Shown: positions 1 to 64,000 of the stretch, in pieces
How positions within the stretch are numbered: position 1 is the first letter of the stretch
How the letters are laid out: each line of letters opens with the position of its first letter
DNA from: Rhodohalobacter barkolensis
GTDB taxonomy: Bacteria; Bacteroidota; Rhodothermia; Balneolales; Balneolaceae
Length of the DNA stretch: 64,000 nucleotides
Reading direction: 5' to 3'
Assembly: GCF_002834295.1 (NCBI RefSeq)
Contig: NZ_PISP01000006.1
Location: forward strand, 310,001 to 374,000
The notes under the pieces: generated by a model
The model's input: the letters and a program-made list of their open reading frames with translations, nothing else
Told to the model about the DNA's origin: nothing
The model's database searches: none
Translations under genes and position numbers: made by a program

Positions 1-357
1 TTTAGCTTTACGGCTGCTGTCTTTATCAGCATTTTTCTCTTCACGAGCGGTTCTCCACTCTTCGAGAGCAGCTTCAATCTCTTCTTCACTTTTACCCCAT
101 CGTATCAGGTGCATTTTGTAGAGGATACCCTCTTTTTTGAAAATGCTGCGAACAGTGTCGCTGGGTTGTGCTCCAATTTTGAGCCAATGCATTACGCGTT
201 CTTCGTCGTAAGAGAGCTGTTTGTCTTCACTCACATTGTCGAATCGGCCAAGTCTTTCGATGATTCGGCCATCACGAGGAGAACGGCTGTCTGCTACCAC
301 GATGTGGTAAAAAGGTCGTTTCTTTCTTCCTTTTCGTTGTAAGCGTATTTTAATCAA
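1..357 (-). CDS. rpsP: 30S ribosomal protein S16 (3' end off window)
   Basis: Ribosomal protein S16, a small-subunit assembly protein. The reverse-strand translation begins L/M-IKIRLQRKGRKKRPFY and continues with HIVVADSRSPRDGR, the diagnostic S16 N-terminus. The start is a TTG at 357..355; AGGAG lies about 8 bases upstream and no ATG is available in frame, which decides the start. The frame stays open for 119 codons to the window edge, so the C-terminus is missing. It is already longer than the ~82-residue E. coli protein and ends in a charged Lys/Glu-rich tail, as in Bacteroidota-type S16. It lies 47 bases downstream of ffh on the same strand, the usual ffh-rpsP order, so co-transcription is likely. 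Confidence 0.93.
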   Translation of the reverse strand, partial: MIKIRLQRKGRKKRPFYHIVVADSRSPRDGRIIERLGRFDNVSEDKQLSYDEERVMHWLKIGAQPSDTVRSIFKKEGILYKMHLIRWGKSEEEIEAALEEWRTAREEKNADKDSSRKAK

Positions 358-404
358 TGATGTACTCCTTTAAGGTTTTGTTAAGTATATATTCGTTTTG
401 TTAT

Positions 405-1748
405 TTATTGTCGGCCAAACGGCAGATTTTTCAATCCTTCCATTGCCCGGCCTACTTTATTCATTTTGGTCATCGTCTTCATCATCTTCTTCATCTGTTC
501 AAACTGCTTCATCAACTCATTGATTTCCCGAACAGATGTGCCGGACCCTTTTGCAATACGCCGGCGACGACTACCATTTAGTAATGAAGGATCATGTCGT
601 TCTTCAGGTGTCATTGAATCAATAATGGCTTCAATGGGCTTAAATGAATCTTCATCCAGATCCTGATCCTTCATGGCTTTATCAGCACCGGGAATCATAC
701 CAACCAGGTCGGTAATATTTCCCATTTTTTTGATCTTCTGTATCTGATCATAAAAGTCTACGAGATCGAACTTGTCAGACTTTATTTTCTTCTGAAGTTT
801 CTGGGCCTGATCTTCGTCAAACTCTTTTTGAGCTTTTTCTACCAAAGAAACTACATCTCCCATACCGAGAATTCGCTGTGCAAGACGATCCGGATAGAAA
901 GGTGAGAGCGCGTCCAGCTTTTCGCCGGTACTCATAAATTTGATAGGCTTTTGAACTACAGATCGGATAGAGAGTGCAGCACCACCGCGTGTATCTCCAT
1001 CCATCTTTGTCAGTACTACTCCATCAAAATTGATTGTGTCGTTAAATGCCTTGGCTGTGTTAACAGCATCCTGGCCGGTCATGGCATCAACCACAAAAAG
1101 AATCTCGTCGGGGTTGACCGCTTTTTTAATTTCGGCAACCTCTTCCATCATTTTTTCATCCACGTGAAGCCGGCCGGCTGTATCAATAATAACGGTATCG
1201 AGTGCCAGGCTCTTTGCCATTGATACGGCTTCTTTGGCTACACGTACCGGATCTTTTTGGTTAATGGAGTAGACAGGAACATCAATTTCAGATGCCAGGG
1301 TTTTTAACTGATCGATTGCAGCGGGACGATAAACGTCGGCAGCTGCTAAAATAGGGTTTCTGTTATTCTCTTTTTTCAGGTATCGGGCCAGTTTACCTAC
1401 AAATGTGGTTTTCCCGGATCCCTGGAGTCCTGCAATAAGAATAACGGTAGGGGGAGTATTTGCAACGGCGAGATCGGCTCTCTCTTCGCCAAGCATTTTC
1501 ACCATTTCGTCATAAACAATCTTGGTGAACTGCTGACCGGGATTCACAGCGGTTAAAACATCGGATCCCATTACCCGTTCTTTAATATCATCGGTGAATT
1601 GACGGGCTACTTCTAAATTTACATCTGCATCCAGGAGGGCGCGACGGATTTCCCGTACGGTTTCAGCGATGTTGACATCGGTGATTTTCGACTGCCCCTT
1701 TAGGGACTGTACGGCTGATTCTATTTTAGAAGACAAATCTTCAAACAT
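405..1748 (-). CDS. ffh: Signal recognition particle protein Ffh (SRP54)
   Basis: GTPase subunit of the signal recognition particle, which binds 4.5S RNA and signal peptides of nascent membrane proteins and docks with FtsY at the membrane. The 447-residue product has the N-terminal helical bundle, then the NG GTPase domain with P-loop GLQGSGKTT, DTAGR and TKMDGDTRGG. A methionine-rich M domain follows (roughly residues 325-440), containing the RNA-binding GSRRRRIAKGSG stretch and a run of QMKKMMKTM residues. Length is normal for the family. The ATG at 1748 is the natural start. It is followed by rpsP on the same strand. Confidence 0.97.
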   Translation of the reverse strand: MFEDLSSKIESAVQSLKGQSKITDVNIAETVREIRRALLDADVNLEVARQFTDDIKERVMGSDVLTAVNPGQQFTKIVYDEMVKMLGEERADLAVANTPPTVILIAGLQGSGKTTFVGKLARYLKKENNRNPILAAADVYRPAAIDQLKTLASEIDVPVYSINQKDPVRVAKEAVSMAKSLALDTVIIDTAGRLHVDEKMMEEVAEIKKAVNPDEILFVVDAMTGQDAVNTAKAFNDTINFDGVVLTKMDGDTRGGAALSIRSVVQKPIKFMSTGEKLDALSPFYPDRLAQRILGMGDVVSLVEKAQKEFDEDQAQKLQKKIKSDKFDLVDFYDQIQKIKKMGNITDLVGMIPGADKAMKDQDLDEDSFKPIEAIIDSMTPEERHDPSLLNGSRRRRIAKGSGTSVREINELMKQFEQMKKMMKTMTKMNKVGRAMEGLKNLPFGRQ

Positions 1749-1928
1749 TACACAGGCTCGTTTAATTAAAATATCAAATGATGCAGAGTCTCAAATGATA
1801 CGGACATTCCCTTGAATTATCAACATGTAATATTAGAAAAGTTTCTCTCCGCCAATAGAGAATGACCTTCTTTCGATCAGTTTTATCAAAAAGGATTAAA
1901 AAAGGCTCTTTATAGTATATAAAGGGAT

Positions 1929-2726
1929 CTATTCACGGTTTATTTTCTCCACTTCTACGATTCCATTACGGGTAAAGGTGTCTAAAATAAGAGAGGTTGT
2001 CCACGAAGTTTCCACACCGGTTATTGGTAGATCTAAGCCTTCAATATCAACAGGAATGAGCCGGATGGATATTCTCAGTTCTGAATTTGTTGTTCCTGCG
2101 TTATCAACACAGAAATAAGATTGGTTTGATCCGTTAGTGCAGGCCCGGAAAATATCATCAATTGAAAATTCGAATTCATTATCACTTTCATCGGAAATTA
2201 GCGAGACGGTCTCATTGAATTGATAGAGCCGATCCCGGATATCGGAAAAAATTATTTCGATTTTGTAATCGCCATGTACGGTACCGGTCGACTTTATGTT
2301 TAGGGTAAACCCATCAACTGTAAGATCTTTAACCTGAACATCATCAATTTTGTGTAAATCGGATCTTATTTGTTGCTGTTGTTTAAGCTCTTCTCTGGTT
2401 TGATCTGCTCTGTGTTCTCCTGTCCAGATAAAAGCTAATACTAGAATGAGTGAACCACCGAGTACAAACAGTAAATTTTTTGAGAGTTTTTGCAGAGCGG
2501 GGTTTTGGCGGGCTTTCATTCCGACGGCGATAAAAAAAGCACCGGACACATTCAGTAAAATACCGAAGAAGATCAATGGGATATACCAAAAAAGTAGCGA
2601 TTGATCGGCTTGATCTAAGGACTGAGCGCCCGTATAGATGTAAATCCCGATCAGAAATAATCCGCTCAAAGCAAGCAGGATACCCGAAATGATAGTAAGT
2701 ACGGGTATATAACGATTTGTTTTCAT
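1929..2726 (-). CDS. Hypothetical membrane protein with extracytoplasmic domain
   Basis: I do not recognise a family. From the ATG at 2726 the product is 265 residues: three predicted transmembrane helices in the first ~105 residues (around 8-31, 46-70 and 84-104), a short Gln-rich charged linker, then a ~150-residue soluble domain rich in beta-type residues that is probably periplasmic. The soluble part has two cysteines that could form a disulfide. A TTG six codons upstream is also in frame, but the hydrophobic helix begins right after the ATG. It is divergent from fabI, and about 180 bases separate it from ffh, so it probably has its own promoter. Confidence 0.65.
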   Translation of the reverse strand: MKTNRYIPVLTIISGILLALSGLFLIGIYIYTGAQSLDQADQSLLFWYIPLIFFGILLNVSGAFFIAVGMKARQNPALQKLSKNLLFVLGGSLILVLAFIWTGEHRADQTREELKQQQQIRSDLHKIDDVQVKDLTVDGFTLNIKSTGTVHGDYKIEIIFSDIRDRLYQFNETVSLISDESDNEFEFSIDDIFRACTNGSNQSYFCVDNAGTTNSELRISIRLIPVDIEGLDLPITGVETSWTTSLILDTFTRNGIVEVEKINRE

Positions 2727-2863
2727 GACAACGAAAAAGGGCAAAAATTAAATAACATGCAATGCTTATCCGCCCCGGCCATACTTTATATTTCGATGTA
2801 AGGGTCGAAGTAGTTATTTTCATCAAAATAGCAGCAATCAACCTATAAATTAGTAGAACAGAT

Positions 2864-3700
2864 ATGTCTCAAGAAAAAGGATATGGATTATTAAAAGGAA
2901 AAAAGGGGATTATTTTCGGTGCTTTGGATGAGAGAAGCATCGCCTGGAGAATTGCCCTGGCCTGTAAGCGTGAAGGAGCTGATTTTGTATTGAGTAATGC
3001 CCCTGTTGCTCTCCGTCTGGGAACATTAGATGCGTTAAGCGAAGAGACCAACGCTAAGATTATTCCATGCGATGTGAGCAGTGAAGAGGATGTTGAAAAA
3101 TTGATGAAAGAGACAAAAAAAGAGCTTGGCGGTGTGGATTTTATTCTTCACGCGATTGGCATGTCTCCAAATGTTCGAAAGAAGAAAGAGTATAGAGATT
3201 TGAACTATCAGTGGCTGAATCAAACATTGGATATTTCAGCAATTTCACTTCACAAGGTTCTCAACTATGCAGAAAAAACAGATGTAATTAATGACGGCGC
3301 CAGCGTAATTGCACTGTCCTATATTGGTGCTCAAAGAATTTTCTCGAAGTATTCCGATATGAATGACGCTAAAGCACTGCTCGAAAGTATCGCGCGTAAT
3401 TACGGAAGCCGACTGGCCGATCGCGGCATCCGTGTGAATACAGTCTCGCAGGCTCCGACAAAAACATCTGCCGGTTCCGGGATTAAAGGATTTGACAGTA
3501 TGTATACCTTTGCTGATAAAATTGCGCCTCTTGGCAATCCAACGGCAGATGAGTGTGCCGATTACTGCGTAACACTTTTCTCTGACTTAACCCGGAAAGT
3601 GACCATGCAGAACCTCTATCACGATGGCGGCTTTGTGACTAGTGGTATTTCAGAAGAGATGATCGACGGTTTAGTGAAACTCTACGCTGACGAAGAGTAA
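2864..3700 (+). CDS. fabI: Enoyl-[acyl-carrier-protein] reductase (NADH), FabI
   Basis: Cytoplasmic SDR-superfamily enzyme that reduces trans-2-enoyl-ACP in the last step of each fatty-acid elongation cycle. The 278-residue product begins its Rossmann fold with KGIIFGALDERSIAW, the FabI-specific nucleotide-binding variant. Catalytic residues are visible as Y153 (LSYIGAQR), Y163 and K170 (Y-x6-K spacing), followed by RNYGSRLADRGIRVNTVS. Length and residue order match classical FabI and not FabL or FabV, so triclosan-type inhibitor sensitivity would be expected from the family. It is a single gene, followed by a 14-bp inverted-repeat element and then ruvC. Confidence 0.96.
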   Translation: MSQEKGYGLLKGKKGIIFGALDERSIAWRIALACKREGADFVLSNAPVALRLGTLDALSEETNAKIIPCDVSSEEDVEKLMKETKKELGGVDFILHAIGMSPNVRKKKEYRDLNYQWLNQTLDISAISLHKVLNYAEKTDVINDGASVIALSYIGAQRIFSKYSDMNDAKALLESIARNYGSRLADRGIRVNTVSQAPTKTSAGSGIKGFDSMYTFADKIAPLGNPTADECADYCVTLFSDLTRKVTMQNLYHDGGFVTSGISEEMIDGLVKLYADEE

Positions 3701-3711
3701 TTTCCATACCA

Positions 3712-3808
3712 AGACATGGTATTTTATTGACAACAGTTTTTGTTTGTGTTGCCCTAAGCCGGTTATGTTTCGAGGCGAAGACGTCGCAAATTTAAAAATA
3801 CCATGTCT
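3712..3808. repeat. 97-bp element bounded by perfect 14-bp inverted repeats
   Basis: AGACATGGTATTTT at 3712-3725 is repeated as its exact reverse complement at 3795-3808, enclosing 69 bases with no coding potential. It fills most of the gap between the fabI stop and the ruvC start. It lacks the GC-rich stem plus T-run of an ordinary terminator, so a miniature mobile element or a long-range RNA hairpin are the main readings. Confidence 0.6.
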
Positions 3809-3837
3809 ATTTAATTTTTGATTTAAACCATCACAAC

Positions 3838-4416
3838 ATGCCCATTAAAATTCTCGGTATCGACCCTGGCTCTCGAACTACCGGTTACGCAATTCTGGAA
3901 GAGACGAATGGATCGTATAGGGCAGAGGTTTGTGATGTAATCCGATTGGCAAAAATGGATGATCATAATGATCGTCTGCAGTTTATTTTTGATGAGATTA
4001 CTAAACTGATAAAAGAGCACAAACCCACTCAATGTGCTATAGAAACACCGATTTACGGTGTAGATCCGCTGGCCATGTTAAAGCTTGGGCGGGCTCAAGC
4101 TGCGGCAATTCTTGCCATAACCAATCAAAATATTCCCGTTTCGGAGTATTATCCCAAAGCAGTAAAAAAAGCGATTACCGGTAACGGAAATGCCAGCAAA
4201 AAACAGGTCGCATTTATGCTGGAGCGGGTTATGACGTTACCCGAAAAGAAATTAAAGGATGATGCAACGGATGCGTTGGCCGTGGCATGGTGTCATCACA
4301 CCAAAACAGGACACATTCCGGCCGGTGATATGAAGAAAAAAATGCATCAAAACAACAGTAAAAACAGTTGGGCGGCTTTTGTAGATGCCAATCCGGACAG
4401 AGTAAAAAAGCATTAA
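3838..4416 (+). CDS. ruvC: Crossover junction endodeoxyribonuclease RuvC
   Basis: Holliday-junction resolvase that cuts four-way junctions symmetrically, with RuvAB, in recombinational repair. The 192-residue protein shows the RNase H-fold catalytic set: D9 in GIDPGSRTTG, E69 in IETP, and D142/D145 in KDDATDALAVAW. The family motif LKLGRAQAAA is also present. The last ~35 residues are a basic tail beyond the usual ~170-residue core. It is directly followed by ruvA after 35 bases, so the two are probably co-transcribed; ruvB is not in this window. Confidence 0.96.
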   Translation: MPIKILGIDPGSRTTGYAILEETNGSYRAEVCDVIRLAKMDDHNDRLQFIFDEITKLIKEHKPTQCAIETPIYGVDPLAMLKLGRAQAAAILAITNQNIPVSEYYPKAVKKAITGNGNASKKQVAFMLERVMTLPEKKLKDDATDALAVAWCHHTKTGHIPAGDMKKKMHQNNSKNSWAAFVDANPDRVKKH

Positions 4417-4451
4417 CCATTCCAAGCGATTTAAGTTCTAGCTAAAATTAT

Positions 4452-5045
4452 ATGATTGCCTATTTAAAAGGAGTATTAGACAGCAAAACAGAAGACCGGT
4501 GTATAATTGATGTTCAAGGTGTTGGGTATGGGGTTGAGATTTCGAATCAAACCCTGCAGACACTTCCTGAAAAAGGAAAGGAACTCAAACTGTTGATCTA
4601 TCATCATATCACGGACAGCGATCAGCGGTTGTTTGGATTTGCGACATCAAAAGAGAAAAACCTGTTTGAACGGCTAATTACCGTGAAAGGAATTGGGCCA
4701 AAACTGGGACTTACTATTTTATCCGGTATGCCTCCTTCAAATTTAATGGAGGCGATTGTTACGCAGGATACCGCAGCACTCTCAAATATTTCAGGAATCG
4801 GGAAAAAAACTGCAGAGAGAATGGTATTGGAGCTGAAAGATAAACTCTTTGATGAAACACAGCCGTCTGTTGCCACCGGAACAACCGAGCAGCGCAGCAA
4901 ACATGAAGAGGCCGTCTCAGCACTTGAAGCCTTAGGTTTTAAGAAAAGAGAAGCAGAACAGACCGTTCAGAAAATTACGGCTGCCAATCCAAAATTTTCG
5001 GTTTCAGATATTGTTAAGAGTGCCTTGAGCAGAATGAACAGGTAA
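4452..5045 (+). CDS. ruvA: Holliday junction DNA helicase subunit RuvA
   Basis: RuvA forms the tetramer that holds the Holliday junction and loads the RuvB motor. The 197-residue product has the N-terminal OB-like domain (MIAYLKGVLDSK through HHITDSDQRLFGF), a helix-hairpin-helix pair (VKGIGPKLGLTIL and ISGIGKKTAERMV), and the C-terminal RuvB-binding three-helix domain (EEAVSALEALGFKKREAEQ). It lies just downstream of ruvC. Length is typical. Confidence 0.96.
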   Translation: MIAYLKGVLDSKTEDRCIIDVQGVGYGVEISNQTLQTLPEKGKELKLLIYHHITDSDQRLFGFATSKEKNLFERLITVKGIGPKLGLTILSGMPPSNLMEAIVTQDTAALSNISGIGKKTAERMVLELKDKLFDETQPSVATGTTEQRSKHEEAVSALEALGFKKREAEQTVQKITAANPKFSVSDIVKSALSRMNR

Positions 5046-5083
5046 TAATTTCTTAACAACAGAAGGTTATTTTACAGACAGTA

Positions 5084-5100
5084 CTCATTGGAGCAATGAG
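5084..5100 (+). terminator. Short stem-loop after ruvA
   Basis: CTCATTG and CAATGAG form a perfect 7-bp stem with a 3-base loop. Only a short CTTTG follows, so it would be a weak terminator at best; it could equally lie in the leader of the response-regulator gene. Confidence 0.35.
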
Positions 5101-5130
5101 CTTTGAATCGTAAATAAACCATTATTTGAT

Positions 5131-5808
5131 TTGTCTAAACAAACTATTCTTGTAGTCGATGACGAACAAGACCTTCTTGATCTGATCGAGTATAATCTCA
5201 AGAAAGAAGGATATAAGGTACTGAAGGCCGAAAATGGTCAGCAAGGGATTGAAATGGCAAAAGAACACCACCCCAATCTGGTTCTTTTGGATATCATGAT
5301 GCCAAAAATGGATGGGATTCAGGTATGTGAGAAGATGAGAGCAAATCCGGATCTCAAATCGATTCCCGTAATATTTCTCACAGCACGCAGTGATGAAAAA
5401 ACAGAAGTGGAAGGACTGGATATTGGAGCGGATGATTTTATCACCAAGCCCATCAGTACTACAAAGCTGCTCTCCAGAATAAAAGCTGTTCTTCGGCGAT
5501 ATGATGAAACTGAAGAAGAGGTCAATAAACTGGAAGTACACGATCTCAAAATTGATAAAGACAGATATATTGTTACTCGCGGAGAGGAAGAATTTCAATT
5601 ACCCCGAAAAGAGTTTGAGCTTCTCTATTATCTGGCCAGCCGAAAAGGTAAGGTGCGCGACAGACAAACTCTTCTGAATAAAGTTTGGGGAGATAATATT
5701 TACGTAGTTGATCGAACCGTGGATGTTCATGTTCGAAAAATCAGAGAAAAGCTTGGCGATCACTATATTGAAACAGTAAAAGGAGTGGGTTACCGTTTCA
5801 AAGATTAA
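5131..5808 (+). CDS. OmpR/PhoB-family response regulator
   Basis: DNA-binding response regulator phosphorylated by the adjacent histidine kinase. The receiver domain (residues ~3-118) has the acidic pair D10/D11, phospho-acceptor D54 in LVLLDIMMPKMDG and the conserved Lys in FITKPIS. The C-terminal winged helix (~130-225) ends in VDVHVRKIREKLG and IETVKGVGYRF, typical of PhoB/OmpR. The start is a TTG at 5131; there is no ATG before the receiver fold and the residues directly after it (SKQTILVVDDE) fit the family N-terminus. The kinase starts 3 bases after the stop, indicating an operon. PhoB-like by overall organisation, but the signal is unknown. Confidence 0.93.
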   Translation: MSKQTILVVDDEQDLLDLIEYNLKKEGYKVLKAENGQQGIEMAKEHHPNLVLLDIMMPKMDGIQVCEKMRANPDLKSIPVIFLTARSDEKTEVEGLDIGADDFITKPISTTKLLSRIKAVLRRYDETEEEVNKLEVHDLKIDKDRYIVTRGEEEFQLPRKEFELLYYLASRKGKVRDRQTLLNKVWGDNIYVVDRTVDVHVRKIREKLGDHYIETVKGVGYRFKD

Positions 5809-5811
5809 ATT

Positions 5812-6882
5812 TTGGATCCATTGAGAAAGAACTTTTTTTCTGCCATATCTCTGAGAACAGCAGGAATCTCATCTGTTGTGATTGCACCAACCATTTCACT
5901 GTTGATTTGGTACATCACCGAAATGAACTCCTTTGAAACACTTCTTCTGTTTGTTCTTCTTTTTGGAGTAGTGTTTACGATTATCTATTCCATTTCAGCT
6001 TATCTCCACAATTCAAGGTTGAACCAGTTAACCCGCATTGTTAAAAACATTTCTCAAAAGCAGTTTGAGGAGTATGACGATATAACCATCCAGCAGGAAG
6101 ATGAACTTGATGCGCTATTAAAACAGACCATCAGAGCCAGTAAAATGGTGGAGAAGGAACTTGAACGACTAAATAAGATTGAAAATTATCGAAAGGAGTT
6201 CATCGGAGACATCTCACATGAACTTAAAACACCGATATTTGCAATCCAGGGATTTATTGAAACACTTCTGAACGGAGCGGTTCACGATGATGAAGTGAAT
6301 GAGGTTTTTCTCCATAAGGCGATGAAAAATGTGAATCGGCTCACCTACCTTACAAAAGATTTGATGGAAATTTCCAGACTTGAAACGGGTGAGTTAAAGT
6401 CGAACATGCAGGAGATGTTTTTGCGCGATGTGGTTCTGGATGTTGTTGAAAATCTTCAGTACAAAGCAGATAAGGAAAAAATTGAGCTGATTGTTCATGA
6501 TTTTGATAAAAATATTCAAATCAGGGCCGATCGGAATCAGATCAAACAGGTGCTTATAAATCTCATCGAAAATGGGATCAAGTATAACAAGGTGAACGGC
6601 AGGGTCGAAATCGGCCTGAACAGCCTGAAGGGTGATAAAATTGAGTTGTTTGTAAAAGATACCGGAATCGGAATTGATCCGAATGACATTGCCAGGGTTA
6701 CAGAGAGATTTTACAGAGTTGATAAATCACGCTCGAGAGAGAAAGGAGGGACAGGACTTGGGCTGTCTATTGTGAAGCACATCATAGAAGCACACGGCGA
6801 AAAATTGAGTATAGAAAGTAAACCGGACGAGGGTTCCACATTTCGGTTTACGTTGACCAAAGTTTCTCACGTTTCAGTTTGA
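5812..6882 (+). CDS. PhoR-like sensor histidine kinase
   Basis: Membrane histidine kinase paired with the upstream regulator. There are two N-terminal transmembrane helices (about residues 20-37 and 42-63) with only a very short external loop, so it has no large periplasmic sensor. A HAMP-like segment (~65-118) follows, then the HisKA domain with H136 in DISHELKTP and the HATPase_c domain with N-box NLIENGIKYN, G1 DTGIGID and G2 GGTGLGLSIV. It is 356 residues from a TTG at 5812; another TTG three codons later is an alternative, and there is no ATG nearby. The lack of a PAS or extracellular domain suggests sensing within the membrane or through a partner, as for some PhoR proteins. Confidence 0.92.
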   Translation: MDPLRKNFFSAISLRTAGISSVVIAPTISLLIWYITEMNSFETLLLFVLLFGVVFTIIYSISAYLHNSRLNQLTRIVKNISQKQFEEYDDITIQQEDELDALLKQTIRASKMVEKELERLNKIENYRKEFIGDISHELKTPIFAIQGFIETLLNGAVHDDEVNEVFLHKAMKNVNRLTYLTKDLMEISRLETGELKSNMQEMFLRDVVLDVVENLQYKADKEKIELIVHDFDKNIQIRADRNQIKQVLINLIENGIKYNKVNGRVEIGLNSLKGDKIELFVKDTGIGIDPNDIARVTERFYRVDKSRSREKGGTGLGLSIVKHIIEAHGEKLSIESKPDEGSTFRFTLTKVSHVSV

Positions 6883-6934
6883 TCACCTTTTTTCTACCTT
6901 TCTGATCTATTATTGAGAACTAAATTTATTTTAC

Positions 6935-8011
6935 ATGATCTATGCTGTAGTAATGGCCGGGGGATCCGGAACCCGGTTTTGGCCTAAAAGTACCAAAGCA
7001 CTGCCGAAACAGTTTTTAAATCTCTTTGGCAGCGATACAATGATTCAAGAGACCGTAAAACGCCTGGAAGGATATATAAACCCGAAAAACGTGCTGGTTG
7101 TCACAAATGATAACTATGTGCCCATTGTGGAACAGCAACTTCCGGATGTCAGGAAAGATCATATCATTGGGGAACCGGTCGCTAAAAATACAGCACCTTG
7201 TGTAGCAGCGGCTGCCGCGATTTTAAATAAGTTGGATCCCGATTCTGTAATGGTTGTTTTGCCGGCCGACCATCAAATCACCCAAAAAGAGAACTTTCTG
7301 GATGTACTGAAATCTGCAGTTGAAACGGCACAGACGGAAGATTCCCTGGTAACCATTGGCATTGAGCCCAATCGTCCCGAAACCGGCTATGGTTATATCT
7401 GTTATGATGCTGATAAAAAACTGAGTAAATCCGGAAACCCTGCCTACTCTGTAAAAAACTTTACCGAGAAGCCAGACCTTAAAAAGGCAGAAGATTTTTT
7501 GTCGTCAGGAAATTATTTATGGAATAGCGGGATGTTCATTTGGAAGACGGAAACGATCCTGAATGCATTTAAAAAGTATCTGCCCGATGTCTTTAAATTG
7601 ACTGAGAAATTGCAAAAATCAGATCTGACGCAAGAGGACATCAGTCAGTTTTATTATGCCTGCCCATCCATTTCTATTGACTATGGAATCATGGAGAAAG
7701 CTGAAACCGTGCATGTTGTTCCCGGAGAGTTTGGATGGAATGATGTTGGGAGCTGGACTGCAGTTCATGAACTCTCTGAAAAGGATGAGAATTTAAACGC
7801 CTACGGTAATACAAAGGTATCCATACACAATTCGGGTTCAAATCTGATACATACCGAAAGTGGCAAAATTGTTTCACTCGTCGGTGTTGATAATGTAGCC
7901 GTGGTAGAAACGGATAAAGCTATATTGGTGGTTAACCTGGAGAAAGCCCAGGGGGTAAAGGATGTAGTGGAAGAATTGAAATCAAACCCTGACTTGAAAG
8001 AGTATCTCTGA
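6935..8011 (+). CDS. manC: Mannose-1-phosphate guanylyltransferase
   Basis: Makes GDP-mannose from mannose-1-phosphate and GTP for glycans and lipopolysaccharide. The 358-residue single-domain protein carries the nucleotidyltransferase signature GGSGTRFWP followed by KALPKQFLNLFG. It also has the metal-binding PADH segment (VVLPADHQI), TGYGYI, FTEKPD, YLWNSGMFIW and the GEFGWNDVGSW block, all characteristic of ManC-type GDP-mannose pyrophosphorylases. It lacks the phosphomannose isomerase domain of bifunctional ManC/AlgA proteins. It stands alone, 52 bases after the kinase, and converges on the minus-strand gene that ends 5 bases later. Confidence 0.93.
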   Translation: MIYAVVMAGGSGTRFWPKSTKALPKQFLNLFGSDTMIQETVKRLEGYINPKNVLVVTNDNYVPIVEQQLPDVRKDHIIGEPVAKNTAPCVAAAAAILNKLDPDSVMVVLPADHQITQKENFLDVLKSAVETAQTEDSLVTIGIEPNRPETGYGYICYDADKKLSKSGNPAYSVKNFTEKPDLKKAEDFLSSGNYLWNSGMFIWKTETILNAFKKYLPDVFKLTEKLQKSDLTQEDISQFYYACPSISIDYGIMEKAETVHVVPGEFGWNDVGSWTAVHELSEKDENLNAYGNTKVSIHNSGSNLIHTESGKIVSLVGVDNVAVVETDKAILVVNLEKAQGVKDVVEELKSNPDLKEYL

Positions 8012-8016
8012 TTGAA

Positions 8017-8778
8017 TCAGATTGTTATTTCCATCTGATCGTAGGCAAGCTGAACATGCGATGGGAGCTGCTTGTTCGATTCTTCATGATCCACATAGCT
8101 ATTCATGTGTATCAGGTAAGTTTGGGGGATATTTAGCTCATCGGCTATTTCTACCGCTTCGGGAATAGTTAGATGTGTCGGGTGCTCGGGCTGCCACCTT
8201 AAACCGCTCAGCACCATGACTTTACTTCCTTTGACAAGTTCCTTGGTTTTATCAGGGATGGATTTTACATCAGTCATATAGGAGAAATCGTTAATCCGAT
8301 AGCCCTGGACGTTTATTCTGCCATGATTGTAAGGCAGGGGAGTGATCTGAAGATCACGAAACTTGTGAGCTTCATCGATCACCGACATATCAACTGAAGT
8401 TGATCCCGGATATTTATTATCGCCAAACATGTAATCGAACCGTTCCTGAATGGATTGAAGGGCCTGGCCGGATGTGTAAAGAGGAATAGGACCTTGCTGT
8501 GCATAGTTAAATGCCCGCAGATCATCGAGTCCCGCAACATGGTCCATATGTTCGTGTGTGATCAAAACCAGGTCGATCTTTTTCACTCCGGATCGAATTG
8601 TTTGAATTCTAAACTCAGGCCCGGTATCAATGATTACCGATGTTTGATCGGTTTCAATCCAAACGGAACACCGTGTCCGTTCATTTCGGGGATCACCGCT
8701 GATGTGTTCTGAACCGAATCCGCCGGCAACAGGGACACCCATGGAAGTTCCGGTACCTAAAAAGGTGCATTTCATCAT
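8017..8778 (-). CDS. Metallo-beta-lactamase fold hydrolase (PhnP-like)
   Basis: A 253-residue metallo-beta-lactamase fold hydrolase. Visible metal ligands include the HxHxDH motif THEHMDHVAGLDDLRAF, a DTGPEFR strand-loop, and later histidines in LPYNHG, HPTHLT and YLIHMNSYVDHEE. The opening FLGTGTSMGVPVAG and the LDDLRAF segment resemble the PhnP/cyclic phosphodiesterase branch; the substrate cannot be told from sequence. The start ATG at 8778 overlaps the stop of the upstream gene (ATGA), showing translational coupling. The order on the minus strand is outer-membrane-like protein, small protein, this hydrolase. Confidence 0.85.
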   Translation of the reverse strand: MMKCTFLGTGTSMGVPVAGGFGSEHISGDPRNERTRCSVWIETDQTSVIIDTGPEFRIQTIRSGVKKIDLVLITHEHMDHVAGLDDLRAFNYAQQGPIPLYTSGQALQSIQERFDYMFGDNKYPGSTSVDMSVIDEAHKFRDLQITPLPYNHGRINVQGYRINDFSYMTDVKSIPDKTKELVKGSKVMVLSGLRWQPEHPTHLTIPEAVEIADELNIPQTYLIHMNSYVDHEESNKQLPSHVQLAYDQMEITI

Positions 8779-9074
8779 TCCTGAACTTCCTCTGTTATAT
8801 CTTCTTCACTGAAACGGTCGAGCCGTTCCCACATTTTTTCCAGTTCTTTGCGTACTGCGGGTTTGATATAAGTTTCATCAGGATTGAGACTCTTTAACAC
8901 TTTTGCAAGGATTGCAGCCTGAGATTCCGTAGGTTTATTTTTATTAATGACGATCAGTTTTTCACCTTCAATAACACATTGGTCCCCGCGAAATGCTCCT
9001 CTCTCTTTGCGGATGGTATACCCGCCTTTTTCACAGAGAGACTCCAGCTCCATTAAAAATGTTTCTGTTTTCAT
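8775..9074 (-). CDS. Small conserved-looking hypothetical protein
   Basis: A 99-residue soluble, charged protein that I do not recognise. It has an N-terminal Leu/Glu helix, a short strand region (GDQCVIEGEKLIVINKN) and a C-terminal amphipathic helix ending in an acidic tail. No signal peptide or catalytic motif was seen. It is clearly part of a transcription unit: its ATG shares one base with the stop of the gene upstream (9074) and its stop overlaps the ATG of the metallo-hydrolase downstream. Reading-frame overlap on both sides supports that it is real. Confidence 0.7.
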   Translation of the reverse strand: MKTETFLMELESLCEKGGYTIRKERGAFRGDQCVIEGEKLIVINKNKPTESQAAILAKVLKSLNPDETYIKPAVRKELEKMWERLDRFSEEDITEEVQE

Positions 9075-9799
9075 TACAGTGTAATCCCGATTGAAATTGA
9101 GTGGGAAGTATAATCGTAATCATTTTGATCACCATCAATATCATATCTCCTGAAATCGAAATGGTAACCTAAAGCAATTCCTCTTTGACCAATTACATTT
9201 TTGATGAGCAGCTGAGTAGCACCATCAAACCGGAAAAGGTTACCACCAAACAGGCTGCCCTGAGAAAAACTGAAACCATAGTTTGGTGTCGCTTTCAATG
9301 TAAAATCAAAACGCTCTGACAATCTAGCCGCTGTTCGAATACCCGAACCGACTATAAATGAACTTTGCTGAAATTCAGAATCTGTATTGTTTTGTTGAAC
9401 TCTTTTTAAATCCGTTGTGATTTGTATTGGAAGCTGTAATAGAAAATTTCTCTCTTCACTCGAATAAATATTCAGATTGTTATGCAGCCTTCCTGCTATA
9501 TTTACATAGCTGTTGTTGTTCATCCCCGTAACAGAGCCGCCCAGCCCCAGCCCGATATCTATTCCGGGACTTTCAAGTCTAAATCTTAATATACCGTCGT
9601 CAAAGCTGTAGTCATCAATATCAATCAAATTGCTGTTTCGGTTGTCAAATTCTCCGATTTCCCAACCGATGCTGATTGTCGTTTCTGTACCAAGTAATTG
9701 TTGACGAACAGGGGAGGAGTCGTCTACCGAAAACATTTGTGCAAATCCACTCAATGGAAATGCTAGTAATATCAGTGCAAATGAGATTAATTCTTTCAT
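9074..9799 (-). CDS. Secreted, probably outer-membrane beta-barrel protein
   Basis: A 241-residue product with a Sec signal peptide (MKELISFALILLAFPLSGFAQ). The mature part is dominated by alternating hydrophobic/polar strands (SIGWEIGEF, GIDIGLGLGGSV, GYHFDFRRYDI) and ends in an aromatic-poor final strand SISIGITL. This pattern fits a small outer-membrane beta-barrel of about eight to ten strands. No specific family is recognised. It is first gene of the overlapped minus-strand trio and diverges from the glutathione peroxidase gene, with 69 bases between for both promoters. Confidence 0.7.
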   Translation of the reverse strand: MKELISFALILLAFPLSGFAQMFSVDDSSPVRQQLLGTETTISIGWEIGEFDNRNSNLIDIDDYSFDDGILRFRLESPGIDIGLGLGGSVTGMNNNSYVNIAGRLHNNLNIYSSEERNFLLQLPIQITTDLKRVQQNNTDSEFQQSSFIVGSGIRTAARLSERFDFTLKATPNYGFSFSQGSLFGGNLFRFDGATQLLIKNVIGQRGIALGYHFDFRRYDIDGDQNDYDYTSHSISIGITL

Positions 9800-9868
9800 G
9801 GTTTGTAAATTTCAGGGAATGAATTTCTAAATCGTAATGGTTTAACAGTAAAACAAATGTAGCTATCT

Positions 9869-10405
9869 ATGAAAACAATATCTTTAATAATTGGTTCACT
9901 CTTATTTATGGGACTATCCACATCTCAAACAGTTTATGATTTCAGTTTAGAAACACTTTCGGGTGAAGAAGTATCTCTATCTCAATTTGAGGGAAATGTA
10001 CTGCTTATCGTAAACACGGCATCCGAATGCGGTTATACCCCACAATATAAAGAGCTTCAAGAGTTGTACGAAGAGTATAACGATCAAGGCTTCTATGTAT
10101 TAGGATTCCCTGCAAACAATTTTGGCGGACAAGAACCGGGGTCTGACGAGGAGATTGCTCAATTCTGTGAAATGAATTACGGAGTAACCTTTCCCATGTT
10201 CACAAAAATTTCTGTTAAAGGAGATGATCAGCATCCATTGTATAATTATCTGACACAAACAGATAACCCGGATTTTACGGGTGAAATTGGATGGAATTTC
10301 GAAAAATTTCTTGTTGACCGGAACGGAAACGTCGTCAGAAGATTTAAAAGTAATGTAACTCCAATGGGTGAAGAACTCACAAGCGCAGTAAAAGATATAA
10401 TTTAA
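9869..10405 (+). CDS. Exported glutathione peroxidase-family thiol peroxidase
   Basis: Thioredoxin-fold peroxidase that reduces hydroperoxides. The 178-residue protein has an N-terminal signal-like segment (first ~20 residues), then the GPx core: catalytic C54 in NTASECGYTPQY, Q88 in NNFGGQEPG and W142/N143 in GWNFEKFLVDR, completing the Cys-Gln-Trp-Asn tetrad. It is a cysteine and not a selenocysteine enzyme, and probably uses thioredoxin-like reductants as bacterial GPx homologues do. Export to the periplasm is inferred from the leader. A strong terminator follows 35 bases after the stop. Confidence 0.9.
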   Translation: MKTISLIIGSLLFMGLSTSQTVYDFSLETLSGEEVSLSQFEGNVLLIVNTASECGYTPQYKELQELYEEYNDQGFYVLGFPANNFGGQEPGSDEEIAQFCEMNYGVTFPMFTKISVKGDDQHPLYNYLTQTDNPDFTGEIGWNFEKFLVDRNGNVVRRFKSNVTPMGEELTSAVKDII

Positions 10406-10440
10406 CAAAGAGCTTACATACATCCCATCACCATCCCGAT

Positions 10441-10478
10441 AAAGGGCTACAGTTGAACTTGTAGCCCTTTTATTTTTT
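10441..10478 (+). terminator. Intrinsic terminator after glutathione peroxidase gene
   Basis: A perfect 11-bp stem (AAAGGGCTACA with TGTAGCCCTTT) closes an 8-base loop and runs into TATTTTTTAT. Confidence 0.9.
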
Positions 10479-10553
10479 ATAAAAAAGTTTCATTCTTTCT
10501 TGACTTCGTATCGGAAGGCTCCCTATATTTAAATCTGTTCAAAAATGGAACAT

Positions 10554-10627
10554 GGTCCGGTAGTTCAGCTGGTTAGAACGCCTGCCTGTCACGCAGGAGG
10601 TCGCGAGTTCGAATCTCGTCCGGATCG
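10554..10627 (+). tRNA. tRNA-Asp (anticodon GTC)
   Basis: The 74 bases fold as a standard cloverleaf. The acceptor stem is GGTCCGG/CCGGATC with one G-T pair, and the D arm contains AGCTGGTTAGA. The anticodon stem CCTGC/GCAGG holds loop CTGTCAC with anticodon GTC, and the T arm contains GTTCGAATC. The discriminator base is G, as expected for tRNA-Asp. The CCA end is not encoded. Confidence 0.97.
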
Positions 10628-10630
10628 CTT

Positions 10631-10664
10631 AAAAGCTGCTCACATCGTGAGTGGCTTTTTTTGT
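10631..10664 (+). terminator. Terminator after tRNA-Asp
   Basis: AAAAGCTGCTCAC pairs with GTGAGTGGCTTTT (two imperfect pairs) across a 3-base loop, followed by a run of T residues directly after the tRNA. Confidence 0.8.
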
Positions 10665-10719
10665 TTGTAGAAGGTGGTTATTACCTGTCTCTGATTTCCA
10701 CCGATATGCGAAAAATTTG

Positions 10720-12036
10720 TTACTTCAGCCCTAACTTTTGGATCCTTGCCTGAAATTGTTTGATGGCATATTCCAGGAACCACTCTTTCTCTAAACCAAA
10801 AGGGACTTCTTCGTAAGGTTCAAATATTTCGTGAATGATATTTGTGGCGTCATTGAGTAGGGTGGTTAGCTCTTCTTCGGCATAGTGTGTTAACTTGGGA
10901 TTTTCATCAAGTATTCTGTTTATCAGAAATAAACCGTATGCAATGTGACGGGACTCATCCATTTTTAATTTAGTGATACCTTCTCTAAGACCGGGCAAGA
11001 GATCTTCTTTTTCGAGCATATTATAAAAAGCTGCATACCCGGTCTCTGCCAATGTGCCCTCAACAATCATATTATAGGTAATGGATGCTTTTAGTATACT
11101 TTCCGGAGAATTATCAACGTGCAGCTGGGCCATGGCTCGTGGTAATTTTTCGTAGAAGATGACCTTATAAAAGGGTTTATGATATTTTGTCGGATCAGGT
11201 ATCTGATTAAGTACGTTGTTCTTGTAGAGAGAAAAGAATTCAACATGTTTAGCTTCTTCCCATAAAAAAGAGGTCAGATAGATCTCCTCTTCTAACCGTC
11301 CTTCCCTGGCAATAATATTTATTAAGGGAAGTAAGTCTGTAGTAACGGCTTCTTCTCCGGCCATAAAAATTGATATCAAATGATAGATAATCTCCTTTTC
11401 TTCATTGGATAGATTTTTCCAGTGCTCTTTATCAGTAGGCAAATCAATTTCCGATGGATTCCATATCCCAAACTGTTTAGCTTTTTGGAAAAGTTTCATT
11501 GGGAAGGAGTCATGATCCAAACCGGAGGAAGTGGTTTTGTAGTGTGTTTTACTTAAAACCTGCTCAGTTTTATTAACAGGAGAGTGCTCTTTATGCTGAG
11601 TTCCATTTTGAAGTGCAGGTGCGCATTCAATTAAGGTCATCGCAGCTTTTCGCTGAGTGGATAATAAAACCAAGCTTCCTTTTTCTAATTTCACTTTTCC
11701 CATCATGATCTGCTTTGTTGGATCACTTTTTTGTTCAATAAGTTTTATCCATGTTTTTTCTTGAGCTTTTAAAATAATATCTGATATGTCCTCATCTTCT
11801 TTAGTTGCATACCGGATGGATTCACACTTCCCATAATTTAAATCTAAGTAAATCCCTTCAGCCTCAAAATTTTTCAAACGGTCTGGCAGAATGTCAAACT
11901 TTAGAATAACAAACGTATTCCAGTTTTTGCCGTGGTGAGAATAGGTGTCACTCTCATTAAGATTATCTTTCCAATCATTCATCCACTGTTGTGAAAAATA
12001 ACCTGTATCTGTTTGTTTCTTCTTTTTAAACCACAT
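10720..12036 (-). CDS. SCP2 domain fused to R2-like ligand-binding oxidase (R2lox)
   Basis: A ferritin-like di-metal oxidase with an extra N-terminal domain. In the 438-residue product the metal ligands are E228 (AGEEAV), E261/H264 (EEAKH), E326 (VEGTLAE) and E361/H364 (DESRH). V231 and Y321 sit where R2lox proteins form their Val-Tyr ether cross-link. All eight positions are offset by exactly 159 from Geobacillus R2lox numbering as I recall it, so the core has no insertions. Residues ~15-135 resemble an SCP2 sterol/lipid-carrier domain (IKLIEQKSDPTKQIMMGKVKLEKGSL). R2lox proteins bind long-chain fatty acids, so a lipid-oxidising role is plausible; the physiological substrate is unknown. Monocistronic, divergent from mnmG. 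Confidence 0.88.
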   Translation of the reverse strand: MWFKKKKQTDTGYFSQQWMNDWKDNLNESDTYSHHGKNWNTFVILKFDILPDRLKNFEAEGIYLDLNYGKCESIRYATKEDEDISDIILKAQEKTWIKLIEQKSDPTKQIMMGKVKLEKGSLVLLSTQRKAAMTLIECAPALQNGTQHKEHSPVNKTEQVLSKTHYKTTSSGLDHDSFPMKLFQKAKQFGIWNPSEIDLPTDKEHWKNLSNEEKEIIYHLISIFMAGEEAVTTDLLPLINIIAREGRLEEEIYLTSFLWEEAKHVEFFSLYKNNVLNQIPDPTKYHKPFYKVIFYEKLPRAMAQLHVDNSPESILKASITYNMIVEGTLAETGYAAFYNMLEKEDLLPGLREGITKLKMDESRHIAYGLFLINRILDENPKLTHYAEEELTTLLNDATNIIHEIFEPYEEVPFGLEKEWFLEYAIKQFQARIQKLGLK

Positions 12037-12189
12037 GCTTTCAATTTTTGAAATCTTTTATAGATAGCCTTCGTTTACTCATTTGAATCTACAGATCATT
12101 CAATGATTTAAAAATTCCGTAAATAACGGTATTTTTAAAGTCTGAAGAAAATCCGATAAAATTAATAAATAAAATAAAATCAAATAGAT

Positions 12190-14079
12190 ATGAATAGTTT
12201 GTATCCCACATATGATGTTATAGTAGTGGGAGCAGGGCACGCAGGCAGTGAAGCTACAGCTGCAGCTGCTAATATGGGAGCGAAAACACTTCTTATTACA
12301 ATGAATTTGGATGCTGTGGCAAAGATGTCATGTAATCCTGCTATGGGAGGAGTCGCTAAAGGTCAGCTGGTTCGAGAGATTGACGCTTTGGGCGGTCAGA
12401 GTGGTATTGTTAGTGATCGCAGTGGAGTACAGTTTAGAATGTTGAATAGAAGTAAGGGACCTGCTATGTGGAGTCCCAGGTGTCAGAGTGATCGATCGCT
12501 CTACTCAAAAATCATGAGAGAGAACCTTGAAAAAATTGATAACCTATTTTTCAGACAAGATAATGTTGTAGACATTCTTACCGACGATGACGGCAAACAT
12601 GTTAAAGGTGTTGTTACTCAAACGGGACAAACTTTTGAATCTAAATCCGTAATTCTAACTAGTGGTACTTTTCTAAATGGAGTGATTCATATTGGTGAGT
12701 CACAATATGGAGGAGGGAGATCCGGAGAAAGGGCTTCTGTAGGAATATCTGCTTCTTTGGAAAAACTTGGTTTTGAAGTGGGTCGGTTAAAAACCGGAAC
12801 ACCACCAAGAATTGACGGCCGGTCTATTGATTATTCAAAACTTGAGATTCAGTATGGAGATGAAGACCCGAGTCCCTTTTCGTTTATGACTGATGAACTG
12901 CCTTCTGTTGATGAACAGTTAACCTGCTGGATCGGATATACAAATGATGAAGTTCATAAGACTTTAGAAACAGGATTTGATCGCAGCCCAATGTTTAATG
13001 GGAGGATCAAATCAGTTGGACCAAGATACTGTCCAAGTATTGAGGACAAGATCAATCGTTTTGCAGATAAGGACAGACACCAACTCTTTTTAGAGCCGGA
13101 AGGGTGGGATACATATGAAATGTATTTGAATGGATTTTCTACATCATTACCGGAAGATGTTCAGTATCATGCACTGAGAACAATTCCCGGTTTTGAAAAC
13201 GCAGTAATGCTTCGTCCCGGGTATGCAATTGAGTACGACTATTTTCCACCATACCAGGTAAAGCGAAGCCTGGAAACGAAAAGAGTAAACGGACTTTTCT
13301 TTGCGGGACAAATTAATGGAACAACGGGATACGAAGAGGCTGCTTGTCAGGGGTTGATTGCGGGAATAAATTCTGCCCTCTTTATTAAGGGTGAGGATCC
13401 ATTTGTAATAAAAAGATCGGAAGGGTATATCGGAGTTTTGATTGATGATTTAATCAATAAAGGTACCGAGGAACCTTATCGAATGTTCACCTCAAGAGCT
13501 GAACACCGAATATTGCTTCGCCAGGATAATGCAGACCTTCGTTTAACTGAATTGGGTAAACGTATTGGCTTAGTTACTGATGAGCGATATGAACGATTTA
13601 AAACAAAAAAGGATGAAATTGATCGTCTGTTTGATCTGATTGAGAATTATACGGTTCGCCCAGAAAAGATGGATCCGATGCTTGAGGGGAAGGGCACTAC
13701 AAAACTGTCTCAACCGGTAAAAGCAAAAACGCTTATTCCGCGACCCCAACTACATCTTCAGGATTTATTGGATGCGGATGAAGAACTGAAAGGGCTAGTA
13801 TCCAAGATCACGGAAAACCAAGAAGTTCTTGAGCAGGTGGAGATTCAGATCAAGTATGATGGATACATTAAAAGAGAATTTGAGATGGTTGAAGAAGTGA
13901 GTAAGCAGGAGAATACATCTATCCCGGATAAAGTAGATTATCATAAAATCAAAAGTTTATCATCTGAAGGACAAAGTAAGCTCAGCAAAATCAAACCCGA
14001 AACGATCGGTCAGGCATCCAGAATCAGCGGTGTATCTGCAAGCGATGTTGCTGTACTAATGGTCTATTTGAAAAATTAA
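12190..14079 (+). CDS. mnmG: tRNA uridine-5-carboxymethylaminomethyl modification enzyme MnmG (GidA)
   Basis: FAD-dependent enzyme that, with MnmE, modifies U34 of tRNAs reading NNA/NNG codons. The 629-residue protein begins with the FAD-binding [10 protein letters not shown], then has the family blocks [25 protein letters not shown] and [11 protein letters not shown]. The [13 protein letters not shown] and [20 protein letters not shown] motifs and the C-terminal helical domain also match. Length is standard. It is followed 10 bases later by rsmG; the junction contains a parS site. mnmG-rsmG (gidAB) is a frequent origin-proximal pair. Confidence 0.97.
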
Positions 14080-14081
14080 CA

Positions 14082-14097
14082 GGTTTCACGTGAAACA
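14082..14097. promoter_or_regulatory. parS site, 15 of 16 matches (mnmG-rsmG junction)
   Basis: GGTTTCACGTGAAACA matches the ParB-binding consensus TGTTTCACGTGAAACA at 15 of 16 positions; the 14-base core is a perfect palindrome. It spans the mnmG-rsmG gap and includes the GTG start of rsmG. Confidence 0.88.
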
Positions 14098-14722
14098 TTC
14101 TATAAAAGAAATCACTGTAAACAAGAATATTTTACGGGAAGCGCGGGAGTTGTATCAAAAAAACGAGCCGCTTTTAGAGTCCTACCTGGATGAACTGCTT
14201 GATTGGAATCAAAAAATTAACTTAGTTAGCCGCAGTGTTTCACGTGAAACAGTGAGAGAACACGTGGTTCATTCGTTGATACCGGTTGTTTTGGGGTTGA
14301 TGGGTGATATTGAAGAGTGGATTGATTCCGGTACGGGTGGGGGCTTACCGGGTATACCTTTGAGTATCGTGCTAAATGAAAAGACATTTTGGTTGAATGA
14401 TAATGTGAAAAAGAAAGTGATGGCTGTATCCGGTATCGTGGACGCTTTGGGTTTAGAGAATGTTAAGACGTTGCCCAAAAGCATTTCACTGGTTGGATTA
14501 AAAACCGGGACCGGAATTGTAACCAAACATGCGTTTAAAATTGGCGATTTGCTGCGTCTTACAAAAAAGAAGCCGTGGAAAAAGATCATCATGTGGAAGG
14601 GGATTGAGGGGGCGAAAGAAGAAATAAAACGGATCCACTCGAACATAGAGTGCACACTCTATTCATTTAACTTCGGTGAAGAGTTTTACGAAGGGAAAGG
14701 ATTAGTTGTGCTGGAAAAGTAA
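14090..14722 (+). CDS. rsmG: 16S rRNA (guanine-N7) methyltransferase RsmG (GidB)
   Basis: SAM-dependent enzyme that methylates G527 of 16S rRNA; loss gives low-level streptomycin resistance in other bacteria. The 210-residue protein has the family opening LDELLDWNQKINLVSRSVSRETVREHVVHSL and the SAM-binding segment IDSGTGGGLPGIPLS. The GTG at 14090 is chosen because it lies 10 bases after mnmG and no in-frame ATG precedes the conserved core. This start codon lies inside one parS site and residues SVSRET are encoded by a second, perfect parS site. Confidence 0.93.
   Translation: MKHSIKEITVNKNILREARELYQKNEPLLESYLDELLDWNQKINLVSRSVSRETVREHVVHSLIPVVLGLMGDIEEWIDSGTGGGLPGIPLSIVLNEKTFWLNDNVKKKVMAVSGIVDALGLENVKTLPKSISLVGLKTGTGIVTKHAFKIGDLLRLTKKKPWKKIIMWKGIEGAKEEIKRIHSNIECTLYSFNFGEEFYEGKGLVVLEK
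14236..14251. promoter_or_regulatory. parS site, perfect consensus (inside rsmG)
   Basis: TGTTTCACGTGAAACA is the exact palindromic ParB-binding consensus. It is read in frame as V-S-R-E-T in rsmG, a position where the RsmG sequence is compatible with carrying the site. Confidence 0.92.
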
Positions 14723-14848
14723 AATAACCCCTTTCTTTTTCAGTGATTGTAGCCCATCTTTAAGAACGAAATTCATAATGAATTGTTTACATTTTCTGTT
14801 TGTGAAGCCGACCAAAATTTAAAATATCATCAATCGAAGCAGTGCGAT

Positions 14849-15802
14849 ATGTCTAGATTAAAAAGTTCCGAAAGACGACTGAAGCTGATATTAATGCTGC
14901 AGGAATCAAAGAAAAAACTCACAGTGAATGATCTTGCCGAAACTTTTGGAGTAAGCCGCAGAACAATATTCAGAGATTTTAATTTTTTATCGGACATCAA
15001 TGTGCCCGTTACCTGGGATGAGTACAGCGGTTATGGAGTCATTGAAGGATATAAAATACCTCCACTGATGTTCAACTCAAGAGAGCTTGCGACAATTATG
15101 GTGGGTTTGAATTTTGTGAAGTCGCAAATTGATAAAAATCTTGTAGATGACGCCAAAGGTGTGGAATTAAAGATAAAAAACGTTTTACCTGATGATTTAA
15201 AAGAATTTATGAAATCCCTGGATAACCGAACGGTTGTTGATCCTTTTCTTCACTTTGGTGCCGAAAAAAAGGAGGGAGGAAATTGGTACTTGGTGAGCAG
15301 CGCTATATCTCAATCTAAAAGTATTGAGTTTACCTATCACAGTAAAAAAGATGGGAGTGTGACCGGAAGAAAAATCGATCCATATCTTTTAGTTTTCTAT
15401 CGAGATCATTGGAATGTAATCGGGTATTCACACAAAAGAGAGGCTATTCGTAATTTTGTACTCGATAGAATGGAAAACGTGAAAATTTTAGACCAAAATT
15501 TTAAACTGGAGAAAGAAATTGACGTAGAGGGGTTAATTTTTAATTCTAACGAGTCTGGCGAAAAAATCAGGGTAGTACTCGATAAATCCGCAGAACGCCC
15601 GTTTAAAGCCAATCTGCCAACAAAAATATTTAAGGAAACCGGCGTTGATTCTAAAAAAATTAAGGTGGAGTTTAATTTTGAAAATCTTGACTATATCAAC
15701 GAATGGTTGCTTCAATTTGGAGATAAGGTAGAAGTGCAGAGTCCGAAAGAGTTAATTCAAAAGAGAAAAGCTTTGCTGAAAACTATGTTGAAAAATTTAT
15801 AA
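14849..15802 (+). CDS. HTH/WYL-domain transcriptional regulator
   Basis: A 317-residue regulator with an N-terminal DeoR-like winged helix (residues ~1-60; LTVNDLAETFGVSRRTIFRDFNFL) and a WYL domain (~130-225; SKSIEFTYHSKKDG, RKIDPYLLVFYRDHWNVIGY and a conserved RNFVLDRM). It ends in a C-terminal extension (WCX). WYL domains bind nucleic-acid or nucleotide ligands in other systems, such as DNA-damage and phage-defence regulators; the target here is unknown. The ATG at 14849 is preferred over an upstream TTG because the fold starts immediately after it. It is a single gene with a terminator shared with gyrA. Confidence 0.88.
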   Translation: MSRLKSSERRLKLILMLQESKKKLTVNDLAETFGVSRRTIFRDFNFLSDINVPVTWDEYSGYGVIEGYKIPPLMFNSRELATIMVGLNFVKSQIDKNLVDDAKGVELKIKNVLPDDLKEFMKSLDNRTVVDPFLHFGAEKKEGGNWYLVSSAISQSKSIEFTYHSKKDGSVTGRKIDPYLLVFYRDHWNVIGYSHKREAIRNFVLDRMENVKILDQNFKLEKEIDVEGLIFNSNESGEKIRVVLDKSAERPFKANLPTKIFKETGVDSKKIKVEFNFENLDYINEWLLQFGDKVEVQSPKELIQKRKALLKTMLKNL

Positions 15803-15829
15803 CTGAAAAGTCGGAACTTGATGAAAATA

Positions 15830-15859
15830 AAAAAGGCTCCATGAAAAGGAGCCTTTTTT
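15830..15859. terminator. Bidirectional terminator between WYL gene and gyrA
   Basis: An 11-bp perfect stem (AAAAAGGCTCC with GGAGCCTTTTT) with a 7-base loop; A-run on the left and T-run on the right allow it to work for the converging genes on both strands. Confidence 0.92.
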
Positions 15860-15882
15860 AATATCTATATGCTGTGTAAAAT

Positions 15883-18357
15883 TTATTCGACTGAAGGTGC
15901 GTCTTCCTCTGAAGTTTCCTCCTCATTGACTACGCGTGTTACAGCAGCAATTTTGCCGTCTTCATCAAGTCGCATAATTCGCACGCCCTGAGTATTTCGG
16001 CCCATGGTTCGGATTCCTTTACACTGCATTCGAATAATTTTTCCACGCTCGGTAATCACCATCAGGTCATCTTTGTCTGACACTTCTTTGAGTGCAATAA
16101 GATCCCCGGTTTTCGGAGTCACCTTCAATGTAATGACACCTTTTCCGCCACGGCTTTGCTCCCTGTAATCATCAACAAGAGAACGTTTTCCGTAACCATT
16201 TTCTGAGATGGCCAGGACAGTTGCTTCATGTGTATTTTTGATAACAACCATATCAACCAGTTCATCACCTTTGTTGAGGTTCATTCCACGAACACCGGAA
16301 GTGTTTCGACCCATCTCGCGTGCTTCTTCCTCGTGGAAACGAATCGCGCGTCCTGACTTGTTGGCCAGAATAATATTACTTTCCCCATCAGTCAGAGCTG
16401 CTTCGAGCAGGCTGTCATCATCTTTAATGTTGATAGCGATAATTCCGTCTCGGCGTGGTCGGCTATAAGCTTCTAAAGAGGTTTTCTTAACCTGACCCTG
16501 TTTTGTTGACATTATAATAGAGTGAGATTTGATGTACTCCTCATCATCCAATGTCTTAACAGGAACAAACGTTTTTATGCTGTCATCTTTTTCAATATCA
16601 ATCAGGTTCACAATTGCACGTCCCCGGGCAAGTCTGGATCCTTCAGGAATTTCGTAAACCTTCAACCAGTAACAGTTACCCTTTTCTGTGAAGAACAGGA
16701 TATAGTTATGGTTTGTGGCAACAAACAGATGTTCTACATATTCATCATCCTTGGTAGTTGTGCCCTTCATTCCCTTTCCACCGCGTCGTTGTCGGCGATA
16801 ACCGCTAACCGGCATACGTTTAATGAAACCCTTATTGGAAATGGTAACAACCACATCCTCATCGGCAATCATATCCTCAATATTGAAATCATCGGCAGAG
16901 TATACAATCTGGGTTCGTCTTTCATCTCCGTAACGACCTTTCAATTCGAGCAGCTCTTTTTTGATGATTTCATTTTGTTCATCACGATTAGAAAGAATTT
17001 CTCTGTAATCGGATATCTGAGATGCAATATCCCGATACTCAGTATCGATTTTGTCTCTTTCAAGTCCGGTTAGTTTCTGAAGGCGCATATCCAGAATAGC
17101 TTTTGCCTGAATGTCGGTCAGTGCAAACTTGCGGCGTAACTCCTCATTAGCTTCCTGGGGATTCTTAGATGCTCGAATTGTCTTAATTACTTCATCAAGA
17201 TTATCGAGAGCAATTTTAAGACCTTCCAGAATGTGCGCGCGAGCTTCGGCCTGATCTAAATCATAAATCGTACGTCGTATAATTACTTCAACACGATGCT
17301 CAATGAACCTAGTTATTAACTCTTTGAGCGACATAACCTTAGGCCGCCCTTTAACAAGTGCAAGATTAATCACACCAAAAGTTTGCTGCATCTGCGTGTA
17401 CTTGTAAAGCTGGTTAAGTACAACTCCTGCATTAGCACTACGCTTAAGAATAATTACGATTCTCATTCCTTCGCGATCAGATTCATCACGGATTTCAGAG
17501 ATTTCTGTAATCTTTTCATCACCAACAAGCTGGGCAACTTTTTGAATCAGAGTTGCTTTATTAACCTGATAAGGAATTTCAGTTACTACGATCTGTTCCC
17601 TGGAATTCCTGAGCTCTTCTACATTTGCACGGGCACGCATTGTTATTTTTCCGCGACCGGTAGAATAGGCTTCCTTGACACCTTCATAGCCATAGATAAT
17701 ACCGCCGGTTGGAAAGTCAGGAGCTGTGATATGCTTCATCAGCTCTTCTGTTTCAATATCGGGATTATCAATTACAGCAACTGTTCCATCAATAACTTCA
17801 GTTATATTATGAGGAGCCATGTTGGTGGCCATACCAACTGCGATACCGGATGCACCATTTAACAGAAGGTTGGGCAACATTGCCGGCAGTACAGTAGGTT
17901 CGGTGAGTGTATCATCAAAATTGGTTTGATAATCCACGGTCTCTTTGTTGATGTCTGCCAGAAGTTCTTCAGCAATCCGCTGCATTCGAACCTCAGTGTA
18001 ACGCATCGCTGCGGCAGAATCACCATCAATTGAACCAAAATTGCCCTGTCCGTTAACGAGCGGATACCGAAGAGAAAACTCCTGTACCATTCGCACAATA
18101 GAATCATAAACTGCGGAATCACCGTGTGGATGATACTTACCAAGAACTTCACCTACTATACGTGCACTCTTTTTAAAATTTCGATTATGCAGCATACCAA
18201 GATCACTCATACCGTAAAGGATCCGCCGGTGAACAGGTTTTAATCCGTCCCTAACGTCAGGTAATGCACGAGATACAATCACGGACATCGAATAATCGAT
18301 GTAGGATGATTGCATTTCATCTTCAATTGAAATAGGTATAATTTTTTCTGTAGCCAT
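15883..18357 (-). CDS. gyrA: DNA gyrase subunit A
   Basis: Breakage-reunion subunit of DNA gyrase, which introduces negative supercoils. The 824-residue protein has [21 protein letters not shown], the quinolone-region [16 protein letters not shown] with wild-type-like Ser and acidic neighbour, and AMRYTEVRM with the active-site tyrosine. The gyrase-specific QRRGGKG box identifies it as GyrA and not ParC, and six-bladed C-terminal beta-pinwheel repeats follow. It ends in an acidic tail ([13 protein letters not shown]). It lies 28 bases downstream of gyrB on the same strand, so the two form a gyrBA unit. Confidence 0.97.
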
Positions 18358-18385
18358 GAATCAGTTTTATCAGATGAATATTTTC

Positions 18386-20359
<1,974 letters not shown>

Positions 20360-20593
20360 TTAGACGTTGGAAAATAGCGCAAGATCGCGCAAAATCAAAA
20401 AAAGGTATGGTTTAAATATCTAAAATATTTATCCGGCTCAGGAGGGCTTATACGGGGTGATTCCGGGAATGAAAAACAGAGGATATTTCAGACTTAAAAT
20501 AATATGATAATTTATATGTAAAAAAGGATTGAATTTAAAACCTAAACACCTTAATTTTGGTGTCTATCGAAAAACCAGCTAATACAAAGAATC

Positions 20594-20839
20594 ATGGCAC
20601 GCAAGGACGATATTACAGGACAAAAGCCGCTGAACGGTTATCGCTCATCAAAAGCGAATAACAAAACAAAGCACAGATTTCATTTAAATTTGAAGAAGCG
20701 GCGCTTTTATATCCCTGAAGAGGATCGGTGGGTTACTTTGAAAGTTACTGCTAAAACCCTCCGTACAATTAACAAGAAAGGGATTTCTGCAGTTTTGAAA
20801 GAGGCCAGAAAAAAAGGAACACTTTTAAAAGAGGTATAA
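20594..20839 (+). CDS. rpmB: 50S ribosomal protein L28
   Basis: Large-subunit ribosomal protein L28, 81 residues, with the typical DDITGQKPLNGYRSSKANNKTKHRF start and a basic core (NLKKRRFYIP, VTLKVTAKTLRTI). It is first in a three-gene unit rpmB-rpmG-DUF4295 that ends at a terminator. A short dyad (ACACC-N8-GGTGT, 20546-20563) lies about 30 bases before the start and could be a leader hairpin for autoregulation; this is only a suggestion. Confidence 0.96.
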   Translation: MARKDDITGQKPLNGYRSSKANNKTKHRFHLNLKKRRFYIPEEDRWVTLKVTAKTLRTINKKGISAVLKEARKKGTLLKEV

Positions 20840-20842
20840 ACA

Positions 20843-21007
20843 ATGGCGAAAGGTAATCGCATACAGGTTATTCTGGAATGTACAGAGAAGCCCGGAAGTT
20901 CGCGGTATGTAACGACTAAAAATCGTCGGAACACCACAGACCGTCTTGAGCTGAAAAAGTACAATCCGGTTCTCAGAAAGCATACGATTCATAAAGAAAT
21001 TAAATAA
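20843..21007 (+). CDS. rpmG: 50S ribosomal protein L33
   Basis: A 54-residue protein starting [15 protein letters not shown] and continuing with [14 protein letters not shown] and a basic C-terminus ([10 protein letters not shown]), matching L33. Only one cysteine (C13) is visible, so it is the zinc-free (C-minus) form of L33. It starts 3 bases after the rpmB stop and is followed by the DUF4295 gene after 9 bases. Confidence 0.94.
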
Positions 21008-21016
21008 TTCATAACC

Positions 21017-21187
21017 ATGGCGAAGAAACAAGCATTTGGTGAAGAAGCTCAAGCGCTGAAACAAGCTCAGCGTAAAATGGCGAAGGTTATCATCTCTACC
21101 AAGAACGCAAGAGGTAAATATGCGTTCAGAGAGACTATGATGGACCAGGATAGCGTAAGTGATTTTCTGAAAAAGAATAAGTCATAA
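21017..21187 (+). CDS. DUF4295 family small basic protein
   Basis: A 56-residue lysine-rich protein (MAKKQAFGEEAQALKQ, then AKVIISTKNARGKYAFRE and DFLKKNKS). It fits the DUF4295 family, which in Bacteroidota lies directly behind rpmB-rpmG and is presumed ribosome-associated; function is not established. Third gene of the ribosomal operon, ahead of a clear terminator. Confidence 0.85.
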   Translation: MAKKQAFGEEAQALKQAQRKMAKVIISTKNARGKYAFRETMMDQDSVSDFLKKNKS

Positions 21188-21210
21188 ATCACTTTTATCG
21201 ATTTTGTAAG

Positions 21211-21247
21211 AAAGGTTGCATCCCACAAGGATGGAACCTTTTTTTTT
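21211..21247 (+). terminator. Terminator of the rpmB-rpmG-DUF4295 operon
   Basis: AAAGGTTGCATCC pairs with GGATGGAACCTTT (one mismatch) across a short loop, followed by about nine T residues. Confidence 0.9.
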
Positions 21248-21292
21248 GCTTACATTTGGTTGTATCTACTAATCTATTCTAAACCTTTACGT

Positions 21293-21751
21293 ATGAGTAT
21301 TAAAGAAAAGATTTTGAATGATCTTAAAGCTGCAATGAAAGCCAAGGAAGCTGATAGGCTTCGTGTACTTCGTTCACTAAAGGCTAAAATTTTAGAGAAA
21401 GAGATTAGTGAACGGAAAGGTGGTGAAGCAGAAATCACCGATGAACAGGCTGTCGAAGTGTTGATGAAAGCTGCTAAACAGCGAAAAGAGTCTATCGATC
21501 AATTTGAGAAAGGTGGCAGGACAGATCTGGTTGAAAAGGAAGAAGAAGAACTTAAGATCATCGAGTCTTACCTGCCCGAAATGATGGACGATGATGCCAT
21601 AAGAGAGGCCGTCAAACAGCAAATTGACCAAATGGGCGCCAGCTCGATGGCCGATATGGGTCAGGTAATGGGTGTTATGATGTCGAAATTAAAAGGAAAA
21701 GCAGATGGTTCGGCTGTGAGTAGAATTGTAAAAGAGGAACTCTCCAAGTAA
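21293..21751 (+). CDS. GatB/YqeY domain protein
   Basis: A 152-residue soluble helical protein of the YqeY family, which resembles the C-terminal tRNA-binding part of GatB; a role in tRNA metabolism is proposed but not established. Family marks are the opening KEKILNDLKAAMKAKEADRLRVLRSLKAKI, the KQRKESIDQFEKGGR stretch, EEEELKIIESYLPEMM and the C-terminal MSKLKGKADGSAVSRIVKEEL. The ATG at 21293 is used; upstream codons are in the leader. It is followed 6 bases later by cvpA. Confidence 0.92.
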   Translation: MSIKEKILNDLKAAMKAKEADRLRVLRSLKAKILEKEISERKGGEAEITDEQAVEVLMKAAKQRKESIDQFEKGGRTDLVEKEEEELKIIESYLPEMMDDDAIREAVKQQIDQMGASSMADMGQVMGVMMSKLKGKADGSAVSRIVKEELSK

Positions 21752-21757
21752 AAAGCG

Positions 21758-22321
21758 ATGAACCTGCTCGACTTTTTTATTGTGATACCGATTGGATTCT
21801 TCGCGTATCGCGGTTTTATGAGCGGCGTTATTCATGAAGTGATGACAATAGTGGGAATTATTCTCGCAGTGTTTATAACTTTTGAATATATGCATGCCAC
21901 ATCTGTACTTTTTAATCCACTTTTCGATAATCCTGACCACTCAGTTGTGGCGGCCGGAATCGTTCTTTTCATAGCCACTGTAGCAGCAGTTCAGTTTATA
22001 GCTTACGCTATTCAAAAATTACTTAAAGTCATCAAAATCAATTTTATAAACCGATTAGCGGGATTGGCATTTGGTGCATTAAAGTCCGGAATTGTAGTCA
22101 GCGCTTTTTTACTGTTATTGGCAGGGTTTAACTTACCCGGTGAAGAATCACGAAATGAATCCATTTCTTATCCTTATGTGATATATCTTGCCCCCGCAGC
22201 TTTTAATGTAGTTGCTACTGTTTACCCCGGTGCAGAAAATTTTATTGACACGATTGAGCAATCGATCGAAGAGAATAATCCAATTAAATCATTACCCATA
22301 TTTGAAGGTTTAAGTTTATGA
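21758..22321 (+). CDS. CvpA family membrane protein
   Basis: A 187-residue inner-membrane protein with four predicted transmembrane helices (about residues 4-20, 22-46, 64-87 and 102-124) and a C-terminal tail, consistent with the colicin V production (CvpA) family. The opening LDFFIVIPIGFFAYRGFMSGVIHE and the mid segment RLAGLAFGALKSGIVVSAFLLL match the family pattern. The last bases overlap the tyrS start (ATGA), suggesting translational coupling. Confidence 0.85.
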   Translation: MNLLDFFIVIPIGFFAYRGFMSGVIHEVMTIVGIILAVFITFEYMHATSVLFNPLFDNPDHSVVAAGIVLFIATVAAVQFIAYAIQKLLKVIKINFINRLAGLAFGALKSGIVVSAFLLLLAGFNLPGEESRNESISYPYVIYLAPAAFNVVATVYPGAENFIDTIEQSIEENNPIKSLPIFEGLSL

Positions 22322-23532
22322 GTTTTCCATCTGTAGAAGATCAACTATCCGTGATCAAAAGAGGTTCCGTAGAAATTGTACCTGAAAAAGAGTTAGTTGA
22401 AAAACTGAAAAAATCGAAGAAAGAGAATAAGCCACTGCGTATTAAACTGGGTTGCGACCCTACCCGGCCTGATCTTCACCTCGGCCATTCTGTAATATTG
22501 AGAAAACTTCGCCAGTTTCAGGATCTTGGTCATCACGTTATCCTTATTATTGGTGATTTTACAGCATTAATTGGAGATCCTACCGGACAGAATAAAACAC
22601 GCCCGTCTCTAACAGCAGCTGAGATTAAAAAAAATGCACTGACTTATTTGGATCAAGCCGGAAAAATTCTGGACAATGAGAAGACTGAAATTGTATACAA
22701 TTCCGAGTGGCTGGGAGAGATGAAGTTTGAGGATGTTATTCTTCTCAGTTCAAAAATGACGGTAGCCCGGATGATTGAACGGGATGATTTTTCTAAGCGC
22801 TACAATAACAATGAGACTATTTCCCTCCATGAGTTTCTCTATCCGCTGGCCCAGGGACAGGATTCGGTTCATTTGAAATCGGATGTGGAGCTGGGTGGAA
22901 CTGATCAAAAGTTTAATCTTTTGGTGGGAAGAGATCTACAGAAAGATGCCGGGCAGGATCCGCAAATATGCCTGATGATGCCACTGTTGGTAGGCACAGA
23001 CGGTTCTATGAAAATGAGTAAGTCTTACGATAATTATATCGGAATTGATGAGCCCGCCAATGACATGTACGGCAAAGCGTTATCGATACCTGATGAGTTA
23101 ATTTACTCTTACTTCGAACTGGTTACAGATGTAAGCATAGAGGAGCTGAAATCATTAAAAGGCAGAATTGAGAAAGATCCAAGAAACACAAAGCACGATC
23201 TTGCGTTTACAATAACCCGGATGTATCACGGTGAAGAGGCTGCCAAAGGAGCGCGCAAGCACTTTGAAAAGACAGTCATCAACAAAGACATACCCGATGA
23301 TGCTCCAGAATTTACATTTGAAACAGGATCAACACATCGTTTACTGGATATTATTTCTGATGCAAACCTTACCTCCAGCAATGGAGAAACTAAGCGAATG
23401 ATGAAGCAGGGTGGAGTATCTTTGGATGAAGAAAAAATTCAGGATCCCAACTTTGAAATAACGTTTAATGACGGCGATGATATGGCGCTGAAGGTAGGTA
23501 AGCGAAAATTTGCTAAATTAAAGGCAATTTGA
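22318..23532 (+). CDS. tyrS: Tyrosyl-tRNA synthetase
   Basis: Class I aminoacyl-tRNA synthetase charging tRNA-Tyr. The 404-residue protein has the HIGH-type motif LHLGHSVILRKLRQFQDLGHH, GDFTALIGDPTG, the tyrosine-site region EFLYPLAQGQDSVHLKSDVELGGTDQKFN and the KMSKS motif (SMKMSKSYDN). A small C-terminal S4-like domain follows (TKRMMKQGGVSLDEEKI). It starts in the ATGA overlap with cvpA. Motif spacing fits the TyrZ-like branch, but this was not tested by alignment. Confidence 0.95.
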   Translation: MSFPSVEDQLSVIKRGSVEIVPEKELVEKLKKSKKENKPLRIKLGCDPTRPDLHLGHSVILRKLRQFQDLGHHVILIIGDFTALIGDPTGQNKTRPSLTAAEIKKNALTYLDQAGKILDNEKTEIVYNSEWLGEMKFEDVILLSSKMTVARMIERDDFSKRYNNNETISLHEFLYPLAQGQDSVHLKSDVELGGTDQKFNLLVGRDLQKDAGQDPQICLMMPLLVGTDGSMKMSKSYDNYIGIDEPANDMYGKALSIPDELIYSYFELVTDVSIEELKSLKGRIEKDPRNTKHDLAFTITRMYHGEEAAKGARKHFEKTVINKDIPDDAPEFTFETGSTHRLLDIISDANLTSSNGETKRMMKQGGVSLDEEKIQDPNFEITFNDGDDMALKVGKRKFAKLKAI

Positions 23533-23592
23533 TTTTTAATTACACAGTAAAATTGTATAACAATTTGCTGTGATTGAACCCGGTTACTAGCT

Positions 23593-24045
23593 ATGGGAAC
23601 ACATTTTAAAGGATCTAAATCGGAAGTAAACACTCTGAATGCTTTTATCAAGCTGATGAGGGCGACCGATTCACTAACAAACCGGTTAAACCGCCATTTA
23701 GCAGAAGCAAATTTGACAGAAAGTCAATTCGGTACGCTTGAAGCGCTACACCACTTGGGCCCTTTGAATCAAAGATCTATTGGAGAAAAGATCCTGAAAA
23801 GTGGCGGTAACATCACAATGGTAGTGGATAATTTGGAAAAACAGGGCTATGTGAAACGCAAAAAAGATCCAAATGATCGCCGGGCAGTTTTGATTCACTT
23901 GACCAAAGACGGGAAAACATTTATCGAAGAATTTTTCCCCAAGCATCTGGAAAAAATTAAGGAAGAGTTTTCTGTTTTCACGGAAAATGAAAAAAAAGAG
24001 ATTGCGCGGCTTTGCAAAAAGCTCGGTGTTAAAGAAGAGGATTAA
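23593..24045 (+). CDS. MarR family transcriptional regulator
   Basis: A 150-residue winged-helix regulator. The core TESQFGTLEALHHLGPLNQRSIGEKILKSGGNITMVVDNLEKQGYVKR followed by DRRAVLIHLTKDGKTFIEE is a classic MarR DNA-binding helix and wing. Ligand and target are unknown. It is followed 51 bases later by comEC on the same strand, but a regulatory link is not shown. Confidence 0.9.
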   Translation: MGTHFKGSKSEVNTLNAFIKLMRATDSLTNRLNRHLAEANLTESQFGTLEALHHLGPLNQRSIGEKILKSGGNITMVVDNLEKQGYVKRKKDPNDRRAVLIHLTKDGKTFIEEFFPKHLEKIKEEFSVFTENEKKEIARLCKKLGVKEED

Positions 24046-24096
24046 AGCACCACATTTTGATCTGTAAGGAAATCCGCTTTCCTGTTTCTTACAGAT

Positions 24097-26514
24097 ATGA
24101 GTCGTTTAAGCAGATACCGGTTTCCTTTCGCATCGTACCCGGCAGTACGGGTTATGTTACTCATTATGCTGGGGATTGCCTGGGATTACTATTCAAATAT
24201 CAATCTGTTCTTCTCAGCAGTTTTTTTCACATCTATACTTATACTCTGGGGTATAACAGAGTTTCTGCTTAGAAGATATAAGATTGTACTCTCATCCCGT
24301 CTTTCCATAATTCTTTATCTGATTCTGATCATATCCGCATCTTTTGTATGGATAAAGGTTGCCGATCATAATCGTCAAGTTCACATTGAAAAAACTAAGT
24401 TTTTAGAACTCTATGCCTGGGAAAATGTAGTTATTGAAGGACTAATAAAAGAGAAGGGATTTACTGCGGGTGGTAAAAGAGTGTATACCATTGACGTTAT
24501 AAGCACGGTTTATGAATCAGAGTCATCGATTGCGGAAAACTACAGGATTAGACTCTATGATGATAAACCCGGCAGAGACTTACAGAACGGAACAGAATTA
24601 AAAGCTGAAATTCAACTGTATGCATTTCCGGAAATAAGAAATCCACACGACTTTGACTATGGAGGTTGGCTGCACGATCAAAACATTGTAGCCCACGGTG
24701 AACTGGTACAGCTTAATGGTAACAGTTATGAACAAAAACGAATCGGTTGGATAAAGATCCGAGAGTACGTTCAGAATAATATTGATAAACTCTTCAGCGC
24801 AGATTTAGCACCCATGGCTAAAGCCCTTTTCCTGGGGTATAAAGCAGAGATATCGGATGATACCAAACAGCATTTTTCACGGTCCGGTTTGTCTCATATC
24901 ATGGCAGTTTCCGGACTACATGTGGGTTTTATAGTAGCTCCATTTTGGTTCATTATTCCTTTTCTATGGACAAGGAAATGGGGAAAATGGCTGGGTCTGT
25001 TACTGCTAACTTTTTTGCTTTTAGGTTATGCGGGTTTAACCGGTTTTAGTGCTTCTGTTTCCAGGGCATCCCTTATGGCGTGGCTGATAACCTATGGAAA
25101 ATTGTTCAGTAAAGTTCGAAACTCTATCAACCTGACCGCGGGTGCTGCCATCATTCTGTTAATCATTGATCCACATCAACTATTTGATGTTGGTTTTCAA
25201 TTATCGTTTAGTGCTGTATTTACAATATTGCTACTGATGCCGGAAGCACAAAGATTAATTCCCATTCGGTATCGATTTGGCAAAACAGGAGCATTGGCAA
25301 CACTCGTTCTAATTTCTGTTGTAGTGCAGGGAGGGCTCTTTCCGGTTCTTACCTACTATTTTGGCGAGTTTTCAATTGCAGGTCCCGTTGCAAATGCATT
25401 TGTAATCCCATTAATGACAGTAGCAGTTCCGGTAGGTCTATTTTTTTCTGTTTTACCGCAAATCTTTTATCCCTTTACAACCTATGCCGTATTTCCTGTA
25501 GAGTGGAGTTTGGGTTGGGTGGAAGGAGTTGCGGAGTATATAGGGAGCAGTGATTTGAGTTACTTCTCGTTTACTAACGATTCAGGTCTTCTCTTTTTGT
25601 TGTGGCTGATTTTGATACTGCTTCTTGCTTCAAGCCGAATTCCTGAAATGAAATGGAAGTTATTAATCTGTGTGCTGTTTGTTTTGAATCTTTTTATGCT
25701 TGAACAAACATTTAAAAAATCTGGCGACCCTGTTCTCAGGATAACCTTTCTGGATGTAGGACAGGGTGATGCAATTCATATTCAAACGCCGTCTCAAAAG
25801 CATATTTTGGTGGATGCCGGAAGGTGGTCTCCGGGTTATGATAGCGGCTCAAGGGTTATTAATCCGTATTTGAAACACGTTGGCATTGATGAAATTGATG
25901 CAGTGATACTTTCACATCCGCATGCAGATCATATAGGAGGAATTGTGACGATCATTGAGAACTTCAAAGTTCAGAAAATCTATCAGAGCAGTTATGCGTA
26001 CGACAGCCAGCTGTATCAGAACTTTTTAGGTAAGACAGATGAACTGGATCTGCCCATCAAAAATATCTACGCCGGTGATCAAATTGAGTTAGAAGAGAAT
26101 ATAAGGATTTACGTTTTGGGCCCGATGATGAGAAGCAGTAATCCATCAAACCCAAATAATTCATCTGTTGCAGTAAAAGTAGTTTACGGTGACCAATCCA
26201 TTCTTTTAACAGGTGATGCAGAATCGCAGCAGGAATCGAAAATGGTGAATATATATGGAGACTTTCTGAAATCTAATCTATATAAAATGGGTCATCACGG
26301 CAGCAGGACAAGTTCAACCGAAACGTTACTGGAAATTGTGGAGCCCGAAATTTCAGTGGCTTCACTTGCATTTAGAAACAGGTTTCGTCATCCAAACCGT
26401 GATGCAGTTTCGCGTGTGAGTAAATTCACGCAAGAGAATTACTTTACCAGCCTGCAGGGAGCTGTTGTATTTGAATCAGATGGCAAATCGATCATAAAGG
26501 TTGATTGGAAATAA
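24097..26514 (+). CDS. ComEC/Rec2 family DNA uptake channel protein
   Basis: Inner-membrane channel that moves single-stranded DNA into the cytoplasm during natural transformation. The 805-residue protein has N-terminal helices and a DUF4131-like soluble domain (roughly residues 90-220), then the Competence domain with LSHIMAVSGLHVGFI and several helices. A C-terminal metallo-beta-lactamase domain follows (from ~545) with FLDVGQGDAIHI, VDAGR, LSHPHADHIGG, LLTGDAE and KMGHHGSR. The full three-part architecture indicates an intact protein. xseB follows 76 bases later. Confidence 0.93.
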   Translation: MSRLSRYRFPFASYPAVRVMLLIMLGIAWDYYSNINLFFSAVFFTSILILWGITEFLLRRYKIVLSSRLSIILYLILIISASFVWIKVADHNRQVHIEKTKFLELYAWENVVIEGLIKEKGFTAGGKRVYTIDVISTVYESESSIAENYRIRLYDDKPGRDLQNGTELKAEIQLYAFPEIRNPHDFDYGGWLHDQNIVAHGELVQLNGNSYEQKRIGWIKIREYVQNNIDKLFSADLAPMAKALFLGYKAEISDDTKQHFSRSGLSHIMAVSGLHVGFIVAPFWFIIPFLWTRKWGKWLGLLLLTFLLLGYAGLTGFSASVSRASLMAWLITYGKLFSKVRNSINLTAGAAIILLIIDPHQLFDVGFQLSFSAVFTILLLMPEAQRLIPIRYRFGKTGALATLVLISVVVQGGLFPVLTYYFGEFSIAGPVANAFVIPLMTVAVPVGLFFSVLPQIFYPFTTYAVFPVEWSLGWVEGVAEYIGSSDLSYFSFTNDSGLLFLLWLILILLLASSRIPEMKWKLLICVLFVLNLFMLEQTFKKSGDPVLRITFLDVGQGDAIHIQTPSQKHILVDAGRWSPGYDSGSRVINPYLKHVGIDEIDAVILSHPHADHIGGIVTIIENFKVQKIYQSSYAYDSQLYQNFLGKTDELDLPIKNIYAGDQIELEENIRIYVLGPMMRSSNPSNPNNSSVAVKVVYGDQSILLTGDAESQQESKMVNIYGDFLKSNLYKMGHHGSRTSSTETLLEIVEPEISVASLAFRNRFRHPNRDAVSRVSKFTQENYFTSLQGAVVFESDGKSIIKVDWK

Positions 26515-26590
26515 CACTGAAAAAGAAGTTTGAACGTGGTGGTTTGAAGGTGTAATTTCTTTAAGTAAAAAAATAAATGAACGAGTATTT

Positions 26591-26806
26591 ATGTCTAAAA
26601 AGGAACGACTGAGTTTCGAAGAGGCTTTAAAACAGTTGGAAGCTATCGTCGAAAAGCTCAACGATAAGGATATTTCACTGGAAAAATCTGTAGCCTTGTA
26701 TGAAGAAGGGCAAAAGCTTTCCAAAATTTGTTCTGAAACATTAGAAAGCGCAGCTTTGAAGATTGAAAAAATTGATCAGTCAAAGAGCGCATCAGAGAAT
26801 GACTAA
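26591..26806 (+). CDS. xseB: Exodeoxyribonuclease VII small subunit
   Basis: A 71-residue helical protein matching XseB: SFEEALKQLEAIVEKLNDKDISLEKSVALYEEG then CSETLESAALKIEKI. With XseA it forms exonuclease VII, degrading single-stranded DNA. xseA is not in the window; dxs starts 8 bases after the stop, giving the common xseB-dxs order. Confidence 0.93.
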   Translation: MSKKERLSFEEALKQLEAIVEKLNDKDISLEKSVALYEEGQKLSKICSETLESAALKIEKIDQSKSASEND

Positions 26807-26814
26807 TTTCTTTT

Positions 26815-28737
26815 ATGGACACATACAAGCCTGTTCCCGGTCCTCTTTTAGCAAAAATATCATCTCCCCATGATCTGAAAAAACTGTCTGCCGAACAGCT
26901 GCAGGACGTTTGCGATGAGCTCAGAGAATATATCATCGATTCTGTTTCAGTTTATGGAGGACACTTTGGTGCCAGCTTGGGAGTTGTTGAACTGACAGTG
27001 GCTTTGCACTATATCTATAATACACCCAGAGATAAAATTGTATGGGATGTGGGGCATCAGGCTTATGGCCATAAAATATTAACCGGGCGTCGTGAACAGT
27101 TTCACACGAACAGGAAGTATAATGGTCTTTCCGGTTTTCCCAAGCGATCTGAAAGTGAGTATGATGCATTTGGAGTTGGCCATTCAAGCACATCCATATC
27201 TGCGGCATTGGGAATGGCGGTGGCGAGTGATTTAAATCATGCCGACAAAAAAGTGGTTGCCGTAATAGGGGATGGCGCCATGACGGGCGGAATGGCTTTT
27301 GAAGCTCTGAATAATGCCGGAGCTCAAAATTCTGATATTCTGGTGATTTTGAACGACAACAATATGTCAATCGATCCTAACGTAGGTGCCCTGAAAGAGT
27401 ATCTGGCAGATATTACGACCAGCAAGACGTTTAATAAAATGCGGGATGAAATTTATGACCTCTTGGGGCATTTTAAATCGGCCGGTGAGAAGATGCGAAA
27501 AGTGGCATCTAAATTGGAGAAGGCTGTAACGGCAGCAATAACACCGGGGGCACTTTTTCAGGCGCTGGGTTTTAAATATTATGGTCCTGTAGACGGCCAC
27601 AACGTAGATGCATTGAGAAGGCATTTAGAAGATTTAATAACCGTGTCCGGTCCAAAATTACTTCATATTGTAACCGTAAAAGGGAAAGGCTTTGCACCGG
27701 CAGAGCGAGAGCAAACCAAATGGCACGCTCAAAGTGGTCCATTTGATAAGATAACCGGTAAAACACTTTCAAAACCTAAGCCAAAAGAGAACCTTCCTCA
27801 AAAATATCAGGATGTTTTTGGAGATGCCCTTGTCGAACTCGCAGAGGAAAATGAAGAAATTGTAGCGATTACGCCGGCAATGCCAAGTGGTTCCAGTTTG
27901 TGGCCGATGATGAATGCGTATCCGGACCGATCCTTTGATGTGGGAATTGCAGAACAGCATGCGGTAACTTTTGCAGCAGGACTTGCCACAGAAGGGAAAA
28001 AAGCGTTTGCCGCTCTTTACTCAACCTTTTTACAACGGGCATACGATCAGGTAATTCATGATGTGGCCATTCAAAAACTACCAGTTGTATTTTGCATAGA
28101 CCGTGCCGGATTGGTTGGAGCGGATGGCCCAACACATCATGGTTTGTATGACATTTCATATTTACGGGCGATTCCCAATATGATTGTATCCTCGCCGATG
28201 AACGAGCAGGAACTCCGGGATATGATGTATACTGCTTCGAAATACAATGAAGCCGCATGGTCTATTCGATATCCTCGCGGAAGGGGAACCGGAATGGAAA
28301 TCAGAAAGCAATTCCGGGATGTTGAGATTGGAAAAGGGCGAGTGATTGAAGAAGGAGATAGCATTGCACTTCTTAGTTTTGGGCCAATTGGTAAATATGT
28401 GGTTGAAGCATCCGAAAGATTGAAAGAAGATCAGATCTACATCGGGCATTTCGATATGCGGTACGCCAAACCATTAGACACCGAACTGATCGATTCGGTC
28501 CTTTCCGAGTATGATCACATTGTTACCATAGAAGATGGTACAAAGTTGGGAGGCTTTGGTTCTGCAGTGGCTGAATATGTTGCAGAAAAAGGCGTTGGGG
28601 TATCCGTTAAGATTTTGGGAGTGCCGGATCAGATTGTTGAACACGGTACACAAAGAGAGTTGCACGATGAAGTTGGAATCGGACCGGAGGGAATTGTTGC
28701 TGAAGTGAAAAATCTATTGGGAATTAAGGTTGCATGA
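26815..28737 (+). CDS. dxs: 1-deoxy-D-xylulose-5-phosphate synthase
   Basis: Thiamine-diphosphate enzyme condensing pyruvate and glyceraldehyde-3-phosphate, the first step of the MEP isoprenoid pathway. The 640-residue protein has HFGASLGVVELTVALHYIYNTP, DVGHQAYGHKILTGRR, the TPP motif GDGAMTGGMAFEALNNAG ending near LNDNNMSI, and YYGPVDGHN. The transketolase pyrimidine and C-terminal domains follow (FDVGIAEQHAVTFAAGLA, DRAGLVGADGPTHHG). Length is standard. It is linked with xseB upstream. Confidence 0.97.
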   Translation: MDTYKPVPGPLLAKISSPHDLKKLSAEQLQDVCDELREYIIDSVSVYGGHFGASLGVVELTVALHYIYNTPRDKIVWDVGHQAYGHKILTGRREQFHTNRKYNGLSGFPKRSESEYDAFGVGHSSTSISAALGMAVASDLNHADKKVVAVIGDGAMTGGMAFEALNNAGAQNSDILVILNDNNMSIDPNVGALKEYLADITTSKTFNKMRDEIYDLLGHFKSAGEKMRKVASKLEKAVTAAITPGALFQALGFKYYGPVDGHNVDALRRHLEDLITVSGPKLLHIVTVKGKGFAPAEREQTKWHAQSGPFDKITGKTLSKPKPKENLPQKYQDVFGDALVELAEENEEIVAITPAMPSGSSLWPMMNAYPDRSFDVGIAEQHAVTFAAGLATEGKKAFAALYSTFLQRAYDQVIHDVAIQKLPVVFCIDRAGLVGADGPTHHGLYDISYLRAIPNMIVSSPMNEQELRDMMYTASKYNEAAWSIRYPRGRGTGMEIRKQFRDVEIGKGRVIEEGDSIALLSFGPIGKYVVEASERLKEDQIYIGHFDMRYAKPLDTELIDSVLSEYDHIVTIEDGTKLGGFGSAVAEYVAEKGVGVSVKILGVPDQIVEHGTQRELHDEVGIGPEGIVAEVKNLLGIKVA

Positions 28738-28795
28738 CCTGAAATTCTTATCTTTGATGTTGAAATTAAAACCTATCAGATAAAGAACAACATCC

Positions 28796-29797
28796 TTGTC
28801 TTATACACTCGACGACTTTGATTATCACCTCCCGGAAGAACTGATTGCTCAAAAACCTGCTACTCCAAGAGATCACTCCAGATTATTAGTCTACGACAGA
28901 GAAACCGGGACTATCAGGGACGACTATTTTTATAATATCGGTGACTATCTGCCCGTCAACACATCGCTGGTTGTAAATAACAGCAAGGTAGAGAAGTGCC
29001 GGTTGTTGTTCAATGAGGATAAAGTAGAGATTTTTGTCACAAAGGCGGTAAATGATCGTGTAGTGGAAGCGATGGTTCGGCCGGGTAAAAAATTCAAACC
29101 GGGAAAAACAGTTGACCTTGCGGACGGGCTAACCGCGAAAACCCTGAACATTGCAGAAGATGGCATTCGTACAATTGAATTAAGCCGGTCTTTGGATGAC
29201 GAGATTACGGAAAAGTATAAACACACACCGTTTCCTCCCTACATAGAGCGGGATGAGTCTCTGGCAGATCGATATCAAACGGTATATGCAAAAGATGAGG
29301 GAAGTAAAGCCGCTCCAACTGCTGGTCTGCATTTTACGCCGGATCTTCTGGAGAAATTGGAAAAGCAGGGGATAGAGAAGAAAGAGGTGACACTACATGT
29401 TGGACTGGGCACATTTGCGCCTGTAAAAGCGGATAAGATAGAAGATCACATTATGCACAGCGAGTGGTTTCAAATATCCCAAAAACAGGCTGATGAGCTA
29501 AATCGATCTAAAAGTATTACAGCAGTGGGCACAACAAGTGTGCGGGTATTGGAATCGGCACAAAAAATAGAAGGGAAATTTGTTGCCGGTTCCGGAGAAA
29601 CGGATATATTTATTACTCCGGGATATTCATTTAAATCCGTTGACCATCTGATTACGAACTTTCACCTTCCAAAAAGTACCCTTTTAATGCTGATTTCTGC
29701 TTTTATCGGCATGGATGAAACCAAAAGAATTTACCAGCATGCCATTCGTGAAAAGTATCGGTTCTATTCGTTTGGCGATGCAATGTTGCTACTCTAA
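28796..29797 (+). CDS. queA: S-adenosylmethionine:tRNA ribosyltransferase-isomerase QueA
   Basis: Transfers and isomerises the ribosyl group of SAM to preQ1-tRNA, giving epoxyqueuosine in queuosine synthesis. The 333-residue protein has the family start LDDFDYHLPEELIAQKP, then LVVNNSKV, YQTVYAKDEGSKAAPTAGLHFT, LHVGLGTFAPVK, GTTSVRVLES and DHLITNFHLPKSTLLML. The start is TTG at 28796, with no ATG in frame near the conserved N-terminus. It ends exactly where the converging minus-strand gene ends, with no spacer. Confidence 0.95.
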   Translation: MSYTLDDFDYHLPEELIAQKPATPRDHSRLLVYDRETGTIRDDYFYNIGDYLPVNTSLVVNNSKVEKCRLLFNEDKVEIFVTKAVNDRVVEAMVRPGKKFKPGKTVDLADGLTAKTLNIAEDGIRTIELSRSLDDEITEKYKHTPFPPYIERDESLADRYQTVYAKDEGSKAAPTAGLHFTPDLLEKLEKQGIEKKEVTLHVGLGTFAPVKADKIEDHIMHSEWFQISQKQADELNRSKSITAVGTTSVRVLESAQKIEGKFVAGSGETDIFITPGYSFKSVDHLITNFHLPKSTLLMLISAFIGMDETKRIYQHAIREKYRFYSFGDAMLLL

Positions 29798-30025
29798 TTA
29801 AGCGTTGTCACTGTCTCCGGACTCCTCTTCATACTGGGCTTTATAACCGTTTTTGATTTTTTGATTCATGTGCCGCTTATAGTTCTCATATTCATACTTT
29901 CGTACGGTAAATTCTGAGTGATAGGTGCCGTCGTTACAGTCTACGTTGAATTTATTGGGATCATCTGTTTCTGAAATGATCACCTGAATGTTGCCCAGTT
30001 TATAGGAATCTACTTCTTTACTCAT
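29798..30025 (-). CDS. Small hypothetical protein
   Basis: A 75-residue acidic protein without recognised family. The first half has alternating strand-like residues (LGNIQVIISETDD, FNVDCNDGTYHSEFTVRKYEYEN) and the tail is charged (EEESGDSDNA). No signal peptide. It abuts queA tail-to-tail. Codon use looks like its neighbours, and the frame from ATG to stop is clean, but evidence is limited to the open frame. Confidence 0.5.
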   Translation of the reverse strand: MSKEVDSYKLGNIQVIISETDDPNKFNVDCNDGTYHSEFTVRKYEYENYKRHMNQKIKNGYKAQYEEESGDSDNA

Positions 30026-30316
30026 GTTTAAAAAGCTGTGATCTAATTATTAGTCCAATTGTAGGATGTTCTAAAGTGATTTTAAGAGTGAAAGGTAAAC
30101 AAATTATCAGACGGGTTTATTCCACATGTACCGTTCAATCATACCTTTTAGCATTGAGTTATAGTTGCCTTTCAAAAATCCCATTTCTTGTGACTTCAAA
30201 TGCCAAATAATCCGGAAAATTATTTGATAGTCTAGCTAACGCGTTCACGCATATAGATATAGATAGCATTAATCATGCTAATTGATTTAATAATTTAAAC
30301 TTAAACAAGGATAAAC

Positions 30317-30946
30317 ATGAAACTTATAAGTTTCTGTCTTACCATACTATTCACCTTCATATGTTTAACGGATTTAAAAGCACAGCAGGATGAGGGGTTG
30401 CATTTTGAATTATCATTTAATCAGAATGACTATAAAATGTTGCAGGAGAGAGCCGGTGAAAAGGGCGTTTCAGCCGATGATTTTGCACGCTGGATCGGTA
30501 GTAATGGTCGTTTTATCATCCTGAAACCCGGTGAAGATTTGGGTGAACTGCCTCAAAGCGCAAGATTAACGGTATTTGCATTGGATGAACGGGGTTCCAT
30601 TGTTGGAGAACACGGCATGAGAATACGAACAGCAGAGAGATCCACTGATTTAGGAAGATTGATGAATATCAGTGAACTGGGGCAAATATTTGAGCGTCTA
30701 TTTCCCGATGCCAACTTTTTTCCTGATGCTAACTTTTTCCCAGACTCTCACTTTTTTCCTGACACCCTTTTTAACACAATGGACGAAGTGACAAAGGTTG
30801 TTGCAGAAGCCGGCAGGAAGGTTTCAACTTCTGAAGCTGTAAGTTTTGTACTTACTGTTACACCTGATGGCGACCGCTTTGAAGTCCCTGCAAAACCCGG
30901 ATATGTGCTTTTTGCCGGTCATTTGATTGGGCCCAATCGATTATAA
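30317..30946 (+). CDS. Secreted hypothetical protein with four FPDxxF repeats
   Basis: A 209-residue protein with a Sec signal peptide (first ~22 residues, cut after LKAQ). I recognise no family. The central part has four consecutive hexapeptides at residues 129-152: FPDANF twice, then FPDSHF and FPDTLF. Flanking these are mixed alpha/beta segments. No cysteine is seen in the mature part and there is no lipobox, so it is likely periplasmic or secreted. It has its own promoter region (290 bases with no other gene upstream) and is followed by a terminator. Confidence 0.65.
   Translation: MKLISFCLTILFTFICLTDLKAQQDEGLHFELSFNQNDYKMLQERAGEKGVSADDFARWIGSNGRFIILKPGEDLGELPQSARLTVFALDERGSIVGEHGMRIRTAERSTDLGRLMNISELGQIFERLFPDANFFPDANFFPDSHFFPDTLFNTMDEVTKVVAEAGRKVSTSEAVSFVLTVTPDGDRFEVPAKPGYVLFAGHLIGPNRL
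30701..30772 (+). repeat. Four 18-bp tandem repeat units inside coding sequence
   Basis: Each unit encodes FPDxxF; the copies differ at third-codon positions (for example gatgcc/gatgct, cccgat/cctgat/ccagac). The silent divergence between copies suggests the peptide sequence is under selection and not a recent slippage product. Confidence 0.8.
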
Positions 30947-31000
30947 CTAGATAATATATCGCCCTAAATTATGCTGAAAGAAATAGGGTGTTATTTATGT

Positions 31001-31034
31001 AAGCCGAAGGAGAACTTCTTCTTCGGCTTTTTTT
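31001..31034 (+). terminator. Terminator after the FPDxxF protein gene
   Basis: AAGCCGAAG and CTTCGGCTT form a perfect 9-bp stem with an 11-base loop, followed by TTTTTTGT. Confidence 0.88.
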
Positions 31035-31252
31035 GTCTTGAATGGTGAAAGCATCTTTAGTTCATATTGATTTTACTTTTTGGCCCGGATGATATCAGTT
31101 AAATGGTTACACTGAGGGCACCCATTAGGTTTATTTCATTGTCATAAATTTTAAAAATTATAGATTGCTTATTGAGGCTAACGAGAATGCTTTTGAATTT
31201 AAATCGCTGAAAATAAGTTTTAATACCAGACTTCAACCAAAATCAAACGACT

Positions 31253-31834
31253 ATGATGAGATATATCAACGTTTTATCGGCACTAGTACTATTTTTATCT
31301 GCTTGTGGAGGCAATAGTGAAGATCAAACTGATTTAACGCCAGATTTACCTTCAGATACACCTCAGGAAGCATTTTTTGCAAATCTGTTTTCTCTTTGCG
31401 GTGAAACTTTTATTGGAGAATCAACATTCCCGGATGACCCGGATCACGATCTTGTCGATACAGAATTAAGAGCAACCGTTGAAACCTGCACGGAAGAGCA
31501 GATCAAAGTAGATTTTCTGCGTGATGGCGATACATGGCACGCAACGTGGGTTCTGGAAAAACGTGAAGACGGACTGCATCTATCACACGATCACATTGGC
31601 GATAAAGAGTATGAAGAGGGGGAAGAACCAGAGACCGGATATGGTGGCTATGCTGATGAAAGCGGAAATGAGTATCAACAATATTTTCCTGCTGATGATT
31701 ATACAGCAGAAATTTTACCTGAAGCTGCTACCAACGTTTGGATGATGGAGTATGATCCGGAAGAGGAAACATTTGTGTACGCTTTGGAGAGAAATGAGGA
31801 GCCGAGATTCCGAGCAGTTTTAACAAAGCAGTAA
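31253..31834 (+). CDS. Hypothetical lipoprotein
   Basis: A 193-residue lipoprotein: signal peptide with lipobox LSAC (lipidated Cys near residue 18). The mature part is acidic (many Glu/Asp) and contains three further cysteines. One stretch contains DGLHLSHDHIGDKEYEEGEEPE, which has no known motif that I can name. No family recognised. It stands alone between a terminator and the converging minus-strand gene. The upstream gap (31035-31252) shows nothing beyond AT-rich sequence. Confidence 0.65.
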   Translation: MMRYINVLSALVLFLSACGGNSEDQTDLTPDLPSDTPQEAFFANLFSLCGETFIGESTFPDDPDHDLVDTELRATVETCTEEQIKVDFLRDGDTWHATWVLEKREDGLHLSHDHIGDKEYEEGEEPETGYGGYADESGNEYQQYFPADDYTAEILPEAATNVWMMEYDPEEETFVYALERNEEPRFRAVLTKQ

Positions 31835-31876
31835 GCGCATTAAAAAAGGAGGGTTTAATAATGAACTCTCTTTCTT

Positions 31877-34786
31877 TTAAAATCCACCTATATAATAGGT
31901 TACTTCATTTCTTGTCGGTTCCCAGCCAATGGAAATACCGATATCTATGGCCATGTTACTGAGCCGAAACCTTGACCGGATACCTGCACCGTACACCGAT
32001 CGGCTTGCGTCTACTAAGTTTTGCTGATCCAAATCCGCTACTGTCTGAGAAAATAGAACGAGATAGATATTTGAAAGATAAACAGGCAGCAGAAGCCCAC
32101 CATCGTCTGGATAAACGATTGGAATAGTGTAACGGGTATCGAAAATGCCGGTATTATTAGTAGCACGCAGGGGCAGTTCAGAAAAGCTATCGGAGTAAAG
32201 GGATGAGGTGTTGAAAACCCGATCATCGGTTTGAGTAATTACCTGACCCGACAGGCGTAAAGATTGGTTGAACTTAGCTAAAGGAGAAATGTAGGTCGAG
32301 ATGTAACCCCTGAATCCTTTTCTGTCCGTTAAATTAGCATCAATCGTAAATTGGTCGGATTGAATATTCAAATCTGTTCGGTTCAACCCATAGCGCAACT
32401 CTGTAAAAAACACCCACCCCGAATTGGGCTGTACATCTCTGGTAAACTGACGCAGGTTATAGTTAAAAACGGTTCTTAAACCTAACGTGTGGCGTGTTCC
32501 GAATTCTGAATAGGATTGAGATGTATTGTCCGGATTGAGAAATTTTAACTGATTTATAAAATATTGAGGTTCAATCAACAGAGAAGAGAACCGGGCGTTC
32601 CGTTCAAGGTAATATCGGAAAGGTACTTTAAGTGAAACGCCTCGTGATTGTTGCAGTAAAGTGGCATTGAATTCCTGATCATTCTGGGTCACCTGAAATG
32701 AAATGAGTGAAGGATCATTAAAAATATTGAATCTGAAACCGGGAAAGAATCCTTTGTAGTTGTATTCCAGATCGTACCAGAACCGATCCAGGTAGTGAGA
32801 TAACTCGAACTCATATCGCTGACTATTCAATTGATCCACGCTTTCAAAGTTTAGGCTGAAACGGTCAAAACCATTCTGCCTCTCAAAACCGGGTATCCAT
32901 AGTCTTGGTTTTAACCATCCTAAACCTGTTTGATAACGTTTAAACTCCCATGAAGAAGAATCCGGCTGATTGTCTCGGTTCATGAGTGGACGTTTCAGCC
33001 GTTCCGTTATTTGAGGGGTTGATTTATAAGATGTACGTGGAAGGTTCAATTTCTCCGCATCTTCAAGATCAAGTAGCTGTAGGATTTGTTCATTTTGCTG
33101 CTGACTCACAAATGCAAGCCTTGATCCGTCGGGGGAGTAAGAGGGTTCAAAGCTATTGTAAATACCGTGAGTAATCTGGCTGACTTGGTCTTCGCCAACA
33201 TGGTATTCATAAATATTCATGGCTCCATCATCATCCGAAACTAACAACAATCGGTTGCCATCGGGATGCCAGCTCAGGTCAAATATGGATCCGTTTTCAA
33301 AAACGATGTCCGGTTCTCCGGTTAGAACAGATTCTTGTTCAAGAAGAGATTCAAACCAAACCGCCTGAATACTGTTTATTTTACCAATAAGAGCAACGTT
33401 GCCGGAATCATTTGGAAAAGGAGAAGCCTGGATGATTGAGCTGTTGTCCGGTTTTGAAAACTTTTTGATGATTTCGCCATTTCCGGAATCTAAAAGAACA
33501 AGGTTTTGAGTGTGTGCATCTGATTGAAGGGCATAAAGCTGACCTGCATGCTCAACCGGAGAAAACAAGCGTTGTTCCTTTGTGATTCGATATGGTTTTC
33601 CGGTTCGGAGGTTGAGTTGATAAAGATCTCCGCGAAACACATTGTCATATCTTGAATCTGAATGGTACCGGCTAAAATGAATAGATGTGGAATCTTCTGA
33701 GAAATTGTAAATAAGATCTTCTGTGATTACAACTTCGGTCAACAAATCTGATTGTTCAGATTCAATATCGTAGAGGTAAAAACCTGACGGTTTATTGCAA
33801 AACCGGCTATAGAATATCAGAGTGTTATTGTCCGTCCAAAGAGGCCTGTTTGCGCGCCGACACTCTCCACTTAAGGGAAGCTGAATTCCGGGAGCATTTG
33901 AAAAGTCCCGGGTGGATTCAGTTTTTCTATCCTGCTCGTCGGAACTCATTTCATCAGAAAACTCCCGATATAGTGAAGCCGGCCATTCACCGGTTTGGGT
34001 TCTCAAAGCAAATCCATATCCTAAAAATGGGTATTTATAATGGAACTGAATAGAATTTTTGGCCGTCTCCACACCATATTTATTCTGAAGCCAGTGCATA
34101 AATTGGTAGCCGCCAATATAATGCCTGTTAAAGGGGAGTGAATAATCTGTAGTGTGTAATAACTGTCCCATCGACCACTCTTCAGAAGTATCCAGCAAGC
34201 TGTTAAATTGATGGTTGAAAAAGGGATAGTTTCCACGGCCTGATCCCGGGATTGAGCCATGGCTTTCATATTCAACGGCAATTCCTTCATGTAAACCAAG
34301 AGGTGCTGCAGAGTGAACGGATCGTCTTACATCAGGCGAAAATAGGCCTAATAATCTTGTCATCGCCGGTGGGTTCACGCTAAAATGCAGGGCATGAACC
34401 AACTCGTGAGGTAAAACAGACTCAAGCCAGTCTCCCGATTGTGGACTTAAGGCTTTTCCCCGAATTGGAGAGAGTTCAACTTCCGACCTGAAGTTAATAG
34501 GGGTTACAAATCCATTTGATCGATCATTTTGTGGATTTAAAATGAAAGGAAATTTTTTGAGTTCTCCTCCAAACAGGTTTTGAATATCTCCATATTCCGC
34601 TTCCAGGATAGAGAGAGACCGAATGGCTTCTTCTCTGTATTGAGCGGGATAGATGACCCTGAACTGTTCAGATTGTATTTCCTGCCAGTCCAATCCGGGC
34701 AGGCGGTATTGTGTGGAATAGATCTGGGCAGAAACATCCTGGATCAATAACCCTAAAAAGAGAAGGAAAAGAGAATATAATTTCAT
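31877..34786 (-). CDS. Secreted gluzincin-like / TolB-like propeller / beta-barrel protein
   Basis: A 969-residue exported protein (signal peptide MKLYSLFLLF to QDVSA). Residues ~30-170 hold a gluzincin-type peptidase motif: H127-E128-x-x-H131 in LPHELVHALHF and a possible third ligand in GLHEGIAVEYES. Residues ~280-600 contain WD40/TolB-like repeats (LSWHPDGNRLLLVSDDDG, PSYSPDGSRLAFVSQ). The last ~350 residues read as outer-membrane barrel strands and end in VTYYIGGF, an aromatic-terminal strand. The ATG at 34786 precedes the signal peptide; a GTG 30 bases upstream is less likely. Function is unknown; peptidase activity is inferred from the motif only. Confidence 0.75.
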   Translation of the reverse strand: MKLYSLFLLFLGLLIQDVSAQIYSTQYRLPGLDWQEIQSEQFRVIYPAQYREEAIRSLSILEAEYGDIQNLFGGELKKFPFILNPQNDRSNGFVTPINFRSEVELSPIRGKALSPQSGDWLESVLPHELVHALHFSVNPPAMTRLLGLFSPDVRRSVHSAAPLGLHEGIAVEYESHGSIPGSGRGNYPFFNHQFNSLLDTSEEWSMGQLLHTTDYSLPFNRHYIGGYQFMHWLQNKYGVETAKNSIQFHYKYPFLGYGFALRTQTGEWPASLYREFSDEMSSDEQDRKTESTRDFSNAPGIQLPLSGECRRANRPLWTDNNTLIFYSRFCNKPSGFYLYDIESEQSDLLTEVVITEDLIYNFSEDSTSIHFSRYHSDSRYDNVFRGDLYQLNLRTGKPYRITKEQRLFSPVEHAGQLYALQSDAHTQNLVLLDSGNGEIIKKFSKPDNSSIIQASPFPNDSGNVALIGKINSIQAVWFESLLEQESVLTGEPDIVFENGSIFDLSWHPDGNRLLLVSDDDGAMNIYEYHVGEDQVSQITHGIYNSFEPSYSPDGSRLAFVSQQQNEQILQLLDLEDAEKLNLPRTSYKSTPQITERLKRPLMNRDNQPDSSSWEFKRYQTGLGWLKPRLWIPGFERQNGFDRFSLNFESVDQLNSQRYEFELSHYLDRFWYDLEYNYKGFFPGFRFNIFNDPSLISFQVTQNDQEFNATLLQQSRGVSLKVPFRYYLERNARFSSLLIEPQYFINQLKFLNPDNTSQSYSEFGTRHTLGLRTVFNYNLRQFTRDVQPNSGWVFFTELRYGLNRTDLNIQSDQFTIDANLTDRKGFRGYISTYISPLAKFNQSLRLSGQVITQTDDRVFNTSSLYSDSFSELPLRATNNTGIFDTRYTIPIVYPDDGGLLLPVYLSNIYLVLFSQTVADLDQQNLVDASRSVYGAGIRSRFRLSNMAIDIGISIGWEPTRNEVTYYIGGF

Positions 34787-35001
34787 GACAGTCTTGGTTG
34801 AGGGTGTAAATATCACAACATTCTGATTGAATACAAACAGATTTAATGCAAAGAAGAGATATTCTGTAGTTAACTTGGTATAAAGGCATTGAGTGAAATT
34901 TGTATCCGCATAAGAGCGATAGTGGAACCTTTATATTCAAATTTTTTTTATGTTTTTATAAGAGTCGTAACAAATAACCTAAAGTAATAGACGAGGTTAG
35001 G

Positions 35002-36129
35002 ATGGTAAGTGAAAATGAAATCAATAAACTGGTAAACAGAAAAGGGAGTGATTTGGTAACAATCACCCTGCCAACTCATAAAACCGGAGAAGAGTCCAAA
35101 CAGGACCCAATTCGATTAAAAAATTTGTTGACTGAAGCCGTTTCTATTTTGAAAGAGAACGGTAAAAAAGAGTCTGATGCTGAACAGTATTTGAAATCGG
35201 CATTTGACCTGCTTGATAAACCGATGTTTTGGTCACACGCAGATAAAAGTTTGGCCATTTATATAACAGAGGGTGAGACCGATATTTTTAAACTGCCATA
35301 TAAAGTGGATAGTGAGGTGTATGTAAACGACCATCACTTGATTACACCGCTGCTTCCTATGTTAAGTATGGATGGCACGTTCTGTGTAGTTGCGGTTAGT
35401 CGCCAGGACGCTAAACTACTGAAGTGCACCCGGGATGACGTAGAAGATATAACGCCTGCGGATGTTTCGGTTTCTGTTGCAGACTATCTTGAAGTTGACC
35501 AGGAAAAACAACTTCAATACCACACAGGATCCAAATCTCAAGAAGCCATGTATTTTGGTCACGGGGCAAGTGAGGAGGACAAAAAAGTTATTGTAGAGCA
35601 GTACTTGCGTGAATTTGAAAAAGAGGTTACAAAAGTAATGCGAGAAAGAAATGACCCGCTCGTGGCTATGGGACTGAAGGATAACCTATCCCTCTATAAA
35701 AAAGTGAATAATTACGGCAGGTTAGTTGATGATGCAGTAGAGTTCAATCCGGATGAGCTGTCAGATCAGGAAATTAAAGATAAAGGATGGAATGTAATTC
35801 AGAAGCATTTTCTAAAAGATATGTACAATTCACTTGAGAAATTTTCTGAAAAAACAGAAGGCAAGGTATCCAACAATTTGGGCGACATTGTGGAGGCTAC
35901 TATTCAGGGCCGATCCCACACTATTTTTATCTCAAAAGATGAAAAGAAATGGGGCGTGTTTGATGAAGCTGAACAAACTGTTCATTACAGCAGTAAACCC
36001 AAAAATGGAGACATTGAACTGCTGAACTGGCTTTCTATTACTGGCAGAAAAACCGGAAGCAACGTTTATATGCTGGAAAAAGAAGAGATGCCTATGCACT
36101 CTACTGTAGCAGCTGAGTTCAGATTTTAA
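35002..36129 (+). CDS. baeRF (eRF1-like) family protein
   Basis: A 375-residue soluble protein resembling the bacterial archaeo-eukaryotic release factor (baeRF) families: an opening LVTITLPTHKTGEESKQDPIRLKNLL and three-part alpha/beta architecture. Near the C-terminus is a conserved tail MLEKEEMPMHSTVAAEFRF. In such proteins the middle region replaces the GGQ of eRF1, and they are proposed to act on stalled ribosomes; activity here is untested. A purine-rich AGGTTAGG precedes the start, and a terminator follows directly. Monocistronic. Confidence 0.72.
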   Translation: MVSENEINKLVNRKGSDLVTITLPTHKTGEESKQDPIRLKNLLTEAVSILKENGKKESDAEQYLKSAFDLLDKPMFWSHADKSLAIYITEGETDIFKLPYKVDSEVYVNDHHLITPLLPMLSMDGTFCVVAVSRQDAKLLKCTRDDVEDITPADVSVSVADYLEVDQEKQLQYHTGSKSQEAMYFGHGASEEDKKVIVEQYLREFEKEVTKVMRERNDPLVAMGLKDNLSLYKKVNNYGRLVDDAVEFNPDELSDQEIKDKGWNVIQKHFLKDMYNSLEKFSEKTEGKVSNNLGDIVEATIQGRSHTIFISKDEKKWGVFDEAEQTVHYSSKPKNGDIELLNWLSITGRKTGSNVYMLEKEEMPMHSTVAAEFRF

Positions 36130-36150
36130 GTGAGTCAGTATTTTAAATTC

Positions 36151-36186
36151 AAGCGGTGTCTGAAAAGTCGGATACCGCTTTTTTTA
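36151..36186 (+). terminator. Terminator after baeRF gene
   Basis: AAGCGGT pairs with ACCGCTT (7-bp stem), followed by T6; extra pairs continue partly inside the loop. Confidence 0.85.
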
Positions 36187-36422
36187 TGTCTATAAAAGAG
36201 AGAGTTATTCAGTGTTATTCTGAGTGGAGCTAAAAACAGAGGGGGATATCCTGAGGAAAATCATAGATTTTCAGGCATCAAAAAAGCTTAAGGTCATGTA
36301 GCCCCTTACCATAAGTATATTTAAAAAGTTGTTTCAGAATCGGTTCTGATTTCAAAGAGTGCAATGAATTGATTACTATAGTGGCAATCTTTGCCATAAT
36401 TAATCAAATTCAAATGTATCGA

Positions 36423-38999
36423 ATGAAATCTTTACTACAATCTATTTTACTATTGCTCATTGTGCCTGCGGTAGCCTTTTCGCAGGTAGAATTGGAATAC
36501 TACTTGCCGGATGGCGTTACCTATAACCCTGATATTCCAACACCTAAAGAAGTGGTTGGCCATGAAGTGGGTGAGTGGCATATTACACACGACAAGCTGG
36601 TCCAGTATATGTATGCGCTGGCTGAAGCCTCAGATCGGGTAACCATACAGGAATATGCCCGCACGTATGAAAATCGTCCGCTTCTTGTATTGACCATTAC
36701 CGCACCGGACAACCACAGTTCAATCGATCAGATTAAATCGAACCAAAGTCTTTTGCGTAATCCAGAACGATCCGGTAATCTCGACCTGGAGTCGATGCCG
36801 GTAATTGTGAATATGGGATTCAGCGTTCACGGAAATGAAGCAAGTGGCTCAAACGCATCCCTTGTAAGTGCCTATCACTTTGCGGCAGCTCAGGGAGATG
36901 AAATTGAGGAGACTCTAAGCAACACCGTAATTTTACTCGATCCATCATTCAACCCGGATGGACTTCAGCGTTTTTCTACATGGGTGAATATGCATAAAAG
37001 TGCTACAACTGCTACCGATCCGGCTGCGCGTGAGTTTGGTGAAGTATGGCCCGGTGGCAGAACCAATCACTATTGGTTTGACCTGAATCGCGACTGGATG
37101 CCGGTAGTGCACCCGGAAAGCCGTGGCCGAATTAAGATGTATCAGGAGTGGAAACCACATGTGCTTACAGATCATCACGAAATGGGTACTAACTCCACAT
37201 TTTTCTTCCAGCCGGGTATTCCATCCCGAACACATCCGTTAACCCCGCAAAGAAATCAGGACTTAACGGCAGCGATTGGGGAGTACCATGCGGACGAACT
37301 GGATGAAATTCAAAGTCTTTATTACACCAGGGAGTCTTTCGATGATTTCTACTACGGAAAGGGTTCCACCTATCCCGACATTTTTGGAACAATCGGGATT
37401 TTGTTTGAACAGGCGAGTTCTCGAGGACATGCGCAGGAGAGCGATCACGGAGTTGTTGAGTTCCCATTTGCGGTTAGAAATCAGTTCAGAACATCACTTT
37501 CGACGGTTAAAGCGGCAAATGGCTTGAGAATGGAGCTCCATAATAACATGAGAGAGTTTTATCGGGAAGTACAGCAAGAGGCGTCACGCAGCTCGGTGAA
37601 AGCTTTTGTTATAGGGGATACATACGATTCCGGTAAAAACTACCACTTTGCCGATCTGATGAGCCGTCATAATGTTGAAATTTATGAGTTGGCTCAGAAT
37701 CTTGAAGTGGATGGTAAGAGCTTTGAGCAGGGAAAGGCCTGGGTAATTCCGGTTGAACAGACTGAGTATAAGTTTATAGAGGCGATGTTTGAACGGAGAA
37801 CTGAGTTTACCGACAGCCTTTTTTATGATGTTTCTACGTGGACTTTACCATCTGCATTTAACCTGCCTCACGTCGAATTGAATCAGCGTCAGTTTGATTC
37901 AAACTTGATGGGAGATAGAGTTGAGTCGCCTGAAAAACCATCCGGACAGATCATCGGCGGTAGAAGTAATTACGCTTATGCTTTTGAGTGGGATGAATAT
38001 TATGCTCCACGTGCGCTTTACAGGCTGCAAGAACTTGGGGTTCGAACTCAGGCAGCATTTCAGAAGTTTCAATCCGTCGTTTCAACCGGTGCTAAAGAGT
38101 TTAATTATGGTACAATAGTCGTACCGTTAGGAATCCAGGATGTAGATGAGGCAACCATCTTCAGAACCATGCAGGAGATCGCTGAGGAAGACGGTGTAGA
38201 CGTTTATAACCTTAGAACCGGACTTGCTGCAAGCGGCGTTGATTTGGGCAGTCCAAATGTGAATGCCCTAGAAAAACCGAGCATAGCTATTCTTGTAGGA
38301 AGCGGTGTAAGTAACCTTGAGGCTGGCGAGGTGTGGCATCAGCTCGATCAGAGATATAAGATCCCGATTACGCTGCTGGAAAAAGACAGGGTAGGACGAA
38401 CCGACCTAAGCCGATATAACCGGTTAGTTCTGGTGAACGGAGGTTACGGAGACCTTAGCGAAAGTGCGAAGGCAGATCTTAAATCTTGGGTTCGTGACGG
38501 AGGAACATTAATCGTTCAAAAAAGTGCAGTAAACTGGGCTATCAGTGAAGGGTTGTTGAACGCCGAAAGAGTAGAGCAGGAATCTTCTGATAACAGGAGA
38601 GTTGCCTACGAAGATCTTTCCGCCGCACGCGGGGCACAAGGTATTGGAGGATCAATATTTGAAGCCAATTTAGACAATACGAACCCACTGATGTTTGGCT
38701 ACCGAAACGATAGCATGCACATTTTCAGAAACAGCACCACATTTCTTCAGATTACCGAAAATCAGGCTGCTACGCCACTTTATTTAACCGACAACCCATT
38801 GGTGAGCGGTTATATTTCGGGTGAAAACAGTGAGCTGATAAAGAATACGGCATCCATCATGGTAGGAAGTTACGGATCGGGCCGCGTGATTGGATTTGTA
38901 GACAATCCAAATTTCAGAGCATTTTGGTTTGGTACCAATAAATTGTTTGCCAATGCACTGTTTTTTGGGGATCAAATTAGCCGTACCGCAACGAACTAG
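36423..38999 (+). CDS. Secreted M14 family zinc carboxypeptidase
   Basis: An 858-residue exported protein (signal peptide MKSLLQSILLLLIVPAVAFSQ). The N-terminal M14 carboxypeptidase domain has the zinc motif H136-x-x-E139 in SVHGNEASG, LDPSFNPDG, FDLNRDW and a third ligand in LTDHHEMG, with the catalytic glutamate probably in ILFEQASSRG. The ~350-residue C-terminal part has a glutamine amidotransferase-like/ThuA-like layout (ILVGSGVSNLEAGEVWH, VRDGGTLIVQ). The ATG at 36423 directly begins the signal peptide; the upstream TTG would add an unlikely extension. It acts in periplasm or outside, trimming peptides. A terminator follows. Confidence 0.87.
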   Translation: MKSLLQSILLLLIVPAVAFSQVELEYYLPDGVTYNPDIPTPKEVVGHEVGEWHITHDKLVQYMYALAEASDRVTIQEYARTYENRPLLVLTITAPDNHSSIDQIKSNQSLLRNPERSGNLDLESMPVIVNMGFSVHGNEASGSNASLVSAYHFAAAQGDEIEETLSNTVILLDPSFNPDGLQRFSTWVNMHKSATTATDPAAREFGEVWPGGRTNHYWFDLNRDWMPVVHPESRGRIKMYQEWKPHVLTDHHEMGTNSTFFFQPGIPSRTHPLTPQRNQDLTAAIGEYHADELDEIQSLYYTRESFDDFYYGKGSTYPDIFGTIGILFEQASSRGHAQESDHGVVEFPFAVRNQFRTSLSTVKAANGLRMELHNNMREFYREVQQEASRSSVKAFVIGDTYDSGKNYHFADLMSRHNVEIYELAQNLEVDGKSFEQGKAWVIPVEQTEYKFIEAMFERRTEFTDSLFYDVSTWTLPSAFNLPHVELNQRQFDSNLMGDRVESPEKPSGQIIGGRSNYAYAFEWDEYYAPRALYRLQELGVRTQAAFQKFQSVVSTGAKEFNYGTIVVPLGIQDVDEATIFRTMQEIAEEDGVDVYNLRTGLAASGVDLGSPNVNALEKPSIAILVGSGVSNLEAGEVWHQLDQRYKIPITLLEKDRVGRTDLSRYNRLVLVNGGYGDLSESAKADLKSWVRDGGTLIVQKSAVNWAISEGLLNAERVEQESSDNRRVAYEDLSAARGAQGIGGSIFEANLDNTNPLMFGYRNDSMHIFRNSTTFLQITENQAATPLYLTDNPLVSGYISGENSELIKNTASIMVGSYGSGRVIGFVDNPNFRAFWFGTNKLFANALFFGDQISRTATN

Positions 39000-39020
39000 T
39001 TATTGTTTCTTTTAGGGTTT

Positions 39021-39057
39021 AAGCCTGTATCCCAAGTTGAGGGTACAGGCTTTTTTA
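39021..39057 (+). terminator. Terminator after M14 peptidase gene
   Basis: AAGCCTGTATCCC pairs with GGGTACAGGCTT (one G-T/bulge) across AAGTTGA, followed by T6. Confidence 0.88.
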
Positions 39058-39113
39058 TTTATTTCGGACAAATTTTCCAAAATGTCTTGACAAAGAAGCC
39101 GGGCCGCCTTAAT

Positions 39114-39133
39114 TTAAGATTAAATACTCTTAA
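39114..39133. promoter_or_regulatory. Putative operator of the Rrf2 regulator (dyad 1)
   Basis: TTAAGA-N8-TCTTAA, a perfect 6-bp dyad, ends 17 bases before the Rrf2 start codon. The same spacing and half-site occur at dyad 2 before the cytochrome c gene. A TTGACA-like hexamer (39087-39092) lies upstream. Function as an autoregulatory operator is inferred. Confidence 0.55.
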
Positions 39134-39150
39134 TTACTTTTTGGATCATA

Positions 39151-39615
39151 ATGCTACTATCTAAGTCATGTATTTACGGCTTGCGCGCCTCGCTATACCT
39201 CGCCTCCCGATCGAGTGAGGACTACATTCCTATCAGGAAAATGAGTGATGATCTTGAGATATCATTTCATTTCTTAACTAAGATTTTACAACAACTTACT
39301 GCAAATAATCTGTTGGAGTCTTTTAAAGGGCCAAATGGTGGTGTTCGCTTAAAGAGATCAGGCGAAGAAATTACATTCATGGATATCGTAATTGCCATTG
39401 ACGGTCCGGCTCTGTTTACGGAATGTGCTTTAGGTTTACCAGGGTGCGGAGTTGAAAAACCATGTCCTTTTCACGAGCAGTGGGCCGAAACAAGAGACAA
39501 AATTAAACAGATGATGGAAAGCACCAGCATCAGTGACCTGGCCATAAAAGGAATGGAAGAGAATTTACGACTAACAGCAAAAGGAGGCTTTGAGAAATTT
39601 TTTGATTTAGAATAG
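39151..39615 (+). CDS. Rrf2 family regulator, NsrR-like (three-Cys)
   Basis: A 154-residue Rrf2-family winged-helix regulator: N-terminal MLLSKSCIYGLRASLYLA, DNA-binding helix ISFHFLTKILQQLTANNLLESFKGPNGGVRL, then the cluster-binding region with cysteines C92, C99 and C105 (ECALGLPGCGVEKPCPFHEQW). Three cysteines at these positions closely match the NO-sensing [4Fe-4S] regulator NsrR (C93, C99 and C105 in the Streptomyces protein). It precedes the nos genes and shares dyad operators with them, so it is the likely NO- or redox-responsive repressor of the cluster. IscR-like cluster sensing is the alternative. Confidence 0.87.
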   Translation: MLLSKSCIYGLRASLYLASRSSEDYIPIRKMSDDLEISFHFLTKILQQLTANNLLESFKGPNGGVRLKRSGEEITFMDIVIAIDGPALFTECALGLPGCGVEKPCPFHEQWAETRDKIKQMMESTSISDLAIKGMEENLRLTAKGGFEKFFDLE

Positions 39616-39639
39616 TCTCAAAAAAAAATTTAATCCTAA

Positions 39640-39659
39640 TTAAGACAAAGTTATCTTTT
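39640..39659. promoter_or_regulatory. Putative operator before the nos operon (dyad 2)
   Basis: TTAAGA-N8-TCTTTT has the same half-site and 8-base spacer as dyad 1, with one end mismatched. It lies 23 bases before the cytochrome c start codon, where a repressor would block the promoter. A 12-base direct repeat (TTTAACCAAAAT) follows at 39657-39668 and 39673-39684. Confidence 0.5.
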
Positions 39660-39682
39660 AACCAAAATAAGATTTAACCAAA

Positions 39683-40147
39683 ATGAAACCTTTATTAACA
39701 ATTTTTTTTGCACTCGCATTAACATTTTCAGCTTGCTCAGGTGGCGACTCTCAGCAGGAGACACAAGAGGAAGAGACTCAGGAGCAAGGTTTAAGTGATT
39801 TCGAATTGGAACACGGCATAGGTCCTATAACTGCAAGGTTAGATATCAGTGACGACATTGATGATGATCTTAGGGTACGGGGCCAGGAAATCTTTGAAAT
39901 GAAATGTGAAATGTGTCACAATATGGAGGGCCGAATGGTAGGACCGGCGCTAGGTGATGTGGCAGATCGAAGAAGCCCGGAATACATAATGAACATGATT
40001 TTAAATCCGGGTGGCATGGCAAAGAACCATCCTGAAGGTGAGAAACTGGTTCAGGAGTATATGTCAGTGATGCCGTTTCAGAATGTATCAGAAGAGGACG
40101 CCAGAGCCCTGGTGGAATACCTAAGAGACTATAACATGAACAATTAA
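39683..40147 (+). CDS. Lipoprotein cytochrome c (nos cluster)
   Basis: A 154-residue monohaem cytochrome c with a signal peptide and lipobox (FSAC; lipid-modified C18), followed by a Glu/Gln-rich linker. The haem site is C75-E-M-C78-H79, with a probable axial methionine near M130 (MSVMPFQN). It lies directly before nosZ, so it is well placed to pass electrons to N2O reductase from the quinol or cytochrome chain. The membrane-anchored form is common in nos clusters of this group. Start at 39683, in a sequence with a tandem repeat. Confidence 0.9.
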   Translation: MKPLLTIFFALALTFSACSGGDSQQETQEEETQEQGLSDFELEHGIGPITARLDISDDIDDDLRVRGQEIFEMKCEMCHNMEGRMVGPALGDVADRRSPEYIMNMILNPGGMAKNHPEGEKLVQEYMSVMPFQNVSEEDARALVEYLRDYNMNN

Positions 40148-40185
40148 TCAAACAACTCCTCTATCAAACATAAACAAACAATACT

Positions 40186-42165
40186 ATGAATAAGAATAAT
40201 AATAAAAGGTTACGAGGGATATTATTGGGAGCAGGTTTTGTGGCATTAGCCGCATTTCTGTTTACGGGATGTCCTTCTGAACAAAGAATGCTAGACAGTG
40301 GAGACGCTGCGCAAAAAGTATATGTAGCTCCAGGAGATCACGATGAATTCTACGGATTCTTCTCCGGTGGATACAGTGGGCAATTGAGTGTATGGGGACT
40401 CCCATCAGCTCGTATGTTGAAAGTGATACCTGTTTTTTCTCAGGATCCTGAAACTGCATATGGGTATTCTGAAGAAACTAAACCTCTATTTAATACCAGC
40501 TACGGATTTATCCCATGGGATGATTCTCACCATCCGCATATTTCTCAAACAGATGGAAACGCCGATGGAAGATGGATCTTTATCAATGCAAATAATACAC
40601 CGCGTATCGCAAGAATTGATCTGGAAACTTTTCAAACAAAAGAGATTCTGGAGCTGCCAAACACCGGCGGTAATCACGCTTCATCATATGTTACTTCGAA
40701 CACGGAGTATGTGATTGGAGCAACCCGATTCAGTATTCCTTACGAAAAAGATCTGGATGTGCCGATCGATAGCTACAGTGATGAATTCAGAGGATCGCTA
40801 TCATTTATAGAGGTTGATCAGGAGACAGGTATGATGGAGGTGGATTTCCAAATTGTAGTACCTCCTTACAACTACGACCTGGGCAGAGCCGGTAAGGGTA
40901 TTTCAAGTGACTGGGTTTTCTTCACTACATACAACACCGAGGAAGCACACACTATGCTTGAAGTGAATGCATCCAGAAACGACAAAGATTTTATTGCTGC
41001 CGTGAACTGGAAAAAAGCTGCCGAACTTGTACGTGACGGGCATGGAAAAACAATGGACGCCGAGTACTATCACAATCATTACAATGGCAAGAAACAGGGA
41101 TACGCAGTTTCAGAAGTAAAGAATGAAGTTACAGTATTAGATACACGTGAAATAGATGAAAACTTCATCTACTATCTGCCAACTCCTAAATCTCCTCACG
41201 GTGTAGATGTAGACCCAACCGGTGAGTACATTGTAGGTGGCGGTAAACTGGCTACCGTTATACCGGTACACTCCTTCTCAAATATGCTGGAAGCGATTGA
41301 AAACGATGATATTGATGATTACATCGATGGAATTCCGGTATTGAACTATGATGCAACCATAGCCGGAGAAGTGGAAAATCCGGGCTTAGGTCCGCTTCAT
41401 ACCGAATTTGACGGTAAAGGGTATGCGTATACCTCTGTGTATATCTCATCTGAAATTGTAAAATGGTCTCTCGAGACGTTTGAAGTGGTTGACAGAATAG
41501 ATTCTTACTACTCAATCGGTCACTTAATGATTACAGGTGGTGATACTGTTGATCCCGACGCTCAATACATGGTTGGTTTGACTAAGACGGCAAAAGACAG
41601 ATATCTGCCTACCGGCCCAAAACAAAATCACCCGGCTCAGCTATATGATATATCCGGTGATAAGATGGAGCTGCTGTTAGACTTCCCAACCATTGGAGAG
41701 CCTCACTATGCACAGTCCATCAAGGCTGATAAAATTGTAGATCAGATTGCGAAGATTTATGAAATGGAGGAAAACGATCACCCGGATGCTCTTCTTAGAA
41801 TGACTGAAAACCGTGTAGAGCGCAGAGGAAATGATGTCCATATTTATATGGGAGCAACTCGAAGCCACTTCCGTCCCGATAATATCGAGGGAGTTAAGTT
41901 AGGTGATGACGTATATGTTCACTTAACCAACATGGAACAGGAATGGGATGTTGTTCACGGTATAGCTATAAAAGGCTCTCAAAGCACTGAGCTGCTTGTA
42001 CCACCCGGACAAACAAAAACCATCAAGTGGACACCTACCAGAACGGGAATCTATCCATTCTACTGTACAGCTTTCTGTTCTGCACTTCACCAGGAGATGC
42101 AGGGATATATTCGGGTATCTGGACCTGATTCAAATGTAGAATTAACGTGGAGTACAAACGAATAA
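40186..42165 (+). CDS. nosZ: Nitrous-oxide reductase, clade II type, lipoprotein
   Basis: Copper enzyme that reduces N2O to N2, the last step of denitrification. The 659-residue product has a Sec-type leader ending in a lipobox (FLFTGC, C29) and no twin-arginine motif, which fits clade II NosZ. The N-terminal seven-bladed propeller carries CuZ-type histidines such as HHPH (H115-H118). The C-terminal cupredoxin has the CuA ligands C627, C631, H635 and M638 (YCTAFCSALHQEM). It follows the cytochrome gene by 38 bases, and three strong stem-loops lie right after its stop. Confidence 0.97.
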   Translation: MNKNNNKRLRGILLGAGFVALAAFLFTGCPSEQRMLDSGDAAQKVYVAPGDHDEFYGFFSGGYSGQLSVWGLPSARMLKVIPVFSQDPETAYGYSEETKPLFNTSYGFIPWDDSHHPHISQTDGNADGRWIFINANNTPRIARIDLETFQTKEILELPNTGGNHASSYVTSNTEYVIGATRFSIPYEKDLDVPIDSYSDEFRGSLSFIEVDQETGMMEVDFQIVVPPYNYDLGRAGKGISSDWVFFTTYNTEEAHTMLEVNASRNDKDFIAAVNWKKAAELVRDGHGKTMDAEYYHNHYNGKKQGYAVSEVKNEVTVLDTREIDENFIYYLPTPKSPHGVDVDPTGEYIVGGGKLATVIPVHSFSNMLEAIENDDIDDYIDGIPVLNYDATIAGEVENPGLGPLHTEFDGKGYAYTSVYISSEIVKWSLETFEVVDRIDSYYSIGHLMITGGDTVDPDAQYMVGLTKTAKDRYLPTGPKQNHPAQLYDISGDKMELLLDFPTIGEPHYAQSIKADKIVDQIAKIYEMEENDHPDALLRMTENRVERRGNDVHIYMGATRSHFRPDNIEGVKLGDDVYVHLTNMEQEWDVVHGIAIKGSQSTELLVPPGQTKTIKWTPTRTGIYPFYCTAFCSALHQEMQGYIRVSGPDSNVELTWSTNE

Positions 42166-42179
42166 CCAAAGAGCCCCTC

Positions 42180-42312
42180 GTCCCGAGGAATAATCGGGAC
42201 TTATGATCCAGAACCGGGTTCGGTTAGTTGCCGGACCCGGGATCATAAAATAAACGGGCATTTAGTTGATGACGGGGTTTGGTTCAAAAATCAAACCCTA
42301 TCATGAACTAAA
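42180..42312 (+). other. Three consecutive stem-loops after nosZ
   Basis: First: GTCCCGA/TCGGGAC (42180-42200). Second: TTATGATCC/GGATCATAA (42201-42209 with 42240-42248) enclosing CGGGTTCGG/CCGGACCCG. Third: TTTAGTT/AACTAAA (42261-42267 with 42306-42312) enclosing GATGA-type and GGGTTTG/CAAACCC pairs. None is followed by a T-run, so RNA stabilisation, processing or partial attenuation is more likely than full termination. Confidence 0.75.
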
Positions 42313-42335
42313 CGAAATAACCGAATACAGGGAAA

Positions 42336-42908
42336 ATGAAAAATCAATCAAAAGTAATAATGGCATTGGCAGCCCTACTGCTGATCCCTCTATATTTTAT
42401 GCCATTTTGGACCATTGATATGTCGGCACCGCAATACCCGGAGGGAATTGGAATGCATATTCATATTGATGATGTAACCGGTCATAATAAGCATGACTTG
42501 AAAAGCATCAACCAGCTGAACCACTACATTGGTATGAGTGAAATACACAAAGAAGATTTTATAGAATTTAAAATTATGCCGTGGGTATTTGCCGGCATGA
42601 TCATTCTCGGCTTGGTGGCCGCCGCAACCGGTAGTGTAAAACTTGTGATTACCTGGCTGGTATTGATGGTATTGATTGGAATAGTCGGATTTGTAGACTT
42701 CTATCTGTGGGGCTACGACTATGGACATAATCTAAACCCGGATGCAGCGATTAAGGTGCCGGGAATGAGTTATCAACCACCACTATTTGGCTGTAAACAA
42801 CTTCTTAACATCAATGCATGCTCCTGGCCAACAACCGGCTCAATATTTATCGGACTGTCATTCTTGATGGCGGGCTGGGTAACATGGACTGAAAAATTCA
42901 AAAAATAA
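42336..42908 (+). CDS. Histidine-rich membrane protein of the nos cluster
   Basis: A 190-residue inner-membrane protein with four predicted helices (residues ~7-27, 82-100, 103-125, 165-185). The ~50-residue external loop between helices 1 and 2 is rich in possible metal ligands: M40, H41, H43, H50, H53, H63, M67 and H71. Two cysteines (C153, C162) lie in the second external loop. Position right behind nosZ is where clade II clusters often have a membrane gene (NosB-like by position only; I cannot confirm homology). A role in copper delivery or electron transfer is inferred. Confidence 0.75.
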   Translation: MKNQSKVIMALAALLLIPLYFMPFWTIDMSAPQYPEGIGMHIHIDDVTGHNKHDLKSINQLNHYIGMSEIHKEDFIEFKIMPWVFAGMIILGLVAAATGSVKLVITWLVLMVLIGIVGFVDFYLWGYDYGHNLNPDAAIKVPGMSYQPPLFGCKQLLNINACSWPTTGSIFIGLSFLMAGWVTWTEKFKK

Positions 42909-42923
42909 AGACAGATAAATAAA

Positions 42924-43454
42924 ATGGATCATAAAGCAATAGTCACAATTTTTGTGATGGGTTTGATACTGCTGGGGGGCTGTAATCAAGCTTCAGAAAA
43001 GAACAACGATGATGTTTATCGATACACCAACTCAGTGGATATTGAGTACGGGTCAGATATTTGCAGCTACACGAATGACGTGATCGAAACCGTACGATAT
43101 GGGGGTAAAATCACCATGAAGGACGGAACCGTTCATAAGTTTATGTCAGTAGAATGTGTTGCCGGGTTTTATCTGGAAATGGAGAACAGAGATGAAATCG
43201 AAAGATTGGAGATCGTGGATTTTGCACATGGCCAGAAATATTTACCGGTCGATGAGTTGACTTTTCTGAAGAGCAGTTTAAGACCGAGTCCTAACGGGAT
43301 GTCCTTAACAGCGATTGATAATTCCAACGAAAAGATGAAGGATTACATCTATGATGCCTATCCCGGTGAATTTCATACTTGGTATGAAGTTCTGGAATTG
43401 GTAAGCGATCAATGGAACATCAATCACGACGAATTGAAAGCGTCTGTTAATTAA
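42924..43454 (+). CDS. NosL-like lipoprotein lacking the CxxC motif
   Basis: A 176-residue lipoprotein (lipid-modified C20 in ILLGGC). The body aligns with NosL: EYGSDICSYTNDVI followed by HKFMSVECVAGFYL, the same order as the next gene. The copper-binding C-x-x-C-x-M is changed to C47-S-Y-T, leaving only C47 and C78. It lies 15 bases after the histidine-rich protein. Either it has a different role or it binds copper with other ligands. Its tandem position suggests duplication of nosL followed by divergence. Confidence 0.8.
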   Translation: MDHKAIVTIFVMGLILLGGCNQASEKNNDDVYRYTNSVDIEYGSDICSYTNDVIETVRYGGKITMKDGTVHKFMSVECVAGFYLEMENRDEIERLEIVDFAHGQKYLPVDELTFLKSSLRPSPNGMSLTAIDNSNEKMKDYIYDAYPGEFHTWYEVLELVSDQWNINHDELKASVN

Positions 43455-43471
43455 TAATTTTGAGGTGTAAA

Positions 43472-43957
43472 ATGAGGGGCGGATCAATTTTATCGCTGAT
43501 AGTACTTTCAGCAGCAATTCTTATGGGCTGTGAGCCCAAACCACAACCCATCAACTACGGTAGCGATGAGTGTGCTTACTGCAGAATGATGATTACGGAC
43601 GCGGAATTTGGATCGCAGATCGTAAACAATCAAGGGCGTGCATATAAGTTCGATTCAGTGGAATGCATGGCCGCATATGACCTTACAGAAGATGGCGAGA
43701 ATTTTCATTCAAAATGGGTTCCAAACTTTCTGGATCGTGAAGAATGGCTGAATGCTGAAGAGGCTGTATATCTGCATAGCGAAACACTTCGCAGCCCAAT
43801 GGGTCTCTTTTTGTCAGCATATGCTGATCGAACCTCAGCTGAGGAGATGAAGGATGAGTATGGCGGGGATATCGTAGATTATGAAGCAGTAAAACAAATT
43901 GTTGAACGCGAGTGGCTGTCGAATGGATCCGGTGGCCGCCAGATGATGAATAATTAA
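43472..43957 (+). CDS. nosL: Copper chaperone NosL
   Basis: A 161-residue lipoprotein (C20 in LMGC) and probable periplasmic Cu(I) chaperone for assembly of the NosZ copper centres. The canonical motif C34-A-Y-C37-R-M39 is present (SDECAYCRMMITD), with C65 in SVECMAAYDL. The ATG at 43472 is chosen because GAGGTG lies just upstream; an in-frame TTG 12 bases earlier is less likely. It is separated from the first NosL-like gene by 17 bases and from nosD by 10. Confidence 0.9.
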   Translation: MRGGSILSLIVLSAAILMGCEPKPQPINYGSDECAYCRMMITDAEFGSQIVNNQGRAYKFDSVECMAAYDLTEDGENFHSKWVPNFLDREEWLNAEEAVYLHSETLRSPMGLFLSAYADRTSAEEMKDEYGGDIVDYEAVKQIVEREWLSNGSGGRQMMNN

Positions 43958-43967
43958 TGAGATCATA

Positions 43968-45212
43968 ATGAGGGGAATGATTTTAAAAACTATCATAGCA
44001 GGGCTATTTGCTTTATTGGCTCAACCGGGATTGGCACAAATTGTTGTCAGTCCGGACGGCGAAATCAAGTCAATCAAGCAAGCTGTTGAGATGGCCGAGC
44101 CCGGCGCGCATATTCTTGTAGAGCCAGGTACCTACATGGAAAGTGATATTGGTATTGATAAGCCGCTAACCTTGGAGGGCATTGATTATCCCTTAATTGA
44201 TGGAAACAGTGAGGGCTTTATTTTTGTGATAGCAGCCGACAGCGTGACGATAAAAGGTTTTAATATCAAAAGAACCGGGCGCAGTTACGTCAGAGACTAT
44301 GCAGCGATCATGATTGAAGGAGTCAAGGATTTTATTATTGAAGACAATCGCCTCGAAGATGTTTTTTTTGGTATCTACCTAGCCGAGACCGAAGGCGGAG
44401 TAGTTCGAAACAATAGGGTGGAAGCCTTCGATACGCGGGAAGCTTCTTCCGGTAACGGTATTCATCTCTGGAGTGTGAAAAATCCAAAAATCATCGACAA
44501 TGAAGTGATGGGGATGAGGGATGGAATCTACCTGGAGTTTGTAGACAATGCAGAAATTTATGGTAACACCAGTAATGAGAATAACCGTTACGGCCTTCAC
44601 TACATGTTTTCTGATGGCGGCCGGTACTACGACAATATTTTCCGCAGGAACGGAGCCGGGGTTGCAGTGATGTACTCCGACAATGTGGACATGATGAACA
44701 ATCTGTTTGAGCACAACTGGGGTACTGCTGCTTACGGACTTCTGCTTAAGGATATCAACTATAGTAAAATTGAGGGAAACCGATTTTACAGAAATACAGT
44801 AGCAATCTATTCTGAAGGGACGAATGAAGTTCACATTCATGGAAATGACATAGAATTGAATGGCTGGGCGGTGAACATCAAATCAAACAGTGCTCGTAAC
44901 CAGTTTACAGAGAATAATTTTATTGAAAACAGTTTCGACGTTAGGACCGATAGTCCGAGAAACAACAATGAATTTGAGGGGAACTATTGGAGTCAATACG
45001 AGGGGTATGACTTGGACAGAGACGGAATCGGGGATGTGCCTTACAGGCCTGTCAGTCTGTTTTCCATGGTCATTACAAAACAACCGGAATCGCTCATTCT
45101 ATTGAGAAGTATGTTCATCAAGCTGCTGGATACAGCTGAACGTATTGCGCCGGTTCTGACTCCAAAAACCTTGTACGATGAAAACCCAAAAATGGATCAA
45201 ATAGTAAGATGA
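43968..45212 (+). CDS. nosD: Periplasmic copper-site maturation protein NosD
   Basis: A 414-residue Sec-exported right-handed beta-helix protein needed for CuZ assembly, working with the NosFY transporter. It has the signal peptide ending at GLAQ, then SIKQAVEMAEPGAHILVEPGTY and many parallel-beta-helix coils such as NGIHLWSVKNPKIIDNEVMG and RYGLHYMFSD, ending in NNEFEGNYWSQYEGYDLDRDGIGDVPYRP. Length is close to the family's usual. Its stop overlaps the nosF start by ATGA. Confidence 0.93.
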   Translation: MRGMILKTIIAGLFALLAQPGLAQIVVSPDGEIKSIKQAVEMAEPGAHILVEPGTYMESDIGIDKPLTLEGIDYPLIDGNSEGFIFVIAADSVTIKGFNIKRTGRSYVRDYAAIMIEGVKDFIIEDNRLEDVFFGIYLAETEGGVVRNNRVEAFDTREASSGNGIHLWSVKNPKIIDNEVMGMRDGIYLEFVDNAEIYGNTSNENNRYGLHYMFSDGGRYYDNIFRRNGAGVAVMYSDNVDMMNNLFEHNWGTAAYGLLLKDINYSKIEGNRFYRNTVAIYSEGTNEVHIHGNDIELNGWAVNIKSNSARNQFTENNFIENSFDVRTDSPRNNNEFEGNYWSQYEGYDLDRDGIGDVPYRPVSLFSMVITKQPESLILLRSMFIKLLDTAERIAPVLTPKTLYDENPKMDQIVR

Positions 45213-45931
45213 TTGAAATTGAGAATGTTAAAAAGTCGTTTGGCCAGCTGGATGTGCTGAAAGGGATGAGTTTAACGATTCCCAAAGGTCAGGCTACCGG
45301 AATTGTGGGACCCAACGGCGCCGGAAAAACAACGCTTATCAAAACAATTTTAGGATTGGTGAAAGCGGATTCCGGTCTGATCAAAGTAAATGGTCAGCCG
45401 TTGGACAAAGACGGAAAATACAGGAAAAATATTGGCTATATGCCACAGGTGGCCCGTTACCCCGAAAACATGAGAGTTTATGAGCTTTTTGATTTCATCA
45501 AAGGCCTCAGAGATCAGGATCCCGTTTATGAAGAGGAATTGATCGATCAGTTCACGCTTCGACCGGAACTGGAAAAATCACTTCGGAACTTATCAGGCGG
45601 TAATCGGCAAAAAGTAGGTGCTACGCTGGCAATGATGTTCAATCCCGATATTCTCTTTTTTGATGAACCGACCGCCGGGCTCGATCCCCGTTCAAGCCAT
45701 AAGTTTAAAAAGCGTGTAGAGAATGAGAAAGAGGATGGAAAAACGGTAATTATCACATCTCACATCATGAGTGAGCTGGAGCAGCTGGTGGATCACGTTG
45801 TCTTTATCCTGGATGGAAATATTAGATACTACGGTTCTATGGAGAAGCTGCTGAATGAGAGCAATGAAACTCGTTTAGAAGCGGCAATTGCAACCATGAT
45901 GGATGAAGACCCGCAGGAGGTAGCAGCATGA
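45209..45931 (+). CDS. nosF: ABC transporter ATPase NosF
   Basis: Cytoplasmic ATPase of the NosDFY system that supplies the NosZ copper-sulfide site with sulfur or copper species. The 240-residue protein has Walker A GPNGAGKTTL, signature LSGGNRQKV, Walker B ILFFDEPTAGLDP and the H-loop Histidine in ITSHIMSE. It overlaps nosD and nosY, showing tight translational coupling. Confidence 0.94.
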   Translation: MIEIENVKKSFGQLDVLKGMSLTIPKGQATGIVGPNGAGKTTLIKTILGLVKADSGLIKVNGQPLDKDGKYRKNIGYMPQVARYPENMRVYELFDFIKGLRDQDPVYEEELIDQFTLRPELEKSLRNLSGGNRQKVGATLAMMFNPDILFFDEPTAGLDPRSSHKFKKRVENEKEDGKTVIITSHIMSELEQLVDHVVFILDGNIRYYGSMEKLLNESNETRLEAAIATMMDEDPQEVAA

Positions 45932-46719
45932 GTTTATTGATGCATATTATCCAAAACGAATGGAAATCACTGCTGCGCGGTAAATGGGTAATCGGTTATG
46001 GCCTAATTTTTCTGGTTCTGACTGATACACTGTTACGATTTGGCGGAGGGGGTGCAGAAACACTTCTGAGCCTGAGTAACGTAATGCTGTTGTTTGTGCC
46101 GCTGGTGGGCATGATTTACGGAATTCTGTATATCTATCAGTCGCGTGAGTTTGTGGAACTTTTACTGACACAGCCGATCAACCGGGGCGTCCTCTATTGG
46201 GGTCTCTTCTTGGGAATATCCACTCCGTTGATGGCGGCGTTTATTATTGGGTCGATGCTCCCGCTCGGGTGGCACGGAATCCTGATGATTGACGGGATGG
46301 CATCAGCGATGGTTCTGGCACTGGGTGGAATATTGACTCTCATTTTCGCTTCCCTGGGATTTGTTTTCGGTTTGATGTTCTATGAAGATAAAATCAAGGG
46401 ATTTGGATTTACGATCGTGGTGTGGCTCTTCCTGGCAATACTCTATGATGGCCTGGTTTTAATGCTGGTATTTCTATTCGGCGACTACCCGCTGGAGAAT
46501 TTTGTGATAGCCGTTTCCATGCTCAACCCGATCGATCTGGCCCGGATCATGGTGATGCTCGAATTTGATGTCTCCGCCCTGATGGGCTATACCGGTGCTG
46601 TATTTAATCGCTTTTTTGGAACCGCGATGGGGATTTCAGTGGCAAGTGCTATGCTTTTGGTTTGGCTTGCAGTGCCGAGCTGGATCGGTCTCAATGTTTT
46701 CAGAAAGAAAGACTTTTAG
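45928..46719 (+). CDS. nosY: ABC transporter permease NosY
   Basis: A 263-residue membrane permease with six predicted helices and an N-terminal cytoplasmic segment, partner of NosF. It carries the typical RGKWVIGYGLIFLVLTD opening and ends in a charged RKKDF tail after a membrane helix. Start overlaps the nosF stop (ATGA). It is the last gene of the overlapped nosDFY set; hemN follows after 84 bases that include a 9-bp dyad. Confidence 0.92.
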   Translation: MSLLMHIIQNEWKSLLRGKWVIGYGLIFLVLTDTLLRFGGGGAETLLSLSNVMLLFVPLVGMIYGILYIYQSREFVELLLTQPINRGVLYWGLFLGISTPLMAAFIIGSMLPLGWHGILMIDGMASAMVLALGGILTLIFASLGFVFGLMFYEDKIKGFGFTIVVWLFLAILYDGLVLMLVFLFGDYPLENFVIAVSMLNPIDLARIMVMLEFDVSALMGYTGAVFNRFFGTAMGISVASAMLLVWLAVPSWIGLNVFRKKDF

Positions 46720-46737
46720 AGAGGCGCAATACGAGTA

Positions 46738-46775
46738 TTCCCCAAGTCTTCATATTTTATGTTGATCTTGGGGAA
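46738..46775 (+). other. 9-bp hairpin between nosY and hemN
   Basis: TTCCCCAAG (46738-46746) and CTTGGGGAA (46767-46775) are perfect complements around a 20-base AT-rich loop. No T-run follows, so it could be an operator or a stabilising or attenuating stem. Confidence 0.55.
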
Positions 46776-46803
46776 CTCAGCCCATTTTAATGATTTATGT
46801 TTT

Positions 46804-48171
46804 ATGCAGACTGAAAGAGATCTGATTCAAAAATACAACGTTCCCGGACCACGCTATACCTCTTACCCGACAGCGGTTCAGTTTCAGGAGATAGACAATT
46901 CCGAGACAGTTATTTATAGGCTGAAAAAAAGAAACGGTGAACCGAGAAATATCTCGCTCTATTTTCATGTGCCGTTCTGTTTTTCCCTCTGCTGGTACTG
47001 TGGCTGCACAAAAATCATCACCAAAAATACCGATCGGGGTGATGTCTATATCGACTATCTTGCCAAAGAGATGGATCTGATAAAAGAACAGTTGCATTCC
47101 GAATCAGAGGTGATTCAGCTTCACATGGGCGGTGGAACGCCAACATTTTTAAAGCCCGATCAGCTTCGCAGACTGGGCACTGAAATCAGAAAAAGATTCC
47201 GGTACCATAAGGAAATTGAATTCAGCGTGGAGATCGATCCCCGAACCTGTTCGAAAGAGCACGTATCGGCGTTAGCAGAAATTGGTGTGAATCGCGCTTC
47301 TCTTGGCGTTCAGGATACCAACGAAGATGTCCAGAAAGCGATTCATCGGATTCAGCCGTTTGAACAGACCGAGCAAGTAACCCGCTGGCTGCGCGAGGCG
47401 TGGATCAACTCCATCAATTTCGATTTGATCTACGGACTGCCTAAACAGACACTGGATACATTTCAACAGACCCTCAGAGATGTTCAAACGCTGGATCCGG
47501 ACCGGTATGCAGTTTACAGCTATGCGCATCTGCCCAACCTGATGCCTTCTCAGCGCTTATTGAATGAAGAAGACTTCCCAACTCCGGACGAAAAACTGTC
47601 CATGCTGATGATGGCGATTGATACGCTTGAGGGTGAAGGTTACAGATATATCGGGATGGATCACTTCTCAAAAGAGGGTGACGAGCTAACCAAGGCCCTG
47701 GAAGAGGGAACGTTGCAGCGAAATTTTCAAGGGTACAGCACACATGCAAACACGGATATGTACGCTTTGGGGATGTCGGGCATTTCGATGGTGGATTCGA
47801 TCTACTATCAGAACACGAAAGATCTGGACGCCTACTACACGGAGCTGGACAATGGAAATCTACCTGTTATCAAACAGATGATTTTAAGTGAAGATGACCG
47901 AGTCCGGCGCGATTGGATCTCCCGATTGATGTGTAAACCTCGTGTATCCTTCAGTGATTTCAATAAAAAATGGAATGTGGATGTAAAGTCATATTTTGCA
48001 GATGAATGGCATCGCCTTGATGAATTGGAAGAAGACGGATTGATCATTCAGCTTGAAGAAGAAATACAAATTACAGAACGTGGACGGCTCTTTTTAAGAA
48101 ATATTGCAATGGCATTTGACGCATATCTTTCTCAGGGCAAACAGACAAATCGCTATTCAAAAACGGTATAA
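46804..48171 (+). CDS. hemN: Oxygen-independent coproporphyrinogen III oxidase (HemN)
   Basis: Radical-SAM enzyme converting coproporphyrinogen III to protoporphyrinogen IX without oxygen, in haem synthesis. The 455-residue product has PGPRYTSYPTAVQF, the FeS cluster motif C-x3-C-x2-C (HVPFCFSLCWYCGCTK), LHMGGGTPTFL and GVNRASLGVQD, and a YGLPKQT-type strand. The ATG at 46804 is preferred over an upstream ATG at 46759 that lies in the hairpin loop. Placed behind the nos genes, it fits haem supply for anaerobic growth. Confidence 0.92.
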   Translation: MQTERDLIQKYNVPGPRYTSYPTAVQFQEIDNSETVIYRLKKRNGEPRNISLYFHVPFCFSLCWYCGCTKIITKNTDRGDVYIDYLAKEMDLIKEQLHSESEVIQLHMGGGTPTFLKPDQLRRLGTEIRKRFRYHKEIEFSVEIDPRTCSKEHVSALAEIGVNRASLGVQDTNEDVQKAIHRIQPFEQTEQVTRWLREAWINSINFDLIYGLPKQTLDTFQQTLRDVQTLDPDRYAVYSYAHLPNLMPSQRLLNEEDFPTPDEKLSMLMMAIDTLEGEGYRYIGMDHFSKEGDELTKALEEGTLQRNFQGYSTHANTDMYALGMSGISMVDSIYYQNTKDLDAYYTELDNGNLPVIKQMILSEDDRVRRDWISRLMCKPRVSFSDFNKKWNVDVKSYFADEWHRLDELEEDGLIIQLEEEIQITERGRLFLRNIAMAFDAYLSQGKQTNRYSKTV

Positions 48172-48178
48172 GGGGAAT

Positions 48179-49225
48179 ATGGAGATGCAGCCAAAAGATA
48201 GAAAATGGCTTCGTGCCTGGTTTATAAGCGGAGCCGTAATGGTAACGTTGATTTTGATTGTGGGCGGTATTACAAGGTTGACCGGGTCGGGACTGTCGAT
48301 GACCGATTGGAAACCCATTATGGGTGCGATTCCCCCAGTCACCGATGCTCAATGGAATGATGCGTTTGATCAATACAAACAGTATCCGGAGTATCAGCAG
48401 GTTAACCGGGGGATGGAACTCTCTGAATTTAAATACATCTTCTTCTGGGAATATCTTCATCGAATGCTAGGGCGTTTGATTGGCATCGTGTTCCTTGTGC
48501 CGTTTATCTACTTTGTAGCAAAGAAAAAACTGAACACCAAATGGCTGAAGCGATCGGTATGGCTGCTTATTTTGGGTGGATCGCAAGGATTGATGGGCTG
48601 GTACATGGTTCAGAGCGGCCTGGTGGATGTACCCCACGTAAACCCCTACCGGCTTACTGCTCACCTGATGCTCGCGTTTACTATTTTTGCGTTTTGTGTA
48701 TGGTATGCCGCTGACCTGACCAAGTTTAATTCACAATCTGAACCGAGAAAAAAGGAATTGAGCAATTGGCTGAAAATTTTGTTTGGTGTGGTTGTTGTTC
48801 AGGTAGTGTGGGGAGCTTTGGTAGCAGGTCTGGATGCCGGGCACGTTTACAACACATTTCCCAAAATGTATCAGTATTGGGTCCCGCCCGAAATTATGGC
48901 GTTGGAGCCGTGGTATCAGAATTTCACAGAAAACTCATCAACGGTACAATTTATTCATCGGTCGCTGGCCGCTTTGATTGGATTGATGGCCATCGGCTAC
49001 TGGGTTCGGCTATTTATGGTTCCCACCAGTAGATCAGCAAAACTTTGGGGTGGGGTGATTTTTGCGCTGGTGTTGGTACAATATGCGTTAGGTGTGTTTA
49101 CACTGGTAACCCACGTTCAAATTACCCTAGCCGTTTTGCATCAATTTGTAGCTCTTCTGCTTGTGGGATCGCTGTTACTGGGAATATACAGCATCAGGGA
49201 AAACCGGGTTCAAGCAACTGCATAA
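48179..49225 (+). CDS. ctaA: Haem A synthase, COX15/CtaA family
   Basis: A 348-residue, eight-helix membrane protein converting haem O to haem A for aa3-type oxidases. It shows the family's four-histidine layout in GGITRLTGSGLSMTDWKPIMG, FFWEYLHRMLGRLIG, HVNPYRLTAHLMLA, FIHRSLAALIG and LHQFVALLL. The ATG at 48179 is preceded by AGGGGA, and it lies 7 bases after hemN. Its presence shows the organism can also make haem A for aerobic terminal oxidases. Confidence 0.92.
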   Translation: MEMQPKDRKWLRAWFISGAVMVTLILIVGGITRLTGSGLSMTDWKPIMGAIPPVTDAQWNDAFDQYKQYPEYQQVNRGMELSEFKYIFFWEYLHRMLGRLIGIVFLVPFIYFVAKKKLNTKWLKRSVWLLILGGSQGLMGWYMVQSGLVDVPHVNPYRLTAHLMLAFTIFAFCVWYAADLTKFNSQSEPRKKELSNWLKILFGVVVVQVVWGALVAGLDAGHVYNTFPKMYQYWVPPEIMALEPWYQNFTENSSTVQFIHRSLAALIGLMAIGYWVRLFMVPTSRSAKLWGGVIFALVLVQYALGVFTLVTHVQITLAVLHQFVALLLVGSLLLGIYSIRENRVQATA

Positions 49226-49235
49226 TATTTTTGAA

Positions 49236-50459
49236 ATGGAACAGAAGGATCAACTTTTACAAAAAGTATGGTTGTGGAGTCTGTCATTTTTTATGCTCGC
49301 AGCTCTCACCGGATTCCTCTATCGGTGGGGTTTGATAGGCGGGGAGATATTTGGACTCAGATTGACAAATGTTCGCCATGCCCATTCGCACCTGATGTTC
49401 TTCAATTGGGTAACACCCGTGCCGATGGTGTTTATAGCAAGAAAATTGCTTAAAACATCACCGGAGGCATACCAAAGTCTAAAGTGGTCTGTTACGGCAA
49501 TTATTCTGATTGGCTTTACCTCGTTCCCATTTTTCCTGCTTTATGGTTATCACCCGGTTCAACTGGGTTCGGCAAATCTTCCTCTTTCTGTGATGCTTTC
49601 CGGATTGGTGATGATAGGTTGGTATTGGTTCATGGCCATCTATATAAAGCATCGAAAAAAATTGTCTGACGGATTATCGACTCTTTTTTATGATGGTGCG
49701 CTGGTTATGCTATTCGTAAGCTCTCTTGGCGCATGGGGTGTAGCGGTTGCTCAGTTCAGTAATATTGATAACAATTTGATCTCCGGCGCACTGACGCATT
49801 TTTTTCTGACGGTATTTACAGAGGGCTGGTGTGTGTTGGCGGCTATCGGAATCTACTACGACTTATCCGATCAGAATTATTCATTTCCGGTTGATAAGAA
49901 CTGGCTGATTGCCCCGATCGTGTTAGGTGCTCCTCTGATGTTTCCGTTTGGTCTTTCTGTTGATCTGCTGAATGAGTCATTGTTGTGGACTGCAAAATCC
50001 GGCTCTTTATTAGTGGGAATCGGGCTGGGGATAAATCTATTTTATATGGCTCGAGCCTTGCCAAATCGAAATAAAGTAATCTGGTCGGTTGTTCTCACGA
50101 TGTTGGCTTTGAAAGTTACAGTTCAATTATCTGCTGTTTTCTTACCGGAAACACTGTGGCTGGGACAGCATGGATTGCGTGTCTTATATCTGCACCTTCT
50201 GCTGCTTGGATTTGTGAGCACACTATTTTTTGCGGCATTTCATACCGTAAACACACAAATTTCCAAAGCAGGAATCTACCTGTTTCTTGGTTCAGTATTT
50301 GTGCTGATATCAACACTTGTTATCATCAGCGGGTTATGGCCACCCGCCTGGCAGCCCACAAATGTATATCAATGGGTTACAGTTGGGGCGATACTGCCGT
50401 CTATCGCGATTGCGGTAGAGTTGGTTGTTGCAGGGTATTCGAAGTTTAAACAAGGATAA
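49236..50459 (+). CDS. Uncharacterised 12-helix membrane protein
   Basis: A 407-residue protein with 12 predicted transmembrane helices. Histidines cluster at helix 2 (RHAHSHLMFFNWVTP), helix 6 (LTHFFLTVFTEGW) and helix 10 (QHGLRVLYLHLLLLGFVS, ending FH). Twelve helices with histidines on helices 2, 6 and 10 recall haem-copper oxidase subunit I or NnrS-like proteins, but no HH pair on helix 7 and no HxH on helix 10 is visible, so any catalytic site is incomplete. It follows ctaA by 10 bases. I cannot assign a function. The 66 bases after it hold only non-coding sequence. Confidence 0.7.
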   Translation: MEQKDQLLQKVWLWSLSFFMLAALTGFLYRWGLIGGEIFGLRLTNVRHAHSHLMFFNWVTPVPMVFIARKLLKTSPEAYQSLKWSVTAIILIGFTSFPFFLLYGYHPVQLGSANLPLSVMLSGLVMIGWYWFMAIYIKHRKKLSDGLSTLFYDGALVMLFVSSLGAWGVAVAQFSNIDNNLISGALTHFFLTVFTEGWCVLAAIGIYYDLSDQNYSFPVDKNWLIAPIVLGAPLMFPFGLSVDLLNESLLWTAKSGSLLVGIGLGINLFYMARALPNRNKVIWSVVLTMLALKVTVQLSAVFLPETLWLGQHGLRVLYLHLLLLGFVSTLFFAAFHTVNTQISKAGIYLFLGSVFVLISTLVIISGLWPPAWQPTNVYQWVTVGAILPSIAIAVELVVAGYSKFKQG

Positions 50460-50526
50460 CACTGTACGTAACTTCGGTTTCCGTAGTAGTTGAAATAGAA
50501 ATGAAGCCTGACAAATGAAATAAGAA

Positions 50527-50928
50527 CTACTTTTTAAGCAGTTCCCAAAAACCACGGGGAGAAATGATCTTAAGTTGAGAAACCTTATTTGAAATAACTA
50601 AGAGGTCTTTATCTCCGGTAACCAAAACATCAGCATTTGCTCTCAATGCGGATTCTAAAATCCATCGGTCGTCTTCATCTCTTACTTTGATTTTGGAAGG
50701 TTTATCAGGAGCCGGTTCAACGTGATGTTGCCGCATAAATTGAAGAACACTTTGAACCTTTTTTTCAGGCACATTCAGTTTATTCAACAAAACACTTTTA
50801 AGTTCATCTAAAACAATTTCTCCTGTTATTAGTTGATGATCTAAGAGTATTATCTCAAGTAAATCGGCACATAATCCTCTTGCTGTAAATGCACTGATAA
50901 GAACATTTGTGTCAGCAAAAATTTTCAT
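50527..50928 (-). CDS. PIN-domain toxin (VapC-like)
   Basis: A 133-residue PIN-fold ribonuclease candidate with acidic residues in FADTNVLISAF, DELKSVL, RDEDDRWILESA and TGDKDLLVI. It resembles the putative-toxin PIN family, which cleaves RNA. It lies 65 bases downstream of an RHH gene on the same strand, so the pair looks like a type II toxin-antitoxin module. Confidence 0.85.
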   Translation of the reverse strand: MKIFADTNVLISAFTARGLCADLLEIILLDHQLITGEIVLDELKSVLLNKLNVPEKKVQSVLQFMRQHHVEPAPDKPSKIKVRDEDDRWILESALRANADVLVTGDKDLLVISNKVSQLKIISPRGFWELLKK

Positions 50929-50993
50929 GCAGATCTATTGAAAAGGTTAGTGTGAGGAATGTGTAAAAAAAAGAAGTTGATTACATCTAATAT

Positions 50994-51212
50994 TCAGGAA
51001 ACTTCTCGGAATACATCTTCATCGGTAAGCCATCCTTGCGCTTCTCCATATGGAAGCAACTCTTTACGAAGTTGTTGAAATGATTCTACGGTAAGCTGAC
51101 GCTTAAGAGCCTGACGTACAAATTCACTTTTTGTTTGACCTGATCGTTTAGAAGACTCCTCAAGAAGTTGATCAAGTTCCTTGTCAATCCTAACAGTAAG
51201 TGTAGTTTCCAT
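50994..51212 (-). CDS. Ribbon-helix-helix antitoxin (CopG-like)
   Basis: A 72-residue ribbon-helix-helix protein: strand TTLTVRIDKEL, then helices EESSKRSGQTKSEFVRQALKRQL. The C-terminal tail (LLPYGEAQGWLTDEDVFREVS) is the likely toxin-binding part. It is upstream of the PIN gene on the same strand, the usual antitoxin-first order, and probably represses the operon promoter. Confidence 0.82.
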   Translation of the reverse strand: METTLTVRIDKELDQLLEESSKRSGQTKSEFVRQALKRQLTVESFQQLRKELLPYGEAQGWLTDEDVFREVS

Positions 51213-51280
51213 GATAATCTAAATTTCAGATGTACTTCAATGTAATACATTCAAAACGATCAGAAAATTAAGATCGTATT

Positions 51281-52180
51281 CTACAGTCCCGTAACGTTCG
51301 TCTGAACCCGATAAACTGAGTTAGGTGCGGTAACGTAAATTCTGCTGTAATCAGAATCGCCCCAGGCCAGGTTAGTGATGCGCTCGTCGAACTCTATGAT
51401 CTGAATACGGTTTCCTTCCGCATCAAAAATTGACAGTCCGCCGGGGCCTGTAGAGTATAATCTGCCCTCTGAATCTGTTTTCATTCCGTCGGCTGCGCCG
51501 GTATCATCCCGTTCTCCTACACTTGCGAAAAGGGTTTCATTAGTAACAGAGCCATCCTCAAGGAGATCGAAACGTAAAATTTGTCCGGTTGCAGAATCGT
51601 TGACGTAAAGTTTCGATTCATCAGGCGATAGCGCAATTCCATTTGGATACTCAAAACCATCGTAAAGCAGGGTTAATGTTCCATCCTGATCGAGCCTGAA
51701 TACACCGCTGAAATCCAGTTCACGATCTTCGTCCGATACCCCAAATGGCGGATCCGTGAAGAAGATTTTCCCGTCAGACCGGGCAACCAGGTCATTCGGG
51801 CTGTTGAGTCGGTTACCATTAAATTCTTCGGCCAATACGGAGAGAGATAAATCGTCATTGACCTGTGAAACTTTACCACTGTGCTGAGCTAACAGCACGG
51901 TTCCATCAGGTGAGGAGGTAATTCCATTTGAATTTCCGCTCGGCTCAATATAAACATCAGATTCAGAGTTACCCGGCTCCCATTTATAGATGGTATTGGC
52001 GGGAATATCGCTGAAAAGAAGAAACCCATCCGGGTGCCAAAAAGGGCCTTCGGTGAATTGAAATCCATCCGTCACTACCTCCGGTTCATCAATCATCAGT
52101 TCAGGTTCACTTGTACAGGAGAATAAAAATGTCATCATGACAAGGCTCAGGGCAGGAATTAGAATAGATGTTCGAATCAT
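51281..52180 (-). CDS. SMP-30/gluconolactonase-like lipoprotein
   Basis: A 299-residue lipoprotein (lipobox FLFSC, C22) with a six-bladed propeller of the SMP-30/gluconolactonase/LRE fold. Repeated blade motifs are EGPFWHPDGFLLFSD, NGITSSPDGTVL, NSPNDLVARSDGKIFFTDPPFG, YPNGIALSPDESKLYV, DGMKTDSEGRLYSTGPGG and NLAWGDSDYSRIYV. Glu in EGP and Asn in SPNDL are typical metal ligands of SMP-30 proteins. Periplasmic lactonase activity is possible but substrate is unknown. Confidence 0.85.
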   Translation of the reverse strand: MIRTSILIPALSLVMMTFLFSCTSEPELMIDEPEVVTDGFQFTEGPFWHPDGFLLFSDIPANTIYKWEPGNSESDVYIEPSGNSNGITSSPDGTVLLAQHSGKVSQVNDDLSLSVLAEEFNGNRLNSPNDLVARSDGKIFFTDPPFGVSDEDRELDFSGVFRLDQDGTLTLLYDGFEYPNGIALSPDESKLYVNDSATGQILRFDLLEDGSVTNETLFASVGERDDTGAADGMKTDSEGRLYSTGPGGLSIFDAEGNRIQIIEFDERITNLAWGDSDYSRIYVTAPNSVYRVQTNVTGL

Positions 52181-52333
52181 AATTGTTTGAATTGTGGTGA
52201 CGATTAATTTTTAAACAGATGAAACTGTTCATTCTACAGGTTTTTTCAGATACCTAAATTAAGCTAATTATTAAATAGAAATGAAATGGTGCTACTTAGG
52301 GTTGGGATCCAGGATTAAGAAGCCAAAACGCAG

Positions 52334-52519
52334 ATGAGTCTCAGGAAAAAACTTAGTTCTTACTTTAAAAGGTCTGATTGGACGATTTATCGACAGTTCA
52401 ATCACAAAAAGTTTATCAGGTTAAATGATAAAAGAGCCTTTATTGTTGTAGTAATAACTGCATTGATGATAAATTCTAAAAATTTTTACCAAATTATAGA
52501 AAAGCGTGCAAACAGATAG
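52334..52519 (+). CDS. Possible small basic protein (doubtful)
   Basis: A 61-residue open frame starting ATG at 52334, basic (many Lys/Arg) with one hydrophobic patch in the middle. I recognise nothing and there is no Shine-Dalgarno. It is 15 bases upstream of the ferredoxin-like gene. It may be chance. Confidence 0.2.
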
Positions 52520-52533
52520 CATTAACTTACAAA

Positions 52534-52905
52534 ATGAATAAACGTTTAAAGAGGCTGGAAAAGAAAGCTGAAGAGCTAAAAATCGGTGAAATTAAGAGGC
52601 ATATATTCATCTGTGCCGATCAAACCAATCCCAAATGTTGCAAAAAGGAAGCAGGCATTGAAGCCTGGAAATTCCTCAAGAAGCGGTTGGGAGAGTTGAA
52701 TCTTGACGGAGCCGGTGGAATTTATCGAACCAAAGCCAACTGTCTCCGAATTTGTAAACGTGGACCCATAGCGGTGGTCTACCCCGAAGGCACGTGGTAT
52801 CACTCCTGCAGTCCGGATGTTCTGGAAAGAATCATTCAGGAACACCTGATAGACGGAAATCCGGTAGAGGAGTATATGATCATTGAACATCCATTAAATC
52901 CATAA
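52534..52905 (+). CDS. Thioredoxin-like [2Fe-2S] ferredoxin
   Basis: A 123-residue protein of the (2Fe-2S) ferredoxin/TrxLp family. Putative cluster cysteines are C27 or later in [17 protein letters not shown] and in [23 protein letters not shown]. Likely an electron carrier. It is followed 4 bases later by a TPR protein gene, suggesting an operon. Confidence 0.82.
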
Positions 52906-52909
52906 AATT

Positions 52910-53686
52910 ATGAAATCAACAATTTTTACCCTCTCTTTGCTGATGTTTATGATCAGTATGCCACTCATCACTTTTGGGGCTGAAGTTTCTGATCCCGACA
53001 AACTGCTGAAAGAGGCTGAGGAATTATTTGAAGCCGGTGACGAAAAGGAAGCGCTCGAAGTATATCTTGAAGTGCTGGACGATGAACCGGAAAATTATGA
53101 GGCGCTTTGGAATGCCAGCTTGATCAACTCCAGGTTGGGGTATCAGCTTGGAGATGACGAAGAGGAGAAGCAGCTGGAATATTATGAAGAGGCTCTTGAT
53201 TTGGCTGATCGTGCCATAGAGCACCACGATGATGAAGGACACTCCTATTATGTGAAAGCGGTGGCATTGGGCAGATGGAGCGAACTTCAGGATAATGACA
53301 CCCGAATAGAAACCTCTCACGAAATTAAAGAGAATATTGAAAAAGCTACTGATATGATTCCTGATTATGCTCCGGTATGGCATCTGTATGGAGTTTTTCA
53401 CTCGGATATAGCCAACATCAGTGGAGCTGAAAAGTTTGCGGCTAATCTGATTTCGGAAGGAGTTCCGGATGGAAGTAATGATAAAGCGGTGGAATATCTT
53501 AAAAAAGCGATCGATATGATGCCTGAGAGTATTCTGTTTCGATTGGATCTGGCCAAGCACTATATGAAAGTGGACGAAGATGATAAGGCAAAAGAGGTTT
53601 TGGAAGAGATATCTGAAATGGAAGTGGAGCTTCCTAATGAAGGCCAGCTTAAAGAGGAGGCAGCCAATATTCTAGAGGATTTGTAA
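52910..53686 (+). CDS. Secreted TPR repeat protein
   Basis: A 258-residue protein with a signal peptide (first ~23 residues). It contains helical TPR-like repeats: LLKEAEELFEAGDEKEALEVYLEVLDDEPENYEALWN, later KAVEYLKKAIDMMPESILFRLDLAKHYMKVDEDDKAKEVLEEI. It is very acidic. Likely a periplasmic scaffold. No specific family is recognised; it resembles eukaryotic RMD-like TPR proteins loosely. Confidence 0.8.
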   Translation: MKSTIFTLSLLMFMISMPLITFGAEVSDPDKLLKEAEELFEAGDEKEALEVYLEVLDDEPENYEALWNASLINSRLGYQLGDDEEEKQLEYYEEALDLADRAIEHHDDEGHSYYVKAVALGRWSELQDNDTRIETSHEIKENIEKATDMIPDYAPVWHLYGVFHSDIANISGAEKFAANLISEGVPDGSNDKAVEYLKKAIDMMPESILFRLDLAKHYMKVDEDDKAKEVLEEISEMEVELPNEGQLKEEAANILEDL

Positions 53687-53699
53687 TGGGTAATGAATT

Positions 53700-53740
53700 C
53701 TCCCCTTGAGGGGAGTGCGGCGAAGCCGCGAGGGGTGTTC
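53700..53740. repeat. REP-like palindromes after TPR gene
   Basis: CTCCCC(TTGA)GGGGAG (53700-53715) and GCGGCGAAGCCGC (53717-53729) are adjacent hairpins, GC-rich against an AT-rich background. This looks like a REP-type element. Confidence 0.7.
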
Positions 53741-53804
53741 CATGCTAGATCAACAAAAATATATACCGTACCTGACGGCACGGGTATAAGGAATGTATTT
53801 TTAA

Positions 53805-53976
53805 CTTTTCTACCCATGTTCAGTCCCTAGCGGGACTGTAAGACGCATTGATTTTCAGATTTTATATCTACAATCCTCTCTAAATTGAGACAGATTGAGG
53901 CATTTTATTATTTGACCTATACACGTTTTCTATTTGAAGACTATGTCCCGTTAGGGACATAACATGGGGAGAAGAG
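53805..53976. repeat. Miniature element with ~33-bp imperfect inverted repeats
   Basis: Arms at 53805-53837 and 53943-53976 are near-identical in inverted orientation; each includes a GTCCC(N4)GGGAC palindrome followed by a block like ACATGGGKAGAAG. About 105 bp separate the arms. This layout is typical of REP/RAYT-linked or MITE-like elements in Bacteroidota; related repeats flank the RAYT below. Confidence 0.65.
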
Positions 53977-54063
53977 AATGGAGGGCAAGACTATTGGTAT
54001 GCCGTCAGGTAAGCAATATAATAACCTGCGAACTCTGTGTCACTGAGGTGAAAATCATATCCA

Positions 54064-54549
54064 TCATTGCACAATCACATCCGGATCACCATTATCATCA
54101 CGTTTTCGATTCCGATCCTGAAACAGGCGAATCAGGTTGGAAACCCCATAAAGTAGCATGAAAGCCGCGATAAAGTAGGCAACAGAATCGGGATTCATCA
54201 GAATCAGAATAGCAATAATCATGGTAAGAAAGCCCATAATGGCGAATTGAAAAGCCATCACCATCATCAACCCAAAAAATCCCAGGAATATGGCGAATGT
54301 ATAAGGGATCAGTTCCGGGAAGATGAAAATCATAACACCGGCTAAAATAGGAAACCCGGAAATGAACGCGGGAACCCGGGCATACATAAACATCAATCCG
54401 AGGGCAATCAGATATCCACCGGCAATCAGATACAGAAAGTTAGCGTACATGAGAACAAGCGCACCGGTAACAAGGGCCAGCAGAGCAGTTAAAATCTGCC
54501 GTTCTCTCGATTTTTGCGGTGTGGATGAAATTTGAAAATGAAATTGCAT
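54064..54549 (-). CDS. Membrane protein, HdeD/DUF308-like
   Basis: A 161-residue protein with about five or six predicted helices, alternately LLALVTGALVLMYANFLYLIAGGYLIALGLMFMYA and VIFIFPELIPYTFAIFLGFFGLMMVMAF. The internal repeat of helical pairs and acidic tail suggests a DUF308/HdeD-like membrane protein. Function unknown. Confidence 0.65.
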   Translation of the reverse strand: MQFHFQISSTPQKSRERQILTALLALVTGALVLMYANFLYLIAGGYLIALGLMFMYARVPAFISGFPILAGVMIFIFPELIPYTFAIFLGFFGLMMVMAFQFAIMGFLTMIIAILILMNPDSVAYFIAAFMLLYGVSNLIRLFQDRNRKRDDNGDPDVIVQ

Positions 54550-55050
54550 GGGTTTTGTGTTTTTTTGAAATCCTTCAGTTCGTGTCAGGTGATCGACGTC
54601 AGAGTACTCGTGGCACGACTCAAAGGCGTGCCACGTGTGGTTTTAAGCATTAAACTATTTTTTGAAAAACCTTATCAGGTATAGAATTAAGAGTTAAAGT
54701 TTTTAATTCATTTAATTTAGTCGGTAGACACAGTATTTCAGTCGCTAGATGTACATTACAAAGTGAACCATTTCTTATACCAATATAATCAGGATAAGAG
54801 GAATACCTCCACTCTTCAATATTTAATATTTAAACTGATTTGCTAATTGTCAGTGCTAAAATGTTTTATTAAACAAAGAGGGCTTTGCAATATCATTAAG
54901 TGCGCATATCGGTTTTAAAACAAGATTCTTTACTGCGTTCATAATGACAGGCCTAGTTCTGCAAAGCCTTAACAAAGTATGTAGCATTGCAGCAATAACT
55001 TCAAGCTCCAGTTTTTATCAAAACGTGCTGATTTTTCCATTAGCAATGCA
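54550..55050. other. Gene-free AT-rich stretch upstream of REP elements
   Basis: No convincing gene or RNA seen. The only open frames lack any recognised feature. The right part leads into REP-like palindromes at 55051. Confidence 0.5.
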
Positions 55051-55132
55051 AGGCTGTAAGCCTCTGCCAACTCAGCCTGGGACACCGTCCCAGGTTATGA
55101 ACGCCATCCAATACCAAAAAGGCTGAAAGCCT
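55051..55132. repeat. Left REP-like set next to RAYT transposase
   Basis: Three hairpins: AGGCTGTAAGCCT (55051-55063), CCTGGGA/TCCCAGG around CACCG (55076-55094) and AGGCTGAAAGCCT (55120-55132). Confidence 0.75.
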
Positions 55133-55236
55133 GTAAGAGAATGGCTCCTTTACCCGAAAAAACTGTAAGTAATTTCACAATTTCGGTTCATACAAGTACA
55201 GAGATATGAAACATGTATTCGATATAAAACACTGGT

Positions 55237-55689
55237 ATGAGCCAATCCCTCTCTAAACTTTACATTCACCTGATCTTTTCAACAAAGGGCCGACAACCGT
55301 TGATCCCTAGAGGAACCCAATCCGATTTACATTCATATATGGCAGGTATATTCATAAGGAATGAAAGCCCCGCAATCATCATCAATTCCGTTCCTGATCA
55401 TCTTCATGTTTTATTTCGATTATCTAAAAATATGGCTTTGGCCGGGGTTGTAGAACAAGTAAAGAAAAGCACTTCAAAATGGATGAAGGAACGAACAGGA
55501 AGTTCTTCATTTTTTTGGCAGAGAGGATACGGAGCTTTTTCGGTCAGCAGTTCGAAAGTTGATTTAGTAGCTCGTTATATAGCCCGGCAGGAAGAACACC
55601 ATAAGCACATGGGTTATCGGGAAGAAATTGAGAGATTTATGAAAGAGTATGATGTGATAGAATATAATACGGACTATTTCTGGAATTAG
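55237..55689 (+). CDS. IS200-like/RAYT Y1 transposase
   Basis: A 150-residue HUH (Y1) transposase: SLSKLYIHLIFSTKGRQPLI opening, HUH motif in PDHLHVLF (H55, H57), WQRGYGAFSVSSS and candidate nucleophile Y114 in RYIARQEEHHK. Length suits IS200/IS605 or RAYT single-domain enzymes that act on REP palindromes. No second OrfB partner is present, and mirror-image REP sets flank it. The gene appears intact. Confidence 0.9.
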   Translation: MSQSLSKLYIHLIFSTKGRQPLIPRGTQSDLHSYMAGIFIRNESPAIIINSVPDHLHVLFRLSKNMALAGVVEQVKKSTSKWMKERTGSSSFFWQRGYGAFSVSSSKVDLVARYIARQEEHHKHMGYREEIERFMKEYDVIEYNTDYFWN

Positions 55690-55717
55690 GATTCTGCAAT
55701 GATCTTCTGCCTGTCGC

Positions 55718-55802
55718 AGGCTTTCAGCCTGCTATCTGATTTGGTTGGATCCGTTGACCCGGGACGATGCCCCGGGCTGAGATATTTCAGGCTTTTCAGC
55801 CT
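55718..55802. repeat. Right REP-like set, mirror of the left
   Basis: AGGCTTTCAGCCT (55718-55730), CCCGGG-ACGATGC-CCCGGG (55758-55776) and AGGCTTTTCAGCCT (55789-55802). The order and type of hairpins mirrors the set left of the transposase. Confidence 0.75.
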
Positions 55803-55857
55803 TTTGATTCATACCACAAATCGATTTAGTTGTATTTAAACCAAAAGAATCAAATAC

Positions 55858-55943
55858 CCGTCTGACCGCTCCAAGTGGTCAAACAGGTTAGTGCAAAAAC
55901 TGAGGCTGAATTATCCGTCTGACCTCGTTGAGCGGTCTGACGG
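55858..55943. repeat. 13-bp imperfect inverted repeat before pepP 3' end
   Basis: CCGTCTGACCGCT (55858-55870) and AGCGGTCTGACGG (55931-55943) are inverted with one mismatch; CCGTCTGACC also recurs as a direct copy at 55915-55924. Confidence 0.6.
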
Positions 55944-55951
55944 AGTGTTCT

Positions 55952-57289
55952 TTATCTATTCATAACCTCTTCAATATTCTTGACCTCCTTCGGTACATCA
56001 GTCATGTTTTCATAACCTTCTTCGGTAATGATGAGATTGTCTTCAATACGGACTCCGCCAAAATTCATTAACGAGTTGACTCGCTCTTCATTGAGATATT
56101 TGGACTGGTCCGGGCTTTCCAACGCCGGTTTTAGCAGGGCGGGGATAAAGTAAATTCCCGGTTCGATGGTAATGACCATACCCGGCATCAGCTCGCGGCG
56201 TACACGTAAAAATTTGATTCCGGGACGATCAATCCGTTCAACACCTTTAGGATAACCGCCTACATCGTGCGTGTCGAGGCCGAGGAAGTGTCCCAGGCCG
56301 TGAGGGAAAAAGAGTGCAAAGATATTGTCCTCCATCATCTGATCAATATCACCCTTCAGAACTCCAATCTCTTTAAGTCCGTGCAGGATGATTCGGCAAG
56401 CTCCCAGGTGCAGCTCTTCCATCTTCACACCCGGTTTTACATTTTCAATACATTTATTCAGTGCGTCCAGTACAATCTGGTAGATTGCAGCCTGATCACC
56501 GGAGAATCGACCGTTGGCGGGATAGGTACGGGTTACATCCGATGCATATCCATCTTTTTCGTAGCCGGCATCGATCAGATAAAGATCACCGTCATTAACT
56601 TTATCCCGGTTTTCAACATAATGCAGAATTGCGCTGTTGGTACCGCCTGCGTGGATGCCCGTATAGGCCGGCTGAAGCAGACCGTTTGTTGTTTGATGGT
56701 AATCAAAAATGGCCTTCATTTCATACTCGTGCATTCCCGGTTTCAGCGCTTTCATCGCCTCCAGGTGAGCAATATTGTTTACACGAGCCGCTTCCCTCAT
56801 GAGATCCAGTTCATGATCCGTTTTGATACACCGGCAATAGGTGAGTGCATCCTGAAGAGTTTCGGTCTCCACATTAAAGTCACGATTTAAGTCTTCAATA
56901 AACTCAGCCTGCTCTTCATCCAGACAGTAAATGGCAGACGGAGTTAATTTTTTTAAAATGGATAGAATGTCATTAGCGCGGTGCAGATGGTCCGGAGCAT
57001 AATCCTGCTGAATCTGCTCATTGCTCTTGATCATACCATGCCACACAGCAAACTGGGCGTCACGTTCCGGAGCAAAGAGATGGTAATCGCCCGACTTTAT
57101 ATCCAGTACCGCATGATATTCCGGTTCGTTTACTCCGGTCAGATACCAGAAATTACTCTCCTGGCGGAAAGGAAATTCAAAATCAGTACCGTATCGATAC
57201 ATGATGTCGGCGCCTTTTAAATAGATTACACCATCTTGATTTTCTTCAAAGAGGGAAAGCAGTTTTTCGCGATGCAGTTTTGTAGACAT
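55952..57289 (-). CDS. pepP: Xaa-Pro aminopeptidase (M24B)
   Basis: A 445-residue metallopeptidase removing N-terminal residues before proline. The N-terminal creatinase/prolidase-like domain has FPFRQESNFWYLTGV; the C-terminal pita-bread domain shows the metal ligands Asp in LIDAGYEKDGYASDVTRTYPANG, His in FFPHGLGHFLGLDTHDVGG, and Glu in TIEPGIYF and GVRIEDNL. The length is normal. Cytoplasmic: no signal peptide. Its 5' flank leads to a 142-bp imperfect inverted-repeat element. Confidence 0.93.
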   Translation of the reverse strand: MSTKLHREKLLSLFEENQDGVIYLKGADIMYRYGTDFEFPFRQESNFWYLTGVNEPEYHAVLDIKSGDYHLFAPERDAQFAVWHGMIKSNEQIQQDYAPDHLHRANDILSILKKLTPSAIYCLDEEQAEFIEDLNRDFNVETETLQDALTYCRCIKTDHELDLMREAARVNNIAHLEAMKALKPGMHEYEMKAIFDYHQTTNGLLQPAYTGIHAGGTNSAILHYVENRDKVNDGDLYLIDAGYEKDGYASDVTRTYPANGRFSGDQAAIYQIVLDALNKCIENVKPGVKMEELHLGACRIILHGLKEIGVLKGDIDQMMEDNIFALFFPHGLGHFLGLDTHDVGGYPKGVERIDRPGIKFLRVRRELMPGMVITIEPGIYFIPALLKPALESPDQSKYLNEERVNSLMNFGGVRIEDNLIITEEGYENMTDVPKEVKNIEEVMNR

Positions 57290-57334
57290 GTCAGTAGTTC
57301 TAATTCAGTTTTCTTGGTGAAGTTTTTTTATATA

Positions 57335-57476
57335 GAGGCGTTGAAAAACCTTCAAATTCCTTCTGGATGACAAAAATATCAACCTGGTCGGAAAAAAGAT
57401 TCTTTAGTGTTTAAAATGTTTTGATTGAGATACTCCTCCCAAAATCAGGACAACTTAGTCAGTTTTTCAAGACCTC
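57335..57476. repeat. 142-bp element with 15-bp imperfect terminal inverted repeats
   Basis: GAGGCGTTGAAAAAC (57335-57349) and GTTTTTCAAGACCTC (57462-57476) are inverted with two mismatches. The interior is non-coding. Candidate MITE-like element between pepP and the downstream minus-strand gene. Confidence 0.45.
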
Positions 57477-57506
57477 CAATCAAACTCAATTTACTGTTTC
57501 GGCAGA

Positions 57507-58445
57507 TCAATCAAAAAATCTCATCAGGTAAACCGGGAGTTGTTCAATGGTTTTTGGGCTGAACCCATGCTGAAACAAGGGGAGAGTTTTGTGGGCAGCA
57601 AACGTAGACTGGTTTCCTTCAGTCAGAAGTGATCCGGACTCCTCATGTTGATGGGCCAGCTTGTTCAGATTAATGGTTAATAGAGACCTGTTTTGTCCCT
57701 TCTCGTTCAGAATCGCGACCAGAAAAGATGAATGGTTTGGAGCTCCTGCAAATGAGATGGCTAATTTTTTGCGGTTATCAATAACCGGTATTCGATAATA
57801 CTGCTGAATGCCTATCGGTATGGGTGAAGCTGGAAAATTAAGATACTGAGCCGGCCAATCGATGGATTGACTCCAAAAATGGATAATGGATTGACTTAGT
57901 GTATCGGAGTGCTGTTCAGGAAAATTCGGGGAACAAAACCCCCGATCACTCCACCATTGGAGATCCTTTTTAAGATCTGAAAAAGAAGCTGTCTTGTTGA
58001 ATGGGATGGTTAATCCGGAGTCCATATCCAGAGCGGAAACCCTACCTTCATTAACACGAAACCAGAAATCGGTAAGTCCATTGGTGAGGCAGATAAAGGG
58101 TGCACCAACCTGAGTATTATAACGGGCAGCCTGTTCGGCTACAGATTGGCTGAGCCTTACGGATTCGGCTTTGCACTCAATTAAAACCTCCGGCTTCATT
58201 TCTTTGTTGTATAGAATTAAGTCTGCACGCAGGGAATTCTTCTCCTGCCACAGCTGAACCGGTGCTTCAAATCCAATACGGGATTTGGGCCAATCCGTTT
58301 GATGAATTAGAAACTCTACCCACTTAAGGCGTACTCGCTCTTCCGGGCGGTTTTTGAAACGCTTTTTCAGGACAGGGTTGAAAAGTGCCGGGTTGGTTCC
58401 ATCAAATACAATTCGTGGAAAGTGGTTGCTTGCAATGCTCTTCAT
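57507..58445 (-). CDS. Orphan HsdR-N-like nuclease-domain protein
   Basis: A 312-residue protein beginning with a domain like HsdR_N_2: RPEERVRLKWVEFLI, then D75 in RADLILYN and E90-C-K92 in VLIECKAE, an arrangement like the PD-(D/E)xK catalytic set, then EQAARYN and FICLTNGLTDFWF. The last ~140 residues are of unknown fold. No HsdM/HsdS genes are near, so it is not a complete restriction system. A single-gene unit. Confidence 0.78.
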   Translation of the reverse strand: MKSIASNHFPRIVFDGTNPALFNPVLKKRFKNRPEERVRLKWVEFLIHQTDWPKSRIGFEAPVQLWQEKNSLRADLILYNKEMKPEVLIECKAESVRLSQSVAEQAARYNTQVGAPFICLTNGLTDFWFRVNEGRVSALDMDSGLTIPFNKTASFSDLKKDLQWWSDRGFCSPNFPEQHSDTLSQSIIHFWSQSIDWPAQYLNFPASPIPIGIQQYYRIPVIDNRKKLAISFAGAPNHSSFLVAILNEKGQNRSLLTINLNKLAHQHEESGSLLTEGNQSTFAAHKTLPLFQHGFSPKTIEQLPVYLMRFFD

Positions 58446-58650
58446 GGGCTGAAAATAAGAAAGATTAATTCACAACAGAAGAAGGGTTTGAAATAGCTGT
58501 CAAGTCATCCTGCTGTGTCCCTACTCTATTTCGGGGAATGAAGTGAAGGATCTCCCCTTACAAAGCCTTTCGGTATCAAATTCATCATGCGTTGAGGGGC
58601 TATAGTACATCGGTTTAATCGGGAGTGTTTAAAAAGATTGAATTTAGACT
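58446..58650. other. Gene-free stretch between nuclease-domain gene and SusC dyad
   Basis: No gene seen. It holds an HsdR-N-like gene promoter region and a degenerate intergenic-repeat-like sequence (around 58505-58560) but no clear hairpin. Only the dyad at 58651 stands out. Confidence 0.5.
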
Positions 58651-58687
58651 GCTTTTAAAATGAATAATTATTTTAAAAGCGCTTTCA
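58651..58687. promoter_or_regulatory. Dyad and LacI-type palindrome upstream of susC
   Basis: GCTTTTAAAAT (58651-58661) and ATTTTAAAAGC (58670-58680) form a perfect 11-bp dyad with an 8-base spacer; its right end merges into AAAGCGCTTT (58676-58685), a palindrome like LacI-family operators. It lies about 190 bases before the SusC start, so promoter/operator function is inferred. Confidence 0.45.
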
Positions 58688-58875
58688 AATGGATTTGTTC
58701 GTTGATTTTAGCGGAAAATAATGCTATCTGTAGAGACAAATCTAAATCTAATAGATAGATTTCATTGTGGTGTGGTTAGGTAAAGTGACAGCTTATCAAT
58801 CTATTTATAAAAATAGCTCAATCCTTAACCTGGCGATACCGAACACTTAATATTAATCAATACATAGAGGCTTAT

Positions 58876-61800
58876 ATGCTAAAAAGGATACTTTCTATTA
58901 TTGGCTCGGCTCTGTTTGTAGCTGTTTTCAGCTCATCAGCCGTAGCACAATATACAGTCGAAGGTACGGTATCTGATCAATCTGACGGAGCTCCACTACC
59001 CGGAGCAACGGTTGTTTTGGTCGATACGGATTACGGCGTAGCAACAGATGCTGACGGATATTTTGAATTGACAGACGTACCGGAAGGAACATACCAACTG
59101 CGTGTTACTTACGTAGGTTATGTCCCTTTAACCCGAAACATAGATGTAAACCAGGATCTGAATCTGGATCTTTCACTCTCCATGGACGCTCAGAGTCTGC
59201 AGGAAGTGGTGGTAACCGGTTACGGATCTGTTGTACGTGAGGAGATGACCGGTAATATTACCAGTATTTCCGCTCGTGAAATTGAAGAAATTCCTGTAAA
59301 CAGTTTTGAATCAGCACTTCAGGGGCAGGCTTCCGGTGTATTTATTCAGCGAGGAACAGGTAAGCTGGGTCAAGGAATTAATATTCGCGTTCGCGGTACA
59401 TCCTCTGTATCTGCCAGCAGTCAGCCATTATATGTAATTGACGGTATTCCGGTAACTGCAGAAAGTCAATCAACCACGGCAGACACAAACCCGCTGGCTG
59501 ATATCAATCCGGATGATATTGAATCCATTGATATCCTAAAGGATGCAGCTGCCGCAGCCATTTACGGATCTCGTGCTGCAAACGGTGTTGTTCTGGTTAC
59601 AACAAAACGTGGAAAAGCCGGTGCTACTCAGGTAAATGTTAGTTTAGAACGTGGAGTCAGTTCTCCAACCAATAAAGTTGAATGGTTAAATGCCGATGAA
59701 TACATTGAGTTTTTTACTGAAGCGGCAGAACGCTCTCCTTTTGGTGACCTTTCAGGTCCAGGTTATTTGGAGCCGGTATGGTTCGACGATTTTGCTCAGG
59801 GAACAGACTGGAGAAACCGGGAAGTAGATACAAACTGGCAGGATGAGGCTTTTCAGGATGCACACAATACTGATTTCAATATGCAGGTAAGTGGAGGTAC
59901 GGAGTCAACCCGATTCTTTATTTCCGGTGGAGTCAGTGACCAAGTAGGTATTACCCGAGGTGATGAGTTCAACCGAATGAATGCACGCTTGAACGTGGAC
60001 CATACTGCGTCAGACAGGTTAACCGTAGGTATGAACCTTGGTGTTACGAGAACGGAAAATATTCGGATTTCGAATGACAACGCGTTTTCAACACCGCTAC
60101 AGGCGGTTGCGCAACCTCCAATTTCACCCGCCTATACGCCGCAGTTTGATAATGGCAATTTGGCTGGATTTTCTGATGACCCCAATGAAGAAACTCTTTA
60201 CTATAATTTCCTGCGTCATGTACGTGGTGTAGATAATAATCAGACTATATTCAGAAACGTAGGTAATCTCTATGCTGATTATACTATTCTCCCTAATCTT
60301 CAATTCAGAAGTGAGCTGGGACTGGATTTGATGTTCCAGAATGAAGATTACTATGCCGATAGAACTACCAACGCAGGTGAGAATACAGCTGGTTATGGTG
60401 ATTCACGAATTGTTAACATTGTGAATTATACGACAAATAATTACTTGACTTGGGACACGCAATTTGCAGAAGATCACAAGTTGACGGCCGTGGCCGGGAT
60501 GAGTTATCAAAGCTCAGATCGCTATCTGACCTTTGTATCCGGGACGAACTATCCAACTGATAGTTTCACGAAGATAGCCAGTGCTGCTGATATTACCGGA
60601 GGTTCATCTTCACTTACTGTGTTTAGATTCCTGTCTTATTTCTCAAGAACAAACTACACATTTAAAGATCGCTATTTGCTGTCGGCAAGTGCGCGTGTAG
60701 ACGGTTCTTCGCGATTCGGTGAAAATGAGCGTTATGGTTTCTTCCCATCACTCTCTGCAGGTTGGATTGTGAGTCGAGAGGAGTTCATGAGTGATGTAGA
60801 CTTTCTTAGCTTTCTGAAACTTCGTGCAAGCTATGGTCTAACCGGGAATGCAAACGTAGGTAACTTTCCATCCAGAGGGTTGTTTTCAGCCACCGGTTAT
60901 TCCGGTACTTCAGGTATGGTGCCTAGTCAACTACCTAATCCTGATTTAAAGTGGGAACAAACAGCACAGTATAACTTTGGACTGGATTTTGAATTGGTAG
61001 GTGACCGAATTAGTGGTGAAATTGACTACTACATTAAGAAGACCGATGATCTTCTTCTGAATGTGAATGTACCTTCAACTTCCGGTTTTACATCACAACT
61101 AAGGAATGTTGGAGAACTGGAGAATAAAGGGTTTGAGTTTGTAGTCAATACACATAACCTGGTTGGTGAATTTCAGTGGACATCAAACTTTAACATTGCT
61201 TTTAATGAGAACAAGATTACTGATCTTGGAGGCCAGATTATTACGGGGGGTTTCCTGAACAGAGCTGTTGAGGGTGAACCGATTGCCGTAATGTGGGGTA
61301 AAGAGTATGCGGGTGTAGATCCCGATAACGGAGATGCCCTATACTATCTCCACAGTGATGATGGAAAAGATTACGACGCGGGAACAACTAATAGTTATTC
61401 TGAAGCAAATGATGTAGTGATTGGTGATCCAAATCCGGACTTTGTCGGTGGATTGGGTAACCGATTCAGCTACAAGAACTTCGATTTGAATGTTCTTCTG
61501 CAGTTTGTTTATGGAAACGATATTTACAATGGCGGTGGCCGATACCAGTCTGCTAACGGCGATTTCTTTGATAACCAAACAAAGGACCAGCTGAACAGAT
61601 GGCAAGAGCCGGGTGATATTACAGATGTGCCTGAGGCGAGACTCTTTGGTGGAAATGGGTCAAATCCATCTTCAAGATATATTCATGATGCTTCGTACCT
61701 GAGGCTTAAGAATGTAGTTCTGGGTTATACGCTGCCACAGAGCGCATTGGATAGAATGGGACTCCGAAGAGTTCGTTTATATGTCTCGGGTGTAAATCTG

Positions 61801-61944
61801 TTAACTTTTACAGATTACCCTGGGTGGGATCCTGAAGTAAACACTGACCTTTATAGTCAGTCAAATAACCTGAATATTGGTAATGAATTTTATTCAGTAC
61901 CTCAGGCCCGCACCATCTCATTCGGTGTTAACATTGGCTTTTAA
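58876..61944 (+). CDS. SusC/RagA TonB-dependent outer-membrane transporter
   Basis: A 1022-residue SusC-family TonB-dependent receptor that imports glycans or peptides with its SusD partner. It has a signal peptide ending AVAQ, a carboxypeptidase-regulatory-like domain (~residues 25-105; GTVSDQSDGAPLPGATVVLVDTDYGVATDADGYFELTDVPEG), TonB-box-like EVVVTGYG, the plug domain (GVFIQRGTGKLGQGINIRVRGTSS, SIDILKDAAAAAIYGSRAANGVVLVTTKRG) and a ~22-strand barrel ending in TISFGVNIGF. It is followed by susD after about 45 bases. The substrate is not readable from sequence. Confidence 0.95.
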   Translation: MLKRILSIIGSALFVAVFSSSAVAQYTVEGTVSDQSDGAPLPGATVVLVDTDYGVATDADGYFELTDVPEGTYQLRVTYVGYVPLTRNIDVNQDLNLDLSLSMDAQSLQEVVVTGYGSVVREEMTGNITSISAREIEEIPVNSFESALQGQASGVFIQRGTGKLGQGINIRVRGTSSVSASSQPLYVIDGIPVTAESQSTTADTNPLADINPDDIESIDILKDAAAAAIYGSRAANGVVLVTTKRGKAGATQVNVSLERGVSSPTNKVEWLNADEYIEFFTEAAERSPFGDLSGPGYLEPVWFDDFAQGTDWRNREVDTNWQDEAFQDAHNTDFNMQVSGGTESTRFFISGGVSDQVGITRGDEFNRMNARLNVDHTASDRLTVGMNLGVTRTENIRISNDNAFSTPLQAVAQPPISPAYTPQFDNGNLAGFSDDPNEETLYYNFLRHVRGVDNNQTIFRNVGNLYADYTILPNLQFRSELGLDLMFQNEDYYADRTTNAGENTAGYGDSRIVNIVNYTTNNYLTWDTQFAEDHKLTAVAGMSYQSSDRYLTFVSGTNYPTDSFTKIASAADITGGSSSLTVFRFLSYFSRTNYTFKDRYLLSASARVDGSSRFGENERYGFFPSLSAGWIVSREEFMSDVDFLSFLKLRASYGLTGNANVGNFPSRGLFSATGYSGTSGMVPSQLPNPDLKWEQTAQYNFGLDFELVGDRISGEIDYYIKKTDDLLLNVNVPSTSGFTSQLRNVGELENKGFEFVVNTHNLVGEFQWTSNFNIAFNENKITDLGGQIITGGFLNRAVEGEPIAVMWGKEYAGVDPDNGDALYYLHSDDGKDYDAGTTNSYSEANDVVIGDPNPDFVGGLGNRFSYKNFDLNVLLQFVYGNDIYNGGGRYQSANGDFFDNQTKDQLNRWQEPGDITDVPEARLFGGNGSNPSSRYIHDASYLRLKNVVLGYTLPQSALDRMGLRRVRLYVSGVNLLTFTDYPGWDPEVNTDLYSQSNNLNIGNEFYSVPQARTISFGVNIGF

Positions 61945-61988
61945 TCGTGATTAGTCATTGTAAATCCAAAAGTTTTAATTGTACAATT

Positions 61989-63392
61989 ATGAATAAACTA
62001 AAAATCTATATAAGTGCATTAGCAGTAGCCTTGATACTGTTTCAAGGTTGCGATGGTCTGCTGGACGTTGACCCTCAACAGTCAGTTGACTCAGAAGATG
62101 CGATTACTACAGCGGAAGATGTTAATTCTGTACTTGTTGGAGCCTATGACGCGCTTGGCGATGGCGATCTCTATGGAGGTTGGATTCAAATGACAGGTGA
62201 TTTATTGGCTTCTGAAGGTAATATGTCTTTCATTGGGACTTTCTTTGGACCAAGAGAAATCGCAAACAAGAATCAGCTGTATGATAATGGACAGTTGACC
62301 TCAACATGGGTTGATGCATACAATACAATCAACATAACCAATAATGTTTTGGCCAATCTAGAACTTCTTGATGAATTTGATGCACCAAGAGTTGAAGGAG
62401 AAGCTAAACTAATTCGCGGTTTGATGTACTTTGAGTTGGTTAGGTTATTTGCAGCTACCTATGAAGCTGGTCAGGTAAATGATCAGGCCGGTGTTCCAAT
62501 AATTTTGGAGCCAACCGGTTTAATTACAGATGAGGATAACACACCAAGATCTTCTGTTGAAGATGTTTACACCTTGATTCTGAATGACTTAAACGATGCA
62601 AAAAATTTGTTATCGATTTCGAATCCCGAAGAGTCATATTATGGCAACTCATTGGTAGCTAGCGCTGTGCTTTCCAGAGTATACCTGCAACAAGGCGAAT
62701 ATGAAGATGCACGAGATGAAGCGAATCGTGTAATCGAAGAAGGTAACTACTCTCTGGCTCGCAGCTCTGAAATTGGTGGCAGTGATTTTGCAGCGGCCTT
62801 CAACAATGAGAGTAATACGCCTGAAGATATTTTTGCAATGCAGAATACTAATCAGGACGGAACTAATAGCTTCATAACTTTTTATGCTGAAGATAGCAGG
62901 GGAGATATTGTAATAAGTGAAGGTCATTTGGACGAGTACGAAGCCAATGATGATCGGCTGAATCTATTTTACAGTGTTGGTAGTGATGTATTCACTGGAA
63001 AGTGGGACGAAGAACCAGATAGTGAGATTAATTCTGCCAACAATGTAAACTTGATAAGATTGGCTGAAATGTATCTAACCCGTGCCGAAGGAAACTTCCG
63101 GTTGGGTGAAGATGTCGGTGATACTCCACTTAATGACATCAATATCATTCGCGACAGAGTGAACCTGGATCCATTGCTTATTGGCGAGTTGGATTTGGAT
63201 GCAATTCTTCTCGAAAGAAAGTTTGAGTTAATGTTCGAAGGCAATCTTTTACATGATCTTAAAAGAACACAACGAGATGTTGGTTCCAGAACATATGATG
63301 ATCCTAAGTTAGTATTACCAATTCCAAGACGTGATATTGACGTAAATTCAAATTTATGTCAAAACCCAACGTACACGGGGCCTCAATGCTAA
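61989..63392 (+). CDS. SusD/RagB outer-membrane lipoprotein
   Basis: A 467-residue SusD-family lipoprotein (lipobox LFQGC) that caps the SusC channel and binds substrate. It shows TPR-like helical family motifs LIRGLMYFELVRLF, VASAVLSRVYLQQGEYEDARDEANRVI, IRLAEMYLTRAEGNF and ERKFELMFEGNLLHDLKR. The ATG at 61989 starts the leader. A terminator follows after 19 bases. Confidence 0.94.
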   Translation: MNKLKIYISALAVALILFQGCDGLLDVDPQQSVDSEDAITTAEDVNSVLVGAYDALGDGDLYGGWIQMTGDLLASEGNMSFIGTFFGPREIANKNQLYDNGQLTSTWVDAYNTINITNNVLANLELLDEFDAPRVEGEAKLIRGLMYFELVRLFAATYEAGQVNDQAGVPIILEPTGLITDEDNTPRSSVEDVYTLILNDLNDAKNLLSISNPEESYYGNSLVASAVLSRVYLQQGEYEDARDEANRVIEEGNYSLARSSEIGGSDFAAAFNNESNTPEDIFAMQNTNQDGTNSFITFYAEDSRGDIVISEGHLDEYEANDDRLNLFYSVGSDVFTGKWDEEPDSEINSANNVNLIRLAEMYLTRAEGNFRLGEDVGDTPLNDINIIRDRVNLDPLLIGELDLDAILLERKFELMFEGNLLHDLKRTQRDVGSRTYDDPKLVLPIPRRDIDVNSNLCQNPTYTGPQC

Positions 63393-63411
63393 TTTGAGAT
63401 TTCTATTATTT

Positions 63412-63448
63412 AAAAGCACCGGAGCCTTTGGTTTCGGTGCTTTTTTTA
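63412..63448 (+). terminator. Terminator after susD
   Basis: AAAAGCACC pairs with GGTGCTTTT, with a loop of about 15 bases, followed by a run of T. Confidence 0.82.
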
Positions 63449-63471
63449 TGACAACGAATAAAACGTCAGAT

Positions 63472-64000
63472 ATGAAAAAACATCTATTACTTATTGGAAT
63501 CATTTCGGCAGCTTTAATTAGCTTTTCATGTACTGAAGGAGAAGATTCAAATGAAAACAGTCCAGAAGGCTCTCTACTCGTCATCGGTGGTGGAAGCCGG
63601 CCGGACGTGATGCTTGATCGGATCATCGCAGAAACGGAACTTGAGAATCCGGAAAATTACGCGATTGTTTTAACCATGTCAGGTTTTGACCCCGATACAT
63701 CCGGCTACTACGGCGAGCGACAGTTTAGGGAGAAGGACATTGAGAATATTCGCTTCTACGATTTTGAGCGTCGACATGAATTTTCAGAGTCAGCTTCTGA
63801 TTCTCTCGAAAATGCATCCTTAATTTATATTACAGGCGGTTCCCAGTCTCGTTTTATGGAAGCGGTAGAGTCTGTCCCCGAAATTGCAGGCTCCATCGAA
63901 AACGCATACATGAACGGAGCGATGATTGCAGGAACCAGCGCCGGCGCGGCCATTATGAGCCGAATTATGATCACCGGAGATCAGGCCAACTATCCGGACT
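63472..64000 (+). CDS. Cyanophycinase-like S51 peptidase lipoprotein (3' end off window)
   Basis: The visible 176 residues begin with a lipobox signal peptide (MKKHLLLIGIISAALISFSC). They then show LLVIGGGSRPDVMLDRI, LIYITGGSQSRFM and GTSAGAAIMS, with the serine nucleophile of the S51/cyanophycinase class-I amidotransferase-like fold. This family cleaves cyanophycin or other aspartyl peptides; activity is not proven here. It lies behind the SusCD genes, which suggests import of the products. The CDS is truncated by the window end. Confidence 0.85.
   Translation, partial: MKKHLLLIGIISAALISFSCTEGEDSNENSPEGSLLVIGGGSRPDVMLDRIIAETELENPENYAIVLTMSGFDPDTSGYYGERQFREKDIENIRFYDFERRHEFSESASDSLENASLIYITGGSQSRFMEAVESVPEIAGSIENAYMNGAMIAGTSAGAAIMSRIMITGDQANYPD

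What the first reader, a model, noticed from the sequence alone, without database searches (positions are those of the whole stretch)
10720..12036. SCP2 lipid-carrier domain fused to an R2lox oxidase
All six metal ligands and the Val-Tyr cross-link residues of R2lox are present at a constant offset of 159 residues from the known enzyme. Residues 15-135 resemble an SCP2 domain. R2lox binds long-chain fatty acids, so an attached lipid carrier would suggest a substrate-feeding module and gives a handle on the unknown reaction.
Basis: partly seen in the sequence, partly recalled or inferred. Interest (0 to 1): 0.75.

Follow-up and report, generated by a model that had tools for sequence, protein, structure and literature searches.

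The report
Lipid-carrier domain fused to R2lox oxidase
This bacterial gene joins a fat-carrying domain to a metal-containing oxygen-using enzyme (R2lox) whose natural job is still uncertain, and in other bacteria the same two parts sit as neighbouring genes beside alcohol- and aldehyde-oxidising enzymes, which suggests that the pair takes up an oily molecule and oxidises it.

Summary
Confirmed. The minus-strand gene at 10720-12036 (438 aa) is an N-terminal SCP2 domain (residues 13-140, PF02036 above its curated cut-off; modelled fold matches Thermus SCP2 2cx7, Z 18.7), a poorly conserved linker of about 25 residues, and a complete R2lox domain. All six metal ligands, the cross-link Val/Tyr pair, A171 and Y175 sit at +159 relative to GkR2loxI.

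The fusion is old and maintained. It occurs through the window's genus, in several families of its class, and in Calditrichota, Gemmatimonadota, Myxococcota and Acidobacteriota. In other Acidobacteriota and in Thermoactinomycetaceae the same SCP2 subfamily is a separate gene just upstream of, or close to, R2lox. In Paludifilum the order is SCP2-alcohol dehydrogenase-R2lox-aldehyde dehydrogenase-ABC1. A second, sequence-unrelated SCP2 subfamily lies near R2lox in Rhodococcus, with alcohol and aldehyde dehydrogenases, ferredoxin, reductase and acyl-CoA ligase, and beside R2lox in a mycobacterial plasmid. Linkage therefore probably arose at least twice.

Best reading: SCP2 is a tethered carrier feeding a long hydrophobic substrate to an oxygenating R2lox. 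Architecture and linkage are shown; feeding, substrate and reaction are inferred. No held paper mentions R2lox together with SCP2. It is a new domain architecture of known families, useful for finding the R2lox substrate.

The parts
10720..12036 (-). Whole gene, 438 aa plus stop: SCP2-R2lox fusion
   Evidence: ORF list and translation; full-length relatives
12001..12036 (-). Residues 1-12, basic/aromatic N-terminal tail (MWFKKKK...); the MWFxKK start is conserved in the genus, predicted flexible
   Evidence: alignment A1, pLDDT under 50 at residues 1-8
11617..12000 (-). Residues 13-140, SCP2 lipid-carrier domain
   Evidence: PF02036 above gathering score; TT1886/2cx7 relatives; AF2 pLDDT 91.8 and VIA-align Z 18.7, rmsd 2.4, 129 aligned to 2cx7; dN/dS well below 1 in close pairs
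11545..11616 (-). Residues 141-164, linker, variable in length and sequence, part of it predicted disordered
   Evidence: residues 145-157 pLDDT under 50; 4-12% identity to nearest relatives; alignment A1
10729..11544 (-). Residues 165-436, R2lox ferritin-like oxidase domain
   Evidence: NF006202, PDB sequence hits, VIA-align Z 33.1, rmsd 2.2, 253 aligned to MtR2lox 3ee4
11353..11355 (-). E228 = GkR2loxI E69, metal ligand
11344..11346 (-). V231 = GkR2loxI V72, ether cross-link valine
11254..11256 (-). E261 = E102, metal ligand
11245..11247 (-). H264 = H105, metal ligand
11074..11076 (-). Y321 = Y162, ether cross-link tyrosine
11059..11061 (-). E326 = E167, metal ligand
11047..11049 (-). A330 = A171, small residue that opens the ligand channel in R2lox
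   Evidence: role from PMC4118035
11035..11037 (-). Y334 = Y175, tyrosine lining the ligand cavity
   Evidence: role from PMC4118035
10954..10956 (-). E361 = E202, metal ligand
10945..10947 (-). H364 = H205, metal ligand

Best explanation
The protein is a two-part lipid oxidase. The N-terminal SCP2 domain binds a long hydrophobic molecule (most likely an alkyl or acyl chain lipid), takes it from a membrane or droplet, and presents it through a flexible tether to the ligand channel of the R2lox domain. There a Mn/Fe or Fe/Fe cofactor activates O2 and makes a two-electron oxidation, most likely a C-H hydroxylation. In species where the genes are clustered, alcohol and aldehyde dehydrogenases and an acyl-CoA ligase would carry the product on. 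Shown: both domains, an intact active site, antiquity, selection on the SCP2 part, and recurrent gene linkage to SCP2 in distant lineages, in some of them with ADH and ALDH. Inferred: lipid binding, direction of transfer (substrate in rather than product out), identity of the lipid, and the reaction.
For: Domains and active site. Fusion across genus and class: 24 of 28 genus genomes carry R2lox matter and 23 of them show the SCP2 part (in the other, the match stops at a contig end); about 42 fused genes among 245 class genomes against about 16 with R2lox only. Fused in Calditrichota, Gemmatimonadota, Myxococcota and Acidobacteriota. The same subfamily is a separate gene 9-55 bp upstream of R2lox, or overlapping it as called, in Acidobacteriota and Thermoactinomycetaceae, and one gene away in Paludifilum. 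In 9 of 14 SCP2-R2lox genomes it is the only PF02036 match. Paludifilum order SCP2/Zn-ADH/R2lox/ALDH/ABC1. Rhodococcus plasmids: NDMA-ADH, R2lox, FAD reductase, ferredoxin, ALDH, SCP2, fatty acid-CoA ligase, ABC permease and, in R. opacus, MCE protein. A Mycobacterium plasmid has an unrecognised relative of that SCP2 (60% identity) directly after R2lox. These SCP2s do not match the window's subfamily, hence probably independent recruitment. SCP2 domain dN/dS 0.07-0.22 in close pairs. R2lox proteins co-purify with long-chain (hydroxy) fatty acids (PMC4118035, PMC10867098).
Against: In the window organism the gene stands alone between divergent and convergent neighbours, so ADH/ALDH coupling is borrowed from other lineages. 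Many related R2lox genes have no linked SCP2, and 19 of 29 such genomes had no match to this SCP2 subfamily anywhere, so SCP2 is not essential for R2lox. The SCP2 subfamily also occurs without R2lox (Thermus TT1886 shows it as a stand-alone protein). Domain orientation and pocket alignment were not available from the models. Published support for hydroxylation is weak.
Confidence: 0.6

Rival explanations
1. Product acceptor: SCP2 takes the oxidised product from R2lox and delivers it to the next enzyme (alcohol dehydrogenase, acyl-CoA ligase) or back to the membrane, rather than feeding substrate.
For: SCP2 lies among or after product-processing genes in Rhodococcus and Paludifilum. R2lox isolated with bound hydroxy fatty acid suggests slow product release (PMC10867098).
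Against: In most fused genomes no downstream enzyme is nearby. A tethered carrier can do both jobs, and the sequence data do not separate them.
Confidence: 0.15
2. Isoprenoid or quinone-type lipid oxidase: by analogy with UbiJ (an SCP2 accessory of ubiquinone hydroxylases), the R2lox substrate is an isoprenoid lipid, not an alkane or fatty chain.
For: UbiJ SCP2 is among the structural matches (Z 8.4-9.2). An ABC1 (UbiB/COQ8-type) kinase gene follows R2lox in the four Thermoactinomycetaceae loci. UbiJ role from PMC9499169.
Against: Nearest SCP2 structure is the Thermus protein (Z 18.7), not UbiJ. Rhodococcus, Bacillus and Geobacillus R2lox clusters point to alcohol/aldehyde/acyl-CoA chemistry. 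No relative of that ABC1 gene was found in the other loci fetched.
Confidence: 0.1
3. Lipid as structural cofactor: SCP2 loads the fatty acid that bridges the metals during assembly of the R2lox cofactor and cross-link, and is not involved in turnover.
For: A fatty acid bridges the two metals in R2lox crystal structures (PMC4118035).
Against: Recombinant R2lox without any SCP2 acquires fatty acid in E. coli and forms its cross-link (PMC4118035; abstract of PMC6399176). Clustering with ADH, ALDH and redox partners suggests catalysis.
Confidence: 0.08
4. Membrane tether or stability domain: SCP2 only localises or stabilises R2lox and carries no ligand.
For: The basic/aromatic MWFKKKK tail could contact membranes (inference from sequence).
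Against: SCP2 also occurs as a separate gene next to R2lox, where it cannot tether covalently. The subfamily keeps the SCP2 fold and is under purifying selection.
Confidence: 0.05

Closest known systems
R2lox (GkR2loxI 4hr0, MtR2lox 3ee4, SaR2lox 6qrz/7qbk, SeR2lox 7qbp)
   Same: Same fold (Z 30-33), six ligands, Val-Tyr pair, A171, Y175; NF006202 above cut-off
   Different: Carries an N-terminal SCP2 domain of about 130 residues plus a linker; the matched R2lox chains are 316-330 residues long and have none
Thermus thermophilus TT1886 / SCP2 (1wfr, 2cx7)
   Same: Same SCP2 subfamily as the N-terminal domain (profile E 3e-43; Z 18.7)
   Different: Stand-alone protein with no assigned role known to me; no attached enzyme
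UbiJ (SCP2 accessory of the E. coli ubiquinone metabolon, 6h6n/6h6o/6h6p)
   Same: SCP2 domain proposed to hold a hydrophobic substrate for enzymes acting on it
   Different: Only remote structural similarity (Z 8.4-9.2); separate subunit; isoprenoid substrate
Alkylsulfatases SdsA1 and Pisa1 (2cfu, 4axh)
   Same: Enzymes acting on alkyl chains that contain a C-terminal SCP2-like domain (structural match); role in chain binding is from memory
   Different: Metallo-beta-lactamase-type hydrolase, C-terminal SCP2-like domain, remote similarity
SCPx and MFE-2 of animals (SCP2 fused to thiolase or to peroxisomal beta-oxidation enzymes)
   Same: Known precedent of an SCP2 domain attached to a lipid-metabolising enzyme (human MFE-2 SCP2 domain 1ikt matches)
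   Different: C-terminal SCP2, eukaryotic, different enzymes and chemistry

Membership tests
R2-like ligand-binding oxidase (R2lox) | Score above the curated cut-off of an R2lox family model | tested here: met
   NF006202 343.7 bits, cut-off 315; NF006200 277.7, cut-off 194
R2-like ligand-binding oxidase (R2lox) | Six metal ligands 4E+2H in R2lox positions | tested here: met
   All at +159
R2-like ligand-binding oxidase (R2lox) | Cross-link Val and Tyr, A171 opening the channel, cavity Y175 | tested here: met
   V231, Y321, A330, Y334
R2-like ligand-binding oxidase (R2lox) | R2lox fold | tested here: met
   Z 33.1, rmsd 2.2, 253 aligned to 3ee4; all R2lox entries shown rank above RNR R2
R2-like ligand-binding oxidase (R2lox) | Mn/Fe cofactor, ether cross-link and bound fatty acid in the protein | not testable with these tools
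   Needs purified protein
SCP2 family (PF02036) | Score above Pfam gathering threshold | tested here: met
   26.6-29.3 bits, threshold 21.3
SCP2 family (PF02036) | SCP2 fold | tested here: met
   Model pLDDT 91.8; 2cx7 Z 18.7 rmsd 2.4 over 129; many other SCP2 entries at Z 8-9
SCP2 family (PF02036) | Lipid binding or transfer | not testable with these tools
   No ligand data for this subfamily found
Ribonucleotide reductase small subunit (NrdB/NrdF) | Score above RNR small-subunit family cut-offs | tested here: not met
   Best 59.6 bits against cut-off 237; only the broad Pfam PF00268 matches
Alkane monooxygenase (function claimed for GkR2loxI) | Hydroxylates alkanes | not testable with these tools
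   Claim for GkR2loxI in PMC10867098; not transferable by sequence alone

The most novel reading that the evidence does not exclude
SCP2 is the dedicated substrate carrier of a large branch of R2lox enzymes, recruited at least twice and fused in several phyla. R2lox is thus a Mn/Fe lipid hydroxylase whose natural substrate can be read directly from the lipid held by its own carrier domain, and the Rhodococcus cluster supplies its missing electron donors (ferredoxin and FAD reductase).
Probability: 0.45. Interest if true: 0.8.

Novelty: new variant of a known kind. Interest (0 to 1): 0.62.

Why it matters
R2lox chemistry is well studied (Mn/Fe assembly, ether cross-link), but its physiological substrate and electron donors are unsettled. 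A carrier domain naturally tethered to R2lox, plus gene clusters that pair R2lox with an SCP2, alcohol and aldehyde dehydrogenases, ferredoxin and a reductase, give concrete proteins to purify, concrete lipids to look for, and a candidate redox chain to reconstitute. Carrier-fed enzymes acting on water-insoluble substrates are also of general interest for biocatalysis.

Tried and rejected
Chance or weak domain match: rejected, since all 20 subfamily members in A2 match PF02036, the profile finds Thermus SCP2 at 3e-43, and the fold matches. Ribonucleotide reductase: rejected. Assembly or frame artefact: rejected, because the fused ORF recurs in dozens of genomes. Differences in R2lox residues between SCP2-linked and unlinked proteins: no decisive channel position stood out, and the comparison is confounded by ancestry. 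The Diamanti 2022 paper on R2lox ligands is not held, so a mention of SCP2 there cannot be excluded. Paper searches for R2lox with SCP2 or sterol carrier found nothing relevant. Conserved operon partners common to all fused loci were sought and none was found. The full-length VIA-align list did not show the SCP2 part because R2lox fills it, so the domain was folded alone.

Full report
WHAT IS THERE. The window gene at 10720-12036 lies on the minus strand and encodes 438 aa. Residues 13-140 are an SCP2 domain: PF02036 26.6 bits for the whole protein, 29 for the isolated N-terminus, gathering score 21.3. A single-sequence search finds the Thermus SCP2 structures 1wfr and 2cx7 at about 1e-11, and a profile of the subfamily finds them at 3e-43 and 1e-42. 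Residues 165-436 are R2lox: NF006202 343.7 bits against a cut-off of 315, with RNR models far below theirs. All ten diagnostic residues of GkR2loxI (six ligands, V72, Y162, A171, Y175) are at exactly +159. In the 86-row alignment of fetched relatives each of those columns departs in at most one row, and wherever the row was listed it was L067, a ribonucleotide-reductase-like outlier.

STRUCTURE. AlphaFold2 with 25 relatives gives pLDDT 86.7 and pTM 0.77, with two ordered parts and residues 145-157 below 50. The R2lox part matches all solved R2lox entries shown at Z about 30-33, and RNR R2 entries only at 24-26. The SCP2 domain folded alone (pLDDT 91.8) matches 2cx7 at Z 18.7, rmsd 2.4 over 129 residues. 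Other SCP2 proteins match at Z 8-9, including UbiJ, human MFE-2 and mosquito SCP2 with bound C16 fatty acid; SCP2-like domains of alkylsulfatases match at Z about 8-10. The linker between the domains is almost unconserved (4-12% identity to the nearest relatives), while both domains are under purifying selection: dN/dS 0.07-0.22 for SCP2 and 0.03-0.16 for R2lox in the pairs close enough to measure. This pattern fits two folded, functional modules on a loose tether. The relative placement of the two domains was not assessed.

DISTRIBUTION. In the window's genus 24 of 28 genomes have a real match. All but one of these show the SCP2 part, the exception being a match at a contig end. In the class, about 42 of 245 genomes hold a gene matching both parts, in several families, and about 16 hold R2lox without SCP2 (my count from the table). 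Beyond the class, fused genes occur in Calditrichota, Gemmatimonadota, Myxococcota and an acidobacterial lineage.

SPLIT VERSIONS. In Acidobacteriota (L004, L007, L016, L028), an unassigned bacterium (L061) and Thermoactinomycetaceae (L034, L043, L045) the same SCP2 subfamily is a separate gene directly upstream of R2lox, 9-55 bp away or overlapping as called. In Paludifilum (L032) one alcohol dehydrogenase gene lies between them. On the R2lox tree, fused, adjacent and unlinked genes cluster (5 label changes against about 30 after shuffling), with fused genes in at least two separated groups. A tree of the short SCP2 domain is poorly resolved and does not show a single origin of linked copies. 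Of 14 SCP2-R2lox genomes, the linked SCP2 is the only PF02036 match in 9 (the others are one Calditrichota and four Thermoactinomycetaceae with extra copies). In 29 genomes whose R2lox has no linked SCP2, six have a strong unlinked copy of this subfamily, four have only marginal matches, and 19 have none. So the pairing is frequent in this branch but not obligatory.

GENE CLUSTERS. Paludifilum has SCP2, Zn-alcohol dehydrogenase, R2lox, aldehyde dehydrogenase and an ABC1 kinase in one tight series, with an acyl-CoA dehydrogenase nearby. ABC1 also follows R2lox in the other three Thermoactinomycetaceae. Rhodococcus plasmids carry NDMA-dependent alcohol dehydrogenase, R2lox, an FAD-dependent oxidoreductase, ferredoxin, aldehyde dehydrogenase, an SCP2 protein, a fatty acid-CoA ligase and ABC permease genes, with an MCE protein in R. 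opacus. The R. opacus SCP2 passes PF02036 (32.2 bits) but has no detectable similarity to the window's SCP2 subfamily. On the Mycobacterium pMyong1 plasmid the 'hypothetical protein' directly after R2lox is 60% identical to that Rhodococcus SCP2, although Pfam alone does not recognise it; an acyl-CoA ligase and an alcohol dehydrogenase follow. Two unrelated SCP2 subfamilies near two distant R2lox branches (35-37% identity to the window protein) argue for functional, not accidental, association. Geobacillus pHTA426 and Bacillus R2lox loci also carry alcohol and aldehyde dehydrogenases. The window's own gene is not in such a cluster: it stands between a convergent glutathione-peroxidase-like gene and a divergent mnmG-like gene (names from reading the sequences).

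MECHANISM. The best-supported account is a carrier-fed oxidase. SCP2 holds a water-insoluble chain and offers it across the tether to the R2lox ligand channel; the dinuclear site activates O2 and oxidises a C-H bond; the alcohol passes to dehydrogenases where present. The steps after 'two domains joined' are inferred. R2lox binds long-chain fatty acids and has a ligand channel open to the surface (PMC4118035). Alkane hydroxylation was reported for GkR2loxI in crude lysate, but replacing two metal ligands reduced activity only by 11-21 percentage points (PMC10867098), so the natural reaction should still be called unsettled.

NOVELTY. Both domain families are known, and SCP2 attached to lipid enzymes is a known theme (animal SCPx and MFE-2; alkylsulfatases). 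No paper in the held library mentions R2lox with SCP2, but one key R2lox paper is not held, and database domain-architecture listings could not be consulted. I therefore file it as a new variant of a known kind. Correction: my notebook checkpoint says 26/28 genus genomes and 10/14 sole-SCP2 genomes; the right numbers are 24 of 28 and 9 of 14.

Noticed in passing
L104:6792-14210 (R. opacus pROB01), also L105, L106: R2lox sits with an FAD reductase and a ferredoxin, candidate electron donors for R2lox, together with ADH, ALDH, SCP2 and acyl-CoA ligase.
   Followed up: partly
L103:9182-9592 (Mycobacterium pMyong1): A protein annotated hypothetical, directly after R2lox, is 60% identical to the Rhodococcus SCP2 and is probably an unrecognised SCP2.
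   Followed up: yes
L058 (Bacillus sp. EB600) and L060 (Bacillus sp. V3B): Three and two R2lox paralogues lie within about 7 kb and 2 kb, with aldehyde and iron-containing alcohol dehydrogenases nearby.
   Followed up: no
L032, L034, L043, L045: An ABC1/UbiB-type kinase gene follows SCP2-R2lox in all four Thermoactinomycetaceae loci.
   Followed up: partly
L004, L016, L061: A 5'-nucleotidase-family (PF05761 in L004) gene of about 510 aa follows SCP2-R2lox in these three loci; reason unknown.
   Followed up: no
L083, L084, L085: The same SCP2 subfamily stands alone in genomes of the window's class without a detected R2lox.
   Followed up: partly
L099, L100, L101 (Chloroflexota): Unlinked SCP2 copies lie near genes that look like acyl-CoA or lipid metabolism (carboxylase, 3-hydroxyacyl-CoA dehydrogenase, wax-ester-synthase-like); read by eye only.
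   Followed up: no
window 10631-10659: A 13-pair hairpin flanked by A- and T-runs lies between the convergent glutathione-peroxidase-like gene and the fusion gene; it could terminate both.
   Followed up: no

Follow-up and report, generated by a model that had tools for sequence, protein, structure and literature searches.

Two 16-bp palindromes in rsmG of Rhodohalobacter barkolensis are, with high confidence from their sequence, the sites at which ParB of the chromosomal ParABS system would be loaded (parS). Together they would constitute the whole recognisable centromere of the chromosome, served in trans by a parAB operon that lies far away. This reading is supported by the canonical sequence of the sites, their uniqueness in the genome, a predicted replication origin nearby, a ParB of the parS-binding type, and a conservation throughout the family Balneolaceae that stands out against the codon pattern.

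In the proposed mechanism, ParB produced from the distant parAB operon would bind each palindrome and close with CTP into a clamp, which would then slide outward across the mnmG-rsmG-gyrAB region. In this way ParA, and perhaps condensin, would be able to grasp the origin, about 18 kb distant, soon after its replication. As the sites lie within the reading frame of rsmG, the gene spells parS twice, at the start codon and in an internal loop. We infer ParB binding, clamp loading and segregation at these sites from what is known of ParABS systems. In Thermus, parABS is described as seemingly without a role in segregation although parS binds ParB (PMC7022226); conservation of a parS does not by itself imply that it drives segregation. 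Elsewhere, one origin-proximal parS can be enough (PMC7022226).

The two palindromes, their gene and their conservation

The window, i.e., the whole stretch of 64,000 nucleotides that was analysed, corresponds to C6:310001-374000 of an assembly of 3,597,295 bases in 7 contigs, all of which was searched. As the preliminary description had it, two 16-mers, differing from TGTTTCACGTGAAACA at one position and at none, were present with their starts 154 bp apart, the first covering the rsmG start (GTG, 14090-14092) and the second coding for V-S-R-E-T in frame (GTT TCA CGT GAA ACA). This GTG is the earliest ATG, GTG or TTG of the rsmG frame, with none upstream. The features are listed in Table 1. 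Both sites are 16-bp palindromes agreeing with the consensus TGTTNCACGTGAAACA, and they form the small group near the origin that is typical of parS, two copies within 170 bp at 18.4 kb from the predicted oriC.

Table 1. Features of the window at and around the two sites (positions are those of the window).
Feature	Position	Strand	Evidence and remarks
mnmG (gidA)	12190..14079	+	TIGR00136, 867 bits; 10 bp upstream of rsmG
parS site 1	14082..14097	.	GGTTTCACGTGAAACA; rsmG starts within it (GTG)
rsmG (gidB)	14090..14722	+	210 aa; hosts both sites; TIGR00138, 76.9 bits, cut-off 99.5
parS site 2	14236..14251	.	TGTTTCACGTGAAACA; in frame V-S-R-E-T, RsmG residues 50-54
Helix-turn-helix regulator	14783-15802		After rsmG; weak family matches only
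gyrA	15883..18357	-	NF004043, 1230.5 bits; origin-region context
gyrB	18386..20326	-	TIGR01059, 981.8 bits; origin-region context

At one mismatch or less, the two sites were the only parS matches in the whole 3.6-Mb genome. Allowing two mismatches added TGTTTCAATTGAAACA alone, located on contig C2 and changed at its centre, while the reversed pattern used as a control gave one match genome-wide at the same threshold. By chance, 3.6 Mb at 43% GC would be expected to hold about 0.06 sites with one mismatch or none, and only about 1.6e-7 pairs within 154 bp, which agrees with the earlier statement that such a pair is very unlikely to be accidental. When the window itself was shuffled, 0.56 matches were expected at up to three mismatches and 10 of 100 shuffles gave two. 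This window-only statistic is weak alone and was replaced by the genome-wide and family-wide counts.

The RsmG protein matched the RsmG structures of E. coli, B. subtilis and Thermus weakly. RsmG of the Balneolaceae is divergent, the score of 76.9 bits against TIGR00138 lying under the curated NCBIfam cut-off of 99.5. Canonical RsmG carries S-R-A-F/V where nearly all of the Balneolaceae members shown have S/T-K-H-A-F-K, and judging from these sequences the methyltransferase activity of Balneolaceae RsmG may differ from the canonical one. The genes mnmG and rsmG are probably carried on one transcript. It had been noted that neither parA nor parB follows rsmG, and indeed the helix-turn-helix regulator, gyrA and gyrB were found there instead; the nearby gyrB and gyrA (15883-20326, minus strand) were likewise as described. 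On the other side of mnmG, an R2-like ligand-binding oxidase (10720-12036, minus strand) has about 160 extra N-terminal residues beyond the family model.

Conservation was assessed in 92 Balneolaceae genomes. rsmG was detected in 85 of them, and all 85 genes, including that of the window, were examined. A parS match with at most one mismatch was present in 82 of the 92 genomes, as compared to five for the reversed pattern. Among the ten genomes without such a match, seven assemblies (G051, G053, G057, G069, G070, G072, and G076) also lacked rsmG, though ParB was found in six of these, and the remaining three (G014, G019, and G020) had weaker variants. At up to three mismatches, 68 of the 85 rsmG genes had two sites and 17 had three, amounting to 187 sites in total. 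All sites of the 41 genomes with listed places were located at rsmG, except for one with an altered centre in G025; this solitary TGTTTCAAGTGAAACA outside rsmG (C2:108463-108478) probably arose by chance.

Site 1 was in the start frame, with the in-frame GTG kept, in 74 of the 85 genes; a start-frame site was absent from the other 11. No further in-frame ATG, GTG or TTG was present upstream in 35 of these 74 genes, and in 39 an alternative start three codons upstream overlapped parS bases 1-2. The distance between the start site and the final VSRET site was 130, 148, 151, 154, 157 or 163, always 3n+1, and the later site read V-S/P-R/H-E-T in the family. The nearest named relative by RsmG, a Balneolaceae MAG with 60% identity, holds perfect sites in both places. 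An IUPAC pattern of the pair, searched in 244 genomes of the class (92 + 36 + 116), was found in 73 of the 92 Balneolaceae, in none of the 36 genomes from the other families of the order, and in 11 of the 116 from the rest of the class. In four loci (L080, L085, L086, and L087, from G034 and G039-G041), the centres of the sites were changed, with CATGTG in site 1 and CACATG in site 2, and the two variant sites of G039, G040, and G041 are exact reverse complements.

Known systems and possible control of rsmG

A parS in or at gidB (rsmG) is of an already known kind, having been described in Thermus (PMC4409726) and mycobacteria (PMC2346475). In Thermus thermophilus HB27, parSc likewise lies in gidB and is reported as the sole chromosomal parS. 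However, parAB directly follow gidB there (PMC4409726), whereas they are remote in the Balneolaceae, which in addition have two or three sites, one of them holding the start codon in most members. According to PMC2346475, M. bovis BCG and M. smegmatis likewise have just two parS, one of them at gidB, and in M. bovis BCG this site overlaps the -10 box of a gidB promoter. The second mycobacterial parS is in the coding sequence of parA, and gidB, parA, and parB are neighbours close to the origin in Mycobacterium (PMC2346475), whereas here both sites are in rsmG and parAB are found elsewhere. In Pseudomonas aeruginosa, parS1-4 are likewise clustered near the origin, some of them within genes, and the intergenic ones regulate promoters (PMC5521831), whereas no promoter is evident in the present case.

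Within the openly licensed literature, our searches yielded no account of a centromere that throughout a family is restricted to rsmG, contains the start codon of this gene and is distant from parAB. The parS survey of Livny et al. from 2007 may include gidB sites, and we therefore claim no priority.

The start codon within site 1, with mnmG ending just upstream, could mean that ParB bound there also represses or otherwise modulates expression of the gene and thereby links methylation of 16S rRNA to the copy number of the origin or to the level of ParB. There are precedents, as ParB of P. aeruginosa represses promoters beside the intergenic parS3 and parS4 (PMC5521831), and such control has been proposed for gidB of M. 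bovis BCG, where parS covers the promoter -10 box (PMC2346475). Nevertheless, we consider this additional role unlikely. Promoter-like sites around rsmG numbered 7 as opposed to 7.9 in shuffles, and nothing above shuffles was seen between mnmG and rsmG, so ParB would need to act as a roadblock. Furthermore, the intragenic parS1 and parS2 of P. aeruginosa were without effect at the native ParB level (PMC5521831), and the 11 family genes (of 85) that have no start-frame site also speak against it.

Control could also be exerted in the mRNA, if the two palindromes paired with each other in the rsmG transcript (14-bp helix, ~140 nt), hiding the GUG start and lowering translation. The helix is indeed part of the minimum-energy fold of 14050-14290, at least eight pairs between site 1 and site 2 occurred in the minimum-energy folds of 55 of 74 genes, and the exact reverse complementarity of the variant sites in G039, G040, and G041 also speaks for it. 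On the other hand, complementarity is automatic for any two copies of one palindrome, the fold beat the shuffles modestly (z -1.46, with 16 of 200 shuffles equally good), and 47 of 1184 cells were mismatched, in a comparison where the shuffle test ignores relatedness. We regard control of rsmG by such pairing as quite improbable. A combined reading, in which parS and rsmG are welded together, appears to us similarly doubtful. Here, more than common descent would keep the pair in rsmG, since access to the start codon would be controlled by ParB occupancy or by pairing of the palindromes in the transcript; methylation would track the origin or ParB, and a terminus-ward parAB would act in trans.

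DNA or peptide as the target of selection

V-S-R-E-T and the N-terminal [M]KH could alternatively be conserved peptide motifs of RsmG, the parS match being a by-product. The sites are in frame, and V, E, and T are near-invariant (82-83 of 85), as would be expected of a peptide motif. However, the codons of site 2 are frozen in the family (GTT in 82/83, TCA in 75/75, CGT in 76/77, and GAA in 82/82), while they are free at equally conserved residues nearby: the median normalised codon entropy was 0.91 over 74 conserved RsmG columns, and all six codons are used for the invariant Arg four residues before site 2.

The same contrast was seen within the sites. In the 113 sites read as VSRET, 3 of 452 bases were changed at the wobble positions 4, 7, 10, and 13, as against 27 of 339 at the amino-acid-changing positions 5, 9, and 12 (p = 9e-8, a value inflated since the sequences are related and not independent). 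The replacements S->P, R->H, and E->G fall at positions that the palindrome can tolerate, while the wobble bases stay. The outermost base, position 16, which is also a wobble position, varied in 24 of the 113 sites. Considering all 187 sites, positions 2, 3, 6, 7, 11, 13, 14, and 15 were invariant, and the variation was symmetric with respect to the palindrome, affecting the outer bases, 5/12, and 8/9. The base left degenerate in the published consensus TGTTNCACGTGAAACA (PMC7022226) is among those varying here.

Relatives also hold the site in another frame, where it reads F-H-V-K, or elsewhere in the gene. In genus g19, the second site is inside an RsmG insertion, and in G083 and G087 the usual loop site is missing, one site being near the N-terminus and one in the insertion. 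Moreover, genomes without rsmG had no parS match, and only one match among the listed places was outside rsmG. The frozen codons beside varying neighbours, together with sites that shift place and frame between relatives, indicate that the DNA and not the peptide is selected. From the aligned sequences, the constraint follows the palindrome rather than the codons or the peptide. The protein-motif reading, which we hold to be very improbable, was dropped on the codon evidence, and V-S-R-E-T in RsmG should not be taken as a protein motif. With parS as the selected element, a centromere has been kept within a reading frame family-wide, and the protein sequence, the start codon and the choice of codons appear bent to the DNA site.

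Origin, ParB and the range beyond the family

The preliminary description had assigned the pair to an origin-proximal region. This is borne out by a predicted oriC 18.4 kb upstream of parS, near the GC-skew minimum and just outside the window. The cumulative GC skew of contig C6 has its minimum at 298,953, and eight DnaA-box-like 9-mers (at most one mismatch) lie in 350 bp of AT-rich DNA at C6:305319-305670, about 4.3-4.7 kb before position 1 of the window (L075). No larger DnaA-box cluster was found on the 390-kb contig C6, and the only other cluster of at least four boxes on it is upstream of dnaA (152 kb). The ORF adjoining the predicted oriC is presumably a D-aminoacyl-tRNA deacylase.

In contrast, the proposed check for dnaA and parAB within about 100 kb had a negative outcome, as dnaA is 172 kb from parS and parAB are far off on another contig, C1. 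The predicted oriC is 153 kb from dnaA. In the ten genomes with dnaA and rsmG on one contig, that of the window included, the distance between the two was 172-736 kb (G041 the shorter way), and dnaA was rejected as an origin marker because the skew minimum is elsewhere. In two single-contig relatives, the coarse skew flips sign away from dnaA, at 207-374 kb in G041, whose parS is at 349 kb, and around 950-970 kb in G003, whose parS is at 930 kb. Of six extra genomes, four (G003, G023, G040, and G041) had DnaA-box clusters 21-29 kb from parS, while G009 and G065 had none in the 60 kb upstream of rsmG. The parS of rsmG could provide a simple origin finder for a poorly studied group.

The genome has a single ParB_N-family gene, which adjoins parA on contig C1 and is separated from the nearer contig end by at least 307 kb. 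The ORF directly upstream of parB begins with a ParA-like motif, and the same pair was present in all 20 relatives fetched. No parS-like site (up to three mismatches) was found within about 3 kb around parAB in any of these 20 relatives. Only three family genomes carry parAB and parS on one contig, the distance from parB to parS being 1.28 Mb in G003, 1.36 Mb in G041 (both the shorter way), and 1.44 Mb in G023. From the coarse skew we calculate that parB in G003 and G041 is at about 70-75% of the arm length. The usual, though not defining, arrangement of parAB next to parS and oriC is therefore absent here, whereas parAB are origin-proximal in most bacteria (PMC7022226). The parts of the ParABS system appear to be separated, with parS at the origin and, in two genomes assembled as one contig, parAB in the half of the arm nearer the terminus, and this bears on whether ParB needs to be synthesised beside its site.

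ParB was found in 89 of the 92 Balneolaceae genomes and in all 42 other genomes of the order and class. In those 42, where ParB shared a contig with a listed parS, the smallest distance was about 72 kb (G236). The CTP motif GERR was present in all 21 aligned ParBs, that of R. barkolensis included. All 21 also carry the Arg and Gly of parS-type ParB (R173/G201 of Caulobacter ParB), as defined in PMC7383237.

That the two sites are instead Noc-binding (NBS-type) sites serving nucleoid occlusion is hardly conceivable. Noc, a paralogue of ParB, does recognise similar DNA (PMC7383237), and the top PDB matches of the R. barkolensis ParB by sequence are Noc structures. However, Noc sites are reported genome-wide (PMC7383237) while here there are two, near the origin, the ParB carries Arg and Gly at the positions taken in Noc by Gln and Arg, and the genome has just one ParB_N-family gene. 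The Gln/Lys/Lys/Arg recognition residues and chromosome-wide sites of a Noc/NBS system were not found.

Outside the family, a parS match was present in 19 of the 23 genomes of the order that were searched. In all 17 order loci fetched, the rsmG ORF contained one or more in-frame parS, in varied places and frames, and four of these loci (L191-L194) had their other site about 1 kb past rsmG. In the class beyond the order, 26 of 30 genomes had a parS match; taking one parS locus per genome, mnmG or rsmG was nearby in 12 of the 26, and among three additional class loci two had parS in rsmG and one did not. On these sequences, the location of parS in rsmG is firm within the order and mixed beyond it. 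The ancestral order was likely mnmG-rsmG-parA-parB, from which parAB would have moved off while parS remained in rsmG. The order mnmG-rsmG-parA-parB is found in the Bacillota loci L013, L018, and L019, and gidB-parA is described for Thermus (PMC4409726). Two further loci of the class, L221 and L222 (G165 and G167, family f16), have two parS clusters about 5 kb apart, with three sites in the first.
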